From Bacteroidales bacterium (lineage in GTDB: Bacteria; Bacteroidota; Bacteroidia; Bacteroidales; Marinilabiliaceae), in NCBI GenBank assembly GCA_024401355.1, contig JAKSLF010000013.1:17198-81197 (forward strand): a stretch of 64,000 nucleotides of DNA. The letters run 5' to 3'. Below, one piece after another: positions 1-64,000 of the stretch. The notes under the pieces were generated by a model. That model did not search any database. It was not told the origin of the DNA and saw nothing but the letters and a program-made list of their open reading frames with translations. The position numbers were made by a program, and so were the translations under genes. The stretch's first letter is position 1; each line of letters opens with the position of its first letter.

Positions 1-1824
1 AATGTGTTTACATTGGCATTGGATGGCAGGTATCTCACAGCAGCAGGCATGAATGTTGCTGTAGCAGAAAATGACGGTGAGAACTCTCAGTGGGAGCTTA
101 TGAGTGAGGCAGATATGAAAGAAATATCTGCTGGTGCATGGGGAGCAAAGCCTGAAGATATCACATATCTGATAGCGAATGCTAACTTTGATAATGGTTC
201 GAATGGATGGGAATGTGTATATATACCAAATCAGACTTTGAGATCAGGTGTTTTGAGAAGTAAAGATGTAAAGCAAAATCTGAATATAGGTGGTGACAAT
301 CCGATATGCGAATTATATAATGAAACACCATATTTTAAATATATGTGGTATGACGCGGCCTATGCGGACATTTCGGCAGATGTCAGCCAGACAATAAGTG
401 TAAACAATGGATGGTATAAAGTGACTATGCAAGGTTTTTATCGTTATGGTGAAAAATCTGCTGAATCGACGACTACAAATCCGTACTTCTATGTAAATGG
501 AAACAAGAAAACATTGCCAACAGTGTATGATGGTGCGACAGACGAACAATTGCATGAAAAAGCAGCAGCAATAAAGAGTGGAAAATTTGTTCCTAATGAC
601 ATAGCTTCTGCATCGGCATATTTCTCTGCTGGTCTTTATACTCTGGAGTTGCTTGTAGAGGTTACTGATGGCCAGATGGTTGTCGGTGTTCATAAAGATA
701 CATATAAGGCTAATGTGACATCGTGGACATGTTTTGACAACTTCCAGATAACATATTATGGTGTAGAGGATCCTGTAGAGCCATCGCTCAAGATAGAGGA
801 GCCTACAGTCAAGGAATTCTATCCAGGTGAGGAGGTTTCAGTTCCATACGAATACTTTGCAGGAATGGGCAAAGATATTGAGAGTGAAGATGCAATATCG
901 GTAGCTCTTGTTCAGGAAAATAGCAGAATAGAACTGACGGGTGCTTCTGTTTTGGAAAATGGTGAATTGAAATTTATTATACCATCAGATACTGAGGCTG
1001 GTGAATATTCAATAGTGCTCAGTGTGAATGGTTCGGAAGTGGCAATGAAGTCATTTGATGTAACAATCAAGCGTGATGCATCATTTGTTGTAACATTCCC
1101 AGAGGAGACCAATATGGTAGCTGGAAATGAATTGTCGGTAGAATACACATTTGTTGACTCATATCCACAAAGTTCGTTGACTGATGACGCAAAAATAACT
1201 CTATTCTTATCTCGTGTTGACAAAGAGGTTTTGTTTGAACAGACTTTTAGGGGTTCAGGAGTTATAACCGGCGTTATACCTGGGGTGAATAAATTGAAAA
1301 AGGGATATGAAATACATATAGAAACTACAACAGGATATCATAAGTATCTGGATGGTTATGTTATATATCCTCAAGCATCATTGACAGTGGAGTATCCATC
1401 GGAGATCATGGCAGGTGAGGCAGTGGAGATAGCATATACATTTGTAGACAGTTATCCAAGTGCCTTGGGAAGTGACATTAAGGTGATGTTAATTGGTGAA
1501 AACGATAATGAGGAGATTGCGACAGCTCAGTTGGCAGCCAATGGAACCATATCGTTTACCATGCCAGAGGCAACAGAATTGGGAACCAAGACATTGCGCA
1601 TAGAAGTGGATGGTTTCAGCGTCAGTGACGAGCGTAGGGTGACCGTGGTTGAAAACACTCCAGCCACAGCAGTTGACGCAATAGAAGAAACAGATGTGAA
1701 GATGAACATCTATGACATCTCGGGCAAGAGAATAGCAACAGGAGTAGAGACACTCGAAGGATTGCCACGAGGCTTGTATATAGTGGAGCGAAATGGCAAG
1801 ACGGAGAAAATAATGGTAAGATAA
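1..1824 (+). CDS. T9SS-exported multidomain protein, 3' part (type A sorting domain)
   Basis: The reading frame is open from the first base, so the N-terminus lies outside the window and at least 607 codons are seen. The visible part begins in a beta-rich, carbohydrate-binding-like module (about residues 50-255; it contains ANFDNGSNGWE, typical of jelly-roll modules in large secreted Bacteroidales proteins). Three Ig-like beta-sandwich repeats follow, from about residues 263, 365 and 462. The last two share the string YTFVDSYP and are clearly paralogous. The last 50 residues have the shape of a type IX secretion type A sorting domain (MNIYDISGKRI, then LPRGLYIV, ending KIMVR), so the protein is expected to be exported by T9SS and anchored to the surface or released. 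Substrate and enzymatic activity cannot be told because the catalytic part, if any, is missing. A strong hairpin follows the stop. Confidence 0.8.
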   Translation, partial: NVFTLALDGRYLTAAGMNVAVAENDGENSQWELMSEADMKEISAGAWGAKPEDITYLIANANFDNGSNGWECVYIPNQTLRSGVLRSKDVKQNLNIGGDNPICELYNETPYFKYMWYDAAYADISADVSQTISVNNGWYKVTMQGFYRYGEKSAESTTTNPYFYVNGNKKTLPTVYDGATDEQLHEKAAAIKSGKFVPNDIASASAYFSAGLYTLELLVEVTDGQMVVGVHKDTYKANVTSWTCFDNFQITYYGVEDPVEPSLKIEEPTVKEFYPGEEVSVPYEYFAGMGKDIESEDAISVALVQENSRIELTGASVLENGELKFIIPSDTEAGEYSIVLSVNGSEVAMKSFDVTIKRDASFVVTFPEETNMVAGNELSVEYTFVDSYPQSSLTDDAKITLFLSRVDKEVLFEQTFRGSGVITGVIPGVNKLKKGYEIHIETTTGYHKYLDGYVIYPQASLTVEYPSEIMAGEAVEIAYTFVDSYPSALGSDIKVMLIGENDNEEIATAQLAANGTISFTMPEATELGTKTLRIEVDGFSVSDERRVTVVENTPATAVDAIEETDVKMNIYDISGKRIATGVETLEGLPRGLYIVERNGKTEKIMVR

Positions 1825-1846
1825 CTGAAAAAAACAAATAGGCGAG

Positions 1847-1879
1847 CATAGGCAGTCGATATGGTATCGATTGCCTATG
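1847..1879 (+). terminator. hairpin terminator after the T9SS protein
   Basis: CATAGGCA pairs with TGCCTATG; the stem then continues through a G-T wobble and TCGAT/ATCGA around a short ATGGT loop, giving a stem of about 14 bp. It starts 23 bases after the stop codon. The U-tract is poor (tccatttattg), so intrinsic termination is likely but not certain. Confidence 0.6.
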
Positions 1880-1922
1880 TCCATTTATTGAAAAAAGCCG
1901 ATAATAAAAGTGAAAAAAGTAT

Positions 1923-1930
1923 TATATTTG
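1923..1930 (+). promoter_or_regulatory. -7 box of the cstA promoter
   Basis: TATATTTG matches the Bacteroidetes sigma-ABfr -7 consensus TAnnTTTG and lies 26 bp before the cstA ATG, downstream of the hairpin terminator. No good TTTG -33 box is visible at 19-21 bp. Confidence 0.6.
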
Positions 1931-1956
1931 CACTGATTAAATAAGATAGGCCTAAA

Positions 1957-3411
1957 ATGATAACCTTTAGTATAGCAATAGTACTGCTAGTTTGCGGATA
2001 CTTGTTTTATGGCAAGTATATAGAGAAAGTGTTTGCACCTGATTATTCGCGTGTTACTCCGGCGTTGGCGCATCCGGATGGAGTAGACTATATGCCGTTG
2101 CCGGTATGGAAAGTGTTTATGATACAATTCTTGAACATAGCAGGAACGGGTCCGATATTTGGTGCGATAATGGGAGCCAAGTTTGGTCCGTCGGCATATC
2201 TATGGATAGTATTGGGTTGCATCTTTGCAGGAGCCGTGCATGACTACCTGAGTGGTATGCTGTCGATACGTCATGATGGAGCTGGATTGCCAGAGATAAT
2301 AGGCAAATATCTTGGCCAGAGGACAAAGAAAGTGATGTTGGTTTTCACAGTATTCCTGATGGTAATGGTTGGCGCTGTATTTGTGTACAGTCCGGCGCTC
2401 ATCTTGGGATCGCTGACACCGTTCTTGGGCGGTGACTCGGTTTATATCTGGTGTGGAATAATCTTCGTATATTATCTGATAGCAACAATGTTGCCTATAG
2501 ACAAGATTATAGGCAAGATATATCCAGTATTTGCCATAGCGATAATATTCATGGCAGTAGCCTTGTGTGTAGTGCTTGTAGGCAAATGTCCATCGTTGCC
2601 AGAGCTGTATACAGATGGCGTGATGAGTGATGCATTCAATGGGAAGACAATATTCCCAGCCTTGTTTATTACGATAGCATGTGGAGCTATCAGTGGATTC
2701 CATGCGACACAGAGTCCGTTGATGGCAAGATGCTTGACAAACGAGAAACTTGGTCGTCCGGTGTTCTATGGCAGCATGATAACAGAAGGCATAGTAGCCT
2801 TGATATGGGCGACGATATCGATGTATTTCTTCTATGGCGGTGGTGCGGCAGACCTTGGTCAGCCATTGACGCTTCAGGCGCCAGAAGTGGTGACAGCGGT
2901 CAGTGAAGGATGGCTTGGCACATTTGGTGGCATATTGGCCCTGCTTGGTGTAGTGGCTGCGCCAATAACAAGTGGTGACACAGCATTGAGAAGTGCTCGC
3001 CTGATAGTGGCAGAATTTGTTCACCTTGACCAGAAGCCGATAGCAAAGAGACTATATATATGTGTTCCGATGTTCTTGGCGACAATGGCATTGTTGTGGT
3101 TCAATATAGCGAATCCGGATGGATTTGGAGTAATCTGGAGTTATTTCGGATGGGCGAACCAGACATTGTCAGTATTCACCTTGTGGGCGATAACAGTATA
3201 TCTTGTCAGAAACAAGAGGAACTATATGGTGAGTCTTCTTCCAGCGATATTGATGACAGGAGTGAGCGCTTCGTATCTTCTTGTTGCGCATTTGTTGCCA
3301 GCCATGGGCATTGCAGCAGGAGAGTGGTCGGGCCATGTGATTGGTCTGATTGTAGCTGTTGTAGCAATGGTATTGTTTGCTGTATGGCGTAAGTCGGAAG
3401 CAAAGAATTAA
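1957..3411 (+). CDS. cstA: CstA-family carbon starvation / pyruvate transporter
   Basis: Inner-membrane transporter of the CstA family; studied members take up pyruvate or peptides during carbon limitation. The 484-residue protein is mostly hydrophobic, with about 13 probable membrane segments. It carries the family signatures near the N-terminus (LNIAGTGPIFGAIMGAKFG and AGAVHDYLSGMLSIRHDG, about residues 53-110) and SGFHATQSPLMARC in the middle. It is much shorter than the roughly 700-residue enterobacterial protein, which is usual for the Bacteroidetes form. It is the first gene of a same-strand run; the next gene starts 11 bp after its stop. It has its own -7 box 26 bp upstream. Which substrate it carries here is inference. 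Confidence 0.93.
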   Translation: MITFSIAIVLLVCGYLFYGKYIEKVFAPDYSRVTPALAHPDGVDYMPLPVWKVFMIQFLNIAGTGPIFGAIMGAKFGPSAYLWIVLGCIFAGAVHDYLSGMLSIRHDGAGLPEIIGKYLGQRTKKVMLVFTVFLMVMVGAVFVYSPALILGSLTPFLGGDSVYIWCGIIFVYYLIATMLPIDKIIGKIYPVFAIAIIFMAVALCVVLVGKCPSLPELYTDGVMSDAFNGKTIFPALFITIACGAISGFHATQSPLMARCLTNEKLGRPVFYGSMITEGIVALIWATISMYFFYGGGAADLGQPLTLQAPEVVTAVSEGWLGTFGGILALLGVVAAPITSGDTALRSARLIVAEFVHLDQKPIAKRLYICVPMFLATMALLWFNIANPDGFGVIWSYFGWANQTLSVFTLWAITVYLVRNKRNYMVSLLPAILMTGVSASYLLVAHLLPAMGIAAGEWSGHVIGLIVAVVAMVLFAVWRKSEAKN

Positions 3412-3422
3412 AGTAGTGGCAA

Positions 3423-4388
3423 GTGGCGAGTGAGCGTAAGATAGTAGTTACAGGTGCGACCGGGTTAGTCGGTGCGCATGTGGTGGCGTGTTTGCTGGCC
3501 AAAGGGAAGAAAGTGTGTGCCGTCAGACGAGAAACTTCAGATGTCGGGTATGTAGAAAGAATAGTACGATACTATGGCATAGAAGTGGCCGGCAACCTTG
3601 AATGGGTTGTAGGTGACGTCAGGGACCGTCTGGCGATGAGTGAGATAATTAAAGGGGCTGCGGAAGTTTATAACTGTGCATCGATGATGTCGTTTGACAA
3701 GAAAGAGAGAGATTTGATGTGGAGTGTGAACGTAGATGGAACAGCAAACGTTGTTGAAGTAGCCCGGGAGAGTAATGTAGAGTCATTTTGCCATTTGAGT
3801 TATGTTGGCGCCATAGGTCATACATCAGATGGGAGTCAGATAGACGAAATGACGGTATATCAGCCAGACGACAAGAGGACAGTATATTCTCAGAGCAAAT
3901 TCCGTCAGGAGATGGAAGTGTGGCGAGGCATCGAACATGGACTCAATGCAGTGATAGTCAATCCGGGTATAGTAGTCGGTCCGTACAGTGAAAGTGAGAA
4001 AGCAATAATGGCCGGTGATATAGCGTCGGAATTGGGGATCGGCAGCATGGGATATGTAGACGTGCGTGATGTTGCGAAAGCAATGACAGAACTCGTGGAA
4101 GCCAAGAAATATGGTGAGAGATATATCCTTGTATCAGAAAACATCTCAACAACGAAGCTGAAAGAGATGTATGAGAAAGAGGGTGGAGTAGCATTGAAGC
4201 GTAACATGTCGTCGATAGGCAAAGCATTGAAAAAAGCAATAGCAGGAAACAAAACACTGGCTGATTCTGTCAAGATAGCAGGAAGCCGGATATATGTATC
4301 GAAGAAAGTAAAAGAAGCAATAAACATAGAATTCACACCTATAGAGCAGAGCATAGCGAACGAGGTGAGATTCAGAAACAGCAAATAG
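3423..4388 (+). CDS. NAD-dependent epimerase/dehydratase (extended SDR)
   Basis: A 321-residue extended short-chain dehydrogenase/reductase. The Rossmann nucleotide-binding motif GATGLVGAHV lies at residues 10-19, an acidic GDVRD follows at about 64, and the catalytic YSQSK (Tyr-x-x-x-Lys) is at about 158-162, after the usual Ser-containing strand. The closest-looking relatives are dihydroflavonol-4-reductase/3-beta-HSD-like proteins; the substrate cannot be told. The start is a GTG (GTG GCG AGT GAG CGT AAG) 11 bp after cstA. It is probably co-transcribed with cstA and serB (6 bp to the next start). Confidence 0.85.
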   Translation: MASERKIVVTGATGLVGAHVVACLLAKGKKVCAVRRETSDVGYVERIVRYYGIEVAGNLEWVVGDVRDRLAMSEIIKGAAEVYNCASMMSFDKKERDLMWSVNVDGTANVVEVARESNVESFCHLSYVGAIGHTSDGSQIDEMTVYQPDDKRTVYSQSKFRQEMEVWRGIEHGLNAVIVNPGIVVGPYSESEKAIMAGDIASELGIGSMGYVDVRDVAKAMTELVEAKKYGERYILVSENISTTKLKEMYEKEGGVALKRNMSSIGKALKKAIAGNKTLADSVKIAGSRIYVSKKVKEAINIEFTPIEQSIANEVRFRNSK

Positions 4389-4394
4389 GAAACT

Positions 4395-5621
4395 ATGACA
4401 GGCAAGATAAAGGAACTTATTCTGATGAATGTCCAAGGAGAGGATCATCCTGGTGTGACAGCAACGTTGACAGCAGTGCTGGCAGAGCACAATGTTGACA
4501 TACTGGATATGGGTCAGGCCACAATACACAACGACTTGGGACTTGGTATATTATTCGGTCTGTATGGTGATTCGGTATCGTCGCCTATATTAAAAGACTT
4601 GTTGTTTAAGGCATACGAGCTAGGATTGAACATTAAGTTTACCCCAATACCATTGGAAAGATATGCGGAATGGGTAGAGCAGCAGGGTAAGCAGCGCAGC
4701 ATAATCACTCTTATGGCACGAAGGCTGAAGGGTGAGCATATAGCAGCCGTGACAAAAATAATAGCAGAGCAGGGACTAAACATAGACCTTATAACACGTC
4801 TGTCGGGTCGTCGTCCGTTGGGTAATGACGGAGAGAAGATGATGGCAGTTGTAGAATTTTCGGTGCGTGGTGAACCTGTGGACAGTACAAAGCTCAAGCA
4901 GGACTTCATTGAAGTATCGAAGACAACAGGTGTTGACATAGCATTCCAGGCAGACAACATATTCAGAAAGAACCGACGTCTGGTATGTTTCGATATGGAC
5001 TCGACGCTCATACAGACAGAAGTGATAGACGAGCTTGCTCGCAGGGCAGGAGTATATGACGAAGTAAGTGCAATTACAGAGTCGGCGATGCGAGGAGAGA
5101 TAGACTTCAAGCAGAGCTTCCAGAGGCGAGTTGCGATGCTCAAGGGTCTTGACGAATCGGTAATGAAAGAAATAGCAGAGAACCTGCCGCTGACAGAAGG
5201 AGCGGAGCGACTCTTTAGAACACTCAAGAAATATGGATATAAGACAGCCATACTTTCGGGTGGATTCAACTATTTTGGCAACTACCTGAAGAGCAAACTT
5301 GGCATAGATTATGTATTTGCCAATGAGCTGGAGATAGTGGACGGAAAACTTACTGGACGTCATTTGGGCGACATTATGGATGGAGCAAAGAAGGCAGAAA
5401 TGCTGAAACTGCTGGCATTCAAGGAAGAGATACATCTGGAGCAGGTGATAGCAGTAGGTGATGGATCGAACGACCTTCCGATGATACAGTTGGCTGGACT
5501 TGGAATAGCGTTCCATGCGAAGCCAAAGGTGAAAGCCACCGCCCAGCATGCTATATCGGAGAGCGGTCTTGACACGATACTCTATCTTATCGGGTTCAGA
5601 GACAGAGAAATAGGAGAATAA
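4395..5621 (+). CDS. serB: phosphoserine phosphatase with N-terminal ACT domains
   Basis: Catalyses the last step of serine biosynthesis, O-phosphoserine to serine. Two ACT-like regulatory regions occupy residues 1-185. The HAD phosphatase domain follows: motif I FDMDSTLIQTE at about 197 with the nucleophilic and acid/base Asp residues, motif II SGGFNYF at about 290, and motif III-IV VGDGSNDLPM at about 353. At 408 residues it has the length of the ACT-SerB form common in Bacteroidetes. It starts 6 bp after the epimerase. The ACT domains suggest amino-acid feedback control. Confidence 0.95.
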   Translation: MTGKIKELILMNVQGEDHPGVTATLTAVLAEHNVDILDMGQATIHNDLGLGILFGLYGDSVSSPILKDLLFKAYELGLNIKFTPIPLERYAEWVEQQGKQRSIITLMARRLKGEHIAAVTKIIAEQGLNIDLITRLSGRRPLGNDGEKMMAVVEFSVRGEPVDSTKLKQDFIEVSKTTGVDIAFQADNIFRKNRRLVCFDMDSTLIQTEVIDELARRAGVYDEVSAITESAMRGEIDFKQSFQRRVAMLKGLDESVMKEIAENLPLTEGAERLFRTLKKYGYKTAILSGGFNYFGNYLKSKLGIDYVFANELEIVDGKLTGRHLGDIMDGAKKAEMLKLLAFKEEIHLEQVIAVGDGSNDLPMIQLAGLGIAFHAKPKVKATAQHAISESGLDTILYLIGFRDREIGE

Positions 5622-5637
5622 AAACGCAACATAGCAG

Positions 5638-5651
5638 TACGTTGAAACGTA
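5638..5651. other. short inverted repeat between serB and the DUF4097 gene
   Basis: TACGTT-GA-AACGTA is a perfect 6+2+6 inverted repeat, extended by two further pairs and one wobble. It could be a small operator or the tip of a weak terminator; it has no U-tract. Nothing else is visible in the 78-bp gap apart from A/T-rich sequence. Confidence 0.25.
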
Positions 5652-5699
5652 TTGGACAATATAGATATAAGAAGATATACTAACTAAAAAACAGATGTG

Positions 5700-6761
5700 A
5701 TGAAAGCAATAAAAGCAGTGATAATGACAGCCATGGTCTTTGCAACAACAATGGGCTATGGACAGCTTCAGCAGATAAAGCAGATGATAACAGTAGCAGA
5801 AAACAGCAAGGAATCATCGGCAAAAGAAGTAGTGCTTGATGCTCAGTTCTGCAAAGTCAGCATAAGTCAGGCAGAAGGAACATCGACAACAGTGTCGGGT
5901 AAACTAGAAGCACTTGAGGCGAATGATGCCTATAAAGTAGTAATAAACGAAGAGGGGACGAAAATCTCGGCAGGAATAGTAGTACCAGAGGAAGCAAAAT
6001 CATCGTATGCCGGTGAATTTCAGATAGCGGTTCCAGAAGGAGTGAAGATAAACATAGTCAGTGGTTCGGGAAATATAACAATCAATGACATGAAAGGCTG
6101 TGACTTTGCCATTACGACAGTGAAGGGGAAAGTGACATGCAAGAACACAAACTGCTCGATGAACATAGAAACAAAAGGTGGTGCAGTGACATTCACAAAA
6201 GTGGAAGGAAAATATGACATTGTGACAGCGAGCGGAAAAGTGAACATCACTGACGCCAAGGGAACTATAAAATTTGACACATCGGATGGTGACGCAACAG
6301 TTACAAACTTCGAGGGTGACTTGAGTGGCAAGACAATAACTGGAACACAGACATATAAGTCGTTGAATGGTGACATTCAGATATTTGGTGGAACAGGTGC
6401 GATAAAGATATCAGATTCAGAAGGCTTGTTCAAGGGCTCGCTCAAATCGGCAACCCTCAACCTCTTTAAAGTGAAGGGTGAATTCCACATAGAGTCGGAG
6501 AAGGGATCAATAATTGGTGCTCAGTCGGCAAATGGAGTTACACTCACAGCATCGTCAGACTTCACTACAACAGAAGGTAAGATAAACATGACACTGCTCA
6601 ACAAGAAAGAGGACTTGTCATTTGACCTTGAGCATTCGCACAAGGGTGACATTGGACTGATAGCAAAGGGAGAGAGGACCTCGAAGAAGACACTGAAGTG
6701 TGGCAAGGGTTCGATAATCGTGACAGGCAGGACAGTCACAGGTGCCCAGACATTCAAATAG
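5700..6761 (+). CDS. secreted DUF4097-like beta-strand repeat protein
   Basis: Exported or outer-envelope protein of about 353 residues. The N-terminus MKAIKAVIMTAMVFATTMGYGQ is a signal peptide. The rest is built from short beta repeats rich in G, T, K and D (for example SGSGNITI, VTASGKVNI, FDTSDGDATV), the pattern of the DUF4097/DUF2807 'putative adhesin head' beta-helix families. No catalytic motif is seen. A GTG sits immediately before the chosen ATG, so the start could be one codon earlier. The Ile codons are strikingly skewed to ATA. Function unknown; a cell-envelope role is inferred. Confidence 0.7.
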   Translation: MKAIKAVIMTAMVFATTMGYGQLQQIKQMITVAENSKESSAKEVVLDAQFCKVSISQAEGTSTTVSGKLEALEANDAYKVVINEEGTKISAGIVVPEEAKSSYAGEFQIAVPEGVKINIVSGSGNITINDMKGCDFAITTVKGKVTCKNTNCSMNIETKGGAVTFTKVEGKYDIVTASGKVNITDAKGTIKFDTSDGDATVTNFEGDLSGKTITGTQTYKSLNGDIQIFGGTGAIKISDSEGLFKGSLKSATLNLFKVKGEFHIESEKGSIIGAQSANGVTLTASSDFTTTEGKINMTLLNKKEDLSFDLEHSHKGDIGLIAKGERTSKKTLKCGKGSIIVTGRTVTGAQTFK

Positions 6762-6777
6762 TGGACGGAGTAAGGCA

Positions 6778-7314
6778 ATGATAGAGAAAGACGACTGTGT
6801 CAGAGTTGGCAAGATAGCCAAATCGCATGGAGTGAATGGCGAAGTAGTCGTCAGGGCGGAATCTGGCTTTGACGTGGACGACTTGAGCTATGAATTTCTT
6901 CTTGTTGAAATAGACGGTGGATTAGTTCCTTTCTATGTGGAAGAGATCCGAGTCAAGAACAATGAAGATGCGTTGGTGAAATTTGAGTTGATAGAGACTC
7001 AGGACGATACGCGCAGGCTAGCGGGACGCGATGTCTATATATGTCGTGAGTGGGCAGAAACCGAAGAGGGAGATTTGGAGGACGTATCGACAGGAATGCT
7101 CATAGGCTATATGGCATTTGACAAGGAGAGTGGGAAGCTGGGAGTGATAACCGAGATAGACGACCAGGTAGGTGCCAATCCGTTGTTTGTCATAGACAAC
7201 GAAGGTGAGGAGCTGCTGGTGCCTATAGCCGACGAATTCGTCAAGGAAGTGAACGATGAAAATCGTACTGTAGTCTTTGAATTGCCGGAAGGTCTTGTTG
7301 ACATGAACAAATAG
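6778..7314 (+). CDS. rimM: ribosome maturation factor RimM
   Basis: RimM binds ribosomal protein S19 and assists maturation of the 30S subunit head. The 178-residue product has the N-terminal RimM barrel with VGKIAKSHGVNGEVVVRAE near residue 8 and a C-terminal PRC-barrel (VDDQVGANPLFVIDNEGEELLVPIADEFV type, ending around residue 165). The ATG at 6778 is preferred over an in-frame upstream start at 6742 because it gives the family's usual N-terminus and does not overlap the preceding gene. It is followed closely by prfB. Confidence 0.93.
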   Translation: MIEKDDCVRVGKIAKSHGVNGEVVVRAESGFDVDDLSYEFLLVEIDGGLVPFYVEEIRVKNNEDALVKFELIETQDDTRRLAGRDVYICREWAETEEGDLEDVSTGMLIGYMAFDKESGKLGVITEIDDQVGANPLFVIDNEGEELLVPIADEFVKEVNDENRTVVFELPEGLVDMNK

Positions 7315-7339
7315 AAAGAACAGAAATAACACATTAAGG

Positions 7340-8455
7340 ATGGTAACACCCGAACAGATAAAAGAAATGGCTCAGCGTGATGCTCAGCTTGAGAAGTATC
7401 TAGACATAGAACGTCGAAAGATGGAACTTGCCGATGATGAACTTCGTTCGCAGGCACCTGGATTTTGGGATGATGCGAAGAAAGCTGAAGCCCACATGAA
7501 GAAAGTCAGGGAGAACAAGAAGTGGATAGAAGGTCAGAAAGAGTCGAGACAGGCAGTTGAAGAGCTTCAGTTGGCATTTGACTTCCTGAAAGATGGCATA
7601 GCGACAGAAGAGGAGCTTGATGCGGCATTTGTGCATGCACAGGAAGTCATAGAGCGTCTTGAGTTAGCAAACATGTTGAGACGTGAAGAAGACCAGCTTG
7701 GTGCGGTGTTGAAGATAGTCGCAGGAGCGGGAGGTACGGAAAGCCAGGATTGGGCGTCGATGTTGTATCGAATGTATACACGATATTGTGAATCGAAGGG
7801 TTATAAAGTGACCGTGACCAACTTCCAGGATGGTGATGAAGCAGGAATAAAGACAGTGACAATGCAGATAGAGGGCGATACGGTATATGGCTATTTGAAG
7901 AGCGAGTCGGGAGTGCATCGTCTGGTAAGAGTGTCGCCGTTCAATGCTCAGGGGAAGCGAATGACATCATTTACATCGGTATTTGTCACCCCCCTTGTAG
8001 ACGACACTATAGAAGTGCAGATAGACCCTTCGAAAATAACGTGGGACCTCTTCCGTTCGGGCGGTGCTGGTGGTCAGAACGTGAATAAAGTGGAGACAGG
8101 AGTTCGTTTGCGCTACAAATTTAAGGATCCGGACACTGGAGTGGAAGAGGAAATCCTTATAGAAAACACAGAGACACGAAGTCAGCAGGATAACAGAGAG
8201 AATGCGATGCGTTTGCTTCGTTCGCAGCTCTATGACAGAGAGTTGAAGCGTAGGATGGCGCAAAGAGAAAAACTTGAGGCAAGCAAGAAAAAGATTGAAT
8301 GGGGATCGCAGATAAGGAGTTATGTATTTGATGACCGTAGAGTAAAAGACCATCGAACAAACTATCAGACATCGAATGTGCAAGCAGTGATGGATGGTGA
8401 CATAGATGCCTTCATAAAAGCTTATCTGATGGAATTTGGTGGTGCGGAAATTTAG
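7340..8455 (+). CDS. prfB: peptide chain release factor 2
   Basis: RF2 recognises UGA and UAA stop codons and triggers peptide release. The 371-residue protein has the SPF tripeptide ([10 protein letters not shown], about residue 196) for stop-codon recognition and the GGQ loop ([18 protein letters not shown], about 238) for hydrolysis. The usual programmed +1 frameshift site is absent: the sequence at 7397-7405 reads TAT CTA GAC, in frame, where E. coli has TAT CTT TGA C. RF2 is therefore made here by ordinary translation, without autoregulation by frameshifting. Confidence 0.96.
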
Positions 8456-8466
8456 GAATTAAAGGT

Positions 8467-9327
8467 ATGAGTATATTCAGCATCTTCAAGAAAGATGACA
8501 CCTCTGATGCGGCATTGGAGCGCTTGAAGACACCGGATCAGGAGCACATGGTGCTTCGCACAGAGAAACTTGTCAAGATATATGGCTCGCGCCGTGTAGT
8601 AGATGGTCCGTCGATACAGGTGCAGCAGGGAGAGATTGTCGGTCTGCTTGGTCCAAATGGAGCAGGAAAGACAACAACCTTCTACATGACAGTAGGACTT
8701 ATCGAGCCTAATGAAGGTCATGTATATCTTGATGACAAAGAAATAACAGGTTATCCGGTATACAAGAGAGCCCAACTTGGTGTCGGCTATCTTGCTCAGG
8801 AGGCTTCGGTTTTCCGTACATTGTCAGTTGAAGACAATATACTTTCGGTATTGGAGATGACAAAATTTCCAAAAGACTACCAGAAGAAGCGAGTGGAGGA
8901 ACTGATAGAAGAGTTTAGTCTTGGCCATATACGAAAGAGCAAAGGCATCCAGTTGTCGGGAGGAGAGAGACGTAGAACAGAGATAGCGCGTGCATTGGCC
9001 ATCAATCCACGCTTTATAATGTTGGATGAGCCATTTGCGGGTGTCGACCCTATTGCCGTATACGATATTCAGAAGATAGTGTCGAAGCTAAAAGAGAAGA
9101 ACATCGGAGTATTGATATCGGACCATAACGTAGGTGAGACATTGGCAATATGCGACCGTGGATATATACAGGTAAGTGGAAAGATGTTCAGATCGGGAAC
9201 AGCAGAGGAACTTGCCGGTGATGCGGAGGTAAGGCGTGTATATCTTGGCAGTGACTTCGTGCTTAGAAGACGAAACTTCGACGAACTTGATTCGGAGATG
9301 GGAAAGAGGAAAACAGCAAACAATTAA
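8467..9327 (+). CDS. lptB: LPS export ABC transporter ATP-binding protein LptB
   Basis: Cytoplasmic ATPase of the LptB2FG complex that extracts lipopolysaccharide from the inner membrane. The ABC domain starts at about residue 29. Walker [11 protein letters not shown] is at about 64, the signature LSGGERRR at about 163, and Walker [11 protein letters not shown] at about 182, followed by SDHNVGETL with the switch histidine. An extra N-terminal stretch of about 28 residues ([11 protein letters not shown]) precedes the domain. It starts 11 bp after prfB and 3 bp separate it from hisB. The lptF, lptG, lptC and lptA partners are not in the window. Confidence 0.92.
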
Positions 9328-9330
9328 CAG

Positions 9331-10434
9331 ATGAAAAGAGCATTATTTATAGATAGAGACGGCACACTGATAGTTGAGCCTCCAGTAACATATCAAGTAG
9401 ACACACTCGAACAGTTGGAATTCATTCCTGGAGTGTTGAGAAACATGTATTTTATACAGAAGAACCTTGATTTTGAACTTGTGATAGTTACTAATCAGGA
9501 TGGTTTGGGGACACCAGTCTATCCTCAGGAGCACTTTGACAATGTTCAGAAAAAAATGTTGCAAGTGTTTAGTGGGGAGGAAATACATTTCAGTGATATA
9601 TTAGTAGATACATCATTCCCTGAAGACAACAAGCCTACACGTAAGCCTGGTACAGCACTTTTGTCAAAGTATATGACGGGTGAATATGACCTTGCAAACA
9701 GTTATGTCATAGGAGACAGGATGACAGACATGCAACTTGCACAGAATCTTGGGTGTAAAGGTCTGATGTTGTCAGATGAAGAGTCGCCAGTTGGTATCGA
9801 GAACTGTCGACGTTGTTCGTCGTGGGACCAGATAAGTGAGATATTGTTTGCTGGTGAGCGAACTGCGACTGTCAAGAGAACAACAAAAGAAACCGACATA
9901 TTTGTAGAGATAAATTTGGACGGAACAGGCAAATGTGACATCAGCACAGGACTTGGATTCTTTGATCACATGCTGGAGCAGATAGGCAAGCATTCAGGAT
10001 CGGATTTGAACATCAGGGTAAAGGGTGACTTGAATGTAGATGAGCATCACACAATAGAAGATACAGCGATAGCATTGGGTGAGGCGATACTGAAAGCTCT
10101 TGGCAACAAGCGTGGAATAGAAAGATATGGATTCTGTCTGCCAATGGATGATTGTTTGTGTCAGGTGGCATTGGATTTCGGTGGTCGTCCATGGTTAGTG
10201 TATGATGCAAAATTCACTCGAGAGAAAATAGGTGATATGCCAACAGAGATGTTTTTGCACTTCTTTAAAAGTTTGAGTGACGCCGCAAGGATGAACCTTA
10301 ATATCAAAGCAGAAGGTGAAAACGAACATCATAAGATAGAAGGCATATTCAAGGCTCTGGCTAAAAGCATAAAAATGGCCGTCAAGCGTGATATCTATAA
10401 ATATGAGTTGCCATCAACCAAAGGTATGCTATAA
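9331..10434 (+). CDS. hisB: bifunctional histidinol-phosphatase / imidazoleglycerol-phosphate dehydratase
   Basis: Carries two steps of histidine biosynthesis in one chain. The N-terminal HAD phosphatase domain (residues 1-165) has FIDRDGTL with the catalytic Asp pair at residues 6-13. The C-terminal IGPD domain (about 180-367) has the metal-binding HHTIEDTA near 245, and [13 protein letters not shown] before it. The two-domain form is shared by Enterobacteria and Bacteroidetes. The stop codon overlaps the next start as TAATG, so the Nudix gene is translationally coupled. Other his genes are not in the window. Confidence 0.95.
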
Positions 10435-11036
10435 TGAAAAAAGTATATTTTGGAGACAGATATATTGTTATTGCAAGTGAGCCATCAGACACACTGCTGA
10501 ACTATAATTATGGTGGTGTGACAGGTGATTTGTGGGATTTTGTAGAAGAATTTGTCTCGACAGAAACTATGCCTGATGCGTGTATCTGTTTAGGTGATGA
10601 GGAGACCATTTGGAAGGATTTTTCTGGTTTGTTTCGCAATATTGATGCAGCAGGTGGTCTAATAAAGAATGGCAATAATGAATACCTTGTGATTGACCGT
10701 CGTGGGTATATAGACTTGCCGAAAGGGAAAAAAGAACAAGGCGAAACCAACGAGCAGAACGCTCTTCGTGAGGTGAATGAGGAGACAGGAGTTGAGAACG
10801 TAAGAATAACATCACATCTTGTTGATACATATCATACTTATTTGATTGGTGAGGAACGAGTGCTGAAATGTACCCATTGGTATAATATGGAAGTTGATGG
10901 ATCTCCTGCGCTTATTCCTCAGACAGAAGAAGACATCGTTGTTGCCAAGTGGGTATCAAAGGAAGAGTTGAAACAACTGTCATCTAAAACATACGCATCA
11001 TTGCGTGATGTGTTTAATAATGCGGTAGAAGAATAG
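10434..11036 (+). CDS. Nudix hydrolase
   Basis: A 200-residue protein with a perfect Nudix box, G-x5-E-x7-REVNEETGV, at about residues 100-122 (it begins GKKEQGE). It hydrolyses a nucleoside diphosphate linked to some other moiety; the substrate is not predictable. An additional N-terminal region of about 75 residues carries no recognised domain. Its ATG overlaps the hisB stop (TAATG), arguing for co-expression. Confidence 0.88.
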   Translation: MKKVYFGDRYIVIASEPSDTLLNYNYGGVTGDLWDFVEEFVSTETMPDACICLGDEETIWKDFSGLFRNIDAAGGLIKNGNNEYLVIDRRGYIDLPKGKKEQGETNEQNALREVNEETGVENVRITSHLVDTYHTYLIGEERVLKCTHWYNMEVDGSPALIPQTEEDIVVAKWVSKEELKQLSSKTYASLRDVFNNAVEE

Positions 11037-11052
11037 ATTATTTTCACTTGAT

Positions 11053-11727
11053 ATGAAGATTACAATTGCTGATTTCAAACGTCTTGTAGTTGATGACTAT
11101 AAGACCATTGTCAGGAGCCGACGTCTTGTTACAGAGATGCATTCTGACAATAGAGATGACATCATCCTAAATTGTGATCTTGCCCAGATAGTATTATCCA
11201 AATTTATAGGTGAGAAAGATATATTTATTTCATCTAAAATAAATATAGCTTATAATTTGGCAAAAGGGAAGCCAGAGATGGCAAAGAACTTGATGTCATA
11301 TACTGATATATTTGCAGAAGTGAACAACATAGATGTGCCAAACATAATCGTATACGCTACATCGGACATTTCATTTGACTTCGCATATCAGATAATACGC
11401 AAGAAACTGCCATTGTTATATGTCATATATAATGTGGGGAATGCTGAGACAACTGCTTCGAATAGTGATATATTGAAAATGTTAGGTGGATTTACATCGT
11501 TATATAAAGAGAGGGTTAGTACTGTTTCGATTAGAGGTGGTGATTATGCATCATTGTTTGGAACACTAGAAAAGCAGATAGACTATACCAGACGATATCG
11601 ATGTCCATCAATTGCAATAATAGATAAATGCGAAGACTGCATAGGAGAATTTTCAGATTGGATAACGGAAAAAGGACTTGCAGAAGAAGATGAGCTCAAC
11701 GCCTACTATCAACAACAGCTAAAGTGA
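11053..11727 (+). CDS. degenerate E1-dehydrogenase-like (TPP-fold) protein
   Basis: A 224-residue protein that follows, block by block, the alpha part of Bacteroidetes 2-oxoacid dehydrogenase E1. An N-terminal DYKTIVRSRRL helix comes first, then CDLAQIVLSKF with EKDIFIS and YNLAKG (where active enzymes have a GDGKE..GDFRSGYYRDQT region). Next is VPNIIVYATSD (active enzymes: the GDG of the TPP motif), then KKLPLLYVIYNVGN, then GGDYASLFGTLEKQIDYTRR. The TPP-binding GDG and the RDQT-type catalytic positions are gone, and about a third of the domain is missing. I infer a non-catalytic relic or a regulatory homologue; family assignment is by pattern only. Its last 32 bp overlap the tail of comF on the other strand. 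Confidence 0.55.
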   Translation: MKITIADFKRLVVDDYKTIVRSRRLVTEMHSDNRDDIILNCDLAQIVLSKFIGEKDIFISSKINIAYNLAKGKPEMAKNLMSYTDIFAEVNNIDVPNIIVYATSDISFDFAYQIIRKKLPLLYVIYNVGNAETTASNSDILKMLGGFTSLYKERVSTVSIRGGDYASLFGTLEKQIDYTRRYRCPSIAIIDKCEDCIGEFSDWITEKGLAEEDELNAYYQQQLK

Positions 11728-12430
11728 CCACTCCGATACGCACGTATGGTATTTTTGCCAGTGCTTTGTAGCATACCTCAATAGTAGAGCCTGTAGTCAG
11801 AACATCATCAACAATCAACAGTCTTGCACCTGCATGTCTCTCTGGGGATTCGCATACATAGGTGTCTTGAATATCCGTCCATCTGTCAAACCTATTTTTC
11901 TTGGTTTGGGACTGTCCAACTTTAATGCGGAAGAGAATATCTTCTCTTACCATCATTCCTGTAATTTCGCTTATGCCTTTGGCTATTTCGGCAGTCTGGT
12001 TGTAGCCTCTTTGTCTTATTTTTTGAGGGTGAAGAGGTATCGGAATCAAGAAATCATAGTCCTTATGAAATCCACTTTGCAACATCATTAGTCCTAGTTG
12101 CCTTCCCATGAGTTGTGCTACATCTTTCCTCCCATGGTATTTGAAAGCATGGATTATTAATCTCAATCGCTCTCCTCTGCGGAAATAATACCCTGAGAAA
12201 GCAGAATATATCATGGTCAATCCCCAAAACTTTTGTTCTACGAAATTACCTCGTTGTGATTCGAAGCCAGTTCGTGGTAGTTCCTTTATACAATTTAAAC
12301 AAACATAGTCATTGTCGTTGGCCTCAAGCATATTGCCACATATTTGACATCTTGAGGGATAGACCAAATGAGCCAATCCGGATAGCATTTCAGGAAAGGA
12401 TGGGATTTTTATATATTGAAACAAGGACAT
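11696..12430 (-). CDS. comF: ComF-family phosphoribosyltransferase-like protein
   Basis: A 244-residue ComF/GntX homologue. It has the N-terminal double-zinc-ribbon cysteines CQICG...CLNC (about residues 30-50) and a C-terminal PRTase fold with the PRPP loop LLIVDDVLTTGSTIE at about 205. The IPIPLHPQKIRQRGYNQ segment at about 150 is diagnostic. ComF is needed for DNA uptake in naturally competent bacteria, where it acts in the cytoplasm; in others its role is unclear. It overlaps the E1-like gene tail to tail by 32 bp. Confidence 0.9.
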   Translation of the reverse strand: MSLFQYIKIPSFPEMLSGLAHLVYPSRCQICGNMLEANDNDYVCLNCIKELPRTGFESQRGNFVEQKFWGLTMIYSAFSGYYFRRGERLRLIIHAFKYHGRKDVAQLMGRQLGLMMLQSGFHKDYDFLIPIPLHPQKIRQRGYNQTAEIAKGISEITGMMVREDILFRIKVGQSQTKKNRFDRWTDIQDTYVCESPERHAGARLLIVDDVLTTGSTIEVCYKALAKIPYVRIGVVTLAVVDSRR

Positions 12431-12440
12431 GGTCTGAAAA

Positions 12441-13742
12441 TCAGTTAGCTAGTTTTACCCACTTCCACAATTCTTTTAAAGTCACCTTTTTTCCATGCAT
12501 AAGTATTCCTACACGATAAATCCTGGCCGATACCCATGTCGTAGCAATGAATGACAGGATGAGTACGGTAATAGACGTGTATATTTGCCATAAAGAAACA
12601 TTAAAAGGTAGTCTGGCTATCATTACAAATGGTGAAGAAAATGGGAAAATAGACGCAAAAACTGTAACAGGTCCATGAGGGTCGTGTACAGCATACATTG
12701 CAAGATATAGTGAAGTAATGATGAGTATGTTAATAGGCATGCTTAGCATTTGTCCATCGGTATTCGAATCAGCGGAAGCACCTATACATGCATAAAGGCT
12801 TGCGTAGAGAAGATATCCGCCTATGTAATAAGATACAAATAAAGTCAAAACGCCTACAATATCAATAGAACGTAGTGCGGAAATAATTTCCATAGCCAAT
12901 TCGGACGTTACATCCTGACTCATGTCGGCAGTAACAGATGCATCTGGAGTTGGCATTATAATGCTGGTGCATATCATAATACCAGTTCCAACGACTGCCC
13001 AGATAGCAATTTGAGTGAGAGTCATCAATGCAATGCCAATAATTTTTCCCATCATGAGGTCGAATGGCTTTACTGACGAGACAAGTATCTCGATAATCTT
13101 GTTTGTTTTCTCCTCCATCACGCTATTCATCACCATAGTTCCGCTGATGAGAACAGTCATATAGATAAGCATCATTGAGATTATTGAAATGAATTCTGTT
13201 ATGAACGGTGATGATTCGCCATCAATTCCATTCTCGCTGATTGTTATATTTGATATATCTGTTTTATCATTGAGATGTGCAATGAGTGAATCTGCTTCTG
13301 GAAAATCATTACGCAATTTGTCAGTCAACTGCTGGCGGTATTCATTACGAATATCATTTCTAATCTTTGTACATGCATCGGTAGTTAGAGATGATGAAGA
13401 ACATAGCTTAACATTTCCCTTTTTGTTTGGTGTGCCATTGATTAAAAGATATGCGTCATAGCCGCAATTGATATAAATGTGTCGGATAGAATCCTCGTCA
13501 ATATCATTAGGGAAAGGAGTGTAGTGGACAATATCGTTGCTTTGTAGTGCATGTATGTATTGGTCTGTTCTGTCTGCTACGGCTACGTTATATGTAGTCT
13601 GACTGCCAACAGAGGTCAGCAAGATAGGGAGAATCATCATGATTATCATACTGAAAGGAACCAGAAGTGAAATCACAATGAAGCTCTTTTTCTTGACTCG
13701 AGTCAGGTATTCTCTTTGAATAACTAAAAATAGATTGTTCAT
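12441..13742 (-). CDS. ABC-2 type transporter permease (NatB-like)
   Basis: A 433-residue inner-membrane permease. One membrane segment lies at the N-terminus (about 20-45), then a large extracytoplasmic domain (about 50-180), then five to six C-terminal membrane segments, the layout of Na+-efflux NatB and other ABC-2 exporters. The motif MEEKTNKIIEILVSSVKP at about 205-225 is characteristic. It lies 6 bp downstream of its ATPase partner, and the pair forms an export operon. The substrate is unknown. Confidence 0.88.
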   Translation of the reverse strand: MNNLFLVIQREYLTRVKKKSFIVISLLVPFSMIIMMILPILLTSVGSQTTYNVAVADRTDQYIHALQSNDIVHYTPFPNDIDEDSIRHIYINCGYDAYLLINGTPNKKGNVKLCSSSSLTTDACTKIRNDIRNEYRQQLTDKLRNDFPEADSLIAHLNDKTDISNITISENGIDGESSPFITEFISIISMMLIYMTVLISGTMVMNSVMEEKTNKIIEILVSSVKPFDLMMGKIIGIALMTLTQIAIWAVVGTGIMICTSIIMPTPDASVTADMSQDVTSELAMEIISALRSIDIVGVLTLFVSYYIGGYLLYASLYACIGASADSNTDGQMLSMPINILIITSLYLAMYAVHDPHGPVTVFASIFPFSSPFVMIARLPFNVSLWQIYTSITVLILSFIATTWVSARIYRVGILMHGKKVTLKELWKWVKLAN

Positions 13743-13748
13743 AATGGT

Positions 13749-14684
13749 TTATTTGGATGGTGTATTTGTGATGTTATTGTCGTTTACAGCGGTCAAGAAA
13801 ATATCATTCATTGATGGTAATTTTTCGTTTATACCGACAAGTTCTATATGGTTGATAAGAAACCGAATGAGATCGTTGGTACTCATTGGAGTTTTCATTT
13901 TGACGGTTGCAGAATTTATATCATGCGATGATGACAAGTCGGCTAAAACAATAGGATTGTCATCAGAATAGAGAAAGTCTGGTGAACCCTTGAAAGTTAT
14001 ATTGAACTCATTCTCCTTGAATTGTTGTTTGACATCCCATACAGTGCCACTTAGAATGACATGAGACTTGTTGACAAGAGAAATAGAGTCGCATATCTCT
14101 TCTACAGAAGCCATGTTGTGAGTTGAGAAAAGAATGGTAGCGCCATTGTCCCGCAGGTTGAGAATCTCTTTTTTTAGTAGGTTGGCATTTATAGGGTCGA
14201 AGCCGCTGAAAGGCTCGTCGAATATCAGAAGTTTCGGTTCATGAAGAACAGTTATAATAAACTGTATCTTCTGCTGCATACCTTTTGATAATTCATCGAC
14301 TTTCTTGTCCCACCATTCGGTGATCTCGAACTTTTCAAACCAGTCCATTAGTCTTGACTTGGCGTCATTCTTTGAGATGCCTTTAAGCTGTGCAAAGAAG
14401 ATAGCCTGTTCGCCCACCTTCATCTTTTTATATAGTCCACGCTCTTCTGGGAGGTATCCTATATTGGAAATATCATTGGGACATAGTTTGTGCCCATTGA
14501 AAAACACCTCTCCGCTATCAGGTTGGGTTATTTGGTTTACTATGCGGATAAATGTAGTTTTCCCGGCTCCGTTAGGACCTAAAAGACCATAAATAGCACC
14601 TTCTTCGACAGATATATTGAAATTGTCGAGAGCTCTGTGGTTATAATAGTCTTTTATAATGTTATGTGCTTCTAGAAATGCCAT
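13749..14684 (-). CDS. ABC transporter ATP-binding protein (NatA-like)
   Basis: A 311-residue ATPase: Walker [11 protein letters not shown] at about 36, signature LSKGMQQK at about 130, Walker B KLLIFDEPFSGFDP at about 151, and STHNM with the switch His at about 188. A C-terminal extension of about 90 residues (DUF4162-like) is typical of DrrA/NatA exporters. It is the first gene of a two-gene operon with the permease and starts just downstream of the propeller-SpoIIE gene on the same strand (22 bp). Confidence 0.9.
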   Translation of the reverse strand: MAFLEAHNIIKDYYNHRALDNFNISVEEGAIYGLLGPNGAGKTTFIRIVNQITQPDSGEVFFNGHKLCPNDISNIGYLPEERGLYKKMKVGEQAIFFAQLKGISKNDAKSRLMDWFEKFEITEWWDKKVDELSKGMQQKIQFIITVLHEPKLLIFDEPFSGFDPINANLLKKEILNLRDNGATILFSTHNMASVEEICDSISLVNKSHVILSGTVWDVKQQFKENEFNITFKGSPDFLYSDDNPIVLADLSSSHDINSATVKMKTPMSTNDLIRFLINHIELVGINEKLPSMNDIFLTAVNDNNITNTPSK

Positions 14685-14706
14685 ATTGGGGTGAAAAATT
14701 CAAATG

Positions 14707-17700
14707 TTATATTTTGATACCCATGACTATAACGTCATCAATTTGTTCCCAGTTGCCCTTCCAGCGCTTAAATTCAGCTTCAAGCTTTTTCTTCTGGTCT
14801 TCCATTGGTTCATTGACAATTTCCTCGAGGAAGCGCTTGAGAGCTCCTGCTGTATATGGTGGACGTCCTGGAGATGATGAGCCATCGAACTGGCTAGAGA
14901 AACCGTCAGAAGAGAAATATAGTGTATCTCCCTTTCGAAGTTGTGTGATAGTTTCGGTAAACTCGTTGCTGTTTCGATGTTCACCAACACCGCGGCGTGT
15001 GCCACGAATCTCGTTCATTTTGCCCTTGCTGAAGACATATATAGGTCGGCGTGCTGCCGCAGAAACAGCCTCGAGAGTATCGAAGTTGATTTCAATTATC
15101 GAGCAATCCATACCATCTTGTGCTTCAACATTCTGATTCTTGTTGAGAGTAGCCTTGATTTCCTTATCAAGTTTCTCGAGCAATGCGGCTGGGCGTCGGC
15201 TTTCCTCGTCATGTGTCGCATCATTGAGGAGGGCCGCACAAATCATGGACATGAAGGCACCCGGTACACCATGGCCAGTACAATCGCCGCAGCAAATGAG
15301 AATCTTGTTGTCGTACTTGCTATACCAGTAGAAGTCTCCACTAACAACATCACGTGGCATGAACAGAATGAATGAATCTGCAAAAGGATAGTCCTGAAGG
15401 CTGTCGATAGGAGGAAGAATAGCCGTCTGTATACGCTTAGCATAGTTGATACTATCCATGATATCGTTATTCTTCTTTTCTATTTCGCCTTTCTGTTCGC
15501 GTAATGTTATGGTTTGTCTGTCGACTTCGTCCTCAAGCTCCTTCTGTCTTTCGCGGAGTTTCTTTTCTCTCCATTTGGTTATAATTCGTACAATTACGAA
15601 TATGAGCATAAGTAATAATAGAGGGAAGAATATAGACTTCCAGAAAGGTGCATCAATATGAATCTTTATCTGGAGTGGCTTCTTGCTTACGATGCCATCA
15701 CTATTGAATGCACGTACGTGAAGAATATAGTCTCCATCAGGAAGGAAGTCGAACTCCTTATGGTTTTGAGTGCCCAGAGGCATCCATCTTTCGTTGTCAT
15801 TGCCGTCCATCTGCAGCCAATATTCATATCTCACTTTTTGTGGGTCCTTCATACAGATACCTACAAAATCGAATTCGAACTTAGCGACATTGCCATCGTA
15901 TGGATAAGGCAAATCTATATCTTCACCAATAGAATGTTTACGTCCTGATATTGTAGCCTTAGTAAGGTTAATGATAGGAGCTACACTATTCCGTTTGTCA
16001 AACTGTGAAATGTAGTGGACAACGCCAGAAGACGAAGAGAACCACAGGTCGCCAGTACCATCAGCTGTCACACCATTAAATTCCTGTCCGAGTCCGTTAG
16101 TGAGATTAAAAGCGCGAATATTTCCGGTGTTGAGATCGATACAGCTAAGACCAGGCTGATGACATACCCAAACGCGTTTGTTACCATCAATTGCGATGCC
16201 ATAGCAATAATTCTTTTCGAGTCCATCGGCCACACTAATAGAAACGATAGAGTCATTGCTGGTACATATAACGCCATTGTTGACCGTAGCTAACCAAAAT
16301 CTGTCTCGGTCATCTACAGCCATGCCTGCCACGTTGATAGGAACATCTGACAATCTGTGAGTTTCAAATTCTCCATCATTGGTAAACATGGTTATACCAC
16401 TATCCTTAGGACCAAACCATACTTGATTGTCGTTGTCGATGTATACGAAGTTGATGTTGTTGTGTGGAAGTCCATCCACTGTGGTGTAGCATCTGCTTTC
16501 ACCGGAAGGAATGTCGTAGACAATAAATCCACCTTGACTTGCAATATAGAGTTTGTCATCAGAGATGGCCAATCCGTTGATCATTTCACTTGTGTGTGAT
16601 GATTCGTTGTAAGCCAAAGACGTGAAGTTTCTAGATTCACCCTTGCGGAAGAAAATACCAGAAGATTCAGTACCAACATACTGGACAGAACGTTTGTCAT
16701 CGAAAGCGATGCTTGTTATTGATGTGCCGTTTGGTAGGCCCATAGTTGGGTCGAAGTACTCGAAATTGGCAATGCATTGCTTGTCCATCTTGATGAGACC
16801 TGTGTTTAAGCCCATCCATAGGTGTTTGTCGTCAACGGTAGCGGTTGTTATCTTGTTGCGCTGGAAACCTATTTCTGTCAAGTCATATTGAGCGAAGTAG
16901 TTATTGACCCATGCTACAGCTCCACCACCATAAGTGCCGAACCAGAAGATGCCTTCACGATCGAGCATGATGCTTGATATGAAGTTGTTATCCATACCAT
17001 TGCTTTCGTTGAGCGTGAGAGCTTCTGTATACTGCTGAGTTTCAGATGAGAACGTCCACTGACGAAGTCCTTGCCCCCATGTGCCTATGTACAGGTCACC
17101 ATTGTCGGCCTCGAAGATAGTACGGATATCATAGGCGGTATTATCAGTTGAGCAAGTCTCGATACATCTGTCAAGTTTTGTCGCGCCCTTGTCAAGAGCA
17201 TATTTATATATCTCGCCATCCTCTGTGCCGATGAGGTAAGTCCCATCTTCGTGTGACTTTGTAATACAGTTTGTAGCAGAACTTGGCAGGTCTGCGATGT
17301 CTTCAGGGTCGCGGAGAGATCCGTCGACATTAAACTTGACAAGCATTGTGCCATCTGATGTGCCTACAAGGAGTGTCAGAGAGTTTACTGCCTTGACAGA
17401 GTAGTATATACGACGCCCGAATTTTTCGCGGTCGAAGTATGTCGTTACAGAATGGTCGGGAGCGATTTTTAGAATACCTTTGTTTTGCTCGACGGCCCAA
17501 ATATTGCCTTTGTCGTCGAGGCACATATCCTTGATAGGTGCAGATACATCATCGACATGAATCTTATGAAACTGGCTGTTAATGCTGTATGTGAACTGTC
17601 CATTGCCATGTCCGCACCACAGACGTCCGTCTGTGTCGATGAGCATAGAGCTTACGAAACTGTCGGCAAGTGAGTCGCGTGTTGTGTAATTGGTGAACTT

Positions 17701-17892
17701 GAGGCCGTCGTACTTGGACAAGCCTTCGGCCATACCAATCCAGATGAAACCGTTTTTGTCCTGTGTGATGCTATAGACATAGTTCTGAGGCAAGCCAGAA
17801 ACCATGGTATATTTAGACAAGTTGAAATTCTGGGCATAAAGAGATCCTCCCCATGCGAATATCAACATTATAATTGCGAATATCTTTTTCAT
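14707..17892 (-). CDS. two-component-type beta-propeller / Y_Y_Y sensor fused to SpoIIE phosphatase
   Basis: A 1061-residue membrane protein. Signal peptide MKKIFAIIMLIFAWGGSLYAQ; about 14 propeller repeats of the two-component-regulator type (residues 25-640, with repeats such as GFIWIGMAEGLSKYDG and GIFWFGTYGGG); a Y_Y_Y domain (about 660-750); one membrane helix (about 757-775); a coiled coil (about 775-815); and a C-terminal PP2C/SpoIIE phosphatase with FMPRDVVSGDFYW, GDCTGHGVPGAFMS and LYFSSDGFSSQFDG. This extracellular architecture normally precedes a histidine kinase in hybrid systems; here the output is a Ser/Thr phosphatase. It directly follows the T9SS cluster, so a role in surface sensing linked to secretion is inferred. 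Confidence 0.9.
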   Translation of the reverse strand: MKKIFAIIMLIFAWGGSLYAQNFNLSKYTMVSGLPQNYVYSITQDKNGFIWIGMAEGLSKYDGLKFTNYTTRDSLADSFVSSMLIDTDGRLWCGHGNGQFTYSINSQFHKIHVDDVSAPIKDMCLDDKGNIWAVEQNKGILKIAPDHSVTTYFDREKFGRRIYYSVKAVNSLTLLVGTSDGTMLVKFNVDGSLRDPEDIADLPSSATNCITKSHEDGTYLIGTEDGEIYKYALDKGATKLDRCIETCSTDNTAYDIRTIFEADNGDLYIGTWGQGLRQWTFSSETQQYTEALTLNESNGMDNNFISSIMLDREGIFWFGTYGGGAVAWVNNYFAQYDLTEIGFQRNKITTATVDDKHLWMGLNTGLIKMDKQCIANFEYFDPTMGLPNGTSITSIAFDDKRSVQYVGTESSGIFFRKGESRNFTSLAYNESSHTSEMINGLAISDDKLYIASQGGFIVYDIPSGESRCYTTVDGLPHNNINFVYIDNDNQVWFGPKDSGITMFTNDGEFETHRLSDVPINVAGMAVDDRDRFWLATVNNGVICTSNDSIVSISVADGLEKNYCYGIAIDGNKRVWVCHQPGLSCIDLNTGNIRAFNLTNGLGQEFNGVTADGTGDLWFSSSSGVVHYISQFDKRNSVAPIINLTKATISGRKHSIGEDIDLPYPYDGNVAKFEFDFVGICMKDPQKVRYEYWLQMDGNDNERWMPLGTQNHKEFDFLPDGDYILHVRAFNSDGIVSKKPLQIKIHIDAPFWKSIFFPLLLLMLIFVIVRIITKWREKKLRERQKELEDEVDRQTITLREQKGEIEKKNNDIMDSINYAKRIQTAILPPIDSLQDYPFADSFILFMPRDVVSGDFYWYSKYDNKILICCGDCTGHGVPGAFMSMICAALLNDATHDEESRRPAALLEKLDKEIKATLNKNQNVEAQDGMDCSIIEINFDTLEAVSAAARRPIYVFSKGKMNEIRGTRRGVGEHRNSNEFTETITQLRKGDTLYFSSDGFSSQFDGSSSPGRPPYTAGALKRFLEEIVNEPMEDQKKKLEAEFKRWKGNWEQIDDVIVMGIKI

Positions 17893-17967
17893 ATTATTGA
17901 TAATTCAAATGTCTCAAGACAACTCACTTTCAAAAACGGCAAAGGCGTTCGCTATGTAACGCATAAT

Positions 17968-17991
17968 GGGGGCCTGCCAAGGCAGGCTCCC
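17968..17991 (-). terminator. GC-rich hairpin between the T9SS cluster and the propeller-phosphatase gene
   Basis: GCCTGCC-AA-GGCAGGC forms a perfect 7-bp stem, extended past a mismatch by GGG/CCC. It lies in the 119-bp gap between the stop of the 324-residue protein and the start of the propeller protein on the minus strand. There is no clear U-tract, so it may attenuate or protect mRNA rather than fully terminate. Confidence 0.5.
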
Positions 17992-18011
17992 TATGGTTTG
18001 TAATTACTGTA

Positions 18012-18986
18012 TTATTTTGTCTTCTGCTTAACGCCGATAGTGTACTTGTACTTTGGAATACCACCGATAGGCACACTATAGAAAGGCATCAGTTCACCAT
18101 ACTGGTTCTCAAGGAAGATGACCACATTATTATTCTTGAGTGGTTTGTTCTTGAATTTGACCATCTGTATATCCCATGAAGTCCCCTTTTCTGCATCATC
18201 AACCTTGTGTGTACTTGTCTGCCACTCGTCGTTTCCGCTGACCTTCATTGGAATACCATTTTTACATACAGAGATGACTCGAATCATACCATCGTTATCC
18301 CAGTCGAAGTTAGACTGTTTGATCGATACAACCTTGCTGTCAATGTATGGATATATATGAGAAATCTCGTTGCCATTGTCATACATACGGAACTTGTATT
18401 TGAAGTAGTATGCAAAAGCTCCATCGACCTTGATGTTGTCGTCTGATTTGCGAGAGAGGAACATGCGGTACATGTTTCCGTCATCTCCACTAAGTCCTTC
18501 AACGCATATTTTGAAAGTACGACCGCCATATTCAGGGAGGTTTTCACCTTCAGAAGGGTTGAATGGGCCAAAGGTATACCACTTGTTGTCGTATGTTGGC
18601 TCTGAACCGAAAGTCTTGGTGGCAAGCAATGTTCCACTGTCAAAGTCGCCCTTTTCGTTACACTTCTGAGCATCTTTGTTAGAGCATGAACCTACTCCGC
18701 CATATACTGAGAAACGAGTCTTGGTATTCCATGCGCCATTGAGCTCGTCATTCTGCCCACCAGCATCTGGGTCGAAGATGCGGATATAGATAGGCTGAGT
18801 GTAATCGGATGGAATAGAGAAGAAAATGACCTGAAGACAGTTGTCATCACCCCATTCTGTCTGTCCATTCTTGCCGAAAGTCATAAGAAAAGGTATGTTT
18901 TCATCGGCACCAGGAACAGGCTGCGCACCAGCAATCTCTGCCAAGCCAATAAAGGCAAGTAATGCCATAAGAACTTTCTTTTTCAT
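18012..18986 (-). CDS. secreted protein of unknown function, T9SS cluster
   Basis: A 324-residue protein with signal peptide MKKKVLMALLAFIGLAEIAGAQ. The mature part is rich in Gly, Asp, Asn and aromatic residues and looks beta-sandwich-like (FFSIPSDYTQPIYIRIFDPD, about 50-70); no catalytic motif is recognised. It contains an odd pair of cysteines in SCSNKDAQKC (about 105). No T9SS sorting domain is seen at its C-terminus, so it may stay in the periplasm or outer membrane. It is the fourth gene of the type B protein-PorP-PD40 cluster, 33 bp after the PD40/PKD gene. Function unknown. Confidence 0.7.
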   Translation of the reverse strand: MKKKVLMALLAFIGLAEIAGAQPVPGADENIPFLMTFGKNGQTEWGDDNCLQVIFFSIPSDYTQPIYIRIFDPDAGGQNDELNGAWNTKTRFSVYGGVGSCSNKDAQKCNEKGDFDSGTLLATKTFGSEPTYDNKWYTFGPFNPSEGENLPEYGGRTFKICVEGLSGDDGNMYRMFLSRKSDDNIKVDGAFAYYFKYKFRMYDNGNEISHIYPYIDSKVVSIKQSNFDWDNDGMIRVISVCKNGIPMKVSGNDEWQTSTHKVDDAEKGTSWDIQMVKFKNKPLKNNNVVIFLENQYGELMPFYSVPIGGIPKYKYTIGVKQKTK

Positions 18987-19019
18987 ATATTCTTAAGTTT
19001 ATGCGTTACAAAAAATGTT

Positions 19020-20429
19020 TTATTCAACAGTGACATCTATCCAAGTACAGATTCTCACTGATGGATCCTCATCAGCAATCGTGCCACACTTTACACGATA
19101 CGTACCTTTTTTATCAAAAGTTACATTTGCCTTCTGTCCTTTGAACTTGACTCCATTGCCAAAATTCCAGTAGTAATCCTTTGGCGTAATGTTAGTTAGA
19201 TATTTGTTGTCGGCTGTAAATGTAACTTTTTTACCAGCCTTGATTTTTTCAGGAACATGAATATTTACCTGTACAGGTCGGCGTAGCTCCATCGCATATT
19301 CGGCAATAGTGAAAAGTTCTTCACCAGATGTCTTATCGAGAACGCTAAGCGCGATTGTATAGTCTCCCGGACCCTTGAAACAGTGGTCGACCTCAAGGCC
19401 GTCGTGCTGCTGTCCATCGCTGATAGTCCATTTGAAGCTGAACATATCTGGGTCGTAATTTTCAGCAGACTCTTCAAAGAATGTATAGCAATAGTTTTCT
19501 TCAACATATTCGTTCTCTTCATTGAATGTAGGGAACTTCTGCTTGAAGAAGTAAATCTTGTCTTTGCCATGTCGGTTGGATGTGAAATATCCCCAATCTT
19601 CATCGTCACTATAATAGAAGCCGTAATCGTCGCCCATGCTGTTTATCTTGACATCAAAACGGACTGGTTCAGCAAAGCCTGTAGATGTGCGATAGGTATA
19701 ATAGATGTCGAGTTTTTTGCTGTCTTCACGTCCGTTGCTGGCGAAGAATATCTTACCAGAAGGATGAATGAATGGAGACATTTCTGAACCTCGGGTATTG
19801 ATTACACCTCCCATGTTGGTTATCGCTCCCCAACGTCCGTTGACTTTTTCGCAGTAGTAGAGGTCTGTACCACCTTCGCCTCCAGGTACGTCAGAGACAA
19901 AAATCATCAGATTGCCATCCTGTGAATATGTCGGGTAGCCAGCGTTGGCATAGCGCACCTTTACCTCACTTGGAATCCCGTCTGTCTCATCAGCAGTTGA
20001 TGCATAGTCGAAAATTGCAAGCGGAGCTCCCTTGATGGTTGACTCAACTCGGGTGTTCTGCGTTATATGCATCTTGTTGTCGGCGTCAAATGCGACTGCT
20101 GCTTGATTATATGGTCTGTTACTCTTGTCAAGGAAGCTCTTAGGGCGTCCGTTCGGCTTTTTGTCTTTCAGACTGACTGAGTAGAGCTGATAGAGTCGGT
20201 CGAACTCCTGGTTGAAATAGTTTATGACGATATCATTCTTTGCATCTGAAGCAAAGATTAGTACAGAGTCATGGACAACAGGATTGATAGTGGAACTGTT
20301 GCCAAGAAGGTCTATGTTGATAACATCTATATCTTGGGCGAATGCTCCATTGGCGAAAACCAAAGCAGCGGCAATCGTGCCAAGTTGTTTTGCAAATTTC
20401 AATATCGTATTCATTGTATAAATCATCAT
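19020..20429 (-). CDS. PD40 beta-propeller and PKD-domain envelope protein
   Basis: Exported protein of 469 residues (or 464 if the ATG at 20412-20414 is used; both give the signal peptide ILKFAKQLGTIAAALVFANG). Residues about 30-310 form a PD40/TolB-like propeller (GNLMIFVSDVPGGEGGTDLYY and ASNGREDSKKLDIYY blocks). Two PKD-type Ig folds follow (about 330-395 and 400-469; YYWNFGNG is the PKD signature). The propeller part resembles the WD40 region of T9SS protein PorE/SprE partners, but the OmpA domain is missing. It sits 13 bp downstream of porP/sprF; a periplasmic accessory role is inferred. Confidence 0.8.
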   Translation of the reverse strand: MMIYTMNTILKFAKQLGTIAAALVFANGAFAQDIDVINIDLLGNSSTINPVVHDSVLIFASDAKNDIVINYFNQEFDRLYQLYSVSLKDKKPNGRPKSFLDKSNRPYNQAAVAFDADNKMHITQNTRVESTIKGAPLAIFDYASTADETDGIPSEVKVRYANAGYPTYSQDGNLMIFVSDVPGGEGGTDLYYCEKVNGRWGAITNMGGVINTRGSEMSPFIHPSGKIFFASNGREDSKKLDIYYTYRTSTGFAEPVRFDVKINSMGDDYGFYYSDDEDWGYFTSNRHGKDKIYFFKQKFPTFNEENEYVEENYCYTFFEESAENYDPDMFSFKWTISDGQQHDGLEVDHCFKGPGDYTIALSVLDKTSGEELFTIAEYAMELRRPVQVNIHVPEKIKAGKKVTFTADNKYLTNITPKDYYWNFGNGVKFKGQKANVTFDKKGTYRVKCGTIADEDPSVRICTWIDVTVE

Positions 20430-20442
20430 AACCCATTAAACA

Positions 20443-21363
20443 TTAGAAGAAACGAGGATTTACTGTTTTTACCTTATATACTAGGTCGTACTGGATAGAA
20501 ATCTCGTGTGAGCCGCGGCTATATCCACTCAAGTCTCCTGTTGTAACGCCATAGTTGTAGGCAATGCGCATCTGTGGCAATGCTTGTACTGCAACGCCAG
20601 CGCTTATTTCGTTTTTTGTGCTGTATGAACCGTCGACCCAAATGAAATCCTTCCAGATGACACTGAGGGTGCCAGTGACGTCTGCTTCATATTTCTTGCT
20701 GTATGAAGCCATGACTGATGGCTGAACTTTTATCTGGCCATTGCCTATGAGTCCACCGCCTGTCGCAATGTATTGAGCATCGGCAGGAGCGAATTCAGCA
20801 TCAACACGATCAAATTCATCGCTAATGAAGAGTGATGTTGCTGAGAGTCCAAAGAAGAATCTCTGGTTATAGACAGATGCACCGAAGCCAAGAAGAGGAG
20901 TCGTGTTACTAGTGTTTTCAGCAAAAACATCATCTCCCTCATCGATAAGTTTGACTTTAGTCCAGTCAGTACTTCTTATTGACACACCAGGAAGAAGTGC
21001 CAGTCCAACCCATGTGTTCTTGGCTACGTTGAAACGATAACCTAAGGCCAATTCAATACCTGTATTGGATGCCTGATGTATCTGTTGGTTCCATCCTTGT
21101 AGACCAATGATTATGTTCTCCTTTTTTAGAGGTGTGTGGCAACTGAACAGGATGCTTGTTGGTGTGTTCTCGATGCCAGTCCACTGCTTTCGCCAGCTAC
21201 CAAAGAATGTCAATCCTTCACGGCTACCTGCAAACGCAGGATTTATAGCAAATTGGTTGTGGATGTATTGTCCGACAATCAAATCGTTCTGCGCCTTGGC
21301 ATTACTTGTGTTCGCAAAAAGGGCAAGTACGACAAGTAGAATTGTTGATATTAATTTTTTCAT
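20443..21363 (-). CDS. PorP/SprF-family type IX secretion outer-membrane protein
   Basis: A 306-residue outer-membrane beta-barrel with signal peptide ending SNAKAQ. The family signature is present at residues about 25-50: DLIVGQYIHNQFAINPAFAG, followed by GLTFFGSWRKQW. PorP/SprF proteins are needed for export or surface attachment of their partner type B-sorted protein (SprB in Flavobacterium). The ATG shares one base with the stop of the type B protein gene (TGATG), so the two are translationally coupled, which fits a cognate pair. A GTG one codon upstream is a possible alternative start. Confidence 0.92.
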   Translation of the reverse strand: MKKLISTILLVVLALFANTSNAKAQNDLIVGQYIHNQFAINPAFAGSREGLTFFGSWRKQWTGIENTPTSILFSCHTPLKKENIIIGLQGWNQQIHQASNTGIELALGYRFNVAKNTWVGLALLPGVSIRSTDWTKVKLIDEGDDVFAENTSNTTPLLGFGASVYNQRFFFGLSATSLFISDEFDRVDAEFAPADAQYIATGGGLIGNGQIKVQPSVMASYSKKYEADVTGTLSVIWKDFIWVDGSYSTKNEISAGVAVQALPQMRIAYNYGVTTGDLSGYSRGSHEISIQYDLVYKVKTVNPRFF

Positions 21364-22958
21364 CACTTCTTGTTTCTCTTAATCACCAAAGTGGCCTTAG
21401 TAGTCTTAATACCATCGCCTTCGAATATGTACACGTAATAGCCATCTTCAAGACCTTCAGCATTCCAATCATTGCGATAATTATCCTGCTCGAAAACAAT
21501 CTTACCCTTAGGGTCATAGACAGCAACATGATTCTCGTCTGGGATGCCTTGAATAACCAGGTAGTCGTTCTTGCCATCGATATTAGGACTGAATCCATTA
21601 GGTGCGTTCACAGGGGCATAAGTGTTGACATATTGTCGAATAGTTACTTCACAATCCTTATGGTCCTCCATCTGGTTAATCTCAGTATAGTCGATAGCCA
21701 ATAGACCGGTTTTGTTTGTCGAGAAGTAATATTCGGCTGAATTGCCATTGAGGCGTGTACGTTCCTTGCTGATGATGTTGTCTACTTTTACCTTACTATT
21801 ATAGTGACGGTGGAAGATTTCGGCAACTTCGTAGCGGAATGTTGTGCCCATGTCAGACATTACCCTTGATATCATGACTTCACGTCCCTCTATCTCGGTG
21901 GTGTCGACAGGTGCTGTGATTATAGGTTTGCGGTCAATAACTGTTATTGTACCACTGATTCCGTCATCATGAGTCTCACATCCGTTTTTGTCAGAGATGA
22001 GTTTAATTGTAATGTCTCCTGCTACTCTTGAATGTATGGTCTGGCTTGTTGTTCCAATAGGCAAATCGGTATATTTCTCTCCATTTGATAGGGTGACAGC
22101 AAACGGACCATTGCCTTCAAGTGTGACGTCACCCATGAATTCGAATGCCGGATCGTCTGTGAGTGCCGAACAAATGTATTGAGCCTCGAGTCCAGTTTCT
22201 TCATCATCGTTCAGTACGATTGATCCCTTAGGTGCCTTCTTGAAATTAAAGGTACGGCTGTCCTCACTCTTGCAAAGTCCATCAGGACCTGTTGTCTCAA
22301 CAAGATAAATTGTCTCTGAACGTTCCGACTGGGTGTTGAGTTTCATGGTCGCTATGCGTTCGTCCTTGTTCTCTAGGTCGATGTTGGCTCCTGCTGACCA
22401 GTGGTAGCTCGATATGTCTGACCAGCGTCCGTCGGCTTCAAGGGTGTGAGTGTAACCGCAGATATCATCAGATACTGGAGAAATTATTTCTGCTTTTGGA
22501 ATGCCCCAGACGTGGACGGTAAGTGTATCCAGGTTTCTATGCACCGTCTCGAAATCATCATGTCTCAATCCAAGTACGTATTGATAAACTACGTGTTTGC
22601 CTTCTGGGTCGTTCTTTACGTCTGCCTCTTCTGGTACCTGCAGGCTCACGCTTTTGCCATAGCCGTTATTGTCGAGTTTGCCAGCTTCTACTTTGATGTT
22701 TTCGGTTTTTATCTCCTTGCCGTTGATGATGGTCGTACAAGGTACCTCGCAGTTTTCGGCTTTGTTGAGTTTTATCTTTACGTCAAAAGAAATTTGACCG
22801 TGGCCACATATTACTGTGTCGGGCTTTGATACCAATTTGAGTGGCTTGTCGTTGTCAGCCATTGCCATGTTGCAAGATGCTGCTACGGCAAAGATGACTG
22901 CAAATGCGTTGCGCAGTCTTTTGGCGCTTGGAAATATGGTATTAAAATAATTGTTCAT
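21363..22958 (-). CDS. secreted protein with T9SS type B sorting domain
   Basis: Exported protein of 531 residues. Signal peptide: AKRLRNAFAVIFAVAASCNM, ending near AMA. Several Ig-like modules follow (about 40-430). The final 85 residues are a gliding-motility-type (type B) C-terminal domain: APNGFSPNIDGKNDYLVIQG, then VAVYDPKGKIVFEQ, then GLEDGYYVYIFEGDG and a Lys-rich end. The ATG at 22956-22958 is chosen over an open frame reaching 23240 because it gives the signal peptide and because a good promoter (23028-23059) lies inside that longer frame. First gene of the T9SS operon; probable SprF-dependent surface protein. Confidence 0.87.
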   Translation of the reverse strand: MNNYFNTIFPSAKRLRNAFAVIFAVAASCNMAMADNDKPLKLVSKPDTVICGHGQISFDVKIKLNKAENCEVPCTTIINGKEIKTENIKVEAGKLDNNGYGKSVSLQVPEEADVKNDPEGKHVVYQYVLGLRHDDFETVHRNLDTLTVHVWGIPKAEIISPVSDDICGYTHTLEADGRWSDISSYHWSAGANIDLENKDERIATMKLNTQSERSETIYLVETTGPDGLCKSEDSRTFNFKKAPKGSIVLNDDEETGLEAQYICSALTDDPAFEFMGDVTLEGNGPFAVTLSNGEKYTDLPIGTTSQTIHSRVAGDITIKLISDKNGCETHDDGISGTITVIDRKPIITAPVDTTEIEGREVMISRVMSDMGTTFRYEVAEIFHRHYNSKVKVDNIISKERTRLNGNSAEYYFSTNKTGLLAIDYTEINQMEDHKDCEVTIRQYVNTYAPVNAPNGFSPNIDGKNDYLVIQGIPDENHVAVYDPKGKIVFEQDNYRNDWNAEGLEDGYYVYIFEGDGIKTTKATLVIKRNKK

Positions 22959-23027
22959 TGATACACTGCAAAATGTTTGTCCGTTTAGGTAGATGATTAC
23001 CGATACGGAAATATCTTGTTGAATACG

Positions 23028-23059
23028 CAAAAATAGTGATTTAAGCAAAACACTCCAAA
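23028..23059 (-). promoter_or_regulatory. promoter of the T9SS type B / porP operon
   Basis: On the minus strand: -33 TTTG (23056-23059), 20-bp spacer, -7 box TATTTTTG (23028-23035), matching TTTG-N19-21-TAnnTTTG. Transcription would start near 23021, leaving a leader of about 60 bases before the ATG at 22958. Confidence 0.65.
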
Positions 23060-23074
23060 AAAATAGAGATATTA

Positions 23075-23108
23075 TTTGTTTTGAGTCTATAAAAAGGGTG
23101 TATATTTG
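23075..23108 (+). promoter_or_regulatory. promoter of dgt
   Basis: The -7 box TATATTTG is at 23101-23108. TTTG occurs at 23075-23078 (spacer 22) and 23080-23083 (spacer 17). The predicted start of transcription, near 23115, lies after an in-frame GTG at 23108 and so favours the ATG at 23129 as the dgt start. It is divergent from the T9SS promoter. Confidence 0.6.
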
Positions 23109-23128
23109 TGGTACTAAAACGAAAGACG

Positions 23129-24451
23129 ATGAATTGGAAGGATCTATTGATACCTCAAAGGACTGGACAGTCCATTGATAACATAAACCACCGCAGAACT
23201 GAGTTTCAAAGAGACTATGACCGTTTGATCTTTTCGGCACCGTTCAGGCGCATGCAGAACAAGACACAGGTTTTCCCTCTTCCAGGTGCTGTGTTCGTGC
23301 ACAACAGGTTGACACATAGTCTTGAAGTGTCGAGTGTCGGACGTTCGCTTGGTAATATTATTGGTGCCAAAATAGTGGAAAGTGGCGAGGCTGATGAAAA
23401 TAAGTATGTTGAAGAGATTGGTTCCATTGTCGCTTCAGCTTGCTTGGCTCATGATATGGGTAATCCGCCTTTTGGCCATTCGGGCGAAAGTGCCATTTCT
23501 CACTTCTTTACCAATGGTGCCGGACAGGAATATCTCAAGGATATGAACGAACTTGAGCAGTCCGATCTTATTAATTTTGACGGTAACGCTAATGCTTTCA
23601 GACTACTGACTCACTCGTTCAACGGACGCCGTGATGGCGGTTTCGCCTTGACTTTTCCGACGGTAGCATCTATAATTAAATATCCTCGTTCGTCACAAGG
23701 TTATAAAAAGATAGGCTACTTCCAGCAAGATAAGGCTTCTTTTGACTATATCATGCAGCGTCTCAACATTCCCAAAGCACCCGAAGGACTTGGCTTGGAA
23801 TATGTACGCTATCCGCTTGTCTATCTTGTCGAGGCGGCCGACGATATCTGCTACCAGATAATGGACATCGAGGACGCCTATAAGCTTGGTATCCTATTCT
23901 ACGATGAGACTCGCGAACTGCTGATGTCTTTCTATGACAAGGTAGAGGACAGAGAAGTCTATGACCGTCTTGACGAGGTTTGCAAAATGGTTACAGACCG
24001 TCATGAACAGGTGGCTTACATCCGTTCGAAGGTCATAGGTCGCCTTGTTGAACGGTGTTCGCAGATTTTCTGGGAAAACCGTGAAGCTATCTTGACCGGC
24101 ACATACAAAAACACACTTATCAAAGATCTTCCTCCGACTGAATCGGCTGCAATGGAGGCAGTAAAGAAACTGTCTGTCAATCGTATCTATAGACACCAGT
24201 CTGTACTTGAAATCGAACTTTCCGGTTTTACGATAATTGGTTCTCTGCTTGAAGTGTTCATTGAAGCGATGAAGAACCCTTCGTTGTATTATTCTAAACT
24301 TCTCAGTCCTTACGTACCAGATCAGTATAAGGTAGGTAAAGATGCTTCGACCTACGATAAACTGCTGTCGGTGGTGGACATGATTTCCGGAATGACCGAC
24401 CTTTATGCCCTTGACTTATTTAAGAAAATCAAGGGCATCGGAATAGGCTAG
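23129..24451 (+). CDS. dgt: dGTP triphosphohydrolase (HD superfamily)
   Basis: Hydrolyses dNTPs, classically dGTP to deoxyguanosine and triphosphate, and so affects nucleotide pools. The 440-residue product has the family N-terminus FRRMQNKTQVFPL (about 36), the HD-domain metal ligands THSLEVSSVGRSLG (about 61) and CLAHDMGNPPFGHSGE (about 109), and VEAADDICYQIMDIEDA (about 236). It converges on parC with 17 bp between stop codons and no obvious terminator. Confidence 0.94.
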   Translation: MNWKDLLIPQRTGQSIDNINHRRTEFQRDYDRLIFSAPFRRMQNKTQVFPLPGAVFVHNRLTHSLEVSSVGRSLGNIIGAKIVESGEADENKYVEEIGSIVASACLAHDMGNPPFGHSGESAISHFFTNGAGQEYLKDMNELEQSDLINFDGNANAFRLLTHSFNGRRDGGFALTFPTVASIIKYPRSSQGYKKIGYFQQDKASFDYIMQRLNIPKAPEGLGLEYVRYPLVYLVEAADDICYQIMDIEDAYKLGILFYDETRELLMSFYDKVEDREVYDRLDEVCKMVTDRHEQVAYIRSKVIGRLVERCSQIFWENREAILTGTYKNTLIKDLPPTESAAMEAVKKLSVNRIYRHQSVLEIELSGFTIIGSLLEVFIEAMKNPSLYYSKLLSPYVPDQYKVGKDASTYDKLLSVVDMISGMTDLYALDLFKKIKGIGIG

Positions 24452-24468
24452 TCTATGTCTTTAACTCT

Positions 24469-27135
24469 TTAGAAGAGTGTTCTCTCTGTTGGTGTAGAGT
24501 CTTCTTTGTCGTTGTCTGGTTCCTCTTCAACGACAGGCTCTTCACGTACTGTTGGGATGAGCGGCTCGAGTTCGACAATTTTGCTTACGTCGAATGTTGT
24601 GAGTCGCTTGCCCTTGGCTTTGACGCTCTTTTCTCCTATGAAGTCCATTGCGTCTACTTCCTCTTTGTTTCGCCACTTGTCGGTGCCACCATAGGTTATT
24701 TCGATGCGTGCATGGTCTTCATCAGAGAATAGTATCATCTTCGATTTCGGTGCCTCGCTAATCATGAGCTGTGGCTTCTTCTCTGGTTCGAGCTTGAAGC
24801 GCTTGAGGTAGTACGACTTCTGTTCTCCGTCATAGTAGACTACTGACCATGTCTTGCGTTGGTCATACTTCTCTATGCGTAGTATGTTGTCTTCGAAGTG
24901 TTGTTCAAAGTCATAGCCTGTAGTGATGGCCTCGCCTTTGTTGTTGATGATAAGGATGAGGTCGTCGGCTCCGAATTCACCGAGAAGCTGTCCATGTCCG
25001 TCTGGATTGAGTCGGAGTGTTTCTGGCTCAAACCATACTTTGCGTCCGCCCAATGTTGAACCACCCTTGTGCTTCAAGACTACTTTGTGTACTTCGTGCT
25101 TTGAGAGCACGTTGCCTCGTGCAGCACGTCCCTTGACCATCAGTTCGGCCATGTTGTAGTCAAATACAAGGTTCTTCATCTTCAGTTTTGGCTTGAGGAG
25201 TACTTTGAGCACTTCGCTCTCTCCATTAGGGTTGGCGCTGAAGTAGAATAGTTTCGACTTCTTGTGTTCGGTGATGAAGTAGTATTCTTTGTCACGTGTG
25301 ATACCTGTGACTGCAAATCGCTTGACGAATGTAGTTCCAGTTTCACCATCCAGATATGCGGCGTGGTATATCGTTCGGTTGTCGTTTTTCTTGAATATGG
25401 CGATATGGATTACACCTGTGCCAACGTTGAGCTTTGTGTCAATCTTCTTGACTACGAAACGTCCGTCTTCATAGAAGAGTATGACGTCGTCAATGTCTGA
25501 GCAGTCGCAGATAAAGTCGCCCTTCTTAAGTCCATATCCCATGAAGCCGTCTTCGCGATCAAGGTAGAGTTTTGCGTTACGTACTGCAACTTTGGTCGAA
25601 TCGATGTTGTCAAACGAACGTATCTCGGTGAGACGTGGATGGTCTTTGCCATACTGCTTCTTGATGCGCTTGAAGTAGGCTATCGAGTAGTCGATGATAT
25701 GCTCGATGTCGTTCTTCACTCGCTCCATCTCCTCTTTGAGTGCAACAAGTTTCTCTTCTGCTGCGTCTGAGTTGAAACGAAGGATGCGCGCCATCTTGAT
25801 GTCAAGAAGGTGAAGAATGTCTTCCTTGGTTACTGCACGGATAAACTGAGGATAGTATGGTGTCAGTCGCTCGTCGATATACTCACATGCTTCGTCGTTG
25901 TTGTGAGCCTCTTCGAATCTCTTGTCCTTATATATACGCTCTTCGATGAATATCTTTTCGAGCGAGAGCATGTGCCACTGGTGTTCCAGCTCGTTGAGCT
26001 TTATTTCAAGTTCCTGCTTGAGAAGATCTACGGTCTGGTCTGCGTTGTGCTTGAGAATTTCGCTGACACCCATGAAGTGAGGTTTGTTCTCATAGATGAC
26101 GCAGGCGTTTGGCGAGATGTTGAGCTCGCAGTCGGTGAACGCATAGAGCGCATCGATTGTCTTGTCTGGCGAAGCACCTGGTGGAAGTGTTATGACGATG
26201 TTTGCCGTTGCGGCGGTCTTGTCATCTATCTTCTTTATCTTGATTTTCTTCTCGTTGACTTTTAGTATTGAGTCGATGAGCGATTCTGTTGTCTTGCTGA
26301 ATGGTATCTCTGTTATTGCAAGTGTCTTGGCGTCAATCTTGTTGATCTTAGCACGTACACGTACTACACCACCACGCAGTCCGTCGTTGTAGCGCGATAC
26401 ATCGATAGAACCACCTGTAGGGAAGTCTGGATATAGTTCGAACGACTCTCCCTTGAGATATGCGATAGATGCGTCGATAAGCTCGTTGAAGTTGTGAGGC
26501 AGAATCTTTGAAGCAAGACCTACGGCAATACCTTCAACGCCCTGTGCAAGAAGCAGAGGAAACTTAACTGGTAGAGTGACTGGCTCTTCGTTTCGTCCAT
26601 CGTACGACTGTTTCCAGATGGTAGTCTTAGGGTTAAAGACAACATCGAGAGCAAACTTAGTAAGTCGCGCTTCTATATATCGTCCAGCAGCAGCATCGTC
26701 GCCTGTGAGTATGTTACCCCAGTTACCCTGAGTGTCGACAAGTAGTTCCTTTTGTCCAAGACCGACGAGAGCTTCTTTGATTGATGCATCACCATGAGGG
26801 TGAAACTGCATGGTGTGACCCACGATGTTTGCTACTTTGTTGAAGCGTCCGTCCTCCATGCGGTTCATCGAGTGGAGCACACGTCGTTGTACTGGCTTCA
26901 GACCATCGTTGAGATGTGGCACGGCTCGTTCGAGAATAACGTAAGAGGCATAGTCGAGAAACCACGATTTGAACATGCCGTGGAGCTGGCTGTGCTTTAC
27001 AATCTCGTCGTTCCACAATGGAGCAAGACCGTCATCTTCGACAATGTCATCAGTATTGTCGTCAAGTGGAGTGTTCTCGTCAAGGCTTTCGCTGTTTTCG
27101 AGTTCGTCCTGGCTGTCATTTATCTCGTCGCTCAT
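24469..27135 (-). CDS. parC: DNA topoisomerase IV subunit A
   Basis: Breakage-reunion subunit of a type IIA topoisomerase that decatenates daughter chromosomes. Residues about 45-490 form the catalytic core: HLNDGLKPVQRR, then GHTMQFHPHGDASI (the quinolone-determining region), with the active-site Tyr in AAGRYIEARL (about 165). The rest is coiled coil and a C-terminal beta-pinwheel. Extra acidic tails occur at both ends (EDDGLAP near the start; EEEPDNDKEDS near the end). Length 888 is normal for the Bacteroidetes ParC form. It lies 37 bp downstream of parE in the same operon. Confidence 0.93.
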   Translation of the reverse strand: MSDEINDSQDELENSESLDENTPLDDNTDDIVEDDGLAPLWNDEIVKHSQLHGMFKSWFLDYASYVILERAVPHLNDGLKPVQRRVLHSMNRMEDGRFNKVANIVGHTMQFHPHGDASIKEALVGLGQKELLVDTQGNWGNILTGDDAAAGRYIEARLTKFALDVVFNPKTTIWKQSYDGRNEEPVTLPVKFPLLLAQGVEGIAVGLASKILPHNFNELIDASIAYLKGESFELYPDFPTGGSIDVSRYNDGLRGGVVRVRAKINKIDAKTLAITEIPFSKTTESLIDSILKVNEKKIKIKKIDDKTAATANIVITLPPGASPDKTIDALYAFTDCELNISPNACVIYENKPHFMGVSEILKHNADQTVDLLKQELEIKLNELEHQWHMLSLEKIFIEERIYKDKRFEEAHNNDEACEYIDERLTPYYPQFIRAVTKEDILHLLDIKMARILRFNSDAAEEKLVALKEEMERVKNDIEHIIDYSIAYFKRIKKQYGKDHPRLTEIRSFDNIDSTKVAVRNAKLYLDREDGFMGYGLKKGDFICDCSDIDDVILFYEDGRFVVKKIDTKLNVGTGVIHIAIFKKNDNRTIYHAAYLDGETGTTFVKRFAVTGITRDKEYYFITEHKKSKLFYFSANPNGESEVLKVLLKPKLKMKNLVFDYNMAELMVKGRAARGNVLSKHEVHKVVLKHKGGSTLGGRKVWFEPETLRLNPDGHGQLLGEFGADDLILIINNKGEAITTGYDFEQHFEDNILRIEKYDQRKTWSVVYYDGEQKSYYLKRFKLEPEKKPQLMISEAPKSKMILFSDEDHARIEITYGGTDKWRNKEEVDAMDFIGEKSVKAKGKRLTTFDVSKIVELEPLIPTVREEPVVEEEPDNDKEDSTPTERTLF

Positions 27136-27172
27136 GGTGAGTGGTTATTATCGGTTGTTGGAAATCATTTTA

Positions 27173-29083
27173 TTAATCGTATTGCTCTTCTTCGACAAGG
27201 TCTTCTTCGACCACGAGGTTGTCGATGATGAAATGCTGGCGTGAGGATGTATTCTTGCCCATGTAGAATTCCAGAAGTTCCTTGACAGCATCGTCCTTCT
27301 TCATGTTGACAGGACTGAGTCGCATGTTTTCATTGATGAATTCACGGAACTCCTCCCAGTTGATTTCACCGAGACCCTTGAATCGTGTGATCTCTGGTTT
27401 CGCACCAAGTTTCGATATGGCCTTGTCTCGTTCCTCCTCTGAGTAGCAATAGATTGTCTTCTGTTTGTTGCGGACGCGGAAAAGCGGCGTTTCGAGAATG
27501 AAGAGGTGACCGTTGCGGATTACTTCAGGGAAGAACTGTAGGAAGAATGTGATGACGAGCAGACGGATGTGCATTCCGTCGACATCGGCATCGGTTGCTA
27601 CGATTACCTTATTATAACGTAGATTGTCAATTCCTTCCTCAATGTCCAGAGCTGCCTGCAAGAGGTAGAACTCCTCGTTCTTGTATACGATGTCTCGCTT
27701 GAGTCCGAATGTATTGAGCGGTTTACCACGAAGTGAAAATACCGCCTGAGTGTTTGCATCGCGAGCCTTGGTGATAGAACCCGATGCAGAGTCTCCCTCG
27801 GTGATGAAGATGCATGTGTCTTCTTTAAGGTCGCTGTTCGACGTGTAGTGTAGCGTGCAGTCACGCAGCTTCTTGTTGTGGAGGTTGGCCTTCTTGGCCT
27901 TCTCACGAGCTTGCTTCTGAATGCCGCTGATGGCTTTGCGCTCGCTTTCCGAGTCTTTTATCTTGTCTTGTAAAGCCCTGGCAGTCTCCGGATTACGATG
28001 CAGGTAGTTGTCTAGTTGCTCGGTGACAAAGTCAAGCATGAACTGACGGATTGTGACACCGGCAAGTGGATTGTCTTGTGCATCTGAAGGTGCCATCTCC
28101 TTCGAGCCGAGTTTTGTTTTTGTCTGGCTCTCGAAAATTGGTTCCTGTACCTTTATAGAGACAACTGCTGTGATGCCTGAACGTATGTCGTTGACGTCAA
28201 AGTCTTTCCCGTAGAACTCACGGACGGTTTTGACGATTGCTTCTTTGAATGCGATGAGGTGTGTGCCACCCTGTGTTGTGTTCTGGCTGTTGGCGAATGA
28301 GTAGTACTCCTCGCCATAATGGTTGGCGTGAGTGATAGCTAGTTCCAGGTCGTCACATTCTAGGTGAATGATTGGATAGACCGCATCGTCACTCATGTTC
28401 TGCTGAAGGAGGTCCACAACTCCATTGTCGCTCTTGTATGTCTCACCATTGAAGACGAGCGAGAGTCCACGGTTAAGGTATGAGTAGTTCTTCATCATTT
28501 TGATGATGAAGTCATCGTTGTACTGATAGTTTTCGAAAAGGGTAGCGTCTGGGTCAAATGATACGCGCGTTCCATTCTTCTCCTTGGTTGGCTCGATGTC
28601 ATATTCTTTGACAACAACACCTTTTGAGAATTCCACTCTTTTCTTCTGTCCATCGCGGATTGCCTCGACAACGCATGAAGTAGAAAGAGCGTTTACGGCC
28701 TTGATACCCACACCGTTAAGACCTATTGACTTCTTGAAGGCCGAACTGTCATACTTGCCACCTGTATTCATCTTTGAGACTACATCGACAACCTTGCCCA
28801 ATGGTATTCCACGACCATAGTCACGTACAGAAACACGGGCATGATCCGTTATGGTCACTTCAATCTTGTTGCCGAATCCCATCATGAATTCGTCGATTGA
28901 GTTGTCCATTACCTCCTTGAGAAGCACGTAGATACCATCGTTATCGTATGTACCATCGCCAAGTCGTCCGATGTACATTCCAGGACGATGACGTATGTGT
29001 TCATACCATTCGAGGGTTACGATATTGCTTTCGTCGTATGATGCGTTGGTCTTGTTGCCAGTGAGGTCTAATTCGTCAGCCAT
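27173..29083 (-). CDS. parE: DNA topoisomerase IV subunit B
   Basis: ATPase subunit of topoisomerase IV, 636 residues. GHKL ATP-binding motifs: [10 protein letters not shown] (about 58), [10 protein letters not shown] (about 92) and [14 protein letters not shown] (about 122). Toprim motifs: [10 protein letters not shown] (about 424), RGKPLN (about 452) and [13 protein letters not shown] (about 495). A Shine-Dalgarno-like AGGAGAAAG precedes the ATG by about 8 bases. It forms a parE-parC operon with its own -7 box upstream. Confidence 0.95.
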
Positions 29084-29122
29084 AACTTACTTTCTCCTAA
29101 AATAACTGCGTATATTCTGACG

Positions 29123-29130
29123 CAAAGATA
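29123..29130 (-). promoter_or_regulatory. -7 box of the parE-parC promoter
   Basis: TATCTTTG on the minus strand, 40 bp before the parE ATG, a perfect TAnnTTTG. No TTTG box is visible at the expected distance. Confidence 0.5.
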
Positions 29131-29203
29131 ACGAATTTTTTACTTTATTAATACTCCTCACGAAAATATTTTCGTATCGCGAGCCGTTGCTCTCATGTTA
29201 TGC

Positions 29204-29235
29204 GATTCTCATTAAATATATTATGTCAACATAAT
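29204..29235 (+). other. dif-like / palindromic site in the parE-nadB gap
   Basis: Positions 29204-29231 match the 28-bp E. coli dif sequence at 19 of 28 positions by eye: left arm 7/11, centre 4/6, right arm TTATGTCAACA 8/11. Overlapping it, 29220-29235 is a perfect inverted repeat ATTATGT-CA-ACATAAT. It may be a Xer site, an operator or chance in A/T-rich DNA. GC skew by spot counts does not show a clean switch here, so this stays a weak candidate. Confidence 0.2.
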
Positions 29236-29330
29236 GACACAAAGGCGGCCGAAAAGCGAAATGTTCTTGTTAATCCATCTTTGGGTTAAAAAGCCACTTC
29301 CATTTGTTAATTCGAGCGCAATCCCGTTGA

Positions 29331-29517
29331 TTATATTTAATAATCTTTCACAGTTTAGGCGGCCTCGACTTCAGACACTTTTCTCGGAGGGATAACGGTA
29401 CCTTACCGTACCCTTACCATACCTTCCTGACTCCATTAAAAAAGGCATCTCTTTAACTCACGTTAACGATGGTCGTGGTCAAAGTGGTCAAACTCGATTC
29501 CCCGATTGTTTTCTCGC
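29331..29517. repeat. dispersed intergenic repeat, copy A
   Basis: About 186 bp, roughly 80 percent identical by eye to 63515-63699. The block 29376-29425 is identical over 50 bases to 63560-63609. Inside it on the minus strand are two 11-bp units GGTATGGTAAG and GGTACGGTAAG, a hairpin ACGGTA-CCT-TACCGT (plus strand), and near one end the direct repeat GGTCAAAGTGGTCAAA. The copy ends exactly at the nadB stop codon. Together with the promoter and dif-like site it fills the 434-bp gap between parE and nadB; no other gene is seen there. Confidence 0.85.
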
Positions 29518-31113
29518 CTAATCTATAGGATATGTGTCCAATTTCTTGTTGCGTTCCTTGTAGTCAAGAGTGTAGTGGAGGCCGCGGCTCTCATGACGCT
29601 TCTGGGCCATCTTGATGATGAGGTAGCCAATATTAATCTTGTTGCGGAGTTCGCAAAGTTTCATGGATACCTTCGATGCATTGTAGAGGTCCTCTGTCTC
29701 ACGATAGATAATCTCAAGACGATCAAGTGCTCGCTTCAGTCTGAGATTAGAGCGAACGATGCCGACATAGTTGCTCATGATTGTCTCTACTTCCTTGTTC
29801 GCCTGAGTGATGAGAATCATCTCCTCGTTGTGGACTGTTCCCTCGTCATCCCAGTCTGGTACATCCTCACGCCATTCAGTCTGACGCATTACTTCTGTTG
29901 AGTCCTTGGCTGCAACGTCTGCATATACTATCGCCTCGAGGAGTGAGTTGCTGGCCAGACGGTTGGCACCATGCAAACCTGTGCATGAACATTCGCCTGC
30001 TGCGTAGAGGTTATTGATCGAAGATCGTCCGTTGAGGTCGACCTTGATACCACCACAAAGATAATGTGCTGCTGGAACTACCGGTATCATCTCCTTAGTG
30101 ATGTCGATGCCAATAGACAAGCACTTGTTATATATCATTGGGAAGTGGTGCTTTGTCTCCTCTGGGTTCTTGTGAGTAACGTCGAGGTAGACGAAGTCGT
30201 CACCCGATATCTTCATTTCATTGTCGATAGCACGTGCTACGATATCGCGAGGTGCAAGACATCCACGTTCGTCATACTTCTCCATGAATGTCGAGCCGTC
30301 TTTGAGCTTTAGGATGGCACCATAGCCACGCATGGCTTCTGTAATGAGGAAGTTAGGACGCTCCTGCGGATTGTAGAGCGACGTTGGGTGGAACTGGATG
30401 AACTCCATGCCCTTGATAATACCCTTCGCACGGAATACCATCGCAATGCCGTCACCTGTCGAAATCGTTGGGTTTGTTGTCACCTGGTAGACATTACCCA
30501 CACCACCAGTTGCCATCATCGTTACCTTTGAGAGGAATGTGATAATCTCATGTGTCTTCTCGTTCAGCACGTATGCACCATAGCACTTGATGTCTCTCAT
30601 CCATGGTTCGTTCGAACGACCCAGATGATGCTGGGTGATGATGTCGATGGCAAAATGATTTTCGTAGACATCGATATTTGGATGGTTCTTTATCTGTGAG
30701 ATGAGAGCTCGCTGAATCTCCTCGCCAGTATTGTCAAGGTGATGGAGTATACGGAATTCTGAGTGTCCGCCTTCCTTGTGGAGGTCAAACTGACCATCAG
30801 CTTTCTTGTCGAAATCGGTTCCCCATTCCAGCAGCTGCTTTATCTGCTCTGGAGCCTTGGTGATGACGAGTCGGACTGTGTCAGGGTCGCAGATGCCTGC
30901 TCCGGCTATATGAGTGTCGATGATATGCTTCTCATAATTGTCCTTCTCGATATCGGTAACTGCAGCAATGCCGCCCTGTGCCTTCGATGTGTTGGTCACC
31001 TCAAGTGTCGTCTTTGAGACGAGGGCAACCTTTCCGTTTTCGGCCACCTTGAGTGCATAGCTCAATCCGGCAGCTCCAGAACCAATGACTAGGTAATCGT
31101 ATTTCTTTCTCAT
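29518..31113 (-). CDS. nadB: L-aspartate oxidase
   Basis: First enzyme of de novo NAD synthesis, oxidising aspartate to iminoaspartate with FAD. The FAD-binding GSGAAGLSYALKVAENG lies at residues 11-27 and AQGGIAAV at about 45. HGANRLASNSLLEA occurs at about 375, and the succinate-dehydrogenase-like C-terminal helical domain at about 425-520. The 531-residue length is normal. nadA and nadC, often adjacent, are not here. Its stop abuts repeat copy A. It is divergent from polA. Confidence 0.95.
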   Translation of the reverse strand: MRKKYDYLVIGSGAAGLSYALKVAENGKVALVSKTTLEVTNTSKAQGGIAAVTDIEKDNYEKHIIDTHIAGAGICDPDTVRLVITKAPEQIKQLLEWGTDFDKKADGQFDLHKEGGHSEFRILHHLDNTGEEIQRALISQIKNHPNIDVYENHFAIDIITQHHLGRSNEPWMRDIKCYGAYVLNEKTHEIITFLSKVTMMATGGVGNVYQVTTNPTISTGDGIAMVFRAKGIIKGMEFIQFHPTSLYNPQERPNFLITEAMRGYGAILKLKDGSTFMEKYDERGCLAPRDIVARAIDNEMKISGDDFVYLDVTHKNPEETKHHFPMIYNKCLSIGIDITKEMIPVVPAAHYLCGGIKVDLNGRSSINNLYAAGECSCTGLHGANRLASNSLLEAIVYADVAAKDSTEVMRQTEWREDVPDWDDEGTVHNEEMILITQANKEVETIMSNYVGIVRSNLRLKRALDRLEIIYRETEDLYNASKVSMKLCELRNKINIGYLIIKMAQKRHESRGLHYTLDYKERNKKLDTYPID

Positions 31114-31153
31114 CTTAATTATAATTTGAGTGGAAACATGTCGTTTCGAAATA

Positions 31154-31161
31154 CAAATTTA
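31154..31161 (-). promoter_or_regulatory. -7 box of nadB
   Basis: TAAATTTG on the minus strand (TAnnTTTG), 40 bp before the nadB ATG. No -33 TTTG is seen at the proper spacing. Confidence 0.45.
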
Positions 31162-31256
31162 AGAGGTATTTTTATTCATTGTCATGCTGAAGCAAGAAAA
31201 ATTAGCATCTGACGAGTAAATGAAGACGTCAGAGACATAAATATGGATGTATTTTG

Positions 31257-31264
31257 TATATTTG
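31257..31264 (+). promoter_or_regulatory. -7 box of polA
   Basis: TATATTTG (TAnnTTTG), 25 bp upstream of the polA ATG, in the 176-bp divergent nadB-polA region. Confidence 0.55.
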
Positions 31265-31289
31265 CGAATAAAACAAAAAGAAGAAAAAC

Positions 31290-34076
31290 ATGACTACAGC
31301 ATATCTACTCGACGCATACGCTTTGATATATAGAGCTTATTATGCGTTCCTTCGAACACCACGCATGAATTCTAAAGGCATTAACACTTCGGCTGTTTTC
31401 GGATTTGTCAATACGGTTGTCGACCTGCTGTCCAAAAGAAAGCCAGACTATATCGCCGTGGCGTTTGATGTTCATGAACCGACTTTCAGACACAAGATGT
31501 ATCCCGAATATAAGGCTCAGCGCGAGGCTCAGCCTGAGGATATCAGGATTGCTGTACCTTATATACAGCAGTTTCTGCGTGCAATGAATATTACTATTGT
31601 AGAGTGCCCTGGATATGAGGCCGACGACATAATTGGTACTTTGTCTACCAGATTGAAAGACAAGGTCGATGTCGTCTATATGATGACTCCCGACAAGGAT
31701 TATGGTCAGCTGGTCAGAGACAATGTTAAAATGTACAGGCCATCTACAAGTGGTATCGAAGAGTGGGGACTTGATGAAATTAAGGAGAAGTTTGGAATCG
31801 AGCGAGCTGAACAGGTAATCGACTTGCTTGGATTATGGGGCGACTCGTCTGATAATATTCCTGGCTGTCCAGGTATCGGTGAGAAGAGAGCCAAGGAACT
31901 TCTATCTACATACGGTTCGATTGATGGAATATACGAGCACATCGATGAACTGAAAGGAAAGCAGAAGGAGACTTTCCTAGCCAACCGCGAGCAGGTCGAG
32001 ATGTCAAGGGTACTGGCTACTATAGTTACTGATGCACCTGTCGAGTTCGATTTCGAAGCAAGCAAAATGAAGGAGCCCAACATGGCTGAAATTCAGAAGC
32101 TTTTTGCCGAACTTGAGTTCAGAAGTGTCCTGCCACGCATCGCTGCCTTGTCGGGTGGTGAACCAGCTGAACTCGGCGGTCTGTTCGCTGCCGCTGATGC
32201 TAATGAGGAAAAATCTGAACCAGTCGAAGAGGTAGTGTTAGCCAAGGCGTCGACTACAAAGCATGAATATAAGGTAATAAAGACTGACGATGAGATTAAA
32301 GCTTTGGCCAGCGAACTGAAAAAGGCAAAGGTGGTTTGCTTCGATACCGAGACGACGTCTATCGAAGCTATGGAAGCTGATATCGTCGGACTCTCTTTTT
32401 CTACTGAACCTCATAAGGCTTATTACATTCCTTTCGATGCTAGCGAAGGTCTTTTCGCATCCGACAATTATGGTGAGGCAAAACGACGTCTCGCTCTGCT
32501 GAAAGATGTTTTCGAGTCGGAGTCTATAGCCAAGGTCGGTCAGAACATGAAATATGACATATTGGTATTGTCATATTATGGTATTGAGGTGAAGGGTGTG
32601 CTCTATGATACGATGATAGCTCATTTCTTGCTCTATCCCGGACAACGTCACAACATGGACGACATGGCAATGACTCTCTTGAAATATCAGCCAATAGAAA
32701 TAGAGGAACTGATAGGCAAGGGTAGTCAGCAGAAGAATATGAGAGATGTACCACTCGACAAAATAAAGGAGTATGCAGCAGAAGATGCTGATGTGACTTT
32801 GCAGTTGTGGAACGTTCTGGAAAAGAAACTTGCAGAACAGCCAGAGATGAAGAAACTCTTCGAAGAAATAGAGATGCCTCTCATGCCAGTTTTGGCTGAC
32901 ATGGAAAAGACTGGCGTGAAACTCGATTCGAAGGCCATGGCCGTTTTCTCCGAGCACCTCAAGGAGAGAATCATCGAGTCAGAGAAAAAGATATATGAAC
33001 TGGCTGGCGAGACTTTCAACATAGGAAGCCCAAAGCAGGTCGGAGAAGTCCTGTTTGAAAAACTCAAGGTTGATGCTTCGGCCAAGAAAACCAAAACCGG
33101 CCAATACTCAACTAACGAAGAGACTCTTCAGAAACTCGCTCATGACCATCCAATTGCTGCTGAGATATTAAATTACAGAGGTCTCGTTAAGCTGCTCAAT
33201 ACTTATTCTGAGGCTTTGCCAAAACTTGTCAATGAACGAACCGGCAGAATACATACGTCTTTCAACCAGACTGTTGTTATCACCGGCAGATTGTCAAGCA
33301 CAAATCCTAACTTGCAGAACATTCCTATACGTGATGACAATGGTAAGGAGATTCGTAAGGCTTTTGTTGCGACGGATGAGAACCACGTGCTTCTGGCTGC
33401 CGACTACTCGCAGGTCGAATTGCGTCTGATGGCTCATTTTAGTGGTGACGAGCATTTGATTGCAGCATTTAACCGTGGTGAGGATATCCATGCAGCTACT
33501 GCAGCCAAGGTGTTTAAGGTGGGTAATGATGATGTGACTAAAGATATGCGAAGGAAGGCCAAGACTGCCAACTTCGGTATAATATACGGTATCAGCGCTT
33601 TTGGTCTTGCCGAGCGACTCGACATTCCACGCAAGGAGGCTAAGGAGATCATCGATGGCTATTTTGAGAATTTCGGTGGCGTGAAACAATACATGGACAA
33701 GTGCATAGAAGACGCCAAAACTAAGGGTGCTGTCACTACACTATTCGGCCGCCGACGTGAATTGGACGATATTAATTCAAAGAATTCCGTGGTTAGGGGA
33801 GTGGCGGAGAGAAATGCCATAAATGCACCAATACAAGGAACGGCTGCTGATATCATTAAAATAGCAATGATAGAAATATTCAGAGCTCTTGGTGAAAGAC
33901 AACTGAAGACAAAGATGATCCTGCAAGTACACGACGAACTTGTGTTTGATACACCCAAGGATGAGATAGAGGAAGTGAAGAAGATTGTGACGGAAAAGAT
34001 GGAGAATGCCTGCAAATTGAGTGTCCCATTGCTGGCTGAGATAGGAATAGGCGAAAATTGGCTTGAAGCACATTAA
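31290..34076 (+). CDS. polA: DNA polymerase I
   Basis: Repair and Okazaki-fragment polymerase with all three domains. The 5' nuclease domain is residues 1-290 (DAYALIYRAYYAF at 8, GDSSDNIPGCPGIGEKRA at about 185). The 3'-5' exonuclease domain is about 330-515 with an intact FDTETT, so proofreading is likely active. The polymerase domain is about 540-928: motif A DYSQVELRLMAHFSGDE at about 706, motif B RRKAKTANFGIIYG at about 752, motif C QVHDELVF at about 878. Its 928 residues match the family. It converges on an orphan gene with a 3-bp gap. Confidence 0.97.
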   Translation: MTTAYLLDAYALIYRAYYAFLRTPRMNSKGINTSAVFGFVNTVVDLLSKRKPDYIAVAFDVHEPTFRHKMYPEYKAQREAQPEDIRIAVPYIQQFLRAMNITIVECPGYEADDIIGTLSTRLKDKVDVVYMMTPDKDYGQLVRDNVKMYRPSTSGIEEWGLDEIKEKFGIERAEQVIDLLGLWGDSSDNIPGCPGIGEKRAKELLSTYGSIDGIYEHIDELKGKQKETFLANREQVEMSRVLATIVTDAPVEFDFEASKMKEPNMAEIQKLFAELEFRSVLPRIAALSGGEPAELGGLFAAADANEEKSEPVEEVVLAKASTTKHEYKVIKTDDEIKALASELKKAKVVCFDTETTSIEAMEADIVGLSFSTEPHKAYYIPFDASEGLFASDNYGEAKRRLALLKDVFESESIAKVGQNMKYDILVLSYYGIEVKGVLYDTMIAHFLLYPGQRHNMDDMAMTLLKYQPIEIEELIGKGSQQKNMRDVPLDKIKEYAAEDADVTLQLWNVLEKKLAEQPEMKKLFEEIEMPLMPVLADMEKTGVKLDSKAMAVFSEHLKERIIESEKKIYELAGETFNIGSPKQVGEVLFEKLKVDASAKKTKTGQYSTNEETLQKLAHDHPIAAEILNYRGLVKLLNTYSEALPKLVNERTGRIHTSFNQTVVITGRLSSTNPNLQNIPIRDDNGKEIRKAFVATDENHVLLAADYSQVELRLMAHFSGDEHLIAAFNRGEDIHAATAAKVFKVGNDDVTKDMRRKAKTANFGIIYGISAFGLAERLDIPRKEAKEIIDGYFENFGGVKQYMDKCIEDAKTKGAVTTLFGRRRELDDINSKNSVVRGVAERNAINAPIQGTAADIIKIAMIEIFRALGERQLKTKMILQVHDELVFDTPKDEIEEVKKIVTEKMENACKLSVPLLAEIGIGENWLEAH

Positions 34077-34079
34077 GCA

Positions 34080-34637
34080 TTATGCAAGAAGCATAAGGCA
34101 TTCATCGCTAAGTACATTCTTGTGGTTGTCTGCAGATGGAGTGTCATCCCATTTGCCATTGTCGATAAGTGTCTTTTTGAGAAATAGGAACTGGGTGATA
34201 GGAAATTCGTCCTTCTGCCACATTTGTGAGTAGTTCAGAAGACCCATCGCTTTGATGAATTTATCAAGTTCTACTATGACAGCATGGATGAAATCAAGGA
34301 ATGAACAATCGAATTCTATGAGTTCACTTTCGGTGTCGTCTCCAAAAAAGTCGACTGATTCGGCTATTGAAATATTGCAGTGCGATTCGTCGACATGTGA
34401 TATAGTCCAATTATATGTTGACGACTCTCCATACCAGATGACACGGCACACATTCTCCTCACCCCACATCTGGGATGGTGTGGTAATCATTGTTACCAGA
34501 CCTTCAAGCAAATCGCCAAGTGGGTTGCTTACATTCGTAAGTTCAAAGTCGACCTCATCGTCATTGACTTTGAGTGACGCAACCGCTTGACCTGGCTCGC
34601 GAAGGCAATAGGTGAAAGTTGGTTGTGTGTTGTACAT
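34080..34637 (-). CDS. protein of unknown function
   Basis: A 185-residue, strongly acidic, soluble protein without signal peptide or membrane segment. It begins with beta-rich sequence (YNTQPTFTYCLREPGQ, then VNDDEVDFELTNV). The middle holds VCRVIWYGESSTYNWTISHVD, followed by a helical part (CSFLDFIHAVIVELDKFIKAMG) and a Trp-containing tail. The composition resembles small cytoplasmic immunity- or housekeeping-type orphan proteins, but no family is recognised. Its own -7 box lies about 40 bp upstream. It is convergent with polA; the last codons include a small hairpin TTATGC-AAGAA-GCATAA that may serve both genes. Confidence 0.65.
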   Translation of the reverse strand: MYNTQPTFTYCLREPGQAVASLKVNDDEVDFELTNVSNPLGDLLEGLVTMITTPSQMWGEENVCRVIWYGESSTYNWTISHVDESHCNISIAESVDFFGDDTESELIEFDCSFLDFIHAVIVELDKFIKAMGLLNYSQMWQKDEFPITQFLFLKKTLIDNGKWDDTPSADNHKNVLSDECLMLLA

Positions 34638-34674
34638 CTTTATAAGTGCCTACTACAATAAAGTATTTGCGTGC

Positions 34675-34682
34675 CAAAGATA
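34675..34682 (-). promoter_or_regulatory. -7 box of the orphan gene
   Basis: TATCTTTG on the minus strand, 37 bp upstream of the ATG at 34637. The rest of the 155-bp gap to the response-regulator stop is A/T-rich with nothing else recognisable. Confidence 0.45.
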
Positions 34683-34792
34683 TTAAATTAGTATAAAAAC
34701 CACTATAGTAAGAGGAAAATATTTCCCGTGACGATAGTATTTTTAACTAAAATGGCTTATATTATGCCTTCCAATTATCTAAAATAGTGGTA

Positions 34793-35959
34793 TCAGGCGA
34801 TAGGACGTGCATAGGCAATCACATCATCAGCAGATATCTCCGCCCCATTTGTGAGTATTGCCAAACGTTCAATTACATTGCGGAATTCACGTATGTTACC
34901 TGTCCAATTTATCTTCTGAAGTTCGGCCACAGCTTCCTTGCTGATGGTCTTGTTCGGTATGTTGAGCTCTTGGCGGACTAAATCAAGGAAATAGTCTGCG
35001 AGGGCAGGAATATCATCCTTGCGTTCGTTGAGCGATGGTACATTTATTATGATGACACTCAGACGGTGATAAAGGTCTTCACGGAAGTTGTTGGCCTTGA
35101 TTTCGTCGGCCAAGTTCTTGTTTGTCGCAGCCAGTACTCGAACGTCTACTTTGATATCTTTGTCGCTGCCGACACGTGTTATAGTGCTCTCCTGAAGGGC
35201 TCGCAGCACTTTCGCCTGGGCCGGCAAACTCATGTCACCAATCTCATCAAGGAAGATTGTTCCGCCGTTGGCTTGTTCAAATTTGCCAATGCGCTGTTTG
35301 ATGGCCGATGTGAAGGCACCTTTTTCGTGTCCGAACAGTTCACTTTCGATCAATTCGGAAGGTATGGCGGCACAATTGACTTCAACAAAAGGTCCTTGTG
35401 CTCGTCGGCTGCCTTCATGCATTGCTCTGGCAACAAGTTCCTTCCCTGTGCCGTTGCTTCCAAGTATGAGTACACGGGCATCAGTAGGTGCTACTTTGTC
35501 TATCATTTCACGCATCTTCTGCATAGGCTCTGAATTGCCTATCATTTCGTATGTGCGATTGACTTTTTTCTTGAGTGCCTTGGTCTCTACAACGAGGTCT
35601 GTTCGTTCAAGCGCATTCTTGACTGTGATGAGAAGTCTGTTGAGGTCAAGAGGCTTTTCAATGAAGTCGTATGCGCCTTTTTTTATGGCATCCACGGCTG
35701 TGTCGATGTCGCCATGTCCACTAATCATCACTACTGCAGTATCCGGACGCTGCTCCATGATCTTGGAGAGCACTTCCATGCCATCCATCTCTGGCATCTT
35801 GATATCAGTTATGACCATGTCGAATTTGTTGGCAGCGAATTTGTCAACGCCTTCCTGGCCGTTTTCGGCTAGTTCTACTTCGTAGCCTTCAAGCTCGAGA
35901 ATATCCTTGAGTGAAGTGCGAATAGCTCTCTGGTCGTCGATTACTAATATCTTAGCCAT
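34793..35959 (-). CDS. NtrC-type response regulator lacking the DNA-binding domain
   Basis: A 388-residue protein. The receiver domain (1-120) has the phospho-acceptor Asp in VITDIKMPEMDG. The AAA+ sigma-54 activator domain (about 140-375) has Walker A GSNGTGKE, Walker B GGTIFLDEIGDM and FREDLYHRL. The sigma-54 contact loop reads GAFTSA instead of the canonical GAFTGA. The chain ends right after the AAA+ domain (DDVIAYARPIA); the Fis-type helix-turn-helix of about 50 residues is absent, and the 155 bp downstream do not encode one in any frame. It either activates from solution or acts otherwise. It lies 14 bp after the ppx/gppA gene. Confidence 0.9.
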   Translation of the reverse strand: MAKILVIDDQRAIRTSLKDILELEGYEVELAENGQEGVDKFAANKFDMVITDIKMPEMDGMEVLSKIMEQRPDTAVVMISGHGDIDTAVDAIKKGAYDFIEKPLDLNRLLITVKNALERTDLVVETKALKKKVNRTYEMIGNSEPMQKMREMIDKVAPTDARVLILGSNGTGKELVARAMHEGSRRAQGPFVEVNCAAIPSELIESELFGHEKGAFTSAIKQRIGKFEQANGGTIFLDEIGDMSLPAQAKVLRALQESTITRVGSDKDIKVDVRVLAATNKNLADEIKANNFREDLYHRLSVIIINVPSLNERKDDIPALADYFLDLVRQELNIPNKTISKEAVAELQKINWTGNIREFRNVIERLAILTNGAEISADDVIAYARPIA

Positions 35960-35973
35960 AGTGATGTATATTT

Positions 35974-36906
35974 TTATTTAAGTATATTGTTTATAAACTG
36001 GTAAACTGCACCCTGCTTGAGTGCATATCCGCACTGGAAGATTTCTTCGATGCGCATTTCGCGTACGATGAAGTTGATGAACAAACTGCCGAGGATGATG
36101 AGGTCGATACGGCTTGGGTCCATTTGTTTCATCTCGCGACGCTGCTGTGCGGTAGATGCCATAATCTTGCGATGCACCTCTTCAAAGTTAGGTACACGTA
36201 TGTTGTAAGATGTTGACAGTTTTACGTTGAGATAAGGATGTTTCATCGCAGCGACAATGGCAGCGATGGTGTCGAACGATCCTGACGTGCCAATAAGGGT
36301 CGTTGTTGGGTAGTTGTGAAGTGCCTCGTAGAGAGGTGTGAGCTCTGAACGAAGGTACATTTCAATCGATTTTATCTCGTTGACGTTAATGGGGTCGGAT
36401 GGCTTGAACTTGTCAAGCAAACGTGCCATGCCAAGTTCGAAGCTATGCTCCCAAATGATGCCTTCTTTGTTGGCGATGATAAATTCACAACTTCCTCCAC
36501 CAATGTCGAGGATGAGCACGCGGTCGGAGCCAATAGGCATTACCTGCTTTACACCGTCGAATATCATCTGTGCTTCGTCGTCACCTGATATGATGCGAAC
36601 TTCGATTCCGTGGCGCTCGGTTACCATCTTGGCAAAGTCTGGACCGTTTGAGCAGTTACGCAGAGCTGATGTGCCGATGGCAATGGTACGGTCGACATTG
36701 AATTTCTTGATGGTGTCGATGTGTTTGCCTATTGCATCGAGTCCTCTCTGTATTGCTTCTGGGGTGATGACGCCTTCGTTGATACCTCCTTTACCCATGC
36801 GAGCAGCCTCTTTGCTCGAGTAGATAATCTGATACTGGTCAGAATCAACGGCTGCTATAGCCAAGTTGATGGTGTTGGTGCCTATGTCTATTATTGCTAT
36901 GTGCAT
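35974..36906 (-). CDS. Ppx/GppA-family exopolyphosphatase-like protein
   Basis: A 310-residue actin-fold phosphatase with N-terminal IDIGTNTINLAI (phosphate-1 loop, residues 6-17) and LDIGGGSCEFI (phosphate-2, about 137). It is the short form without the C-terminal HD domain. Members hydrolyse polyphosphate or pppGpp; which applies here is unknown. It is flanked in the same orientation by a Xaa-Pro peptidase (49 bp upstream) and the NtrC-type regulator (14 bp downstream), so a three-gene transcript is likely. Confidence 0.88.
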   Translation of the reverse strand: MHIAIIDIGTNTINLAIAAVDSDQYQIIYSSKEAARMGKGGINEGVITPEAIQRGLDAIGKHIDTIKKFNVDRTIAIGTSALRNCSNGPDFAKMVTERHGIEVRIISGDDEAQMIFDGVKQVMPIGSDRVLILDIGGGSCEFIIANKEGIIWEHSFELGMARLLDKFKPSDPINVNEIKSIEMYLRSELTPLYEALHNYPTTTLIGTSGSFDTIAAIVAAMKHPYLNVKLSTSYNIRVPNFEEVHRKIMASTAQQRREMKQMDPSRIDLIILGSLFINFIVREMRIEEIFQCGYALKQGAVYQFINNILK

Positions 36907-36955
36907 AATGTTTGTCTTGCGACGTATATAGTTGTTGTTTATTGTTTCTATTATA

Positions 36956-38332
36956 TTAATGTAGAGCTTCGACTTCTTCTATTGTGATCGGAATGCGTTT
37001 GCCCAGTATTCGGCATCCGCTGTCGGTCACCAGTAGGTCGTCTTCAAGTCTTATACCACCGAACGAACGATATTGTTTCAATATGTCGTAATTAATAATG
37101 TCTTTAAATAGACCTTCGGCTTGCCACTTGTCGATCAGCTCTGGGATAAAGTATATTCCTGGCTCGTCTGTAACAACGAATCCTGGCTTCAACTCTCGTC
37201 CTAGACGTAAGGATGAAAGTCCAAACTGGCTGCTACGTTTTGTCTTTTCATCGTAGCCGACAAGGTCTTCGTTGTAGTTCTCCATGTCGTGCACGTCGAG
37301 ACCCATCATGTGCCCTATGCCATGAGGAAAGAATAGCGCATGTGCTCCACGGCTGACGGCCTCTTCAGCAGTGCCTTTCATGATGCCGAGAGATATTAGT
37401 CCATCGGCAATGGTCCGCGCTGCAAGAAGGTGCATGTCGAGGTATCTGACACCAGGTTTTGAGTTGTCTGCTACTGCGTTGTTGGCGTTGAGGACTATCT
37501 GGTATATCTCCTTCTGCTTTTGTGTGAAGCGCCCTCCAACTGGTGTGGTACGTGTGTGGTCTGTCGCATAGTGAAGTGGCGAATCGCTTCCGGCATCGAC
37601 GAGGAGCATTTGTCCGTTGCGCAGTATATTATTATAGGTATGGTTATGAAGTGTCTGACCGCTGACGCTACATATTGTAGGAAAGGCAACAGATCCACCT
37701 CCTAGCATCGACTGGTAGTCTATGGCTGCGTGAATCTCTTTCTCGGTCCGTCCTTCGGCAGCCATTTTCATGGCTGTTACATGCATGTTGTATCCTATCG
37801 TCTGATGGCGTTCGAGTTCTTCTATTTCGCATGGCTCTTTCTGCGAACGTAGAGCAACGAGTGCTTTGACAAGTTCTGCTGAATACGACTGCTTTACGTT
37901 TGCAGTAGGTATTCCCGTAAGTTCGGAAAGCTCGATGATGGTTTCACCACGATATGGTGGAATGAAATGTACTGCTCGTCCGCTACGGATGGCTTTGGCA
38001 ACATCTGTTGCTATGTCGTTGCGTCGTTTGGTGTGGCTGATGCCGGCTTCGGCTGCTTTGTCGGCTACACTTTTCTGTGGCCCCATCCAGATGATGTCGT
38101 CCATGGTGACATCATCGGCATATATAGTTGTTTCTCCGTCAGCTATGACAGCTGCGAAGTCTGGTTCGTCAATACCAAACAAATATAGGAAAGTGCTGTC
38201 CTGACGAAAGGCGTATTCGTTGCTTGGGTAGTTGAAAGCAGCATTGCGGTTACCTATAAAAAGTAGAAAACCGCCATCGAGAGCCTTTGATAACTTCTGA
38301 CGCCTGTTGATGTATATTTCTTTAGGAAACAT
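36956..38332 (-). CDS. M24 aminopeptidase P family protein (Xaa-Pro peptidase)
   Basis: A 458-residue 'pita-bread' metallopeptidase that removes N-terminal residues preceding proline. The N-terminal creatinase-like domain is about 1-165. The metal ligands are in LLVDAGSDS and DHTRTTP (two Asp), HGIGHMMGLDVHD (His), TDEPGIYF (Glu) and GGIRLEDD (Glu). The ATG at 38332 gives the family start MFPKEIYINRRQKL; an in-frame extension to 38425 would run through the promoter. First gene of the probable pepP-ppx-regulator operon. Confidence 0.93.
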   Translation of the reverse strand: MFPKEIYINRRQKLSKALDGGFLLFIGNRNAAFNYPSNEYAFRQDSTFLYLFGIDEPDFAAVIADGETTIYADDVTMDDIIWMGPQKSVADKAAEAGISHTKRRNDIATDVAKAIRSGRAVHFIPPYRGETIIELSELTGIPTANVKQSYSAELVKALVALRSQKEPCEIEELERHQTIGYNMHVTAMKMAAEGRTEKEIHAAIDYQSMLGGGSVAFPTICSVSGQTLHNHTYNNILRNGQMLLVDAGSDSPLHYATDHTRTTPVGGRFTQKQKEIYQIVLNANNAVADNSKPGVRYLDMHLLAARTIADGLISLGIMKGTAEEAVSRGAHALFFPHGIGHMMGLDVHDMENYNEDLVGYDEKTKRSSQFGLSSLRLGRELKPGFVVTDEPGIYFIPELIDKWQAEGLFKDIINYDILKQYRSFGGIRLEDDLLVTDSGCRILGKRIPITIEEVEALH

Positions 38333-38393
38333 GATATGCCGTGAATGGAGATTCTTTGTCCTGCAGTTATTGTTTGTCTGTTTTTTTACTATG

Positions 38394-38426
38394 CAAAGAT
38401 AATAAATAAATGGGAAAAACGGCAAA
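38394..38426 (-). promoter_or_regulatory. promoter of the peptidase operon
   Basis: Minus strand: -33 TTTG (38423-38426), 21-bp spacer, -7 TATCTTTG (38394-38401). This is one of the best consensus matches in the window and lies about 60 bp upstream of the ATG at 38332. Confidence 0.7.
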
Positions 38427-38457
38427 ACAAATCTTCCATGTTGTTTAGATTTATTTT

Positions 38458-41400
38458 CTACTCTTCCTGTCCTTCAGTCTCACCTACCGATATATATTTT
38501 GCCTCTTTGTCAGCAATGTAATATCCGCATACTGATGCTGCCGGATTCATTCCCAATGTCTCTGTCAACTGCACACCTGTATTTTTCTCTGCTTCCAATA
38601 TGTCAAACACTATGCGTTTGTGCTTATGATTAGGGTCCGCTGGATATCCTATTGCAGGACGTATTCCGACATAATTGCCTCTTATCATCTCTTTTACGTC
38701 GCATTTCTCGTTTTCTGCATATCCCCACTTTTTTGTTCTGACTTCATAATGCAGATATTCGCTAAGAGCTTCAACTAGTCGGTCTGCCAGAAGTTTCATC
38801 ATTATAGCTTCATAGTCATTGCCTTCTGCCGTGAGTCTGTCAGTATGTTCCTTCAAGCCGATTCCTGCTGATGCGACAAACATGCCGATATGGTCTCCAT
38901 ATTCGCTTGGTGCTATGTAATCAGCAAGCGAATAACAATGTCCGTCACTATCTGCCTTCTGCTGACGTAGGAAATGAATCTGTGTCACTTCTTTCTGATG
39001 TCCCTCATCGGCATATAATTTCACGATGTCTCCCTCCGATGATGCTGGCATTATCTGGATGACGGCATTGGCTGTTGTCAGTTTTTGATCAATCATCTTG
39101 CCCAATATGCGTTTTGCATCAAGCAGTATTTTGACCGCTTCTTTGGCTTTTTCTGGCAATTGACCATCGTATTCGTTGAGCCATTTTTGGCCTTCTGCCT
39201 CTGTCGTTATGTCATATAGTCCTGTGAAGTCGCCGCTTATCTTCCATGCTATTAATAGCATCTTCCAGTTGATGAACGGTGCAATCTTCGTCAGGTCTAT
39301 GTCGTTCATCACAATTCTCTCTGTTGTTTGTGGCTTTGCTATTTTTGCTTTCGTCCAGTCTCTCTTCGGAGCCATCTTACGTGCCTGCTCTATTGACAAC
39401 AACTCAACTACTGCATGTTTTGCCATGTTGGCTTTGCGCACGTCTTCTTGATGCTGTTTCAGTTCCTCAATGAATTTCTTGTCACCATTGATAAGTGCTG
39501 TTGCTACGTATGCATTCTGTGATGCATCTTTGACATACGCAACTGGACCACTATATTCTGGTGCAATCTTTACCGATGTGTGTATGTCCGATGTTGTGGC
39601 ACCACCAATCATTACCGGAATTTTCAGTCCTTTTGCCTCAAGAGCTTGTACTACTTTTATCATCTCGTCGAGCGATGGCGTGATAAGTCCGCTGAGTCCT
39701 ATCGCATCGGCTTTCAGTTCGATGGCTTTCTCTACGATAGTCTCTGTTGGTACCATAACTCCAAGGTCTACTACGTCAAAGTTGTTGCATGCCATCACTA
39801 CACATACTATGTTCTTGCCAATGTCATGAACGTCGCCCTTGACTGTCGCCATTATTATCTTGCCTGCCGATGAACCTTCTTTGCCACTCTTGCGTTTTTC
39901 TTCCTCAATGACAGGACGCAATATCTCAACAGCATGTTTCATGACTCGTGCTGTCTTTACCACCTGCGGCAAGAACATCTTGCCTTGTCCGAAGAGCTCG
40001 CCCACCATGTTCATGCCGTCCATCAACGGTTTCTCTATGATGTCTATTGCCATCGGATATTTTCCCATTGCCTCCTTGAGGTCTACTTCCAAGTGTTCGG
40101 TGATTCCTTTCTGGAGTGCATACTGCAATCGGCTCTCAACACTTCCCTGGCGCCATTCGTCATTGACTACTACTTTTGTTCCCTGTGCCTTGGCTTTTGC
40201 TATTTCAGCATACTCCACCATTATCTCCGTCGCATCCGGACGTCGGTTGAGTATCACGTCTTCAAGTTTCTCACGCAGTTCTGGGTCGATGTCCTCATAG
40301 TTCATCATCGTGGCTGGGTTTACAATGCCCATGTCCATTCCTTCGGCTACTGCATGATGCAGGAATATGCAATGCATGGCTTCACGTACAGGATTGTTTC
40401 CTCTGAACGAGAACGACAAGTTAGACACGCCACCGCTTATCTTGGCGTATGGCAGGTTCGCCTTTATCCATTTTACAGTCCTGATGAAGTCTACTGCATA
40501 GTTATTGTGCTGCTCGATACCTGTAGCAATTGCTAGTACGTTAGGGTCGAATATAATGTCTTCTGGGTTGAAGCCAATTTTTCCCGTGAGCAATTTATAT
40601 GCTCTTTCGCATATCTCTATTCGACGCTCATACGTGTCGGCCTGACCTTTCTCGTCAAACGCCATCACTACTGTTGCCGCACCATATTTCTTTATTGTTC
40701 TTGCGTGGTCTAGGAACTTCTCCTCGCCCTCTTTGAGGCTTATCGAGTTCACTATAGCCTTGCCTTGCATGCATTTCAGTCCCGCCTCAATGACGTTCCA
40801 CTTCGATGAGTCTATCATTATAGGTAGTCGGGCCACGTCTGGTTCTGCTGCAAGCAAGTTGAGGAATGTCACCATCTCTTTCTCAGCATCAAGCATCGCA
40901 TCGTCCATGTTGACATCTATGATGTCTGCTCCGGCTTCCACTTCTGCTCGTGCTATGTCAAGTGCTTCCTCATAGTTCTTCTCGGATATGAGTCTTACGA
41001 ATTTTCGCGACCCGGCCACGTTGGTTCTTTCACCCACGTTATAGAATGCCTTCTTGCTCTTGTCTACTATCAGTCCGTCAAGACCCGACAGGCGCATCTC
41101 ATGTGCTTTCTCCGATGGCGTATGCACTTTCAGTTCGCCTCTCTCCCTTAGCAGTTCTACAGCCTTTGCCATGGCTCCAATGTGCTGAGGTGTTGTTCCG
41201 CAACATCCACCGAGTATGTTCACCAGTCCCTCGTTGAGATATTCCTTTATCTGTTCCGCCATCATTTCTGGCGTCTGGTCATATTGGCCAAACTGGTTTG
41301 GCATTCCCGCATTAGGATATGCACTTATATTGAATGCCGAAATATATCCCAGTTTCTGCAGATAAGGCTTTAGGTCGCGTGCACCAAACGAACAGTTTAG

Positions 41401-42132
41401 TCCGATTGTCAAAAGGTCAATATGTGAAACACTATACAAAAGGCTGTCTACTGTCTGACCCGACAATATTCGCCCACTCTTGTCTGCTACTGTTGCCGAC
41501 ACCATTATTGGGTATTTCTCAATACCTCTCGCTTCCAGTTCCTTGTTGATGGCATAGAGAGCCGCCTTGCAGTTCAAGGTGTCAAACACGGTCTCCACCA
41601 GAAGTATGTCAGCTCCTCCGTCAAGAAGTCCTCTCGCTTGCTCGCCATAGCTTTTCGCCAGGTCGTCAAATGTCACAGCTCTGTATCCTGGGTCGTTCAC
41701 GTCTGGCGACATCGATGCCGTTTTGTTCGTCGGCCCCATCGAACCCGCCACAAATCGTGGTTTCTCTTCTGTCGCATACTCATCTGCCACTCTTCGTGCC
41801 AATGCCGCCGCAGCCTTGTTCAGCTCATACACGTATGCCTCCATCTGATAGTCTGCCTGCGAGATGTCTGTTGCATTAAACGAATCTGTCTCGATGATGT
41901 CAGCACCAGCTTCAAGATACTGCCTGTGAATGTTTTCTATAACGTCCGGACGTGTGATGACCAATACATCATTGTCACCCTTGAGTGCACAAGGATGGTT
42001 CTTGAACTTCTCACCACGAAAGTCCTCTTCCGTGAGACCAAATTTCTGTATTAGTGAACCCATAGCACCATCCAAAATAAGGACGCGCTCGGCAAGTATT
42101 GCCTTCAGTTGATTGTATCTTGACTTCTGCAT
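38458..42132 (-). CDS. metH: cobalamin-dependent methionine synthase
   Basis: Transfers a methyl group from methyltetrahydrofolate to homocysteine via cobalamin. All four modules are present in 1224 residues: the homocysteine domain (about 1-330) with zinc ligands ending [11 protein letters not shown]; the pterin-binding domain (about 350-620); the cobalamin domain (about 650-890) with the axial-histidine motif DVHDIGKN at about 753; and the AdoMet reactivation domain (about 905-1224) with [11 protein letters not shown] near the end. The gap to the upstream gene is only 56 bp, which leaves no room for a cobalamin or SAM riboswitch; only a -7 box is seen. Confidence 0.97.
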
Positions 42133-42155
42133 GTCGATAAGTGTGTAATGTTTTG

Positions 42156-42163
42156 CAAAGATA
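42156..42163 (-). promoter_or_regulatory. -7 box of metH
   Basis: TATCTTTG on the minus strand, 24 bp before the metH ATG. Confidence 0.5.
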
Positions 42164-42188
42164 GTGTATTAATTATTAAATCCGAAAT

Positions 42189-43823
42189 TTATGGGGTATA
42201 TGACTTGCCCTCAAAGAAGAGAGGTTGAGACTGAAAACGAGAGTCAGTAAGGTCTTGACTAGGGTCATAAAGGCTATATGAAATATGACAAAGGCCGAGG
42301 ATGGTGTTGATGAGATTTTCTGAGGAATATAGTTTGTCGCTATTGCCTGCCATTGTGTCCCATAAATTTTGGTTGGACATGCGATATTTGTCGCTTGCCC
42401 AAATGAACAATGGTATAGAGATTTGCATATTGCTAATAGTTGCATGACCATAGAAATCGGGGTTTGTGTCGTAGACATCATCTGTATGATCAGATATATA
42501 AAGGACAATAGATGAACGATTGAGAGCCTTCGCTTTTTGAATGACTTCGTTGATGAAAAAGTCAGAATAGAGGATGGAGTTGTCATATTGTGATATGATC
42601 TGGCGACGAGCATCATCGAGGTCGGGACGATTAATGTCGCTAGCCTTAAAATGGTCGAAAGAATCTGGGTAGCGGCTTCGGTAGATTATATGAGAACCCA
42701 TAGTGTGGATGAATATGAAGTGGCGGCCTTGGTGGCTGAGCACATTGTCTATTTCAGGAAATAGAGCATTGTCTATTTTCAATTGGTCGTTATCTCCAGA
42801 ACAAACTATACCAACATAGTTAGCGTAGTCAGCCGTTTCAGAAATAATTCCCGTACAACCTTGATATCCGATTTTTTCCTGGTTTGAGAGCCATGAGGTC
42901 CTGAATCCAGACTTCTTCATGAGTTGAACGATGTTTGCATACTCGTACCATTCCTTTGTGTTCGTGGATGAATTGCGAAATGTTAGAACGTTCTTGAGAC
43001 ATTCGGAAGTGGAGCCAAATGGTGGATAAACGTTATTGAATACAACCATGGAATCAGCCAATGAATTGATATGTGGAGATGTCGCGAGTTCATAGCCGTA
43101 GATAGACCAATGAGTTTTGTTGGAAGATTCGCCCATAATGATTATAACGTCATCGACTAGACCATCGTTTGAGACACTTGACTCGTCTGGTAAGAATTCA
43201 GAATACTGAGATTTCATTCGTGCGAATGTGTTGATGTCTGCGTGACTTTTGATAATGCATATTGCTGTGCGGAGGATTATGGAGACGTTTTTCTTGCCAG
43301 TGAGATTTGTTGTCCAATGGTAACCGATAAAGCAGATGCCGATGAGAGTTGCACACCATGCCATAGAGATCCAAACAGACTTGTGGATGAAGCGTGTGAG
43401 CCAAGAAAAAAGACAGATGGTAGGAACGACGAGGATGCGCCAAGAAATGATGAGGTTCAGTATGTTTGTTGAGATGGTGGAGATGAACTCGGAAACTTCA
43501 CGAGGGTTTGTTTCGACAAAAAACAAAAGCATGCGTCCACTAATGCCGAAGCCCCAGAAATAGCTAGATATATAATTGACGATACTGAGTAAAATGCTCA
43601 AAGAGATGACTGCAATGCCACAATATTTTATGAAACGATTTGTGGATTGAGATAAAATGACCATAATCAAAGCATTGGCAAAACATATAAAAGCCCAGAA
43701 TATGGCTGATGAAAAATCATAATATAGGTCGTATGAACCTATGAACAAGATACTAGTCAGCAAGACGATGCTGATTCGCGAGTCAGATATACGTTCACTT
43801 ATAATGTGGAGGAAACGTCTCAA
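42189..43823 (-). CDS. phosphoethanolamine transferase (EptA/sulfatase family)
   Basis: A 544-residue inner-membrane enzyme with five N-terminal membrane helices (about 15-175) and a periplasmic alkaline-phosphatase-fold domain. It has the family strings MGESSNKTHWSIYGYE (about 230) and YISDHTDDV with GHATISNMQISIPL near the C-terminus. Relatives add phosphoethanolamine to lipid A or other glycans, which lowers surface charge. The usual Thr nucleophile position reads Ser (GES). The only start that gives the N-terminus is TTG (43823); no ATG or GTG occurs between it and the promoter at 43850-43880. Confidence 0.87.
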   Translation of the reverse strand: MRRFLHIISERISDSRISIVLLTSILFIGSYDLYYDFSSAIFWAFICFANALIMVILSQSTNRFIKYCGIAVISLSILLSIVNYISSYFWGFGISGRMLLFFVETNPREVSEFISTISTNILNLIISWRILVVPTICLFSWLTRFIHKSVWISMAWCATLIGICFIGYHWTTNLTGKKNVSIILRTAICIIKSHADINTFARMKSQYSEFLPDESSVSNDGLVDDVIIIMGESSNKTHWSIYGYELATSPHINSLADSMVVFNNVYPPFGSTSECLKNVLTFRNSSTNTKEWYEYANIVQLMKKSGFRTSWLSNQEKIGYQGCTGIISETADYANYVGIVCSGDNDQLKIDNALFPEIDNVLSHQGRHFIFIHTMGSHIIYRSRYPDSFDHFKASDINRPDLDDARRQIISQYDNSILYSDFFINEVIQKAKALNRSSIVLYISDHTDDVYDTNPDFYGHATISNMQISIPLFIWASDKYRMSNQNLWDTMAGNSDKLYSSENLINTILGLCHISYSLYDPSQDLTDSRFQSQPLFFEGKSYTP

Positions 43824-43849
43824 GTTTTGTGGTTTGAAAAATTGACATA

Positions 43850-43880
43850 CAAAGGTACAAATTTTTCTTGATTTATCAAA
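43850..43880 (-). promoter_or_regulatory. promoter of the phosphoethanolamine transferase gene
   Basis: Minus strand: -33 TTTG (43877-43880), 19-bp spacer, -7 TACCTTTG (43850-43857). The predicted transcript starts near 43843, about 20 bases before the TTG start codon. Confidence 0.65.
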
Positions 43881-43905
43881 ATGGAACTTCTCCCTTCACT
43901 TTCCC

Positions 43906-43938
43906 ATAGGGATACCGTAGGGATACCATAGGAATAAA
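43906..43938. repeat. 11-bp tandem repeat, about 2.7 units
   Basis: ATAGGGATACC (43906-43916), GTAGGGATACC (43917-43927), then a decayed ATAGGAATA. On the minus strand it reads TATGGTA-n4-TACGGTA-n4-TA, the same frame of conserved bases as the core of the long repeats at 29.4 and 63.6 kb. It lies 26 bp upstream of the -33 box of the phosphoethanolamine transferase promoter. Confidence 0.6.
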
Positions 43939-43955
43939 ATACTTTTCTCCTCTTC

Positions 43956-44282
43956 TCAAATAAACGTAAACATCCCGTCAAAAATCTTTCCCAGCATTGG
44001 TACATAAAGTCGCTTGCCTTCCCTTACACCTATTATCGCATATATTAAAGTCAATACGTATATTACAGCACCAATCTGTATCAACACCCAGATATCCAAA
44101 GTCTTGAATAACAGACCCAAAACCACAAACAACATGTTTACACCAAAACTCTGGCGTAGATGGAATGTCGTAAAGTCATTCTTGTAGTTGAAGAATCGTA
44201 TGACCAAATAGGCAACAATAAAGCCTATCGGCAACAAATATGCTACAGTCGACAAATTTCGTGAGTCCTGGTCTGATGTCAT
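43956..44282 (-). CDS. small DUF4870 / Tic20-like membrane protein
   Basis: A 108-residue membrane protein with three to four hydrophobic segments (VAYLLPIGFIVAYLVIRFF, VNMLFVVLGLLF and LIQIGAVIYVLTLIYAIIG). The FTTFHLRQSFGVN segment between helices is typical of DUF4870 proteins, whose function is unknown. An ATG three codons upstream (44291) is an alternative start. It has its own -7 box at 44329-44336. Confidence 0.75.
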   Translation of the reverse strand: MTSDQDSRNLSTVAYLLPIGFIVAYLVIRFFNYKNDFTTFHLRQSFGVNMLFVVLGLLFKTLDIWVLIQIGAVIYVLTLIYAIIGVREGKRLYVPMLGKIFDGMFTFI

Positions 44283-44328
44283 TCTGTTCATTATGTCTTG
44301 ATTATTGTGGTCCGCTTTTTTCGATTCG

Positions 44329-44336
44329 CAAATTTA
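44329..44336 (-). promoter_or_regulatory. -7 box of the DUF4870 gene
   Basis: TAAATTTG on the minus strand, about 45 bp before the start; divergent from the promoter at 44358-44390. Confidence 0.4.
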
Positions 44337-44357
44337 GCATATTTTCGTTTCCGTCGT

Positions 44358-44390
44358 TTTGTTTTTTTGCTTATTTTGTTGCTATCTTTG
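44358..44390 (+). promoter_or_regulatory. promoter of the glycan/coaD/lolD gene run
   Basis: TTTG (44358-44361), 21-bp spacer, TATCTTTG (44383-44390). Transcription from near 44397 would cover the small membrane protein and the five genes behind it. Confidence 0.65.
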
Positions 44391-44460
44391 TAAAATCTTT
44401 GTCACGATGCGGCTCTTCGTCTCCTGACATCGAATGTTTGCTTTTTTTAGAAAGAACTTA

Positions 44461-44670
44461 ATGATTAACACATTCCTAGCCATATTGCCTCTCATCGGCA
44501 TCGCCGTCCTTTTTCTCGCTATCCGCGTACTGCTGAAGAAAGGTGGAACTTTCCACTCTCAGCACATCGGACAAAGCAAGGCAATGAGACAACGTGGCAT
44601 CCACTGCGTACAGGCACAAGACAAAATCGAACACGCCTCTACTCTCGATATGGAGGAAATGCAGAAATAA
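44461..44670 (+). CDS. small conserved membrane protein
   Basis: A 69-residue protein: one N-terminal membrane helix (INTFLAILPLIGIAVLFLAIRVLL), then a polar tail with GGTFHSQHIGQSKAMRQRG and IHCVQAQD, which has one cysteine. The pattern 'membrane helix, GG-x-F-x-x-x-H-x-G, RGIxCxQxQD' looks like a family of small Bacteroidales proteins of unknown function and recalls NqrM-like assembly proteins, but the four-cysteine NqrM motif is absent. An in-frame ATG at 44434 is a possible earlier start. It ends 5 bp before the glycosyltransferase gene. Confidence 0.65.
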   Translation: MINTFLAILPLIGIAVLFLAIRVLLKKGGTFHSQHIGQSKAMRQRGIHCVQAQDKIEHASTLDMEEMQK

Positions 44671-44675
44671 TAATA

Positions 44676-46379
44676 ATGAAAAACAAAACAGATAAGCCCA
44701 ACGCACAGCTCGTGCCCAATGACAATCCTAACTATCTCGGCTTTTTCGAGAAGCATGCCGATGTCATTGCCTCGCTCATCATCATCGTCACGATGCTCAT
44801 GGGTATGTTCCTTTTTAATATGAGGGTCGACGAAGGTGGCGACGACAGCACATACATCACTCGTGCTATCGACCTCTTCTACAATGGCACTTATCCTACC
44901 TATCAGGGACCTCTCTATCCCATCTTCCTAGCCATGTTTGTCGGACTTTTTGGTGCCAATCTCCTCTACCTGAAGTTTACGTCACTCGCACTCATGCTAG
45001 TCTCGCAGTTCCTCTTCTATAGGATGCTCAAGGGACATGTCAACATACGTCTCGTCTTAGGTGTCATGGGTCTCATGAGCATCAACTCATGGTTTCTTTT
45101 CTTTGGCAGCATGACCTATTCCGAGGCTCTCTTTATGGTTGTCGAATATGCTTTTCTCGCTCTCCTTCTCCGCTTCGAGAATAAGGATGACAATGGCAAG
45201 GCAACTCGAGGCATTCTCGGTTCACTTTCTCCAGCAGCACTGGCGGTCGTCGCCTTCCTCATCCGTACTGTCGGACTCGGTTTCTCCATCGTCGGCGTCG
45301 CCTATCTCTGCATACGCAAGAAATACGCCAAGGCTCTCATGTTCCTTGGTTCCGTAATAGTCCTTTCATTAGTTTGGACGGGCATCCGTACTGTTGTTTG
45401 GGGTGACATCAAGAGCGACAACAAACAGCTCGAGTCTCTCATGCAGGTTCATCCTTACGACGAAAGTCAGGGACTCGAAACAATAAGTGGATATGCTGGA
45501 CGTTTGGTCGACAATTCCAACCTCTACCTCTCCAAGCACATGATGCGTATGCTCGGATTCCGTAAGGCACAGGATCGTGGAACCAATCCTCTAGTCACGA
45601 TTATCCTATACTCATTGTTCTTCTTCGGAGCATACAAGGCATGGAAGAAAAACCGTTGTCTTCTACTCCTTGCCATCACCAGTTTCGTGATGCTTGGTCT
45701 CACGTTTGTCGTACTCCAGTCATTATGGGATCAGGCTCGACTCATAATACCTTATTTTGCCATCTTCCTCATGATAGTCCTCTATGGCATATTCTGTCTG
45801 CTCAAGATTGTCGCAGGTAAAAAGGCACATCTCGTCTTTATGCTTGTCGTCATCCTCAGCGGACTGATGACTTTCGCACAGTCAGTAGAGAAGATGGATT
45901 TTCATGTCCTCCGTGAGAATTTTTCTGGCGATATCCTTTATGGTTATACTCCCGATTGGTACAACTATCTTAGCATCTGCAAAGAGGTATATGCCCAGCT
46001 CCCCGAAGGTTCCTACGTCGCATGTCGCAAACCCAATATGGCACGCATCTACTCTGGTGGACATAAGTTCTATGGTATCTACAATTTCAATACAGAAGAT
46101 GCCGACGAACTTGTCGACGATCTTCGCAACCATAAGGTGACTCATGTTATCCTTGCAAGTCTCCGTCGCGACCCTCTCGTTCCAAACGGACAGGTCATCA
46201 ACACCATCCACCGCTACATGAATTTCATCAACCAGAAGTATCCTAAGACGTTCATCCCTTATGGTATGTGTGGCGATGAGAATTCCGAACCAGCCTATCT
46301 CTTCGCTGTCGACTATGACTATGTCGATGCTATGCGTCAAGGCATGGCTGATAATAATGGAGGAGACGCAAATGAATGA
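44676..46379 (+). CDS. GT-C family membrane glycosyltransferase
   Basis: A 567-residue polytopic membrane protein. A cytoplasmic N-terminus of about 25 residues precedes about 11 hydrophobic segments. After the first helix comes DEGGDDSTYITRAIDLFYNG, the acidic first-loop motif of the ArnT/PMT (GT39/GT83) fold that uses polyprenyl-phosphate sugars. The soluble C-terminal part is about 420-567. The acceptor may be lipid A, a surface glycan or a protein; not determinable. Its stop overlaps the start of the methyltransferase-glycosyltransferase gene by 8 bp. Confidence 0.82.
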   Translation: MKNKTDKPNAQLVPNDNPNYLGFFEKHADVIASLIIIVTMLMGMFLFNMRVDEGGDDSTYITRAIDLFYNGTYPTYQGPLYPIFLAMFVGLFGANLLYLKFTSLALMLVSQFLFYRMLKGHVNIRLVLGVMGLMSINSWFLFFGSMTYSEALFMVVEYAFLALLLRFENKDDNGKATRGILGSLSPAALAVVAFLIRTVGLGFSIVGVAYLCIRKKYAKALMFLGSVIVLSLVWTGIRTVVWGDIKSDNKQLESLMQVHPYDESQGLETISGYAGRLVDNSNLYLSKHMMRMLGFRKAQDRGTNPLVTIILYSLFFFGAYKAWKKNRCLLLLAITSFVMLGLTFVVLQSLWDQARLIIPYFAIFLMIVLYGIFCLLKIVAGKKAHLVFMLVVILSGLMTFAQSVEKMDFHVLRENFSGDILYGYTPDWYNYLSICKEVYAQLPEGSYVACRKPNMARIYSGGHKFYGIYNFNTEDADELVDDLRNHKVTHVILASLRRDPLVPNGQVINTIHRYMNFINQKYPKTFIPYGMCGDENSEPAYLFAVDYDYVDAMRQGMADNNGGDANE

Positions 46380-47802
46380 TATGCACAGCTATTTCGTCGA
46401 GGCGTCCAAGAAATGGCGGCAGTATAGAAGTCATCGTTCCTATTATTGGGATTCGATAACCGACTATTGCAACTATTTTCTCCACCCTCAGAACTCTGTG
46501 CTCGAAATAGGCTGTGGCACTGGCGAACTTATCTCTAAGGTCAATGGCTCCCGAAAGGTTGGTGTCGATTTCTGCGACGAACTCATCATCCAGGCCCGGC
46601 AGGCTGCACTCGAGTCCAATGTCACCAATGTCGAGTTCTATACCATGGCTGCCGAAGATCTCTCTCAACTCCATGGACAGCAGTTCGATGTTATCATTAT
46701 GTCCAACTTGATTGGCTTCCTCGACGATATCGAGACTGTCTTCAACCAAGTCTCTACTTTGTGTCACGAGAAGACTCGTATTATAGTCACTTCCTACAGT
46801 CGTCTCTGGGAACCAATGATTGGATTCGCTGAGTTCATCGGCATCAAGAGAAAGACGCCCGAACAGAACTGGATATCTAAGGCCGACCTCCAGAATCTGC
46901 TCTACCTCTCTGGTTTTGAAACCTATAGAGCCAACAGTAGCATGCTCGTCCCGTTCAATATTCCTCTCATTGCTCCTTTCTGCAACAGGATATTGTCTCA
47001 TCTGCCTCTGTTCAATTGGTTCAATCTGAACAACTATACTTTCGCTCGTCCACTTCCTGTCGAGGAAGGATGGAAGCATAAATATTCCGTCTCTGTCCTT
47101 ATCCCTGCCCGCAACGAAAGTGGCAATATCAGAGCAGCTGTCGAACGCATCCCTGACATGGGTAGTCATACCGAGATTATCTTTGTCGAAGGCAATTCGA
47201 CCGACGATACGTGGAATGTCATCCAGCAGGTTCAGCAGGAGTATCTGGGACGACGCGACATAAAGATAATGCAACAAGACGGACGTGGCAAGGGCGATGC
47301 TGTCCGCAAAGGCTATGCTGCTGCTACTGGCGATGTGCTGATGATTCTCGATGCCGATCTTACTGTTCCGCCCGAGGATCTTCCTAAGTTCTATCACGCA
47401 ATATCTACTGGCAAAGGTGAGTTCATCAATGGTGTCCGTCTCATCTATGCCATGGAGGAAGGCGCCATGCGTACTCTCAACACTATTGGCAATCACTTCT
47501 TCAGCCGACTCTTCTCATGGCTCCTCGAAAGCCCTGTCAAGGATACTCTTTGTGGTACTAAGGTCATGTTCCGTACCGACTGGCTCAAGCTCGCTGAAGG
47601 ACGTCGGTTCTTTGGCAATTTCGACCCTTTTGGCGATTTCGACATGCTCTTTGGCGCCTATAAACTCAATCTGAAAATCATCGATCTTCCTATTCGTTAT
47701 AGGGAGAGAAAATATGGTACGACTAATATTTCGCGTTTCAAGCACGGACTTCTTCTTCTCAAGATGAGTGCCTTTGCCGCGATGAAGATTCGTTTCAGAT
47801 AA
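46372..47802 (+). CDS. fused class I methyltransferase and GT2 glycosyltransferase
   Basis: A 476-residue soluble two-domain enzyme. The SAM-dependent methyltransferase domain is about 1-210 (motif I LEIGCGTGEL at about 43). The GT-A glycosyltransferase family 2 domain is about 232-476 (SVLIPARNESGNI, VEGNSTDDTW, GRGKGDAVRKGY, ILDADLTVPPED with the DxD). The GT2 part looks like dolichyl-phosphate-mannose synthase-type enzymes that charge polyprenyl phosphate, which suits the GT-C enzyme encoded just upstream. ATG 46372 is chosen because GGAGGAG lies 7 bases before it; an ATG at 46357 lacks this. Confidence 0.88.
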   Translation: MNDMHSYFVEASKKWRQYRSHRSYYWDSITDYCNYFLHPQNSVLEIGCGTGELISKVNGSRKVGVDFCDELIIQARQAALESNVTNVEFYTMAAEDLSQLHGQQFDVIIMSNLIGFLDDIETVFNQVSTLCHEKTRIIVTSYSRLWEPMIGFAEFIGIKRKTPEQNWISKADLQNLLYLSGFETYRANSSMLVPFNIPLIAPFCNRILSHLPLFNWFNLNNYTFARPLPVEEGWKHKYSVSVLIPARNESGNIRAAVERIPDMGSHTEIIFVEGNSTDDTWNVIQQVQQEYLGRRDIKIMQQDGRGKGDAVRKGYAAATGDVLMILDADLTVPPEDLPKFYHAISTGKGEFINGVRLIYAMEEGAMRTLNTIGNHFFSRLFSWLLESPVKDTLCGTKVMFRTDWLKLAEGRRFFGNFDPFGDFDMLFGAYKLNLKIIDLPIRYRERKYGTTNISRFKHGLLLLKMSAFAAMKIRFR

Positions 47803-47815
47803 TTAATGTATAAGG

Positions 47816-48310
47816 ATGAATGGTATGAATAATAACAATATACGAAGGGCAATCTTCCCTGGCGCGTTCGACCCATTTACTGTCGGACATGAGGATATTG
47901 TCCTCAGGGCTCTCAGCCTTTTCGATGAGGTTGTCATTGCAATAGGTGTCAATAGTGAGAAAAAAGGTTATTTCACCGCTGACGAACGTAAGGAGCAGAT
48001 TCAGTCTGTATTCCGCGATTTCGACAAAGTGAAGGTCGAAACCTATCAGGGACTTACTGTCGATTTCGCCCGTCAGATTGGTGCTTCCCACATCTTGCGT
48101 GGCATCCGCACTGCAGCCGATCTCGACTACGAACGTCCAATTGCCCAGGTCAATATGCAGATGAGTGGCATCGACACTATCTTCCTCCTTTCCCGCCCCG
48201 AACATCTCCCCGTGAGTAGTTCTATTGTCAGGGAGTTGCTCAAGTATGGTGCCGACGCTTCATCCATGTTGCCTGAGAAAATACGTGATTTTGTAAAACC
48301 TAAAAAATAG
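47816..48310 (+). CDS. coaD: phosphopantetheine adenylyltransferase
   Basis: Penultimate step of coenzyme A synthesis: 4'-phosphopantetheine plus ATP gives dephospho-CoA. IFPGAFDPFTVGHEDIV at residues 13-29 holds the TxGH nucleotidyltransferase motif; the C-terminal VSSSIVREL replaces the usual ISSSxVR. The 164-residue length is normal. A second ATG three codons in (47825) is an equally likely start. It lies between the glycan genes and a thioredoxin-like gene (13-bp gaps). Confidence 0.95.
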   Translation: MNGMNNNNIRRAIFPGAFDPFTVGHEDIVLRALSLFDEVVIAIGVNSEKKGYFTADERKEQIQSVFRDFDKVKVETYQGLTVDFARQIGASHILRGIRTAADLDYERPIAQVNMQMSGIDTIFLLSRPEHLPVSSSIVRELLKYGADASSMLPEKIRDFVKPKK

Positions 48311-48323
48311 GTCCGAACTGAAT

Positions 48324-49808
48324 ATGTCAAGAATAATACGCTGTCTGATGACCCTCATGCTGCTCTTCGCAGCATTCAATAGTACCAAGGCTACCGTTCG
48401 TCTTCATGGCGTCGCCGAGGACTATGCTGGTTATCATCTCGAAATATATAAGTATGCCGACTATATCACTCGTATGCGCGAACTTGTCGGTGTCGTCATG
48501 GTCGACAGCATTGGCCAGTTCGACTATTCTTTCGATGTCGACGATGTTACCTATGTCTTCCTCGATCTTAGTTCTTATAGAGCTCATATATATATGGAGC
48601 CTAATACTGAATATGAGGTGGCACTTCCTCCTTTTCGCCCTCGTCCCGATGCCGACAGGTTCAATCCTTTCTATCAGCCAGAGGACATCGAACTCGGTAT
48701 CATTAATAGTACCGGATGTCTCAACGAGGCCATACGCAACTACGATCTTTTCTTCAATTCTGTCTACCACAAGAATGCTGTCGAAATGGTCCGCGGACGC
48801 AATATCAGGAAAGCCGACGAACTGACTTCCTTGTGCGACTCTGTTGCCCAGCTTCAGCATTGCGACCATCCCTATTTCCAGAAGTATGTCAAGTATCGAT
48901 CTGCACAGATTTATGCTACTCCACGACTTCGTTCAACACGTACAGTCATTGCTCAGAAGTTCGCCAACGAAGATGTCGCCTACGAGATTCCTTCCTATTG
49001 GGATGCCCTCGGACTTGTCGGACAGAGTTTTATTGCCTCTTATTCAAGGATGAAGATTGGCGACCATCTCAAGAAGGCTCTCGAATACAATCCTCCTACT
49101 TTTGCCGACTTCAGCGATGCTTTGCTCAACGATACTGTCTTCAACAACGACAATATGCGTGAAGCATTTCTCCTCAAGGGCATTTATGATGCCTATTATA
49201 CAGGTTTCTTTGGGTCTGGACTTACCGATACTCTGCTCATTACGGCAACCAATCAGGCTGTCTCGCAAAGTTCCAAGAAGATTGCTTTCGATATTCTTCA
49301 GAAGAAGAATAAGCTGAAGCCTGGTACCAAGGCTCCCGAATTTGTGCTCCTCGATGTCAATGGCAAGGAACATTCTCTTTCCGAGATGAGAGGCAAGTTC
49401 GTCTATCTAGCTTTCATGCATACGCAGAACTATACTTGCATGAAGGACATTCCTGCCTTGTCTGGCATACAACGTAAGTATAAGAGAGATATGATTGTTG
49501 TCGGTATCATGACCGATGAAGAGAGTGACAAACTCGGCACCTATTTCGCCAAGAAGAAGATTGAGTGGACTATGTTGTCATACAACTATATGCAAAGTGT
49601 TGTTCTCGACTATGGCGTTGAGTCACTGCCTACTTACTTCGTTATCGACCCTGAAGGCCGTATCGCTATTTCGCCCGCACCTGCCCCATCCGACAATTTC
49701 GAGGCGGCAATAGCTGGTGAAATAAAGAAGTATAAGCGTGAGGTACAACGCAAAAACCCTACAAAGAGCAAGAGTATCTACGACATGGTGTCGTCACATA
49801 GTTATTAA
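48324..49808 (+). CDS. exported thioredoxin-fold (TlpA/redoxin-like) protein without CxxC
   Basis: A 494-residue protein with signal peptide (CLMTLMLLFAAFNSTKA). The N-terminal region (about 25-325) resembles the DUF4369/DUF5106-type modules found before TlpA domains in Bacteroidetes. The C-terminal redoxin domain (about 335-480) starts PGTKAPEFVLLDVNGKE and has SLPTYFVIDPEGRI with the cis-proline. At the active site the expected WCxxC is HTQNYTCMKD, with one Cys only, so it is probably not a disulfide oxidoreductase of the usual type. It ends 20 bp before the lolD-like gene. Confidence 0.8.
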   Translation: MSRIIRCLMTLMLLFAAFNSTKATVRLHGVAEDYAGYHLEIYKYADYITRMRELVGVVMVDSIGQFDYSFDVDDVTYVFLDLSSYRAHIYMEPNTEYEVALPPFRPRPDADRFNPFYQPEDIELGIINSTGCLNEAIRNYDLFFNSVYHKNAVEMVRGRNIRKADELTSLCDSVAQLQHCDHPYFQKYVKYRSAQIYATPRLRSTRTVIAQKFANEDVAYEIPSYWDALGLVGQSFIASYSRMKIGDHLKKALEYNPPTFADFSDALLNDTVFNNDNMREAFLLKGIYDAYYTGFFGSGLTDTLLITATNQAVSQSSKKIAFDILQKKNKLKPGTKAPEFVLLDVNGKEHSLSEMRGKFVYLAFMHTQNYTCMKDIPALSGIQRKYKRDMIVVGIMTDEESDKLGTYFAKKKIEWTMLSYNYMQSVVLDYGVESLPTYFVIDPEGRIAISPAPAPSDNFEAAIAGEIKKYKREVQRKNPTKSKSIYDMVSSHSY

Positions 49809-49828
49809 TGAATATACTGAACTGAAAA

Positions 49829-50485
49829 ATGGTAAAGGCAGAAAATATAACCAAGTCATTCGACTCGCTTGAAGTGCTTCGTGGCATTGACCTTCATATC
49901 CAAAAGGGCGAGGTCGTTTCGATAGTTGGTGCCAGTGGTGCCGGAAAGACTACTCTCCTTCAGATTTTGGGCACTCTCGACAAGCCTACTTCCGGACGTG
50001 TCACTATCGATGGTGTAGATGTCAATGTTTTGAATGAGAGGCAGCTATCCGATTTCCGCAACAAGCACATTGGTTTTGTGTTCCAGTTCCATCAGCTCTT
50101 GCCAGAATTTACGGCTATCGAGAATGTAATGCTTCCTGCCCTCATCGGAGGCGAGTCGAAGAGTAATGCCGAAAAGGATGCACTCGATTTGCTCGAGTTC
50201 CTTAATTTGTCACACCGCATCGACCATAAGCCAAGTGAAATGAGTGGAGGTGAGAAGCAGCGTGTGGCTATTGCTAGGGCTCTTATTAATCATCCATCGG
50301 TTGTCTTTGCCGACGAACCGTCTGGCAATCTCGACTCTCACAATGCCATGGAGCTTCAGAATCTTTTCTTCTCGTTGCGCGAAAAGTATGGGCAGACTTT
50401 CGTGATTGTTACTCACGACATGAATCTTGCTTCGATGTGTGACAGGATGATACGCGTAAGCGATGGTCAGATAGTGACCGAATAG
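49829..50485 (+). CDS. LolD/MacB-type ABC transporter ATP-binding protein
   Basis: A 218-residue ATPase: Walker [11 protein letters not shown] at 35-44, Q-loop [16 protein letters not shown] at about 83, signature [15 protein letters not shown] at about 138, and Walker [14 protein letters not shown] at about 157. The sequence fits LolD, which powers release of lipoproteins from the inner membrane, but MacB- and FtsE-like relatives cannot be ruled out; lolC and lolE are not nearby. It converges on the TPR-SpoIIE gene with 9 bp between. Confidence 0.85.
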
Positions 50486-50494
50486 TCTTCTTTG

Positions 50495-52753
50495 TTAGTC
50501 TTCCAAGTCCCACATGCGTAGGCCGACTAGTATCGCGTCGTCGGTCTGTTCGTATAGATGGTACATCCCGTTAAACGATCGCCAACTTCTATACTCGTTG
50601 TCTATGGCGTCCATCTGTTGGCTGAATGGCAGCGACGCTATTGTTGTGAGCAGATTGACAAGTCGCTTGTCAGAGTATTTGTGTATTTCCTGTTTCTCGT
50701 CATATCCAAACTGGTCGGTCATTCCATCAGAGAACAGGTATATTATGTCATCATATTTGAGTTCTATGAATTTGTCTGTGAAGTGGTCCGATTCTCTGTA
50801 ATGTGTGCCGATAGGCATGCGGTCTGGATTCAGTTTTATGGCTTCTCCATTCCTTATTATTACTACTGGTCTGTATGCTCCGGCATAGTTCATCTTTAGT
50901 GTATGTGTGTCGATTATGATAAGAGCTATGTCCATGCCGTCGTGGTTCTCGTTCTGCTCTCCATTCTGGTGGAGGGCTTTCATTATGTTTCGACGCATGT
51001 TGTCTAGCATGGTTGCTGCTGACAGGTTGTTTTCGTCTATTCGTGTCGACATGTCGTTGAGTATTGACAGTCCGAGCATACTGAGGAATGCTCCTGGCAC
51101 GCCATGTCCTGTGCAGTCGCCAACGGCAAACATCTTGAGATGCCCAACCTGTGTAGCCCAGTAGAAGTCGCCCGAGACGATGTGGAGCGGATGGTAGTAG
51201 ACAAGGTTGTCGCCGAATATGCCGTTCATCTGTTCGGGTGTCGGCATCACAGATTTCTGTATGAGGCTAGCATAGTTGATTCCGTCAGTCAGCGCCCTGT
51301 TGGCTCTTTCGATGACGGTGTTCTGCTCTTCCAGTTCTTTTTTCTGGCTCTCTATGTTGGTCTTCTGCAATTCGAGGTCTACGTTTTTCTGGTCGAGTAT
51401 GAGATTGAGCTTGCGGCTCTTGATGTAGTAAGCTATGGTGGTGATGATAATGGCTATAGCCAATAGCAACACGATGACAACACTTATGATGATTATGCGT
51501 TGTGTCTCGAGGTCATGTTCACGTAAACGCATCTGTGCATCGAAACTTGTTTGTGCCATGTCTTGTGTGGTGCGTGCCACGAAGTCTGCCTGTTTGCTGT
51601 TCCGACTCAGTTCATTGTAGAGGTTATAATAGTATTTGCCCTTTTCGTGGTCGCCTATGGACTCGTTATATTTGGCCTTGAGCAACGATATCTTTATTAG
51701 GTTGTTTGTGTAATTGTCACTATTCTCATCGATTGTGTTGTTGAGTGAGTCGACGACGGTAATAGCTTTGTCAGGCTGGTCGTTACATATCAACCAGTAG
51801 GCGTATGAGTAGTCTATGTCGAAGCGAGCGTTTTGGTTTTTGCTGCGTTCACAGATGTCGTATGCTTCATCGAAGAGTATGCTGCAGCTGTCGAGAATCT
51901 TGCGACGGGTGGCTCCTGTATAGTATCCTGTTTCGGCAAACACTGAGTAGACGATGGCTAATTGTCGACATGCTCTCATCTGTGCCTGTCCATGCCCCGA
52001 TGCCATAGCGTATTCCCTCGCTTTCTTGAGGTGCTCCTTGGCTTTGCGGCATATCGAGTAGTCTGGTTTCTCGTATTGGTGAGTCTGGAATTTCTTGAAT
52101 GTGAATCGTCCAAGGTAGTAGAAGTCTTCTGAGAGTCCTATCTTGTCGTTGCGCAGATAATCTATAGTTATCGACTTGTCGAGACATGCTTCAGCGGCGT
52201 CATACATGGCATATTCGTAGTTGTTGGCTGCTATGTTACGCAAGACGTCACAGATGTGTGAACTGTCACGCTGTGTGCTGTATATGTCGAGAGCCTTGTA
52301 GAAGTATTCGTTGGCCTTTAGCTGGTTCTGCATCCTTGTGCATGCATGACCTAGAAGGTAGTAGTTGTTCGCCTTGAGCGACTGGTCGCCTATCGAGTCA
52401 GCTATCAGTATTGCCTGGTATGCATATTCGCATGAGCGCATGTATTCGCCATGGTAGAATATTGCCCACGACAGGTAGTCGAGTCCCTTGGCTTCGTAGT
52501 TTTTATTGCCGTTGTCTTGTGCCAGGCTGATGAGTCTTCTGGCATAATTTTCTGTCGAGTCGGCGTTGTAATGGTTGTATGCTATGGCGTCAAGTGCTGC
52601 CAGTTCACTTTCGACGTCGGTCGCCGTATTGAGTATGCGGCGCAGACTGTCGAGTTTGTTGTCCTGTTCTGTCGTTTGCGCATAGGCGTTGCTGCCGCCA
52701 ATTATGGCGGTTATAAATGCCACGAGTGCTATTATTTGACTGCCTAGCTTCAT
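50495..52753 (-). CDS. TPR sensor with SpoIIE serine phosphatase domain (first of pair)
   Basis: A 752-residue membrane protein. Signal peptide MKLGSQIIALVAFITAIIGGSNAYA; extracytoplasmic TPR repeats (about 30-400); a membrane helix (IIIISVVIVLLLAIAIIITT, about 425-445); a coiled coil (LDQKNVDLELQKTNIESQKK onwards, to about 490); and a PP2C/SpoIIE phosphatase (about 500-750) with VSGDFYWATQ, VGDCTGHGVPGAFLSML and IIYLFSDGMTDQFG, all acidic metal ligands in place. This is the Bacteroidetes design of a periplasmic TPR sensor driving a cytoplasmic Ser/Thr phosphatase in partner-switching. Partner kinase or anti-sigma proteins are not in the window. Confidence 0.9.
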   Translation of the reverse strand: MKLGSQIIALVAFITAIIGGSNAYAQTTEQDNKLDSLRRILNTATDVESELAALDAIAYNHYNADSTENYARRLISLAQDNGNKNYEAKGLDYLSWAIFYHGEYMRSCEYAYQAILIADSIGDQSLKANNYYLLGHACTRMQNQLKANEYFYKALDIYSTQRDSSHICDVLRNIAANNYEYAMYDAAEACLDKSITIDYLRNDKIGLSEDFYYLGRFTFKKFQTHQYEKPDYSICRKAKEHLKKAREYAMASGHGQAQMRACRQLAIVYSVFAETGYYTGATRRKILDSCSILFDEAYDICERSKNQNARFDIDYSYAYWLICNDQPDKAITVVDSLNNTIDENSDNYTNNLIKISLLKAKYNESIGDHEKGKYYYNLYNELSRNSKQADFVARTTQDMAQTSFDAQMRLREHDLETQRIIIISVVIVLLLAIAIIITTIAYYIKSRKLNLILDQKNVDLELQKTNIESQKKELEEQNTVIERANRALTDGINYASLIQKSVMPTPEQMNGIFGDNLVYYHPLHIVSGDFYWATQVGHLKMFAVGDCTGHGVPGAFLSMLGLSILNDMSTRIDENNLSAATMLDNMRRNIMKALHQNGEQNENHDGMDIALIIIDTHTLKMNYAGAYRPVVIIRNGEAIKLNPDRMPIGTHYRESDHFTDKFIELKYDDIIYLFSDGMTDQFGYDEKQEIHKYSDKRLVNLLTTIASLPFSQQMDAIDNEYRSWRSFNGMYHLYEQTDDAILVGLRMWDLED

Positions 52754-52849
52754 TTTTCTAATATGCTAATAGCGAAAATAGCTAATGATATTCAATTATC
52801 CTATTTTTTTAACATATATCTATTTATGGTGCTTGCTATCTCTTTCTTC

Positions 52850-55060
52850 TCAGAATTCTAGTGGCAATGTCTGCTGGAGCGATGGTGCCGATTGTTCTAT
52901 TCTGATGCCTATGATAAGTGCGTCATCAGTCTGTTCACACAGTTCTTCCGACGAGTTGTTGATGGTACGCCACTTTGTGTATGTCGCGTCTATGCGTTCT
53001 TTCTGTTCGTCGAAAGGCAGTTTGTGTATGTCGAGTATCATCTCGCTGAAGCGTTGTGAGGTGAATTTGCGGAAGTTGTGTCCTTCGTCAAATCCATATT
53101 GGTCGGTCATGCCGTCGGTATAGAGATATATTACGTCGTCGGCACGCAGCTGGAATGTGTGGTCCGTGAAGTGATTCGATTCGTTGTGGTGTGTGCCTAT
53201 TGGCATTCGGTCTGCCTTGAGTTTGTGGAATGTGCCGTCACGAACTATGGCTATAGGGCGGAATGCTCCTGCATAGCGCATAGTGAGGTTCGACGAGTCG
53301 ATGATTACAAGTGATATGTCTATGCCGTCATGGTTCTCATCTAGGTTGCCATTTTGGTGTAGCGACTCTTTGAATGCACGTCGCATGTCGTTTAACATGT
53401 CGCCTGCCGATGGGTTGTTGATGTTGACTCTTGTGGCTATCTCGTTAAGTGTCGATATGCCAAGCATGCTCAGCAAGGCTCCAGGCACTCCATGTCCTGT
53501 CGAGTCGGCCACGGCGAGAAATTTGTATCGTCCGATTTGTGTCGACCAGTAGAAGTCACCCGATATGGTACTAAGTGGCCTGTATATCAGCAGGTGCTGC
53601 CCAAATGTGCTGCTTAGTTGTGTGTCTGATGGCAATGCGGCTCTCTGTATGACACTGGCATAGTTGATGCCGTCGGTCATTTGCTTGTTGATCGTGGTCA
53701 GTTCGTTGTTCTGGTTGTCGAGTATATGGTTTATCTCTCGGCTTCGGCGGTAGCTTCGTATGATTATAACAATCATGACTATGGCCATGATAAGGAAGAC
53801 GCTGATGAATATCAGTATGGCATTACGTATGAGGTTTTCTGCCTGATAGTGCAGTTCCCTTTCGAGCAATTGCTGGTCAAATTCATTCTTTGCCATGTTG
53901 CGTGCAGCGTTGGCCGCGAAGTCGGTCTTGTGGCTGTTGTGGCGCAATTCATTGTATATCCTCGACAGGCGCAGGGCTTCCTTGTGATTGCCTTCGTGTT
54001 CGTATAGGGTAGAGTAGAGTTCTAAGAATTGGTAGTTGTTGTCTGCAAAGTGTTCGAGGTCGTTTTTGTAGTTGTTGTATACCGAATCTGTCGCTTCGTG
54101 AGCTTCCTTATATTTCTTGCTAAGTATGAGCCACATGTCATATTGTGTCTCTGGAAATGTGAGTCCATTGGTTTGCGATATTTCAATGGCTCTGTCGATG
54201 TATATTTTGCTGCTGTCGAGCAGCATGGCTTTGTTGACTGGTGAGGTGGCTATTGCTGCCTTGCTGAGCAGAATGTCTGCGTATCTGTTGTTGCAAACAC
54301 TGCTTGCATGCGAGTTGGAGTTGATTTTTGATATGGCTTCCCTGGTATAGCTTTGGGCTATGTCAAGAAGCGAAGGGTCATGATTGGTGAAGCGGGTATT
54401 ACCATATTTTGTGTAGTAGATGTCACCGATTATCGCTAGACTGTGTCCTACTCCTGCAATTTCGCCTATTTCAGAGTATATCTTATGGGCTTTTTTTGCA
54501 CATTCCTCGGCCATTTCATACATCATGTTTTCGTTGTCAATCTGTGCCATCTGTACTAGCACTTCGCAAATGCCTTTCTTGTCGTCTATTTCTTGGTATA
54601 TTTCTATGGCTTTCTGATAGTTTGCGTTGGCCGAACTGATGTCGTTGGTAAGCATGTATGAATCTCCCAACAACGTGTAGTCGTATGCTATCTGGTCTTT
54701 CTCGCCCAGTGAGTCCGATATACTGATGCTTCGGAAGATGTAGTTGCTTGCCGAACTGTATTCCGACGAGACGAGTGCCTTCCAGCCTAGGTATGAGTAG
54801 CCGAGTGATTCGTAGTGTGGCTTGCCCAGACGCTTGGCGAGTTCTACTTCTTTCTTCGCATAGTGTTCGACTGAGTCTATGTTCGGGTGGCTTCGGGCTA
54901 TCTCGTGTATAATTTTTAGACGATGCATGTCGTCTTTTGTTTCACACAGGGCCGAGTAAAGGCTGTCCTGAAAGCGCATATCTTCATCCTCTTGCGCCAC
55001 AACACACACGCTTATCAGTACGGATAGAATAGTTAATAGTATATGTCTGTATAAATACAT
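52850..55060 (-). CDS. TPR sensor with SpoIIE serine phosphatase domain (second of pair)
   Basis: A 736-residue paralogue of the neighbouring gene with the same order: signal peptide MYLYRHILLTILSVLISVCVVAQ, TPRs (about 30-390), membrane helix (ILIFISVFLIMAIVMIVIII, about 410-430), coiled coil, phosphatase with ISGDFYWSTQ, VADSTGHGVPGALLSML and VIYLYTDGMTDQYG. The Cys of the neighbour's GDCTGHG is Ser here and the preceding Gly is Ala. ATG 55060 was chosen because it starts a clean signal peptide; the open frame continues to 55246, and an ATG at 55078 is also possible. The pair probably arose by tandem duplication (96-bp gap). Confidence 0.88.
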   Translation of the reverse strand: MYLYRHILLTILSVLISVCVVAQEDEDMRFQDSLYSALCETKDDMHRLKIIHEIARSHPNIDSVEHYAKKEVELAKRLGKPHYESLGYSYLGWKALVSSEYSSASNYIFRSISISDSLGEKDQIAYDYTLLGDSYMLTNDISSANANYQKAIEIYQEIDDKKGICEVLVQMAQIDNENMMYEMAEECAKKAHKIYSEIGEIAGVGHSLAIIGDIYYTKYGNTRFTNHDPSLLDIAQSYTREAISKINSNSHASSVCNNRYADILLSKAAIATSPVNKAMLLDSSKIYIDRAIEISQTNGLTFPETQYDMWLILSKKYKEAHEATDSVYNNYKNDLEHFADNNYQFLELYSTLYEHEGNHKEALRLSRIYNELRHNSHKTDFAANAARNMAKNEFDQQLLERELHYQAENLIRNAILIFISVFLIMAIVMIVIIIRSYRRSREINHILDNQNNELTTINKQMTDGINYASVIQRAALPSDTQLSSTFGQHLLIYRPLSTISGDFYWSTQIGRYKFLAVADSTGHGVPGALLSMLGISTLNEIATRVNINNPSAGDMLNDMRRAFKESLHQNGNLDENHDGIDISLVIIDSSNLTMRYAGAFRPIAIVRDGTFHKLKADRMPIGTHHNESNHFTDHTFQLRADDVIYLYTDGMTDQYGFDEGHNFRKFTSQRFSEMILDIHKLPFDEQKERIDATYTKWRTINNSSEELCEQTDDALIIGIRIEQSAPSLQQTLPLEF

Positions 55061-55200
55061 TGTTTCCCTTGTAGTCATTAGAGTATATGTGTGTATACGT
55101 TTGTTGTGTGGTTTGGTTGCAAATGCCTTCATAAAGCTTTTTATACTCTTTTGATTCATAATTACATGGCAATCTGAGGGTAAATACGAGATAAAAAGAT

Positions 55201-55208
55201 TAATTTTG
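55201..55208 (+). promoter_or_regulatory. -7 box of the DUF4286-ruvC-queA run
   Basis: TAATTTTG (TAnnTTTG), 21 bp upstream of the DUF4286 ATG; no proper -33 box. Confidence 0.45.
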
Positions 55209-55229
55209 CGGTGAATTAAAACTGGTGAC

Positions 55230-55538
55230 ATGTATCTATACAACACTACTTTTGTTATTGATGAGTCGGAGGTCGACTGGTGGGCCGACTGGATGCGCCG
55301 CAGCTACATGCCGACAATCTTCGAGATGGTTCCTAATGTGAACAACGAGATTTATAAGGTCGAAGGCAATGCTCAGACTGCCGGAAGCCTCACTTTCTCA
55401 TGCCAGTGGCGATGCTATACGCTGCAGGAACTTGGCGAGGTCGAACGATACGATAAGGCGTTGAGCAAAAACCTGATGGATCAGAAGGGCGAGAAGTGTC
55501 TCACTTTCTCTACCATGATGAAGGGCGTTGAGTTGTAG
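55230..55538 (+). CDS. DUF4286 family protein
   Basis: A 102-residue cytoplasmic protein with the family features: N-terminal YLYNTTFVIDESEVDWW, then WADWMRRSYMPTIFEMV, then the strand SLTFSCQWRCYTLQEL. DUF4286 proteins have a ferredoxin-like dimeric barrel shape and are often encoded next to ruvC in Bacteroidetes, as here (33 bp). Function unknown. Confidence 0.85.
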   Translation: MYLYNTTFVIDESEVDWWADWMRRSYMPTIFEMVPNVNNEIYKVEGNAQTAGSLTFSCQWRCYTLQELGEVERYDKALSKNLMDQKGEKCLTFSTMMKGVEL

Positions 55539-55571
55539 GATTTTCAGTTGCTTTCTGTGGAGGAGTAGTAA

Positions 55572-56141
55572 ATGCAGCAGTTGCCCGACTTGAAGATGAC
55601 AAGGATACTCGGTATCGACCCTGGTACCAATGTGCTTGGCTTTGGCATTATCGACTGTGAGGGAAAGTCTGCCAAGGTGGTGATGATGGGTGTCTTGGAA
55701 CTCAAAAAGTACCCCGACCACTATGCCAAACTCAAGAAGATATATGACAGCATGATGGGCATCATCGACGAGTTCAAGCCACAGCAGTTGGCTATCGAAG
55801 CTCCGTTCTTTGGCAAGAATGTTCAGAGTATGCTGAAACTCGGACGTGCTCAGGGTGTCTGCATGGCGGCTGCACTTGCCCACGATATGCCTGTTACCGA
55901 ATATGCTCCACTCCGCGTCAAGCAGGCTATAACGGGCCATGGCGATGCAGCCAAGGAACAGGTAGCTGCCATGTTGCAGAAGATGCTCCATTTTGCCGAC
56001 TTGCCTAAATATCTCGACGCCACAGATGCTTTGGGTGTCGCCTATTGCCACTTCCTTCAGATTTCGGCTCCTGTGATGTCCGACGGCGGCGCACGCAGTT
56101 GGAAGGAGTTCATCGCCAAAAATCCTGGAAGGGTGAAGTGA
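55572..56141 (+). CDS. ruvC: Holliday junction resolvase RuvC
   Basis: Endonuclease that cuts Holliday junctions with RuvAB. The four catalytic acids are visible: ILGIDPGT (Asp, about 15), LAIEAPFFGKNVQSMLKLG (Glu, about 76), and DATDALGVAYCH (two Asp, about 150). Start 55572 is supported by a strong GGAGGAG six bases upstream; the more usual N-terminus MTRILGIDPGT begins at 55596 and cannot be excluded. The 189-residue length is normal. ruvA and ruvB are not in the window. Confidence 0.95.
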   Translation: MQQLPDLKMTRILGIDPGTNVLGFGIIDCEGKSAKVVMMGVLELKKYPDHYAKLKKIYDSMMGIIDEFKPQQLAIEAPFFGKNVQSMLKLGRAQGVCMAAALAHDMPVTEYAPLRVKQAITGHGDAAKEQVAAMLQKMLHFADLPKYLDATDALGVAYCHFLQISAPVMSDGGARSWKEFIAKNPGRVK

Positions 56142-56186
56142 CGTTCTTGTAAGATACTTATTATTATATAGACAATTCTTTTTCTG

Positions 56187-57401
56187 ATGATACCACATAT
56201 TGATACAGCACTATATGACTATGAACTCCCCGAGGAGAGGATAGCCCGCTATCCGTTGGCTCAACGCGACGGTTCCAAACTTCTGGTCTACAACCAGGGC
56301 GAAATCGGCGAGGCTCGTTTTGCCGATATTGAGAGCTTTCTGCCCAAGGGTGGCGTGACGATGGTTTTCAATAATACTAAGGTTATCAGGGCACGACTGA
56401 TGTTCCACAAGGAGACTGGCGCACAGATCGAGATTTTCTGTCTCGAGCCTCTTGTCCCTGCCGAGGTGCAGCAGGCTTTTGTCGAGCGCAGGTCAACCAC
56501 ATGGAAGTGCATCATCGGCAACTCTAAGAAGTGGAAGGAAGGCGAATTACGTCTCGTCGTCGCTACTCCTAAGGGCGATGTCGTGATGCGTGCCGAGCGT
56601 GTGAAGGTGCTTGGCAATGCTTCCGAAATCTGCTTCAGGTGGGACAACGAGGAGGTCACTTTTGCCGAACTTATCGAGAACGCTGGCGTTATGCCTATTC
56701 CACCTTACCTCAATCGCGAGACTGAAAATATCGACAACACTCGCTATCAGACTGTCTACTCCGAGCATAAGGGATCGGTGGCGGCTCCTACTGCCGGACT
56801 CCATTTCACCGACGATATTCTGGCTCACCTCAAGGCCCACGGCAACGATCTTGTCAATCTTACGCTCCATGTGGGCGCCGGCACGTTCAAGCCTGTGCAG
56901 ACTAAGGATGTCGAGCAGCACGTGATGCATGCCGAACATGTGGTGGTCGAGGCTGATGCTATCCGACGTATCGGTTGGGGCAAGAAGCCACTCGTGGCTG
57001 TCGGCACTACGTCGGTCCGCACTCTCGAGTCTATCTATTGGCTCGGCGTGAAGCTACTTGCCGGTAAGTCTATCGACGACGGACTGAGCCAGTGGGATGC
57101 CTACGAACTGCCACAGGACTATTCTTCGCAGGATGCTCTCAGCGCTTTGCTCGACTGGATGGAGAAGAATAATACTACCGAGCTCCATAGCGTGACTCAG
57201 ATCATGATTATGCCAGGCTATAAGTTCAGGATTGTCGATATGCTCGTCACCAATTTCCACCAGCCTCACAGCACGCTTCTTCTCCTCATCGGTGCTTTTA
57301 TCGGACTCGACTGGCATAAGGTCTACGACTATGCTTTGGCCAACGACTTCCGCTTCCTCAGCTATGGCGATTCATCGCTCCTTATACCAAAATGTAAGTG
57401 A
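56187..57401 (+). CDS. queA: S-adenosylmethionine:tRNA ribosyltransferase-isomerase
   Basis: Adds the epoxycyclopentanediol precursor to 7-aminomethyl-7-deazaguanine in tRNA, a late step of queuosine synthesis. Family motifs: YELPEERIARYPLAQRDGSK (about 10), VFNNTKVIRARL (about 57), GSVAAPTAGLHFT (about 197), LTLHVGAGTFKPV (about 222), and NFHQPHSTLLLLIGAF near the C-terminus. The 404-residue length is slightly above the 340-360 of many homologues. A weak A/T-rich hairpin follows at 57429-57445. Confidence 0.95.
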   Translation: MIPHIDTALYDYELPEERIARYPLAQRDGSKLLVYNQGEIGEARFADIESFLPKGGVTMVFNNTKVIRARLMFHKETGAQIEIFCLEPLVPAEVQQAFVERRSTTWKCIIGNSKKWKEGELRLVVATPKGDVVMRAERVKVLGNASEICFRWDNEEVTFAELIENAGVMPIPPYLNRETENIDNTRYQTVYSEHKGSVAAPTAGLHFTDDILAHLKAHGNDLVNLTLHVGAGTFKPVQTKDVEQHVMHAEHVVVEADAIRRIGWGKKPLVAVGTTSVRTLESIYWLGVKLLAGKSIDDGLSQWDAYELPQDYSSQDALSALLDWMEKNNTTELHSVTQIMIMPGYKFRIVDMLVTNFHQPHSTLLLLIGAFIGLDWHKVYDYALANDFRFLSYGDSSLLIPKCK

Positions 57402-57428
57402 TTTTCGTAAAATGAGACCGTAACGATA

Positions 57429-57445
57429 AAAAAGTGGAGCTTTTT
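57429..57445 (+). terminator. weak hairpin after queA
   Basis: AAAAAG-TGGAG-CTTTTT, a 6-bp A/T stem ending in its own T run. It is a marginal terminator between queA and the trp leader. A TTTG at 57443-57446 and a near-consensus -7 CATATTTG at 57470-57477 (spacer 23) may form the trp promoter, with transcription from about 57484. Confidence 0.3.
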
Positions 57446-57507
57446 GTTGGAGAAAAAAATAAAAGTTTTCATATTTGCATCCGATAATAATATAAAAGAC
57501 TAAGAAC

Positions 57508-57567
57508 ATGATTCAGATGAACAGCAACTGGTGGTGGTGGCGACTTACTTCAAACAAACCGGAGTGA
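57508..57567 (+). CDS. trpL: trp operon leader peptide with four tandem Trp codons
   Basis: A 19-residue leader peptide: MIQMNSNWWWWRLTSNKPE. The four consecutive TGG codons (57529-57540) are the sensing element: when charged tRNA-Trp is scarce the ribosome stalls there. The stop codon (57565-57567) overlaps the 5' arm of the antiterminator, so a ribosome that finishes the peptide covers that arm. It starts 98 bp upstream of the first TrpE codon. The reading frame and the codon run are seen directly; the regulatory role follows from the established trp attenuation mechanism. Confidence 0.93.
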   Translation: MIQMNSNWWWWRLTSNKPE

Positions 57568-57628
57568 GCATCTACCTCATTTGTTAATCGAATCAGTCGA
57601 TAATACAAAAGGCCTGCCGAACTCCGGT
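57558..57628 (+). promoter_or_regulatory. trp antiterminator pairing
   Basis: ACCGGAGT (57558-57565, within the end of the leader reading frame) is perfectly complementary to ACTCCGGT (57621-57628). The second segment overlaps the loop and the 3' arm of the terminator, so the two structures are mutually exclusive. Stalling at the Trp codons leaves 57558-57565 free and allows antitermination. Confidence 0.85.
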
Positions 57629-57643
57629 GGGCCTTAATTTTTT
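57609..57643 (+). terminator. trp attenuator (intrinsic terminator)
   Basis: AAGGCCTGCC (57609-57618) pairs with GGTGGGCCTT (57626-57635) over 10 bp including two G-U wobbles, with a 7-base loop, followed by AATTTTTT (57636-57643). It ends 21 bp before the trpE ATG. Confidence 0.92.
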
Positions 57644-57664
57644 GATGTGATAACATAATAGACA

Positions 57665-59071
57665 ATGAAAAAATATAACTACACAACTGTGTCGAAAAAT
57701 TTGCTGGCCGATATGCATACGCCAGTGAGCATCTATATGAAGATGCGCGACCTCTACACACAGAGCGCCCTGATGGAGAGTTCCGACTATCATGGAGGCG
57801 AAAATGCTAAGTCGTTTATCTGCTTCGAGCCTATTGCCTCGGTCGGTATCAACCACGGCGTAGCTACTTGCACCTATCCCGACGGCAGCGTGACAAAGAA
57901 GCCTATAACGAAGGACTACCAGAGCGACTCGGCTATCAACGAGTTTATCAATTCATTCGAGATCTCTGGCGAGAAGGGTTTGCATCAGGGACTCTTCGGA
58001 TATACGGCTTTCAATGCTGTCAGATATTTCGAGAATATTAATGTCAAGGACGAGATGCAGGAGAAGAACGATGCACCCGACATGCTCTACGTGCTCTTCA
58101 AGAGCATGGTTGTAATCAACCATTTCACCAACACCATGTCGATTGTCTCTCTCGTTAGAGAAGGAGAGACTGCCGACCTCTCTCGCATCGAGAAGCAACT
58201 CAACCGCAACGATATCAAGCAGTATGAGTTCCACCCTGTTGGCGAGACTACAAGCACGCTGACCGACGAAGAACATAAGGCCAATATTCGCAAGGGTATT
58301 GCTCATTGCCTCCGTGGCGATGTTTTCCAGATTGTTCTCGCCCGACGTTTCAAGCAGAAGTATGAGGGTGACGATTTCAAGCTCTACCGAGCTCTTCGAA
58401 GCATCAACCCTTCGCCATATCTCTTCTATTTCGATTTCGGCGGTTTCCGCATCTTCGGCTCGTCGCCAGAGACTCATTGCCGCATTACTGCCGACCGCAC
58501 GGCTTATATCGACCCTATCGCCGGCACGACTAAGCGTACTGGCGACCCGGAGCGCGACGCACAAAATGCTCTCTACCTCCGCAACGACCCTAAGGAAAAT
58601 GCCGAGCATGTGATGCTTGTCGACTTGGCCCGCAACGACCTGAGCCGCAACTGCCACAATGTGAAGGTCGATTTCTATAAGGATATGCAGTACTACAGCC
58701 ATGTGATTCACCTCGTTAGCCGCGTGAGCGGTAAGCTCGATGATAATGCCGATCCTGTCAAGTCTTTTATCGACACTTTCCCTGCCGGCACTCTCTCTGG
58801 CGCTCCTAAGGTTAGGGCTATGCAGCTCATCAGCGAAATCGAACCTCATAGCCGTGGCGCCTATGGCGGATGCATCGGTTGCATCGGTTTCGACGGCTCG
58901 CTCAACCAGGCTATCACTATCCGCACTTTCGTCAGCCGCAACAACGAACTGTGGTTCCAGGCCGGCGGTGGCATCGTGGCCAAGAGCAACGAGGAGTACG
59001 AACTCCAAGAGGTCAACAATAAGCTCGGCGCTTTGCGAAAGGCTATTTTTATGGCCGAGGAGATGAGATAA
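57665..59071 (+). CDS. trpE: anthranilate synthase component I
   Basis: Converts chorismate with ammonia or glutamine nitrogen to anthranilate. The feedback site near the N-terminus has ALMESSDYHGGENAKSFICF (LMES in place of the usual LLES tryptophan-binding motif). The catalytic chorismate domain is about 195-460: GDVFQIVLARRFKQ, PSPYLFYFDF, GTTKRTGDPERD, DLARNDLSRNC, GTLSGAPKVRAM. The 468 residues match the family. It is first after the attenuator and 28 bp before trpG. Confidence 0.97.
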   Translation: MKKYNYTTVSKNLLADMHTPVSIYMKMRDLYTQSALMESSDYHGGENAKSFICFEPIASVGINHGVATCTYPDGSVTKKPITKDYQSDSAINEFINSFEISGEKGLHQGLFGYTAFNAVRYFENINVKDEMQEKNDAPDMLYVLFKSMVVINHFTNTMSIVSLVREGETADLSRIEKQLNRNDIKQYEFHPVGETTSTLTDEEHKANIRKGIAHCLRGDVFQIVLARRFKQKYEGDDFKLYRALRSINPSPYLFYFDFGGFRIFGSSPETHCRITADRTAYIDPIAGTTKRTGDPERDAQNALYLRNDPKENAEHVMLVDLARNDLSRNCHNVKVDFYKDMQYYSHVIHLVSRVSGKLDDNADPVKSFIDTFPAGTLSGAPKVRAMQLISEIEPHSRGAYGGCIGCIGFDGSLNQAITIRTFVSRNNELWFQAGGGIVAKSNEEYELQEVNNKLGALRKAIFMAEEMR

Positions 59072-59099
59072 TTGCCAATTGATTTTTGATGATTGCTTT

Positions 59100-59663
59100 A
59101 TGAAAGTTGTTATAATAGATAATTACGATTCGTTTACATACAACCTCTCGCATCTGCTCAAGGAGCTCGGCGCCGAGGTGACGGTATATAGAAATGACTG
59201 CTTCGAGATGTCACAGCTCGAGGCTTTTGACAAGATTGTCCTTTCGCCTGGTCCTGGCATCCCTTCCGAGGCTGGCCTCCTGCTCAAGGTCATCGAGACT
59301 TATGCTGGCAAGAAGCCTATGCTTGGCGTTTGTCTCGGCCATCAGGCTATCGGTGAGTTCTTTGGTGGCAAGCTGACCAATTTGTCCGATGTGTTCCATG
59401 GCGTGAAGACTCCAGCGACAATTGTGGGCGACGACTACATCTTCGAGGGGCTCCCTAGCGAGATCGAGGTCGGCCGTTACCACTCGTGGGTGGTCGACAC
59501 TAAGGATTTCCCTTCGTGCCTCGAGATTACAGCTACGAGCAACGAGGGTCAGGTGATGGCTCTCCGACATAAGACCTACGATGTCCACGGCATACAGTTC
59601 CATCCCGAGTCTGTACTGACGCCCGATGGCGCCAAGATTGTTGGCAACTGGCTCAAGCATTAA
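59100..59663 (+). CDS. trpG: anthranilate synthase glutamine amidotransferase component
   Basis: Glutaminase subunit supplying ammonia to TrpE; 187 residues. Class I amidotransferase triad: the nucleophilic Cys in GVCLGHQAIGEFFGG (about 79), and His and Glu in IQFHPESVLTPDG (about 168). The oxyanion PGPGIPSEAG is at about 53. The ATG at 59100 gives the family start MKVVIIDNYDSFTYNL; an in-frame ATG 21 bp upstream is less likely. A role in folate synthesis as PabA as well is possible. Confidence 0.96.
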   Translation: MKVVIIDNYDSFTYNLSHLLKELGAEVTVYRNDCFEMSQLEAFDKIVLSPGPGIPSEAGLLLKVIETYAGKKPMLGVCLGHQAIGEFFGGKLTNLSDVFHGVKTPATIVGDDYIFEGLPSEIEVGRYHSWVVDTKDFPSCLEITATSNEGQVMALRHKTYDVHGIQFHPESVLTPDGAKIVGNWLKH

Positions 59664-59696
59664 GTTCGCTTTGCTGCGTTGATGGAGGTCTGAACC

Positions 59697-60428
59697 ATGC
59701 CTTGTACCTATTCGTTTTCTGTCGACCGTCTGGGAACTATCGAGGTGCTCGAAAAGCGCAATGCACGTGGCATGTCGATTCGCGTTCACGAAGGTGGCGT
59801 GGTCCGGGTTACGGTACATCCATCGACTACTCAGCTCGAGGTCGGACGCTATGTGGTCGAACAGGCCGAGTGGATTGAGGCTGCTCGTCAGCGGATGGCT
59901 CGCAAGAGCGTCGCCGTGACAATCTTCACTCCCGACTCCACTTTTGCCACACGCGAACACAGACTTGTGATGTCGGCAACTTCCCGCGACAAGTATGCTC
60001 ACGTCAAGGTCAAGCAGGGTCTCATCGAGGTTACTTTCCCGTCCGATGTCGATCCGTCGAAGAGCGAGGTGGTACAGAGTCTGGCACGCAAGGGCATCGC
60101 TTTCGCTTTCAAGGTCGAGGGGCAGAAGGTGCTCCCACAAAGGCTCGACGAACTCGCACGCATCCACGGTTTTACCTATTCTTCTGTCGAACTCAAGGAT
60201 ATGAAGAGCCGATGGGGTAGCTGCTCAAGCAAGAAGGGCATACAGCTCAACGTTCAGCTGATGCGTCTGCCCGACGAACTTATCGACCACGTCCTGCTCC
60301 ACGAGTTGTGCCATACTGTTGAGATGAACCACGGACCTCGTTTCCACAATCTTCTCAACAAGGTCGACGGCGGACGTGCTGCACTCCACGAGAGGCAACT
60401 GAAAACCTATAGGACACAGAGATGGTAG
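59697..60428 (+). CDS. YgjP/SprT-like zinc metallopeptidase (DUF45)
   Basis: A 243-residue cytoplasmic protein of the YgjP/DUF45 family. The zinc motif is HELCHTVEMNHGPRFH (about residues 201-216, HExxH plus a third His), preceded by the family string MKSRWGSCSSKKGIQLN (about 169-185). Biological role and substrate are unknown. It lies between trpG (33 bp) and trpD (37 bp) on the same strand, so it must be transcribed under the trp attenuator unless it has its own promoter; no TAnnTTTG box is visible. It is not a tryptophan enzyme. Confidence 0.88.
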   Translation: MPCTYSFSVDRLGTIEVLEKRNARGMSIRVHEGGVVRVTVHPSTTQLEVGRYVVEQAEWIEAARQRMARKSVAVTIFTPDSTFATREHRLVMSATSRDKYAHVKVKQGLIEVTFPSDVDPSKSEVVQSLARKGIAFAFKVEGQKVLPQRLDELARIHGFTYSSVELKDMKSRWGSCSSKKGIQLNVQLMRLPDELIDHVLLHELCHTVEMNHGPRFHNLLNKVDGGRAALHERQLKTYRTQRW

Positions 60429-60465
60429 ATATGATTATAGAGGAATAATAACAAAAACGATCTAT

Positions 60466-61467
60466 ATGCAACACATTCTTACTCGCCTTGTGGCTCAGGA
60501 AGAGCTGACGGCGGCAGAGACTGAAAAAATCCTGGTCAATATCACCCAGGAGGCTTATCCAATGGAGCAGATTACTGCTTTCATTATGGGACTTCAGATG
60601 CGTGGCGTCAGCGTCGACGAACTGCTCGGCCTGCGCAGCGGCATCCTCAAGACAGGCGTGCCTGTCGACCTCTCGCCTTATCAGCCTATCGACATCGTCG
60701 GTACTGGCGGCGATGGCAAGAATACTTTCAATATCTCTACTTGCTCATGTTTCGTTGTCGCAGGCGCTGGCTATAAGGTCGCTAAGCATGGCAACTATGC
60801 TGCCACTTCTGTCAGCGGCGCCAGTAATGTCATCGAGGGGCATGGCGTTAAGTTTACCAACGACAACGACAAGTTGCGTCGCAGCATCGAAGAGTCTGGT
60901 ATCGTCTATCTCCACGCTCCTCTCTTCGCTCGTGCAATGAAGTTTGTCGCACCTATTCGCAAGGCACTCAAGATCCCTACTTGCTTCAACCTTCTCGGAC
61001 CAATTGTCAATCCTTGCCGTCCTGCCTATCAGATGCTTGGTGTCGCTAATCTCAACCAGATGCGTCTCTACAGCAATGTCTACCAGAAGATGGGTATCGG
61101 TTATGGTATTGTCAATTCTATCGACGGCTACGACGAAATTTCACTCACTTCCGATTTCAAGGTGACTACCAAGACTCAGGAGAAGATCTATTCGCCTGCC
61201 GACCTCGGTTTCGAACATGCCAATGTGGCCGACCTCAGCGGTATGTCATACCAGACGGTCGACGATGCTAAGAAGGTTTTCGATGATGTCCTCTCTGGCA
61301 ATGGTACCAAGAGCCAGACCGATGTCGTTGTTGCCAATGCAGGCTTCGCTATCAGCATCATGGAGCCTGATAAGAGCATCGACGAATGTATCGCTATCGC
61401 ACGCGAATCACTCGACTCTAAGAAGGCACTCAACACTCTCAAGAAATATGTCGAGCTCAATTCATAG
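60466..61467 (+). CDS. trpD: anthranilate phosphoribosyltransferase
   Basis: Second step of tryptophan synthesis: anthranilate plus PRPP. The PRPP-binding DIVGTGGDGKNTFNIST lies at about residue 77, KHGNYAATS at about 106, and the anthranilate-site segment with KFVAPIRKALKIPTCFNLLG at about 160-182. The 333 residues match the family. It is the last gene of the operon, followed directly by a strong terminator. trpC, trpF, trpB and trpA are not in the window. Confidence 0.96.
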   Translation: MQHILTRLVAQEELTAAETEKILVNITQEAYPMEQITAFIMGLQMRGVSVDELLGLRSGILKTGVPVDLSPYQPIDIVGTGGDGKNTFNISTCSCFVVAGAGYKVAKHGNYAATSVSGASNVIEGHGVKFTNDNDKLRRSIEESGIVYLHAPLFARAMKFVAPIRKALKIPTCFNLLGPIVNPCRPAYQMLGVANLNQMRLYSNVYQKMGIGYGIVNSIDGYDEISLTSDFKVTTKTQEKIYSPADLGFEHANVADLSGMSYQTVDDAKKVFDDVLSGNGTKSQTDVVVANAGFAISIMEPDKSIDECIAIARESLDSKKALNTLKKYVELNS

Positions 61468-61488
61468 TCCGAGCTTCTTCACATGTAC

Positions 61489-61521
61489 AAAAAAAGGTGC
61501 CTCGTTCGAGACACCTTTTTG
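61489..61521. terminator. bidirectional terminator between trpD and the chemoreceptor gene
   Basis: AAAAAGGTG (61491-61499) pairs with CACCTTTTT (61512-61520); an inner CTC/GAG stem follows after one C-A mismatch, with a 4-base loop. T runs in both directions suit the two convergent genes. Confidence 0.85.
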
Positions 61522-61530
61522 TTTTGTCTT

Positions 61531-63306
61531 TTATACCTTGAATACTTTTATCGCCTCACCAATGTCAGCTACCATCTTCTGAATCTCTGCTGTTCGCGAT
61601 GCCATCTCTTCTGCCGAAGCTGCATTCTTTTGCGTGATTTGGTTCAAGTCGACAATAACTGAATTGACTTGCGCCGCACCTGCATTTTGTTCTATGCTGG
61701 CTGCTGTGATTTCGTCCATCTGCGATACTATCTGCTCAATCTTCGGAACTATATCCTTGATTCGCTCATTGGTGCCGTCTACTTCCTGAATACTGCTGTT
61801 TGCATTCTGCGTAATGCCTTCTGCTGTCTCTCTTGTCTGTTCTGCCAAACGACCGACTTCCTTGGCTACAACAGCAAAACCTTTGCCTTGCTCTCCTGCT
61901 CTGGCTGCCTCTACCGAAGCATTCAGCGACAGTATGTTCGTCTGCTTCACAAGGTCATTTATGGCATGTATGTTGCTGGCTATACGGGAAATCGACTCAG
62001 AACTGCTTGCCGATGATTCTCCCACTATCTTCATCTCCTGACCTATGCTCTTGGCTAGCTCGTTGGCATTCTTCGCATTGTAACTATTTTGCTCCGAGTT
62101 TGAATTCATCTCTTCCATCGTGCTCGAAATCTCCTCCAATGCTGCCGCTTGGTTGCCTGCCGCTTCTGATACTGCTATCGACATCTGGGCCAGTTTGCTC
62201 GTGTTTTGGCTTGTCTCTTTTGTCTTCTCTATTATCGGCACCAACACGCTCCTTATGTTGTCTTTCATCGCTTGAGCACTCTCGCTTATCGCGATTATTT
62301 CAGTACATGAGTCGTTTATTACCACATCGCACGTTAAATCACCATCTGCCAGATTCTTCATCTTTCCTACAAATCGCTTTACCGGATTTATCAGTCGGTA
62401 CCTCAAAAGGAATATCAAAAGCAGACATACACATATAGCAACAAAGGTACACATTGCCAAAATAATGCCTTGCTTCGACACTACGTCTTCTGTCTTCTGC
62501 ATAAACGCATGGACTGTTACCGTAGCCGACACGTTCCCTTTGTAGCTACGAATAGGAGTGCAAAAATAGTACCCATATACATTGTTAATCTCAAACTCCA
62601 TTACCGGACCCTTCCCCCCAATGAAACAGGTGTCTATGATTATTTGAGGTGTTGGAATGTGCGTATATTCACTCTCATCCAGATGGGTTGACGCTATGCA
62701 ATGTGTCGTGTCAAACAATAATGATGTTGCACCTACTATATCAACACCTAATGCCATTTGCCCTTTTATGCTTGTATTCATGCCTACAGCTACATATATT
62801 GCCACTGGCTCATCATTGTCATCTCTTATATAATCTGCATTGAACGTACAATATTGATTTTCAAATATTGGGTCCATACCAGATACCTGTCCTCGCTCTT
62901 TTACTGCAGCCGCAATCCCCGAAAGTGTCTCTGTGTTGATGTTGTCCTGCGAGGCTATTATGAGCTCTCCTTCTGTGTCTGTAAGTATATACGCATATAG
63001 TTTCGATACCTTCCTATACCACTCCATTTCGGTATTAAGGTATTCCATGTCTCTTTCGCGTATCTTCTCGTGAAGTTCTGTATAGTTGTCATTCAACGCT
63101 GCATTGACCTGTGCTAGCGCCTGGCCATGATGGAAAAACGCATTGCCAAAAACACCTGCCTTCGAGTGCAAATCTGCCAACGACAATTCTTTGATGTCCG
63201 ATTTTACTACAAAGTAATTGGCTACAAGGAGTCCTAAAAATATTGCAATGGCACCAATAACAGGAGCCATTATCAGTGTAGTCAACTCATTCCAACGTTT
63301 ATCCAT
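61531..63306 (-). CDS. methyl-accepting chemotaxis protein
   Basis: A 591-residue transmembrane receptor. First helix VIGAIAIFLGLLVANYFVV (about 15-33); a Cache-type periplasmic sensor (about 40-265); second helix GIILAMCTFVAICVCLLLIF (about 278-300); HAMP (about 302-355; it includes INPVKRF and LADGDL); and the long cytoplasmic signalling coiled coil, with hairpin tip TNILSLNASVEAARAGEQGK and EVGRLAEQTRETAEGI. No CheR-tethering pentapeptide at the C-terminus (IKVFKV). ATG 63306 gives a short N-terminal tail; an in-frame start at 63324 is possible. No che or flagellar genes are nearby; the output is unclear. Confidence 0.93.
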   Translation of the reverse strand: MDKRWNELTTLIMAPVIGAIAIFLGLLVANYFVVKSDIKELSLADLHSKAGVFGNAFFHHGQALAQVNAALNDNYTELHEKIRERDMEYLNTEMEWYRKVSKLYAYILTDTEGELIIASQDNINTETLSGIAAAVKERGQVSGMDPIFENQYCTFNADYIRDDNDEPVAIYVAVGMNTSIKGQMALGVDIVGATSLLFDTTHCIASTHLDESEYTHIPTPQIIIDTCFIGGKGPVMEFEINNVYGYYFCTPIRSYKGNVSATVTVHAFMQKTEDVVSKQGIILAMCTFVAICVCLLLIFLLRYRLINPVKRFVGKMKNLADGDLTCDVVINDSCTEIIAISESAQAMKDNIRSVLVPIIEKTKETSQNTSKLAQMSIAVSEAAGNQAAALEEISSTMEEMNSNSEQNSYNAKNANELAKSIGQEMKIVGESSASSSESISRIASNIHAINDLVKQTNILSLNASVEAARAGEQGKGFAVVAKEVGRLAEQTRETAEGITQNANSSIQEVDGTNERIKDIVPKIEQIVSQMDEITAASIEQNAGAAQVNSVIVDLNQITQKNAASAEEMASRTAEIQKMVADIGEAIKVFKV

Positions 63307-63400
63307 AATAGTTTTTCTAAACAATAATACTTTATTATACGACGACTACTATAAAAAGTTCATAGGAAGTTTCTTGTTTTGTCTTTTACTGAAATTCAAC

Positions 63401-63424
63401 TTTGACCATTTGACCGTGACCATT
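63401..63424. repeat. inverted partial copy of the repeat end
   Basis: The reverse complement, AATGGTCACGGTCAAATGGTCAAA, matches 63652-63676 in repeat copy B apart from one substitution and a short shift. Copy B is thus flanked by inverted repeats about 227 bp apart. Copy A has no such left partner. Confidence 0.6.
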
Positions 63425-63514
63425 CCAACTTTTCTGCGTTTTCATCCAAATGATTCTTATGTTTTATGGTTAAAAACACAATAACGTATGTTAATTCTGG
63501 CGTCTTTCTCTTAA

Positions 63515-63699
63515 TGATATTTAGTAATCTTTCACAATTTAAGCCGTCCCGACTTTAGGCACTTTTCTCGGAGGGATAACGGTACCTTACCGTACCCTTA
63601 CCATACCTTTCTGACTCCATCTCAAATGGCATTTCTTTAACTTGCGTTAACAATGGTCATGGTCAAAGTTGTCAAAGTCGATTTTTGACTGTTTTCGCC
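63515..63699. repeat. dispersed intergenic repeat, copy B
   Basis: About 185 bp homologous to 29331-29517, same orientation, with 63560-63609 identical over 50 bases. It contains the same two 11-bp units, the same small hairpin and the GGTCAAA repeats, and ends in GTTTTCGCCC followed by eight T. It lies in the roughly 620-bp region between the chemoreceptor start and the next gene; the remainder of that region is A/T-rich with the promoter at 63798-63829. Confidence 0.85.
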
Positions 63700-63797
63700 C
63701 TTTTTTTTAATACTTTTTTTGTTTTGCTTTATGTCTTGAGACCATTCACTCTATGGATTTTAACATTCATATCAACGTTTGGAGCCTGTGTGACAGA

Positions 63798-63829
63798 TTT
63801 GCATAATCCCCACTAATACATTATCTTTG
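63798..63829 (+). promoter_or_regulatory. promoter of the right-edge gene
   Basis: TTTG (63798-63801), 20-bp spacer, TATCTTTG (63822-63829): a full match to the Bacteroidetes consensus. Transcription is expected from near 63836. Confidence 0.7.
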
Positions 63830-63850
63830 TGTCGATAAACAGTTCATGTC

Positions 63851-63910
63851 ATGGAGCGTTGCCATGCGATACGTGGCATCGACGAGTACCTCGTGAAAGA
63901 GGTGGAGTGA
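63851..63910 (+). CDS. possible 19-residue upstream reading frame
   Basis: ATG at 63851 opens MERCHAIRGIDEYLVKEVE and stops at 63910, 16 bases before the TTG start of the exported protein and after the promoter. It could be a translated leader, or chance. There is no run of a single amino acid codon and no terminator behind it, so it is not a classic attenuator peptide. Confidence 0.2.
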   Translation: MERCHAIRGIDEYLVKEVE

Positions 63911-63926
63911 TACTGGTACGAAAACA

Positions 63927-64000
63927 TTGAGACGTTTACTCTACATACTGCTCCTGTTGACCATCTGCTTCATGACCAGTCATGCCCAGCAGATGCCGAT
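63927..64000 (+). CDS. N-terminus of an exported protein, cut by the window edge
   Basis: TTG start followed by a clean signal peptide (M)RRLLYILLLLTICFMTSHAQQMP, 24 codons before the window ends. No ATG or GTG start exists in this frame after the stop at 63894-63896, so TTG is the only reasonable initiator, as for the phosphoethanolamine transferase gene. It has a strong promoter upstream. Function cannot be told. Confidence 0.5.
   Translation, partial: MRRLLYILLLLTICFMTSHAQQMP

Follow-up and report, generated by a model that had tools for sequence, protein, structure and literature searches.

Does the gap in front of the trpE gene of this Bacteroidales genome hold a ribosome-mediated attenuator, and if so, which part of the terminator does its antiterminator capture? 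To answer this question, we analyzed a stretch of 64,000 nucleotides (the window) from a 2.9-Mb genome of 69 contigs that is 85% complete. The genes ruvC and queA are followed here by a gap of 263 nt and then by trpE-trpG-ygjP-like-trpD. The gap holds a leader open reading frame (ORF), a terminator with a T tract, and the short element ACCGGAGT. Judging from sequence comparison and folding models, this is very probably a ribosome-mediated transcription attenuator for trpEG-ygjP-trpD, in which the stalled state would free a decoy of the 5' arm of the terminator, and this decoy would block nucleation of the hairpin.

The leader region and its conservation before trp operons

The promoter-like box, the leader, the terminator and the genes of the operon are located as follows.

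57470..57477, + strand: putative -7 promoter box CATATTTG, one mismatch to TAnnTTTG
57508..57567, + strand: leader peptide ORF MIQMNSNWWWWRLTSNKPE*, ATG at 57508 and TGA at 57565-57567 (sequence and conservation before trpE)
57529..57540, + strand: four consecutive Trp codons, the sensor (sequence)
57609..57635, + strand: intrinsic terminator hairpin of 11 pairs (sequence)
57636..57643, + strand: T tract AATTTTTT (sequence)
57665..59071, + strand: trpE, anthranilate synthase component I (Pfam PF04715 Anth_synt_I_N and PF00425 Chorismate_bind)
59079..59663, + strand: trpG, glutamine amidotransferase (Pfam PF00117; named by position and family)
59697..60428, + strand: gene for a YgjP-like metallopeptidase, within the operon (Pfam PF01863)
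60466..61467, + strand: trpD, anthranilate phosphoribosyltransferase (Pfam PF02885 and PF00591; named by position and family)

The leader ORF has 19 codons, four of which encode Trp, and the coordinates given for it in a preliminary description of this DNA were correct. The terminator consists of the 5' arm AAGGCCTGCCG (57609-57619), the loop AACTC (57620-57624) and the 3' arm CGGTGGGCCTT (57625-57635). The same description had reported a 10-bp terminator with a T tract; hairpin and T tract were found as described, and the stem has 11 pairs when its one G-U pair is counted. As had also been proposed there, we folded the RNA of 57484-57664 (181 nt), and found that it is more stable than all of 200 shuffled sequences (z -3.88). 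The region has a leader ORF with a run of regulatory codons before pathway genes and an intrinsic terminator between the leader and the first gene, two features that define an attenuator.

The trpG and trpD genes are separated by the inserted YgjP-like gene, and the real start of trpG may lie a few codons inside the annotated one. The remaining genes of the trp pathway are located elsewhere in the source genome, with trpB and a trpA-like gene on one contig and trpC and a trpF-like gene on another (the trpA-like and trpF-like genes were assigned by eye). The script found no second Trp leader before trpB or trpC at these two loci.

To evaluate conservation, we searched 60 genomes of the family for trpE and found it in 55. 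Two of them could not be judged, since one locus has 92 nt of upstream sequence and the match in the other genome begins at the first base of its contig. A run of Trp codons followed by a terminator was located before trpE in 53 of the 53 testable genomes, which agrees with the expectation that the Trp run is conserved in relatives. All 53 were found by script, comprising 24 from the first scan, four set aside as duplicates, the loci L010 and L231, and 23 fetched later. The start codon of the leader is visible in 52 of them, and that of L231 lies outside the fetched piece. The ribosome-mediated Trp attenuation proposed for the window is well supported by this anatomy; two details of the earlier proposal, on the design of the leader and on the finishing ribosome, did not hold and are discussed below.

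We also examined loci from named genomes, taking the best 80 of 579 relatives, of which five have too little upstream sequence and 75 are testable. The script found a Trp run and a terminator at 64 of these 75 loci (62 in the main scan, plus L047 and L075). Eleven of the leaders are located before trpE and 53 before trpB, one of them 4.7 kb upstream (L047). Two further loci (L062 and L079) have the leader, and their hairpin fails the terminator rule that we used. The other nine, all led by trpB, revealed no Trp leader in the sequence examined (L045, L052, L055, L060, L072, L082, L091, L099 and L109). At some of these nine, another gene, such as a trpA-like gene, lies directly before trpB, so the operon may start elsewhere. 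The leader is located before whichever gene leads the operon, trpE or trpB. The Trp runs of the other leaders read WWW, WW, WRW, WHW or WWRW.

Four genomes of the window's own genus (L238-L241), whose trpE is only about 50% identical to that of the window, also have the Trp leader. The genus contains two divergent kinds of trpE, with 49-51% identity (G024, G046, G055, G058) or 70-79% identity (G005, G034, G040, G049, G052) to the trpE of the window, and both kinds keep the leader. Among the matches listed, the window-type trpE is 72-75% identical to many records named Prevotella. From these identities, it looks as if one kind of trpE in the genus was gained by transfer.

For the comparative tests, 101 loci with leader and terminator were reduced to 63 by dropping those at least 80% identical. 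Before these tests, we had removed L003, L004 and L006 as duplicates (their leaders are as in L035, L036 and L057) and L027, whose leader peptide is identical to that of L024. Another 21 loci were dropped, as the script found no leader with terminator there; of these, L010 and L075 do have both, L047 has them 4.7 kb upstream, and L119, one of the first 16 loci of the Rfam family RF01692, is cut by a contig end.

The motif TAnnTTTG is the -7 consensus of Bacteroidetes promoters. In 34 of the 63 non-redundant loci, it occurs in the 70 nt that precede the leader ATG, compared with a mean of 2.4 and a maximum of 8 in 200 shuffles. The looser form NAnnTTTG, which is the form of the window, is found in 52 of the 63, the shuffle control applying to TAnnTTTG alone. 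This promoter-like box upstream of the leader bears on another explanation, in which the hairpin merely terminates the upstream gene queA and the Trp-rich ORF arose by chance or encodes a small protein acting in trans. The hairpin starts 208 nt past the last base of queA, and a trans role of a Trp leader peptide has been reported elsewhere (PMC7298713). However, leader and terminator occur together before trpE or trpB, whichever leads, and the covariation described below requires both leader and hairpin. We consider this explanation exceedingly improbable.

The antiterminator element and its target

The preliminary description had also proposed an 8-bp alternative pairing between the leader and the terminator. 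The two sequences are located as follows.

57558..57565, + strand: antiterminator element ACCGGAGT (permutation of element against apex)
57621..57628, + strand: antiterminator target ACTCCGGT, comprising the loop and the top four bases of the 3' arm of the terminator (pairing and covariation)

The element is the exact reverse complement of its target over 8 bp. The first Trp codon precedes its start by 29 nt, and its end falls on the first base of the leader stop. When the sequence of the window itself was shuffled by mononucleotides, a match of element and apex as good as this was reached in 25 of 5000 trials for a 32-nt segment and in 51 of 5000 for the 71-nt linker.

To determine whether the pairing is specific to each locus, we paired the leader segment from 18 to 50 nt past the first Trp codon with the apex of the terminator (the last 3 bases of the 5' arm, the loop and the first 6 bases of the 3' arm) and compared it with swapped apexes. 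Across the 63 loci, the mean energy was -11.93 kcal/mol with the own apex and -8.53 kcal/mol with the apexes of other loci (z -10.8; 0/2000 permutations). The match is thus modest by single-locus chance and very strong comparatively, and the proposed pairing is the right one. The signal was found in each group, with z -4.9 for trpE-led loci, -4.8 for trpB-led loci and -3.8 (1/2000) for RF01692 loci. It was replicated in the loci fetched later, both in 14 non-redundant loci of the 23 (z -5.6, 0/2000) and in the nine that also share less than 80% identity with any locus of that first set (z -4.0, 0/2000). Examples of element and target include ACCGGAGT/ACTCCGGT, CGAGAGTT/AACTCTCG, GAGGTT/AACCTC, CGGGAATTG/CAATTCCCG and GTCGTGAG/CTCACGAC. 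Some loci pair weakly, with only 4 contiguous pairs in L024 and in L034. Pairing and covariation together reveal the third defining feature of an attenuator, an alternative structure that excludes the complete terminator.

The target comprises the loop and the 3' arm at 44 of the 63 loci, all three parts of the hairpin at 8, and the 5' arm with the loop at 7; the loop alone (3 loci) and the 3' arm alone (1) are rarer. Across the 63 loci, the element gave no locus-specific signal with the remainder of the 5' arm (z +0.4) or with the lower part of the 3' arm (z -0.3), and an antiterminator on the lower 3' arm was rejected.

In a textbook attenuator of the E. coli type, region 2 would pair with the 5' arm of the terminator, and the match with the apex would be incidental. 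A weak TGGTGG:CTGCCG pairing with the 5' arm is available in the window. The same scripts applied to E. coli trpL recovered this arrangement (-14.0 kcal/mol for the 5' arm together with its 10 preceding bases, -9.9 for the apex), and the Phe and His leaders of the source genome and its relatives, on average, pair in this way as well. In the Trp leaders, however, pairing of the element with the whole 5' arm is not locus-specific, whereas that with the apex is very strong (z +1.2 and -10.1 over the 63 loci, in the run made with the His and Phe leaders; +1.4 for the 5' arm in the 14 later loci). Adding the 10 preceding bases did not reveal a 5'-arm signal either (z +2.2 for the 63 loci and +0.9 for the 14). 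A 5'-arm antiterminator was rejected for the Trp leaders, and the textbook reading of the window is very unlikely.

The amino acid controls come from the source genome and its relatives, where leaders were identified at 12 of 18 hisG loci and at 15 of 19 prephenate dehydratase loci. Like the window, they have an amino-acid-rich leader and a terminator before the first gene; unlike it, their antiterminator pairs on average with the 5' arm and not with the apex. The preference is clear for the Phe leaders (5' arm z -5.6, apex -0.4 in 15 loci; -5.0 and -0.3 in 12 non-redundant loci) and weaker for the His leaders (-3.4 and -0.6 in 12 loci; -2.8 and -0.9 in 8 non-redundant loci). The His leaders also carry a signal in the lower 3' arm (z -2.6, with and without near-duplicates), and single loci prefer the apex in both sets (L132 for His, L167 for Phe). 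Because of this lower-3'-arm signal and the single-locus exceptions, the Phe set is the cleaner control. The source genome itself has a His-rich leader, MNNLHQHHHHHTDD, with a terminator upstream of hisG, on the window's own contig about 15 kb before the window start. It also has a Phe-rich leader, MRNTRFYIGFYFYFFGYRQEMGGCC, with a terminator upstream of the prephenate dehydratase gene on another contig, and this Phe leader pairs most strongly with the 5' arm (-14.9, compared with -11.4 for the apex).

The 1:2 hairpin and the predicted order of events

The preliminary description had seen no obvious separate 1:2 pause hairpin and a more compact design than that of E. coli. The minimum free energy (MFE) fold contains an 8-bp hairpin formed by the following two strands.

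57544..57551, + strand: region 1 CTTACTTC, pairing with region 2 in the protector hairpin (MFE fold and permutations)
57561..57568, + strand: the part of region 2 paired with region 1, GGAGTGAG (MFE fold)

Permutation of region 1 against region 2 across the 63 loci gave z -4.7, or -6.0 when anchored on the element, and the absence of a 1:2 hairpin was rejected on the basis of the fold and these permutations. The RF01692 group alone revealed no 1:2 signal (z -1.0 and -0.6), and the test with fixed windows failed to replicate, with z +1.3 for the 14 later loci and -0.7 for 26 loci of the family. Re-anchoring the windows post hoc on the element gave z -2.4 and -3.1, but the controls gave -2.5 and -2.1. 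Since the control for the later loci is as strong as the re-anchored test (-2.5 and -2.4), the replicate on these loci is weak. The hairpin is present in the window, with comparative support that is moderate and mixed, and with it present the compact design is unsupported.

The preliminary description also had a finishing ribosome cover the antiterminator arm. This idea is unsupported: at 3 of the 63 loci, the leader stop follows the first Trp codon by 57-63 nt and is thus past the element, and there the 1:2 pairing would have to hold the element. The distance from the first Trp codon to the onset of the element is 26-30 nt for 53 of the 63 loci and 21-34 nt for all 63, while the leader stop ranges from +21 to +63. 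This near-constant onset fits a fixed distance from the stalled ribosome and not from the stop.

We then folded growing RNA chains by MFE with masks for the ribosome, whose footprints were assumed. Under the assumed mask of a stalled ribosome, all 63 of the 63 loci had a chain length at which the antiterminator was the MFE structure. This was so for 28 loci with no ribosome and for none with the ribosome at the stop, a position whose mask, as defined, includes the element in most loci. The same folding of the 23 later loci gave 22, 11 and 1, respectively. When the ribosome is placed at the last Trp codon of the window, the predicted antiterminator persists up to the chain length at which 10 of the 11 pairs of the terminator can form. 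In this model the full terminator is the more stable structure even with a stalled ribosome. As the complete terminator finally wins, the antiterminator would have to act kinetically, by timing.

On the basis of the parts found, of their conservation and of the element-apex covariation, we infer the positions of the ribosome, the kinetic order and the regulatory outcome as follows. When Trp-tRNA is ample, the ribosome would pass the Trp codons and reach the leader stop, covering the element, and the terminator would form. At loci with a late stop, the 1:2 hairpin would lock the element instead, with the same result. When Trp-tRNA is scarce, the ribosome would stall on the Trp codons and cover region 1, leaving the element free. 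The free element would bind the loop, the nucleation point of a hairpin, and mimic the top of the 5' arm; as a decoy of that arm, it would capture the loop, together with the initial bases of the 3' arm, during their synthesis. With its apex captured, the hairpin could neither nucleate nor zip, and the polymerase would continue into trpE.

The same contact could be read in the opposite sense, as a pseudoknot of element and loop on the lower terminator stem that promotes termination instead of preventing it. Even with the apex bound, the stem could still form its lower 7 pairs, and pseudoknots lie outside the model, as the folding programs that we used cannot represent them. However, the pairing itself takes up bases of the 3' arm in 53 of the 63 loci. 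Furthermore, the element is located just beyond a Trp-stalled ribosome, and a pseudoknot there would make starvation switch the operon off. We regard this reading as very improbable, and the decoy that prevents termination remains the preferred one.

Extended to the Bacteroidota, with Bacteroidales and other orders of the same class covered, it seems likely that Trp attenuators use a nascent 5'-arm decoy that blocks nucleation kinetically, while the Phe leaders, and probably the His leaders, of the same lineage use an ordinary 5'-arm antiterminator.

Comparison with known attenuators

No Rfam family matched at its gathering threshold. In a permissive search, the best match was RF01692 (Bacteroid-trp), with 29.3 bits (E 0.16) against a cut-off of 49 bits. 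The alignment is full-length, over 57482-57618, and several non-standard pairs are flagged in it. Both elements come from Bacteroidetes and lie upstream of trp genes, and in both, consecutive Trp codons form part of the first strand of a 1:2 hairpin, which in the window is that of the MFE fold described above. By layout the window locus is the same sort of element as RF01692, and by score it is no formal member; all 20 family loci and all 12 other relatives searched also fall below the cut-off.

We searched the phylum with RF01692 and matched 41 of 395 genomes. Among the 30 loci listed, 28 were new, 27 of which come from other orders of the class. These 28 loci have a mean apex pairing of -11.3, compared with -5.5 for the 5' arm; they are nearly invariant and revealed no covariation (z -0.5). 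The RF01692 model ends inside the 5' arm of the terminator, without the loop, the 3' arm or the antiterminator pairing. Ending before the loop, it misses the leaders of the window's family (0/20 loci at the cut-off). The decoy scheme would provide a working model for RF01692, an Rfam family for which our literature search found no worked-out mechanism.

Weinberg et al. 2010 introduced RF01692 and tabled it as a likely cis-regulator (PMC2864571). A 2019 paper likens it to the E. coli leader (PMC6414381), and a 2021 transcriptome paper on flavobacteria describes strong indications that leader peptides attenuate amino-acid operons (PMC9723704). Given these two papers and RF01692 itself, Trp attenuation in Bacteroidota is already a known idea. 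In the open-access literature covered by our search, including passages of PMC2864571, PMC4833913, PMC7366714, PMC9723704, PMC6414381, PMC2965389 and PMC1262725, there was no description of an antiterminator on the loop and 3' arm. The trp attenuators of Actinobacteria, as presented in PMC1262725, likewise have a Trp-codon leader and a terminator before trp operons; they are described there as classical candidates with gGCC-rGCy-GGCC triples.

The trp leader of E. coli (RF00513) follows the same logic, with Trp codons, a terminator and an alternative pairing, and its layout is 1:2, 2:3 and 3:4. RF00513 matches E. coli and not the window. In E. coli, the preferred partner of region 2 is the 5' arm with its preceding bases, whereas the element of the window pairs with the loop and the upper end of the 3' arm, and window-type Trp leaders do not place their antiterminator on the 5' arm as the E. 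coli type does. As attenuation is usually taught, the antiterminator occupies the first terminator strand before the second has been transcribed. The comparative evidence here favors the loop and the opposite strand as the target, in which case the outcome would be decided within a few nucleotides of transcription. An antiterminator that targets the loop would thus provide a clean kinetic test of intrinsic-terminator nucleation. Taken together, the general device is known, and what appears new in this leader-peptide Trp attenuator, to judge from its sequence, is the unusual target of its antiterminator.
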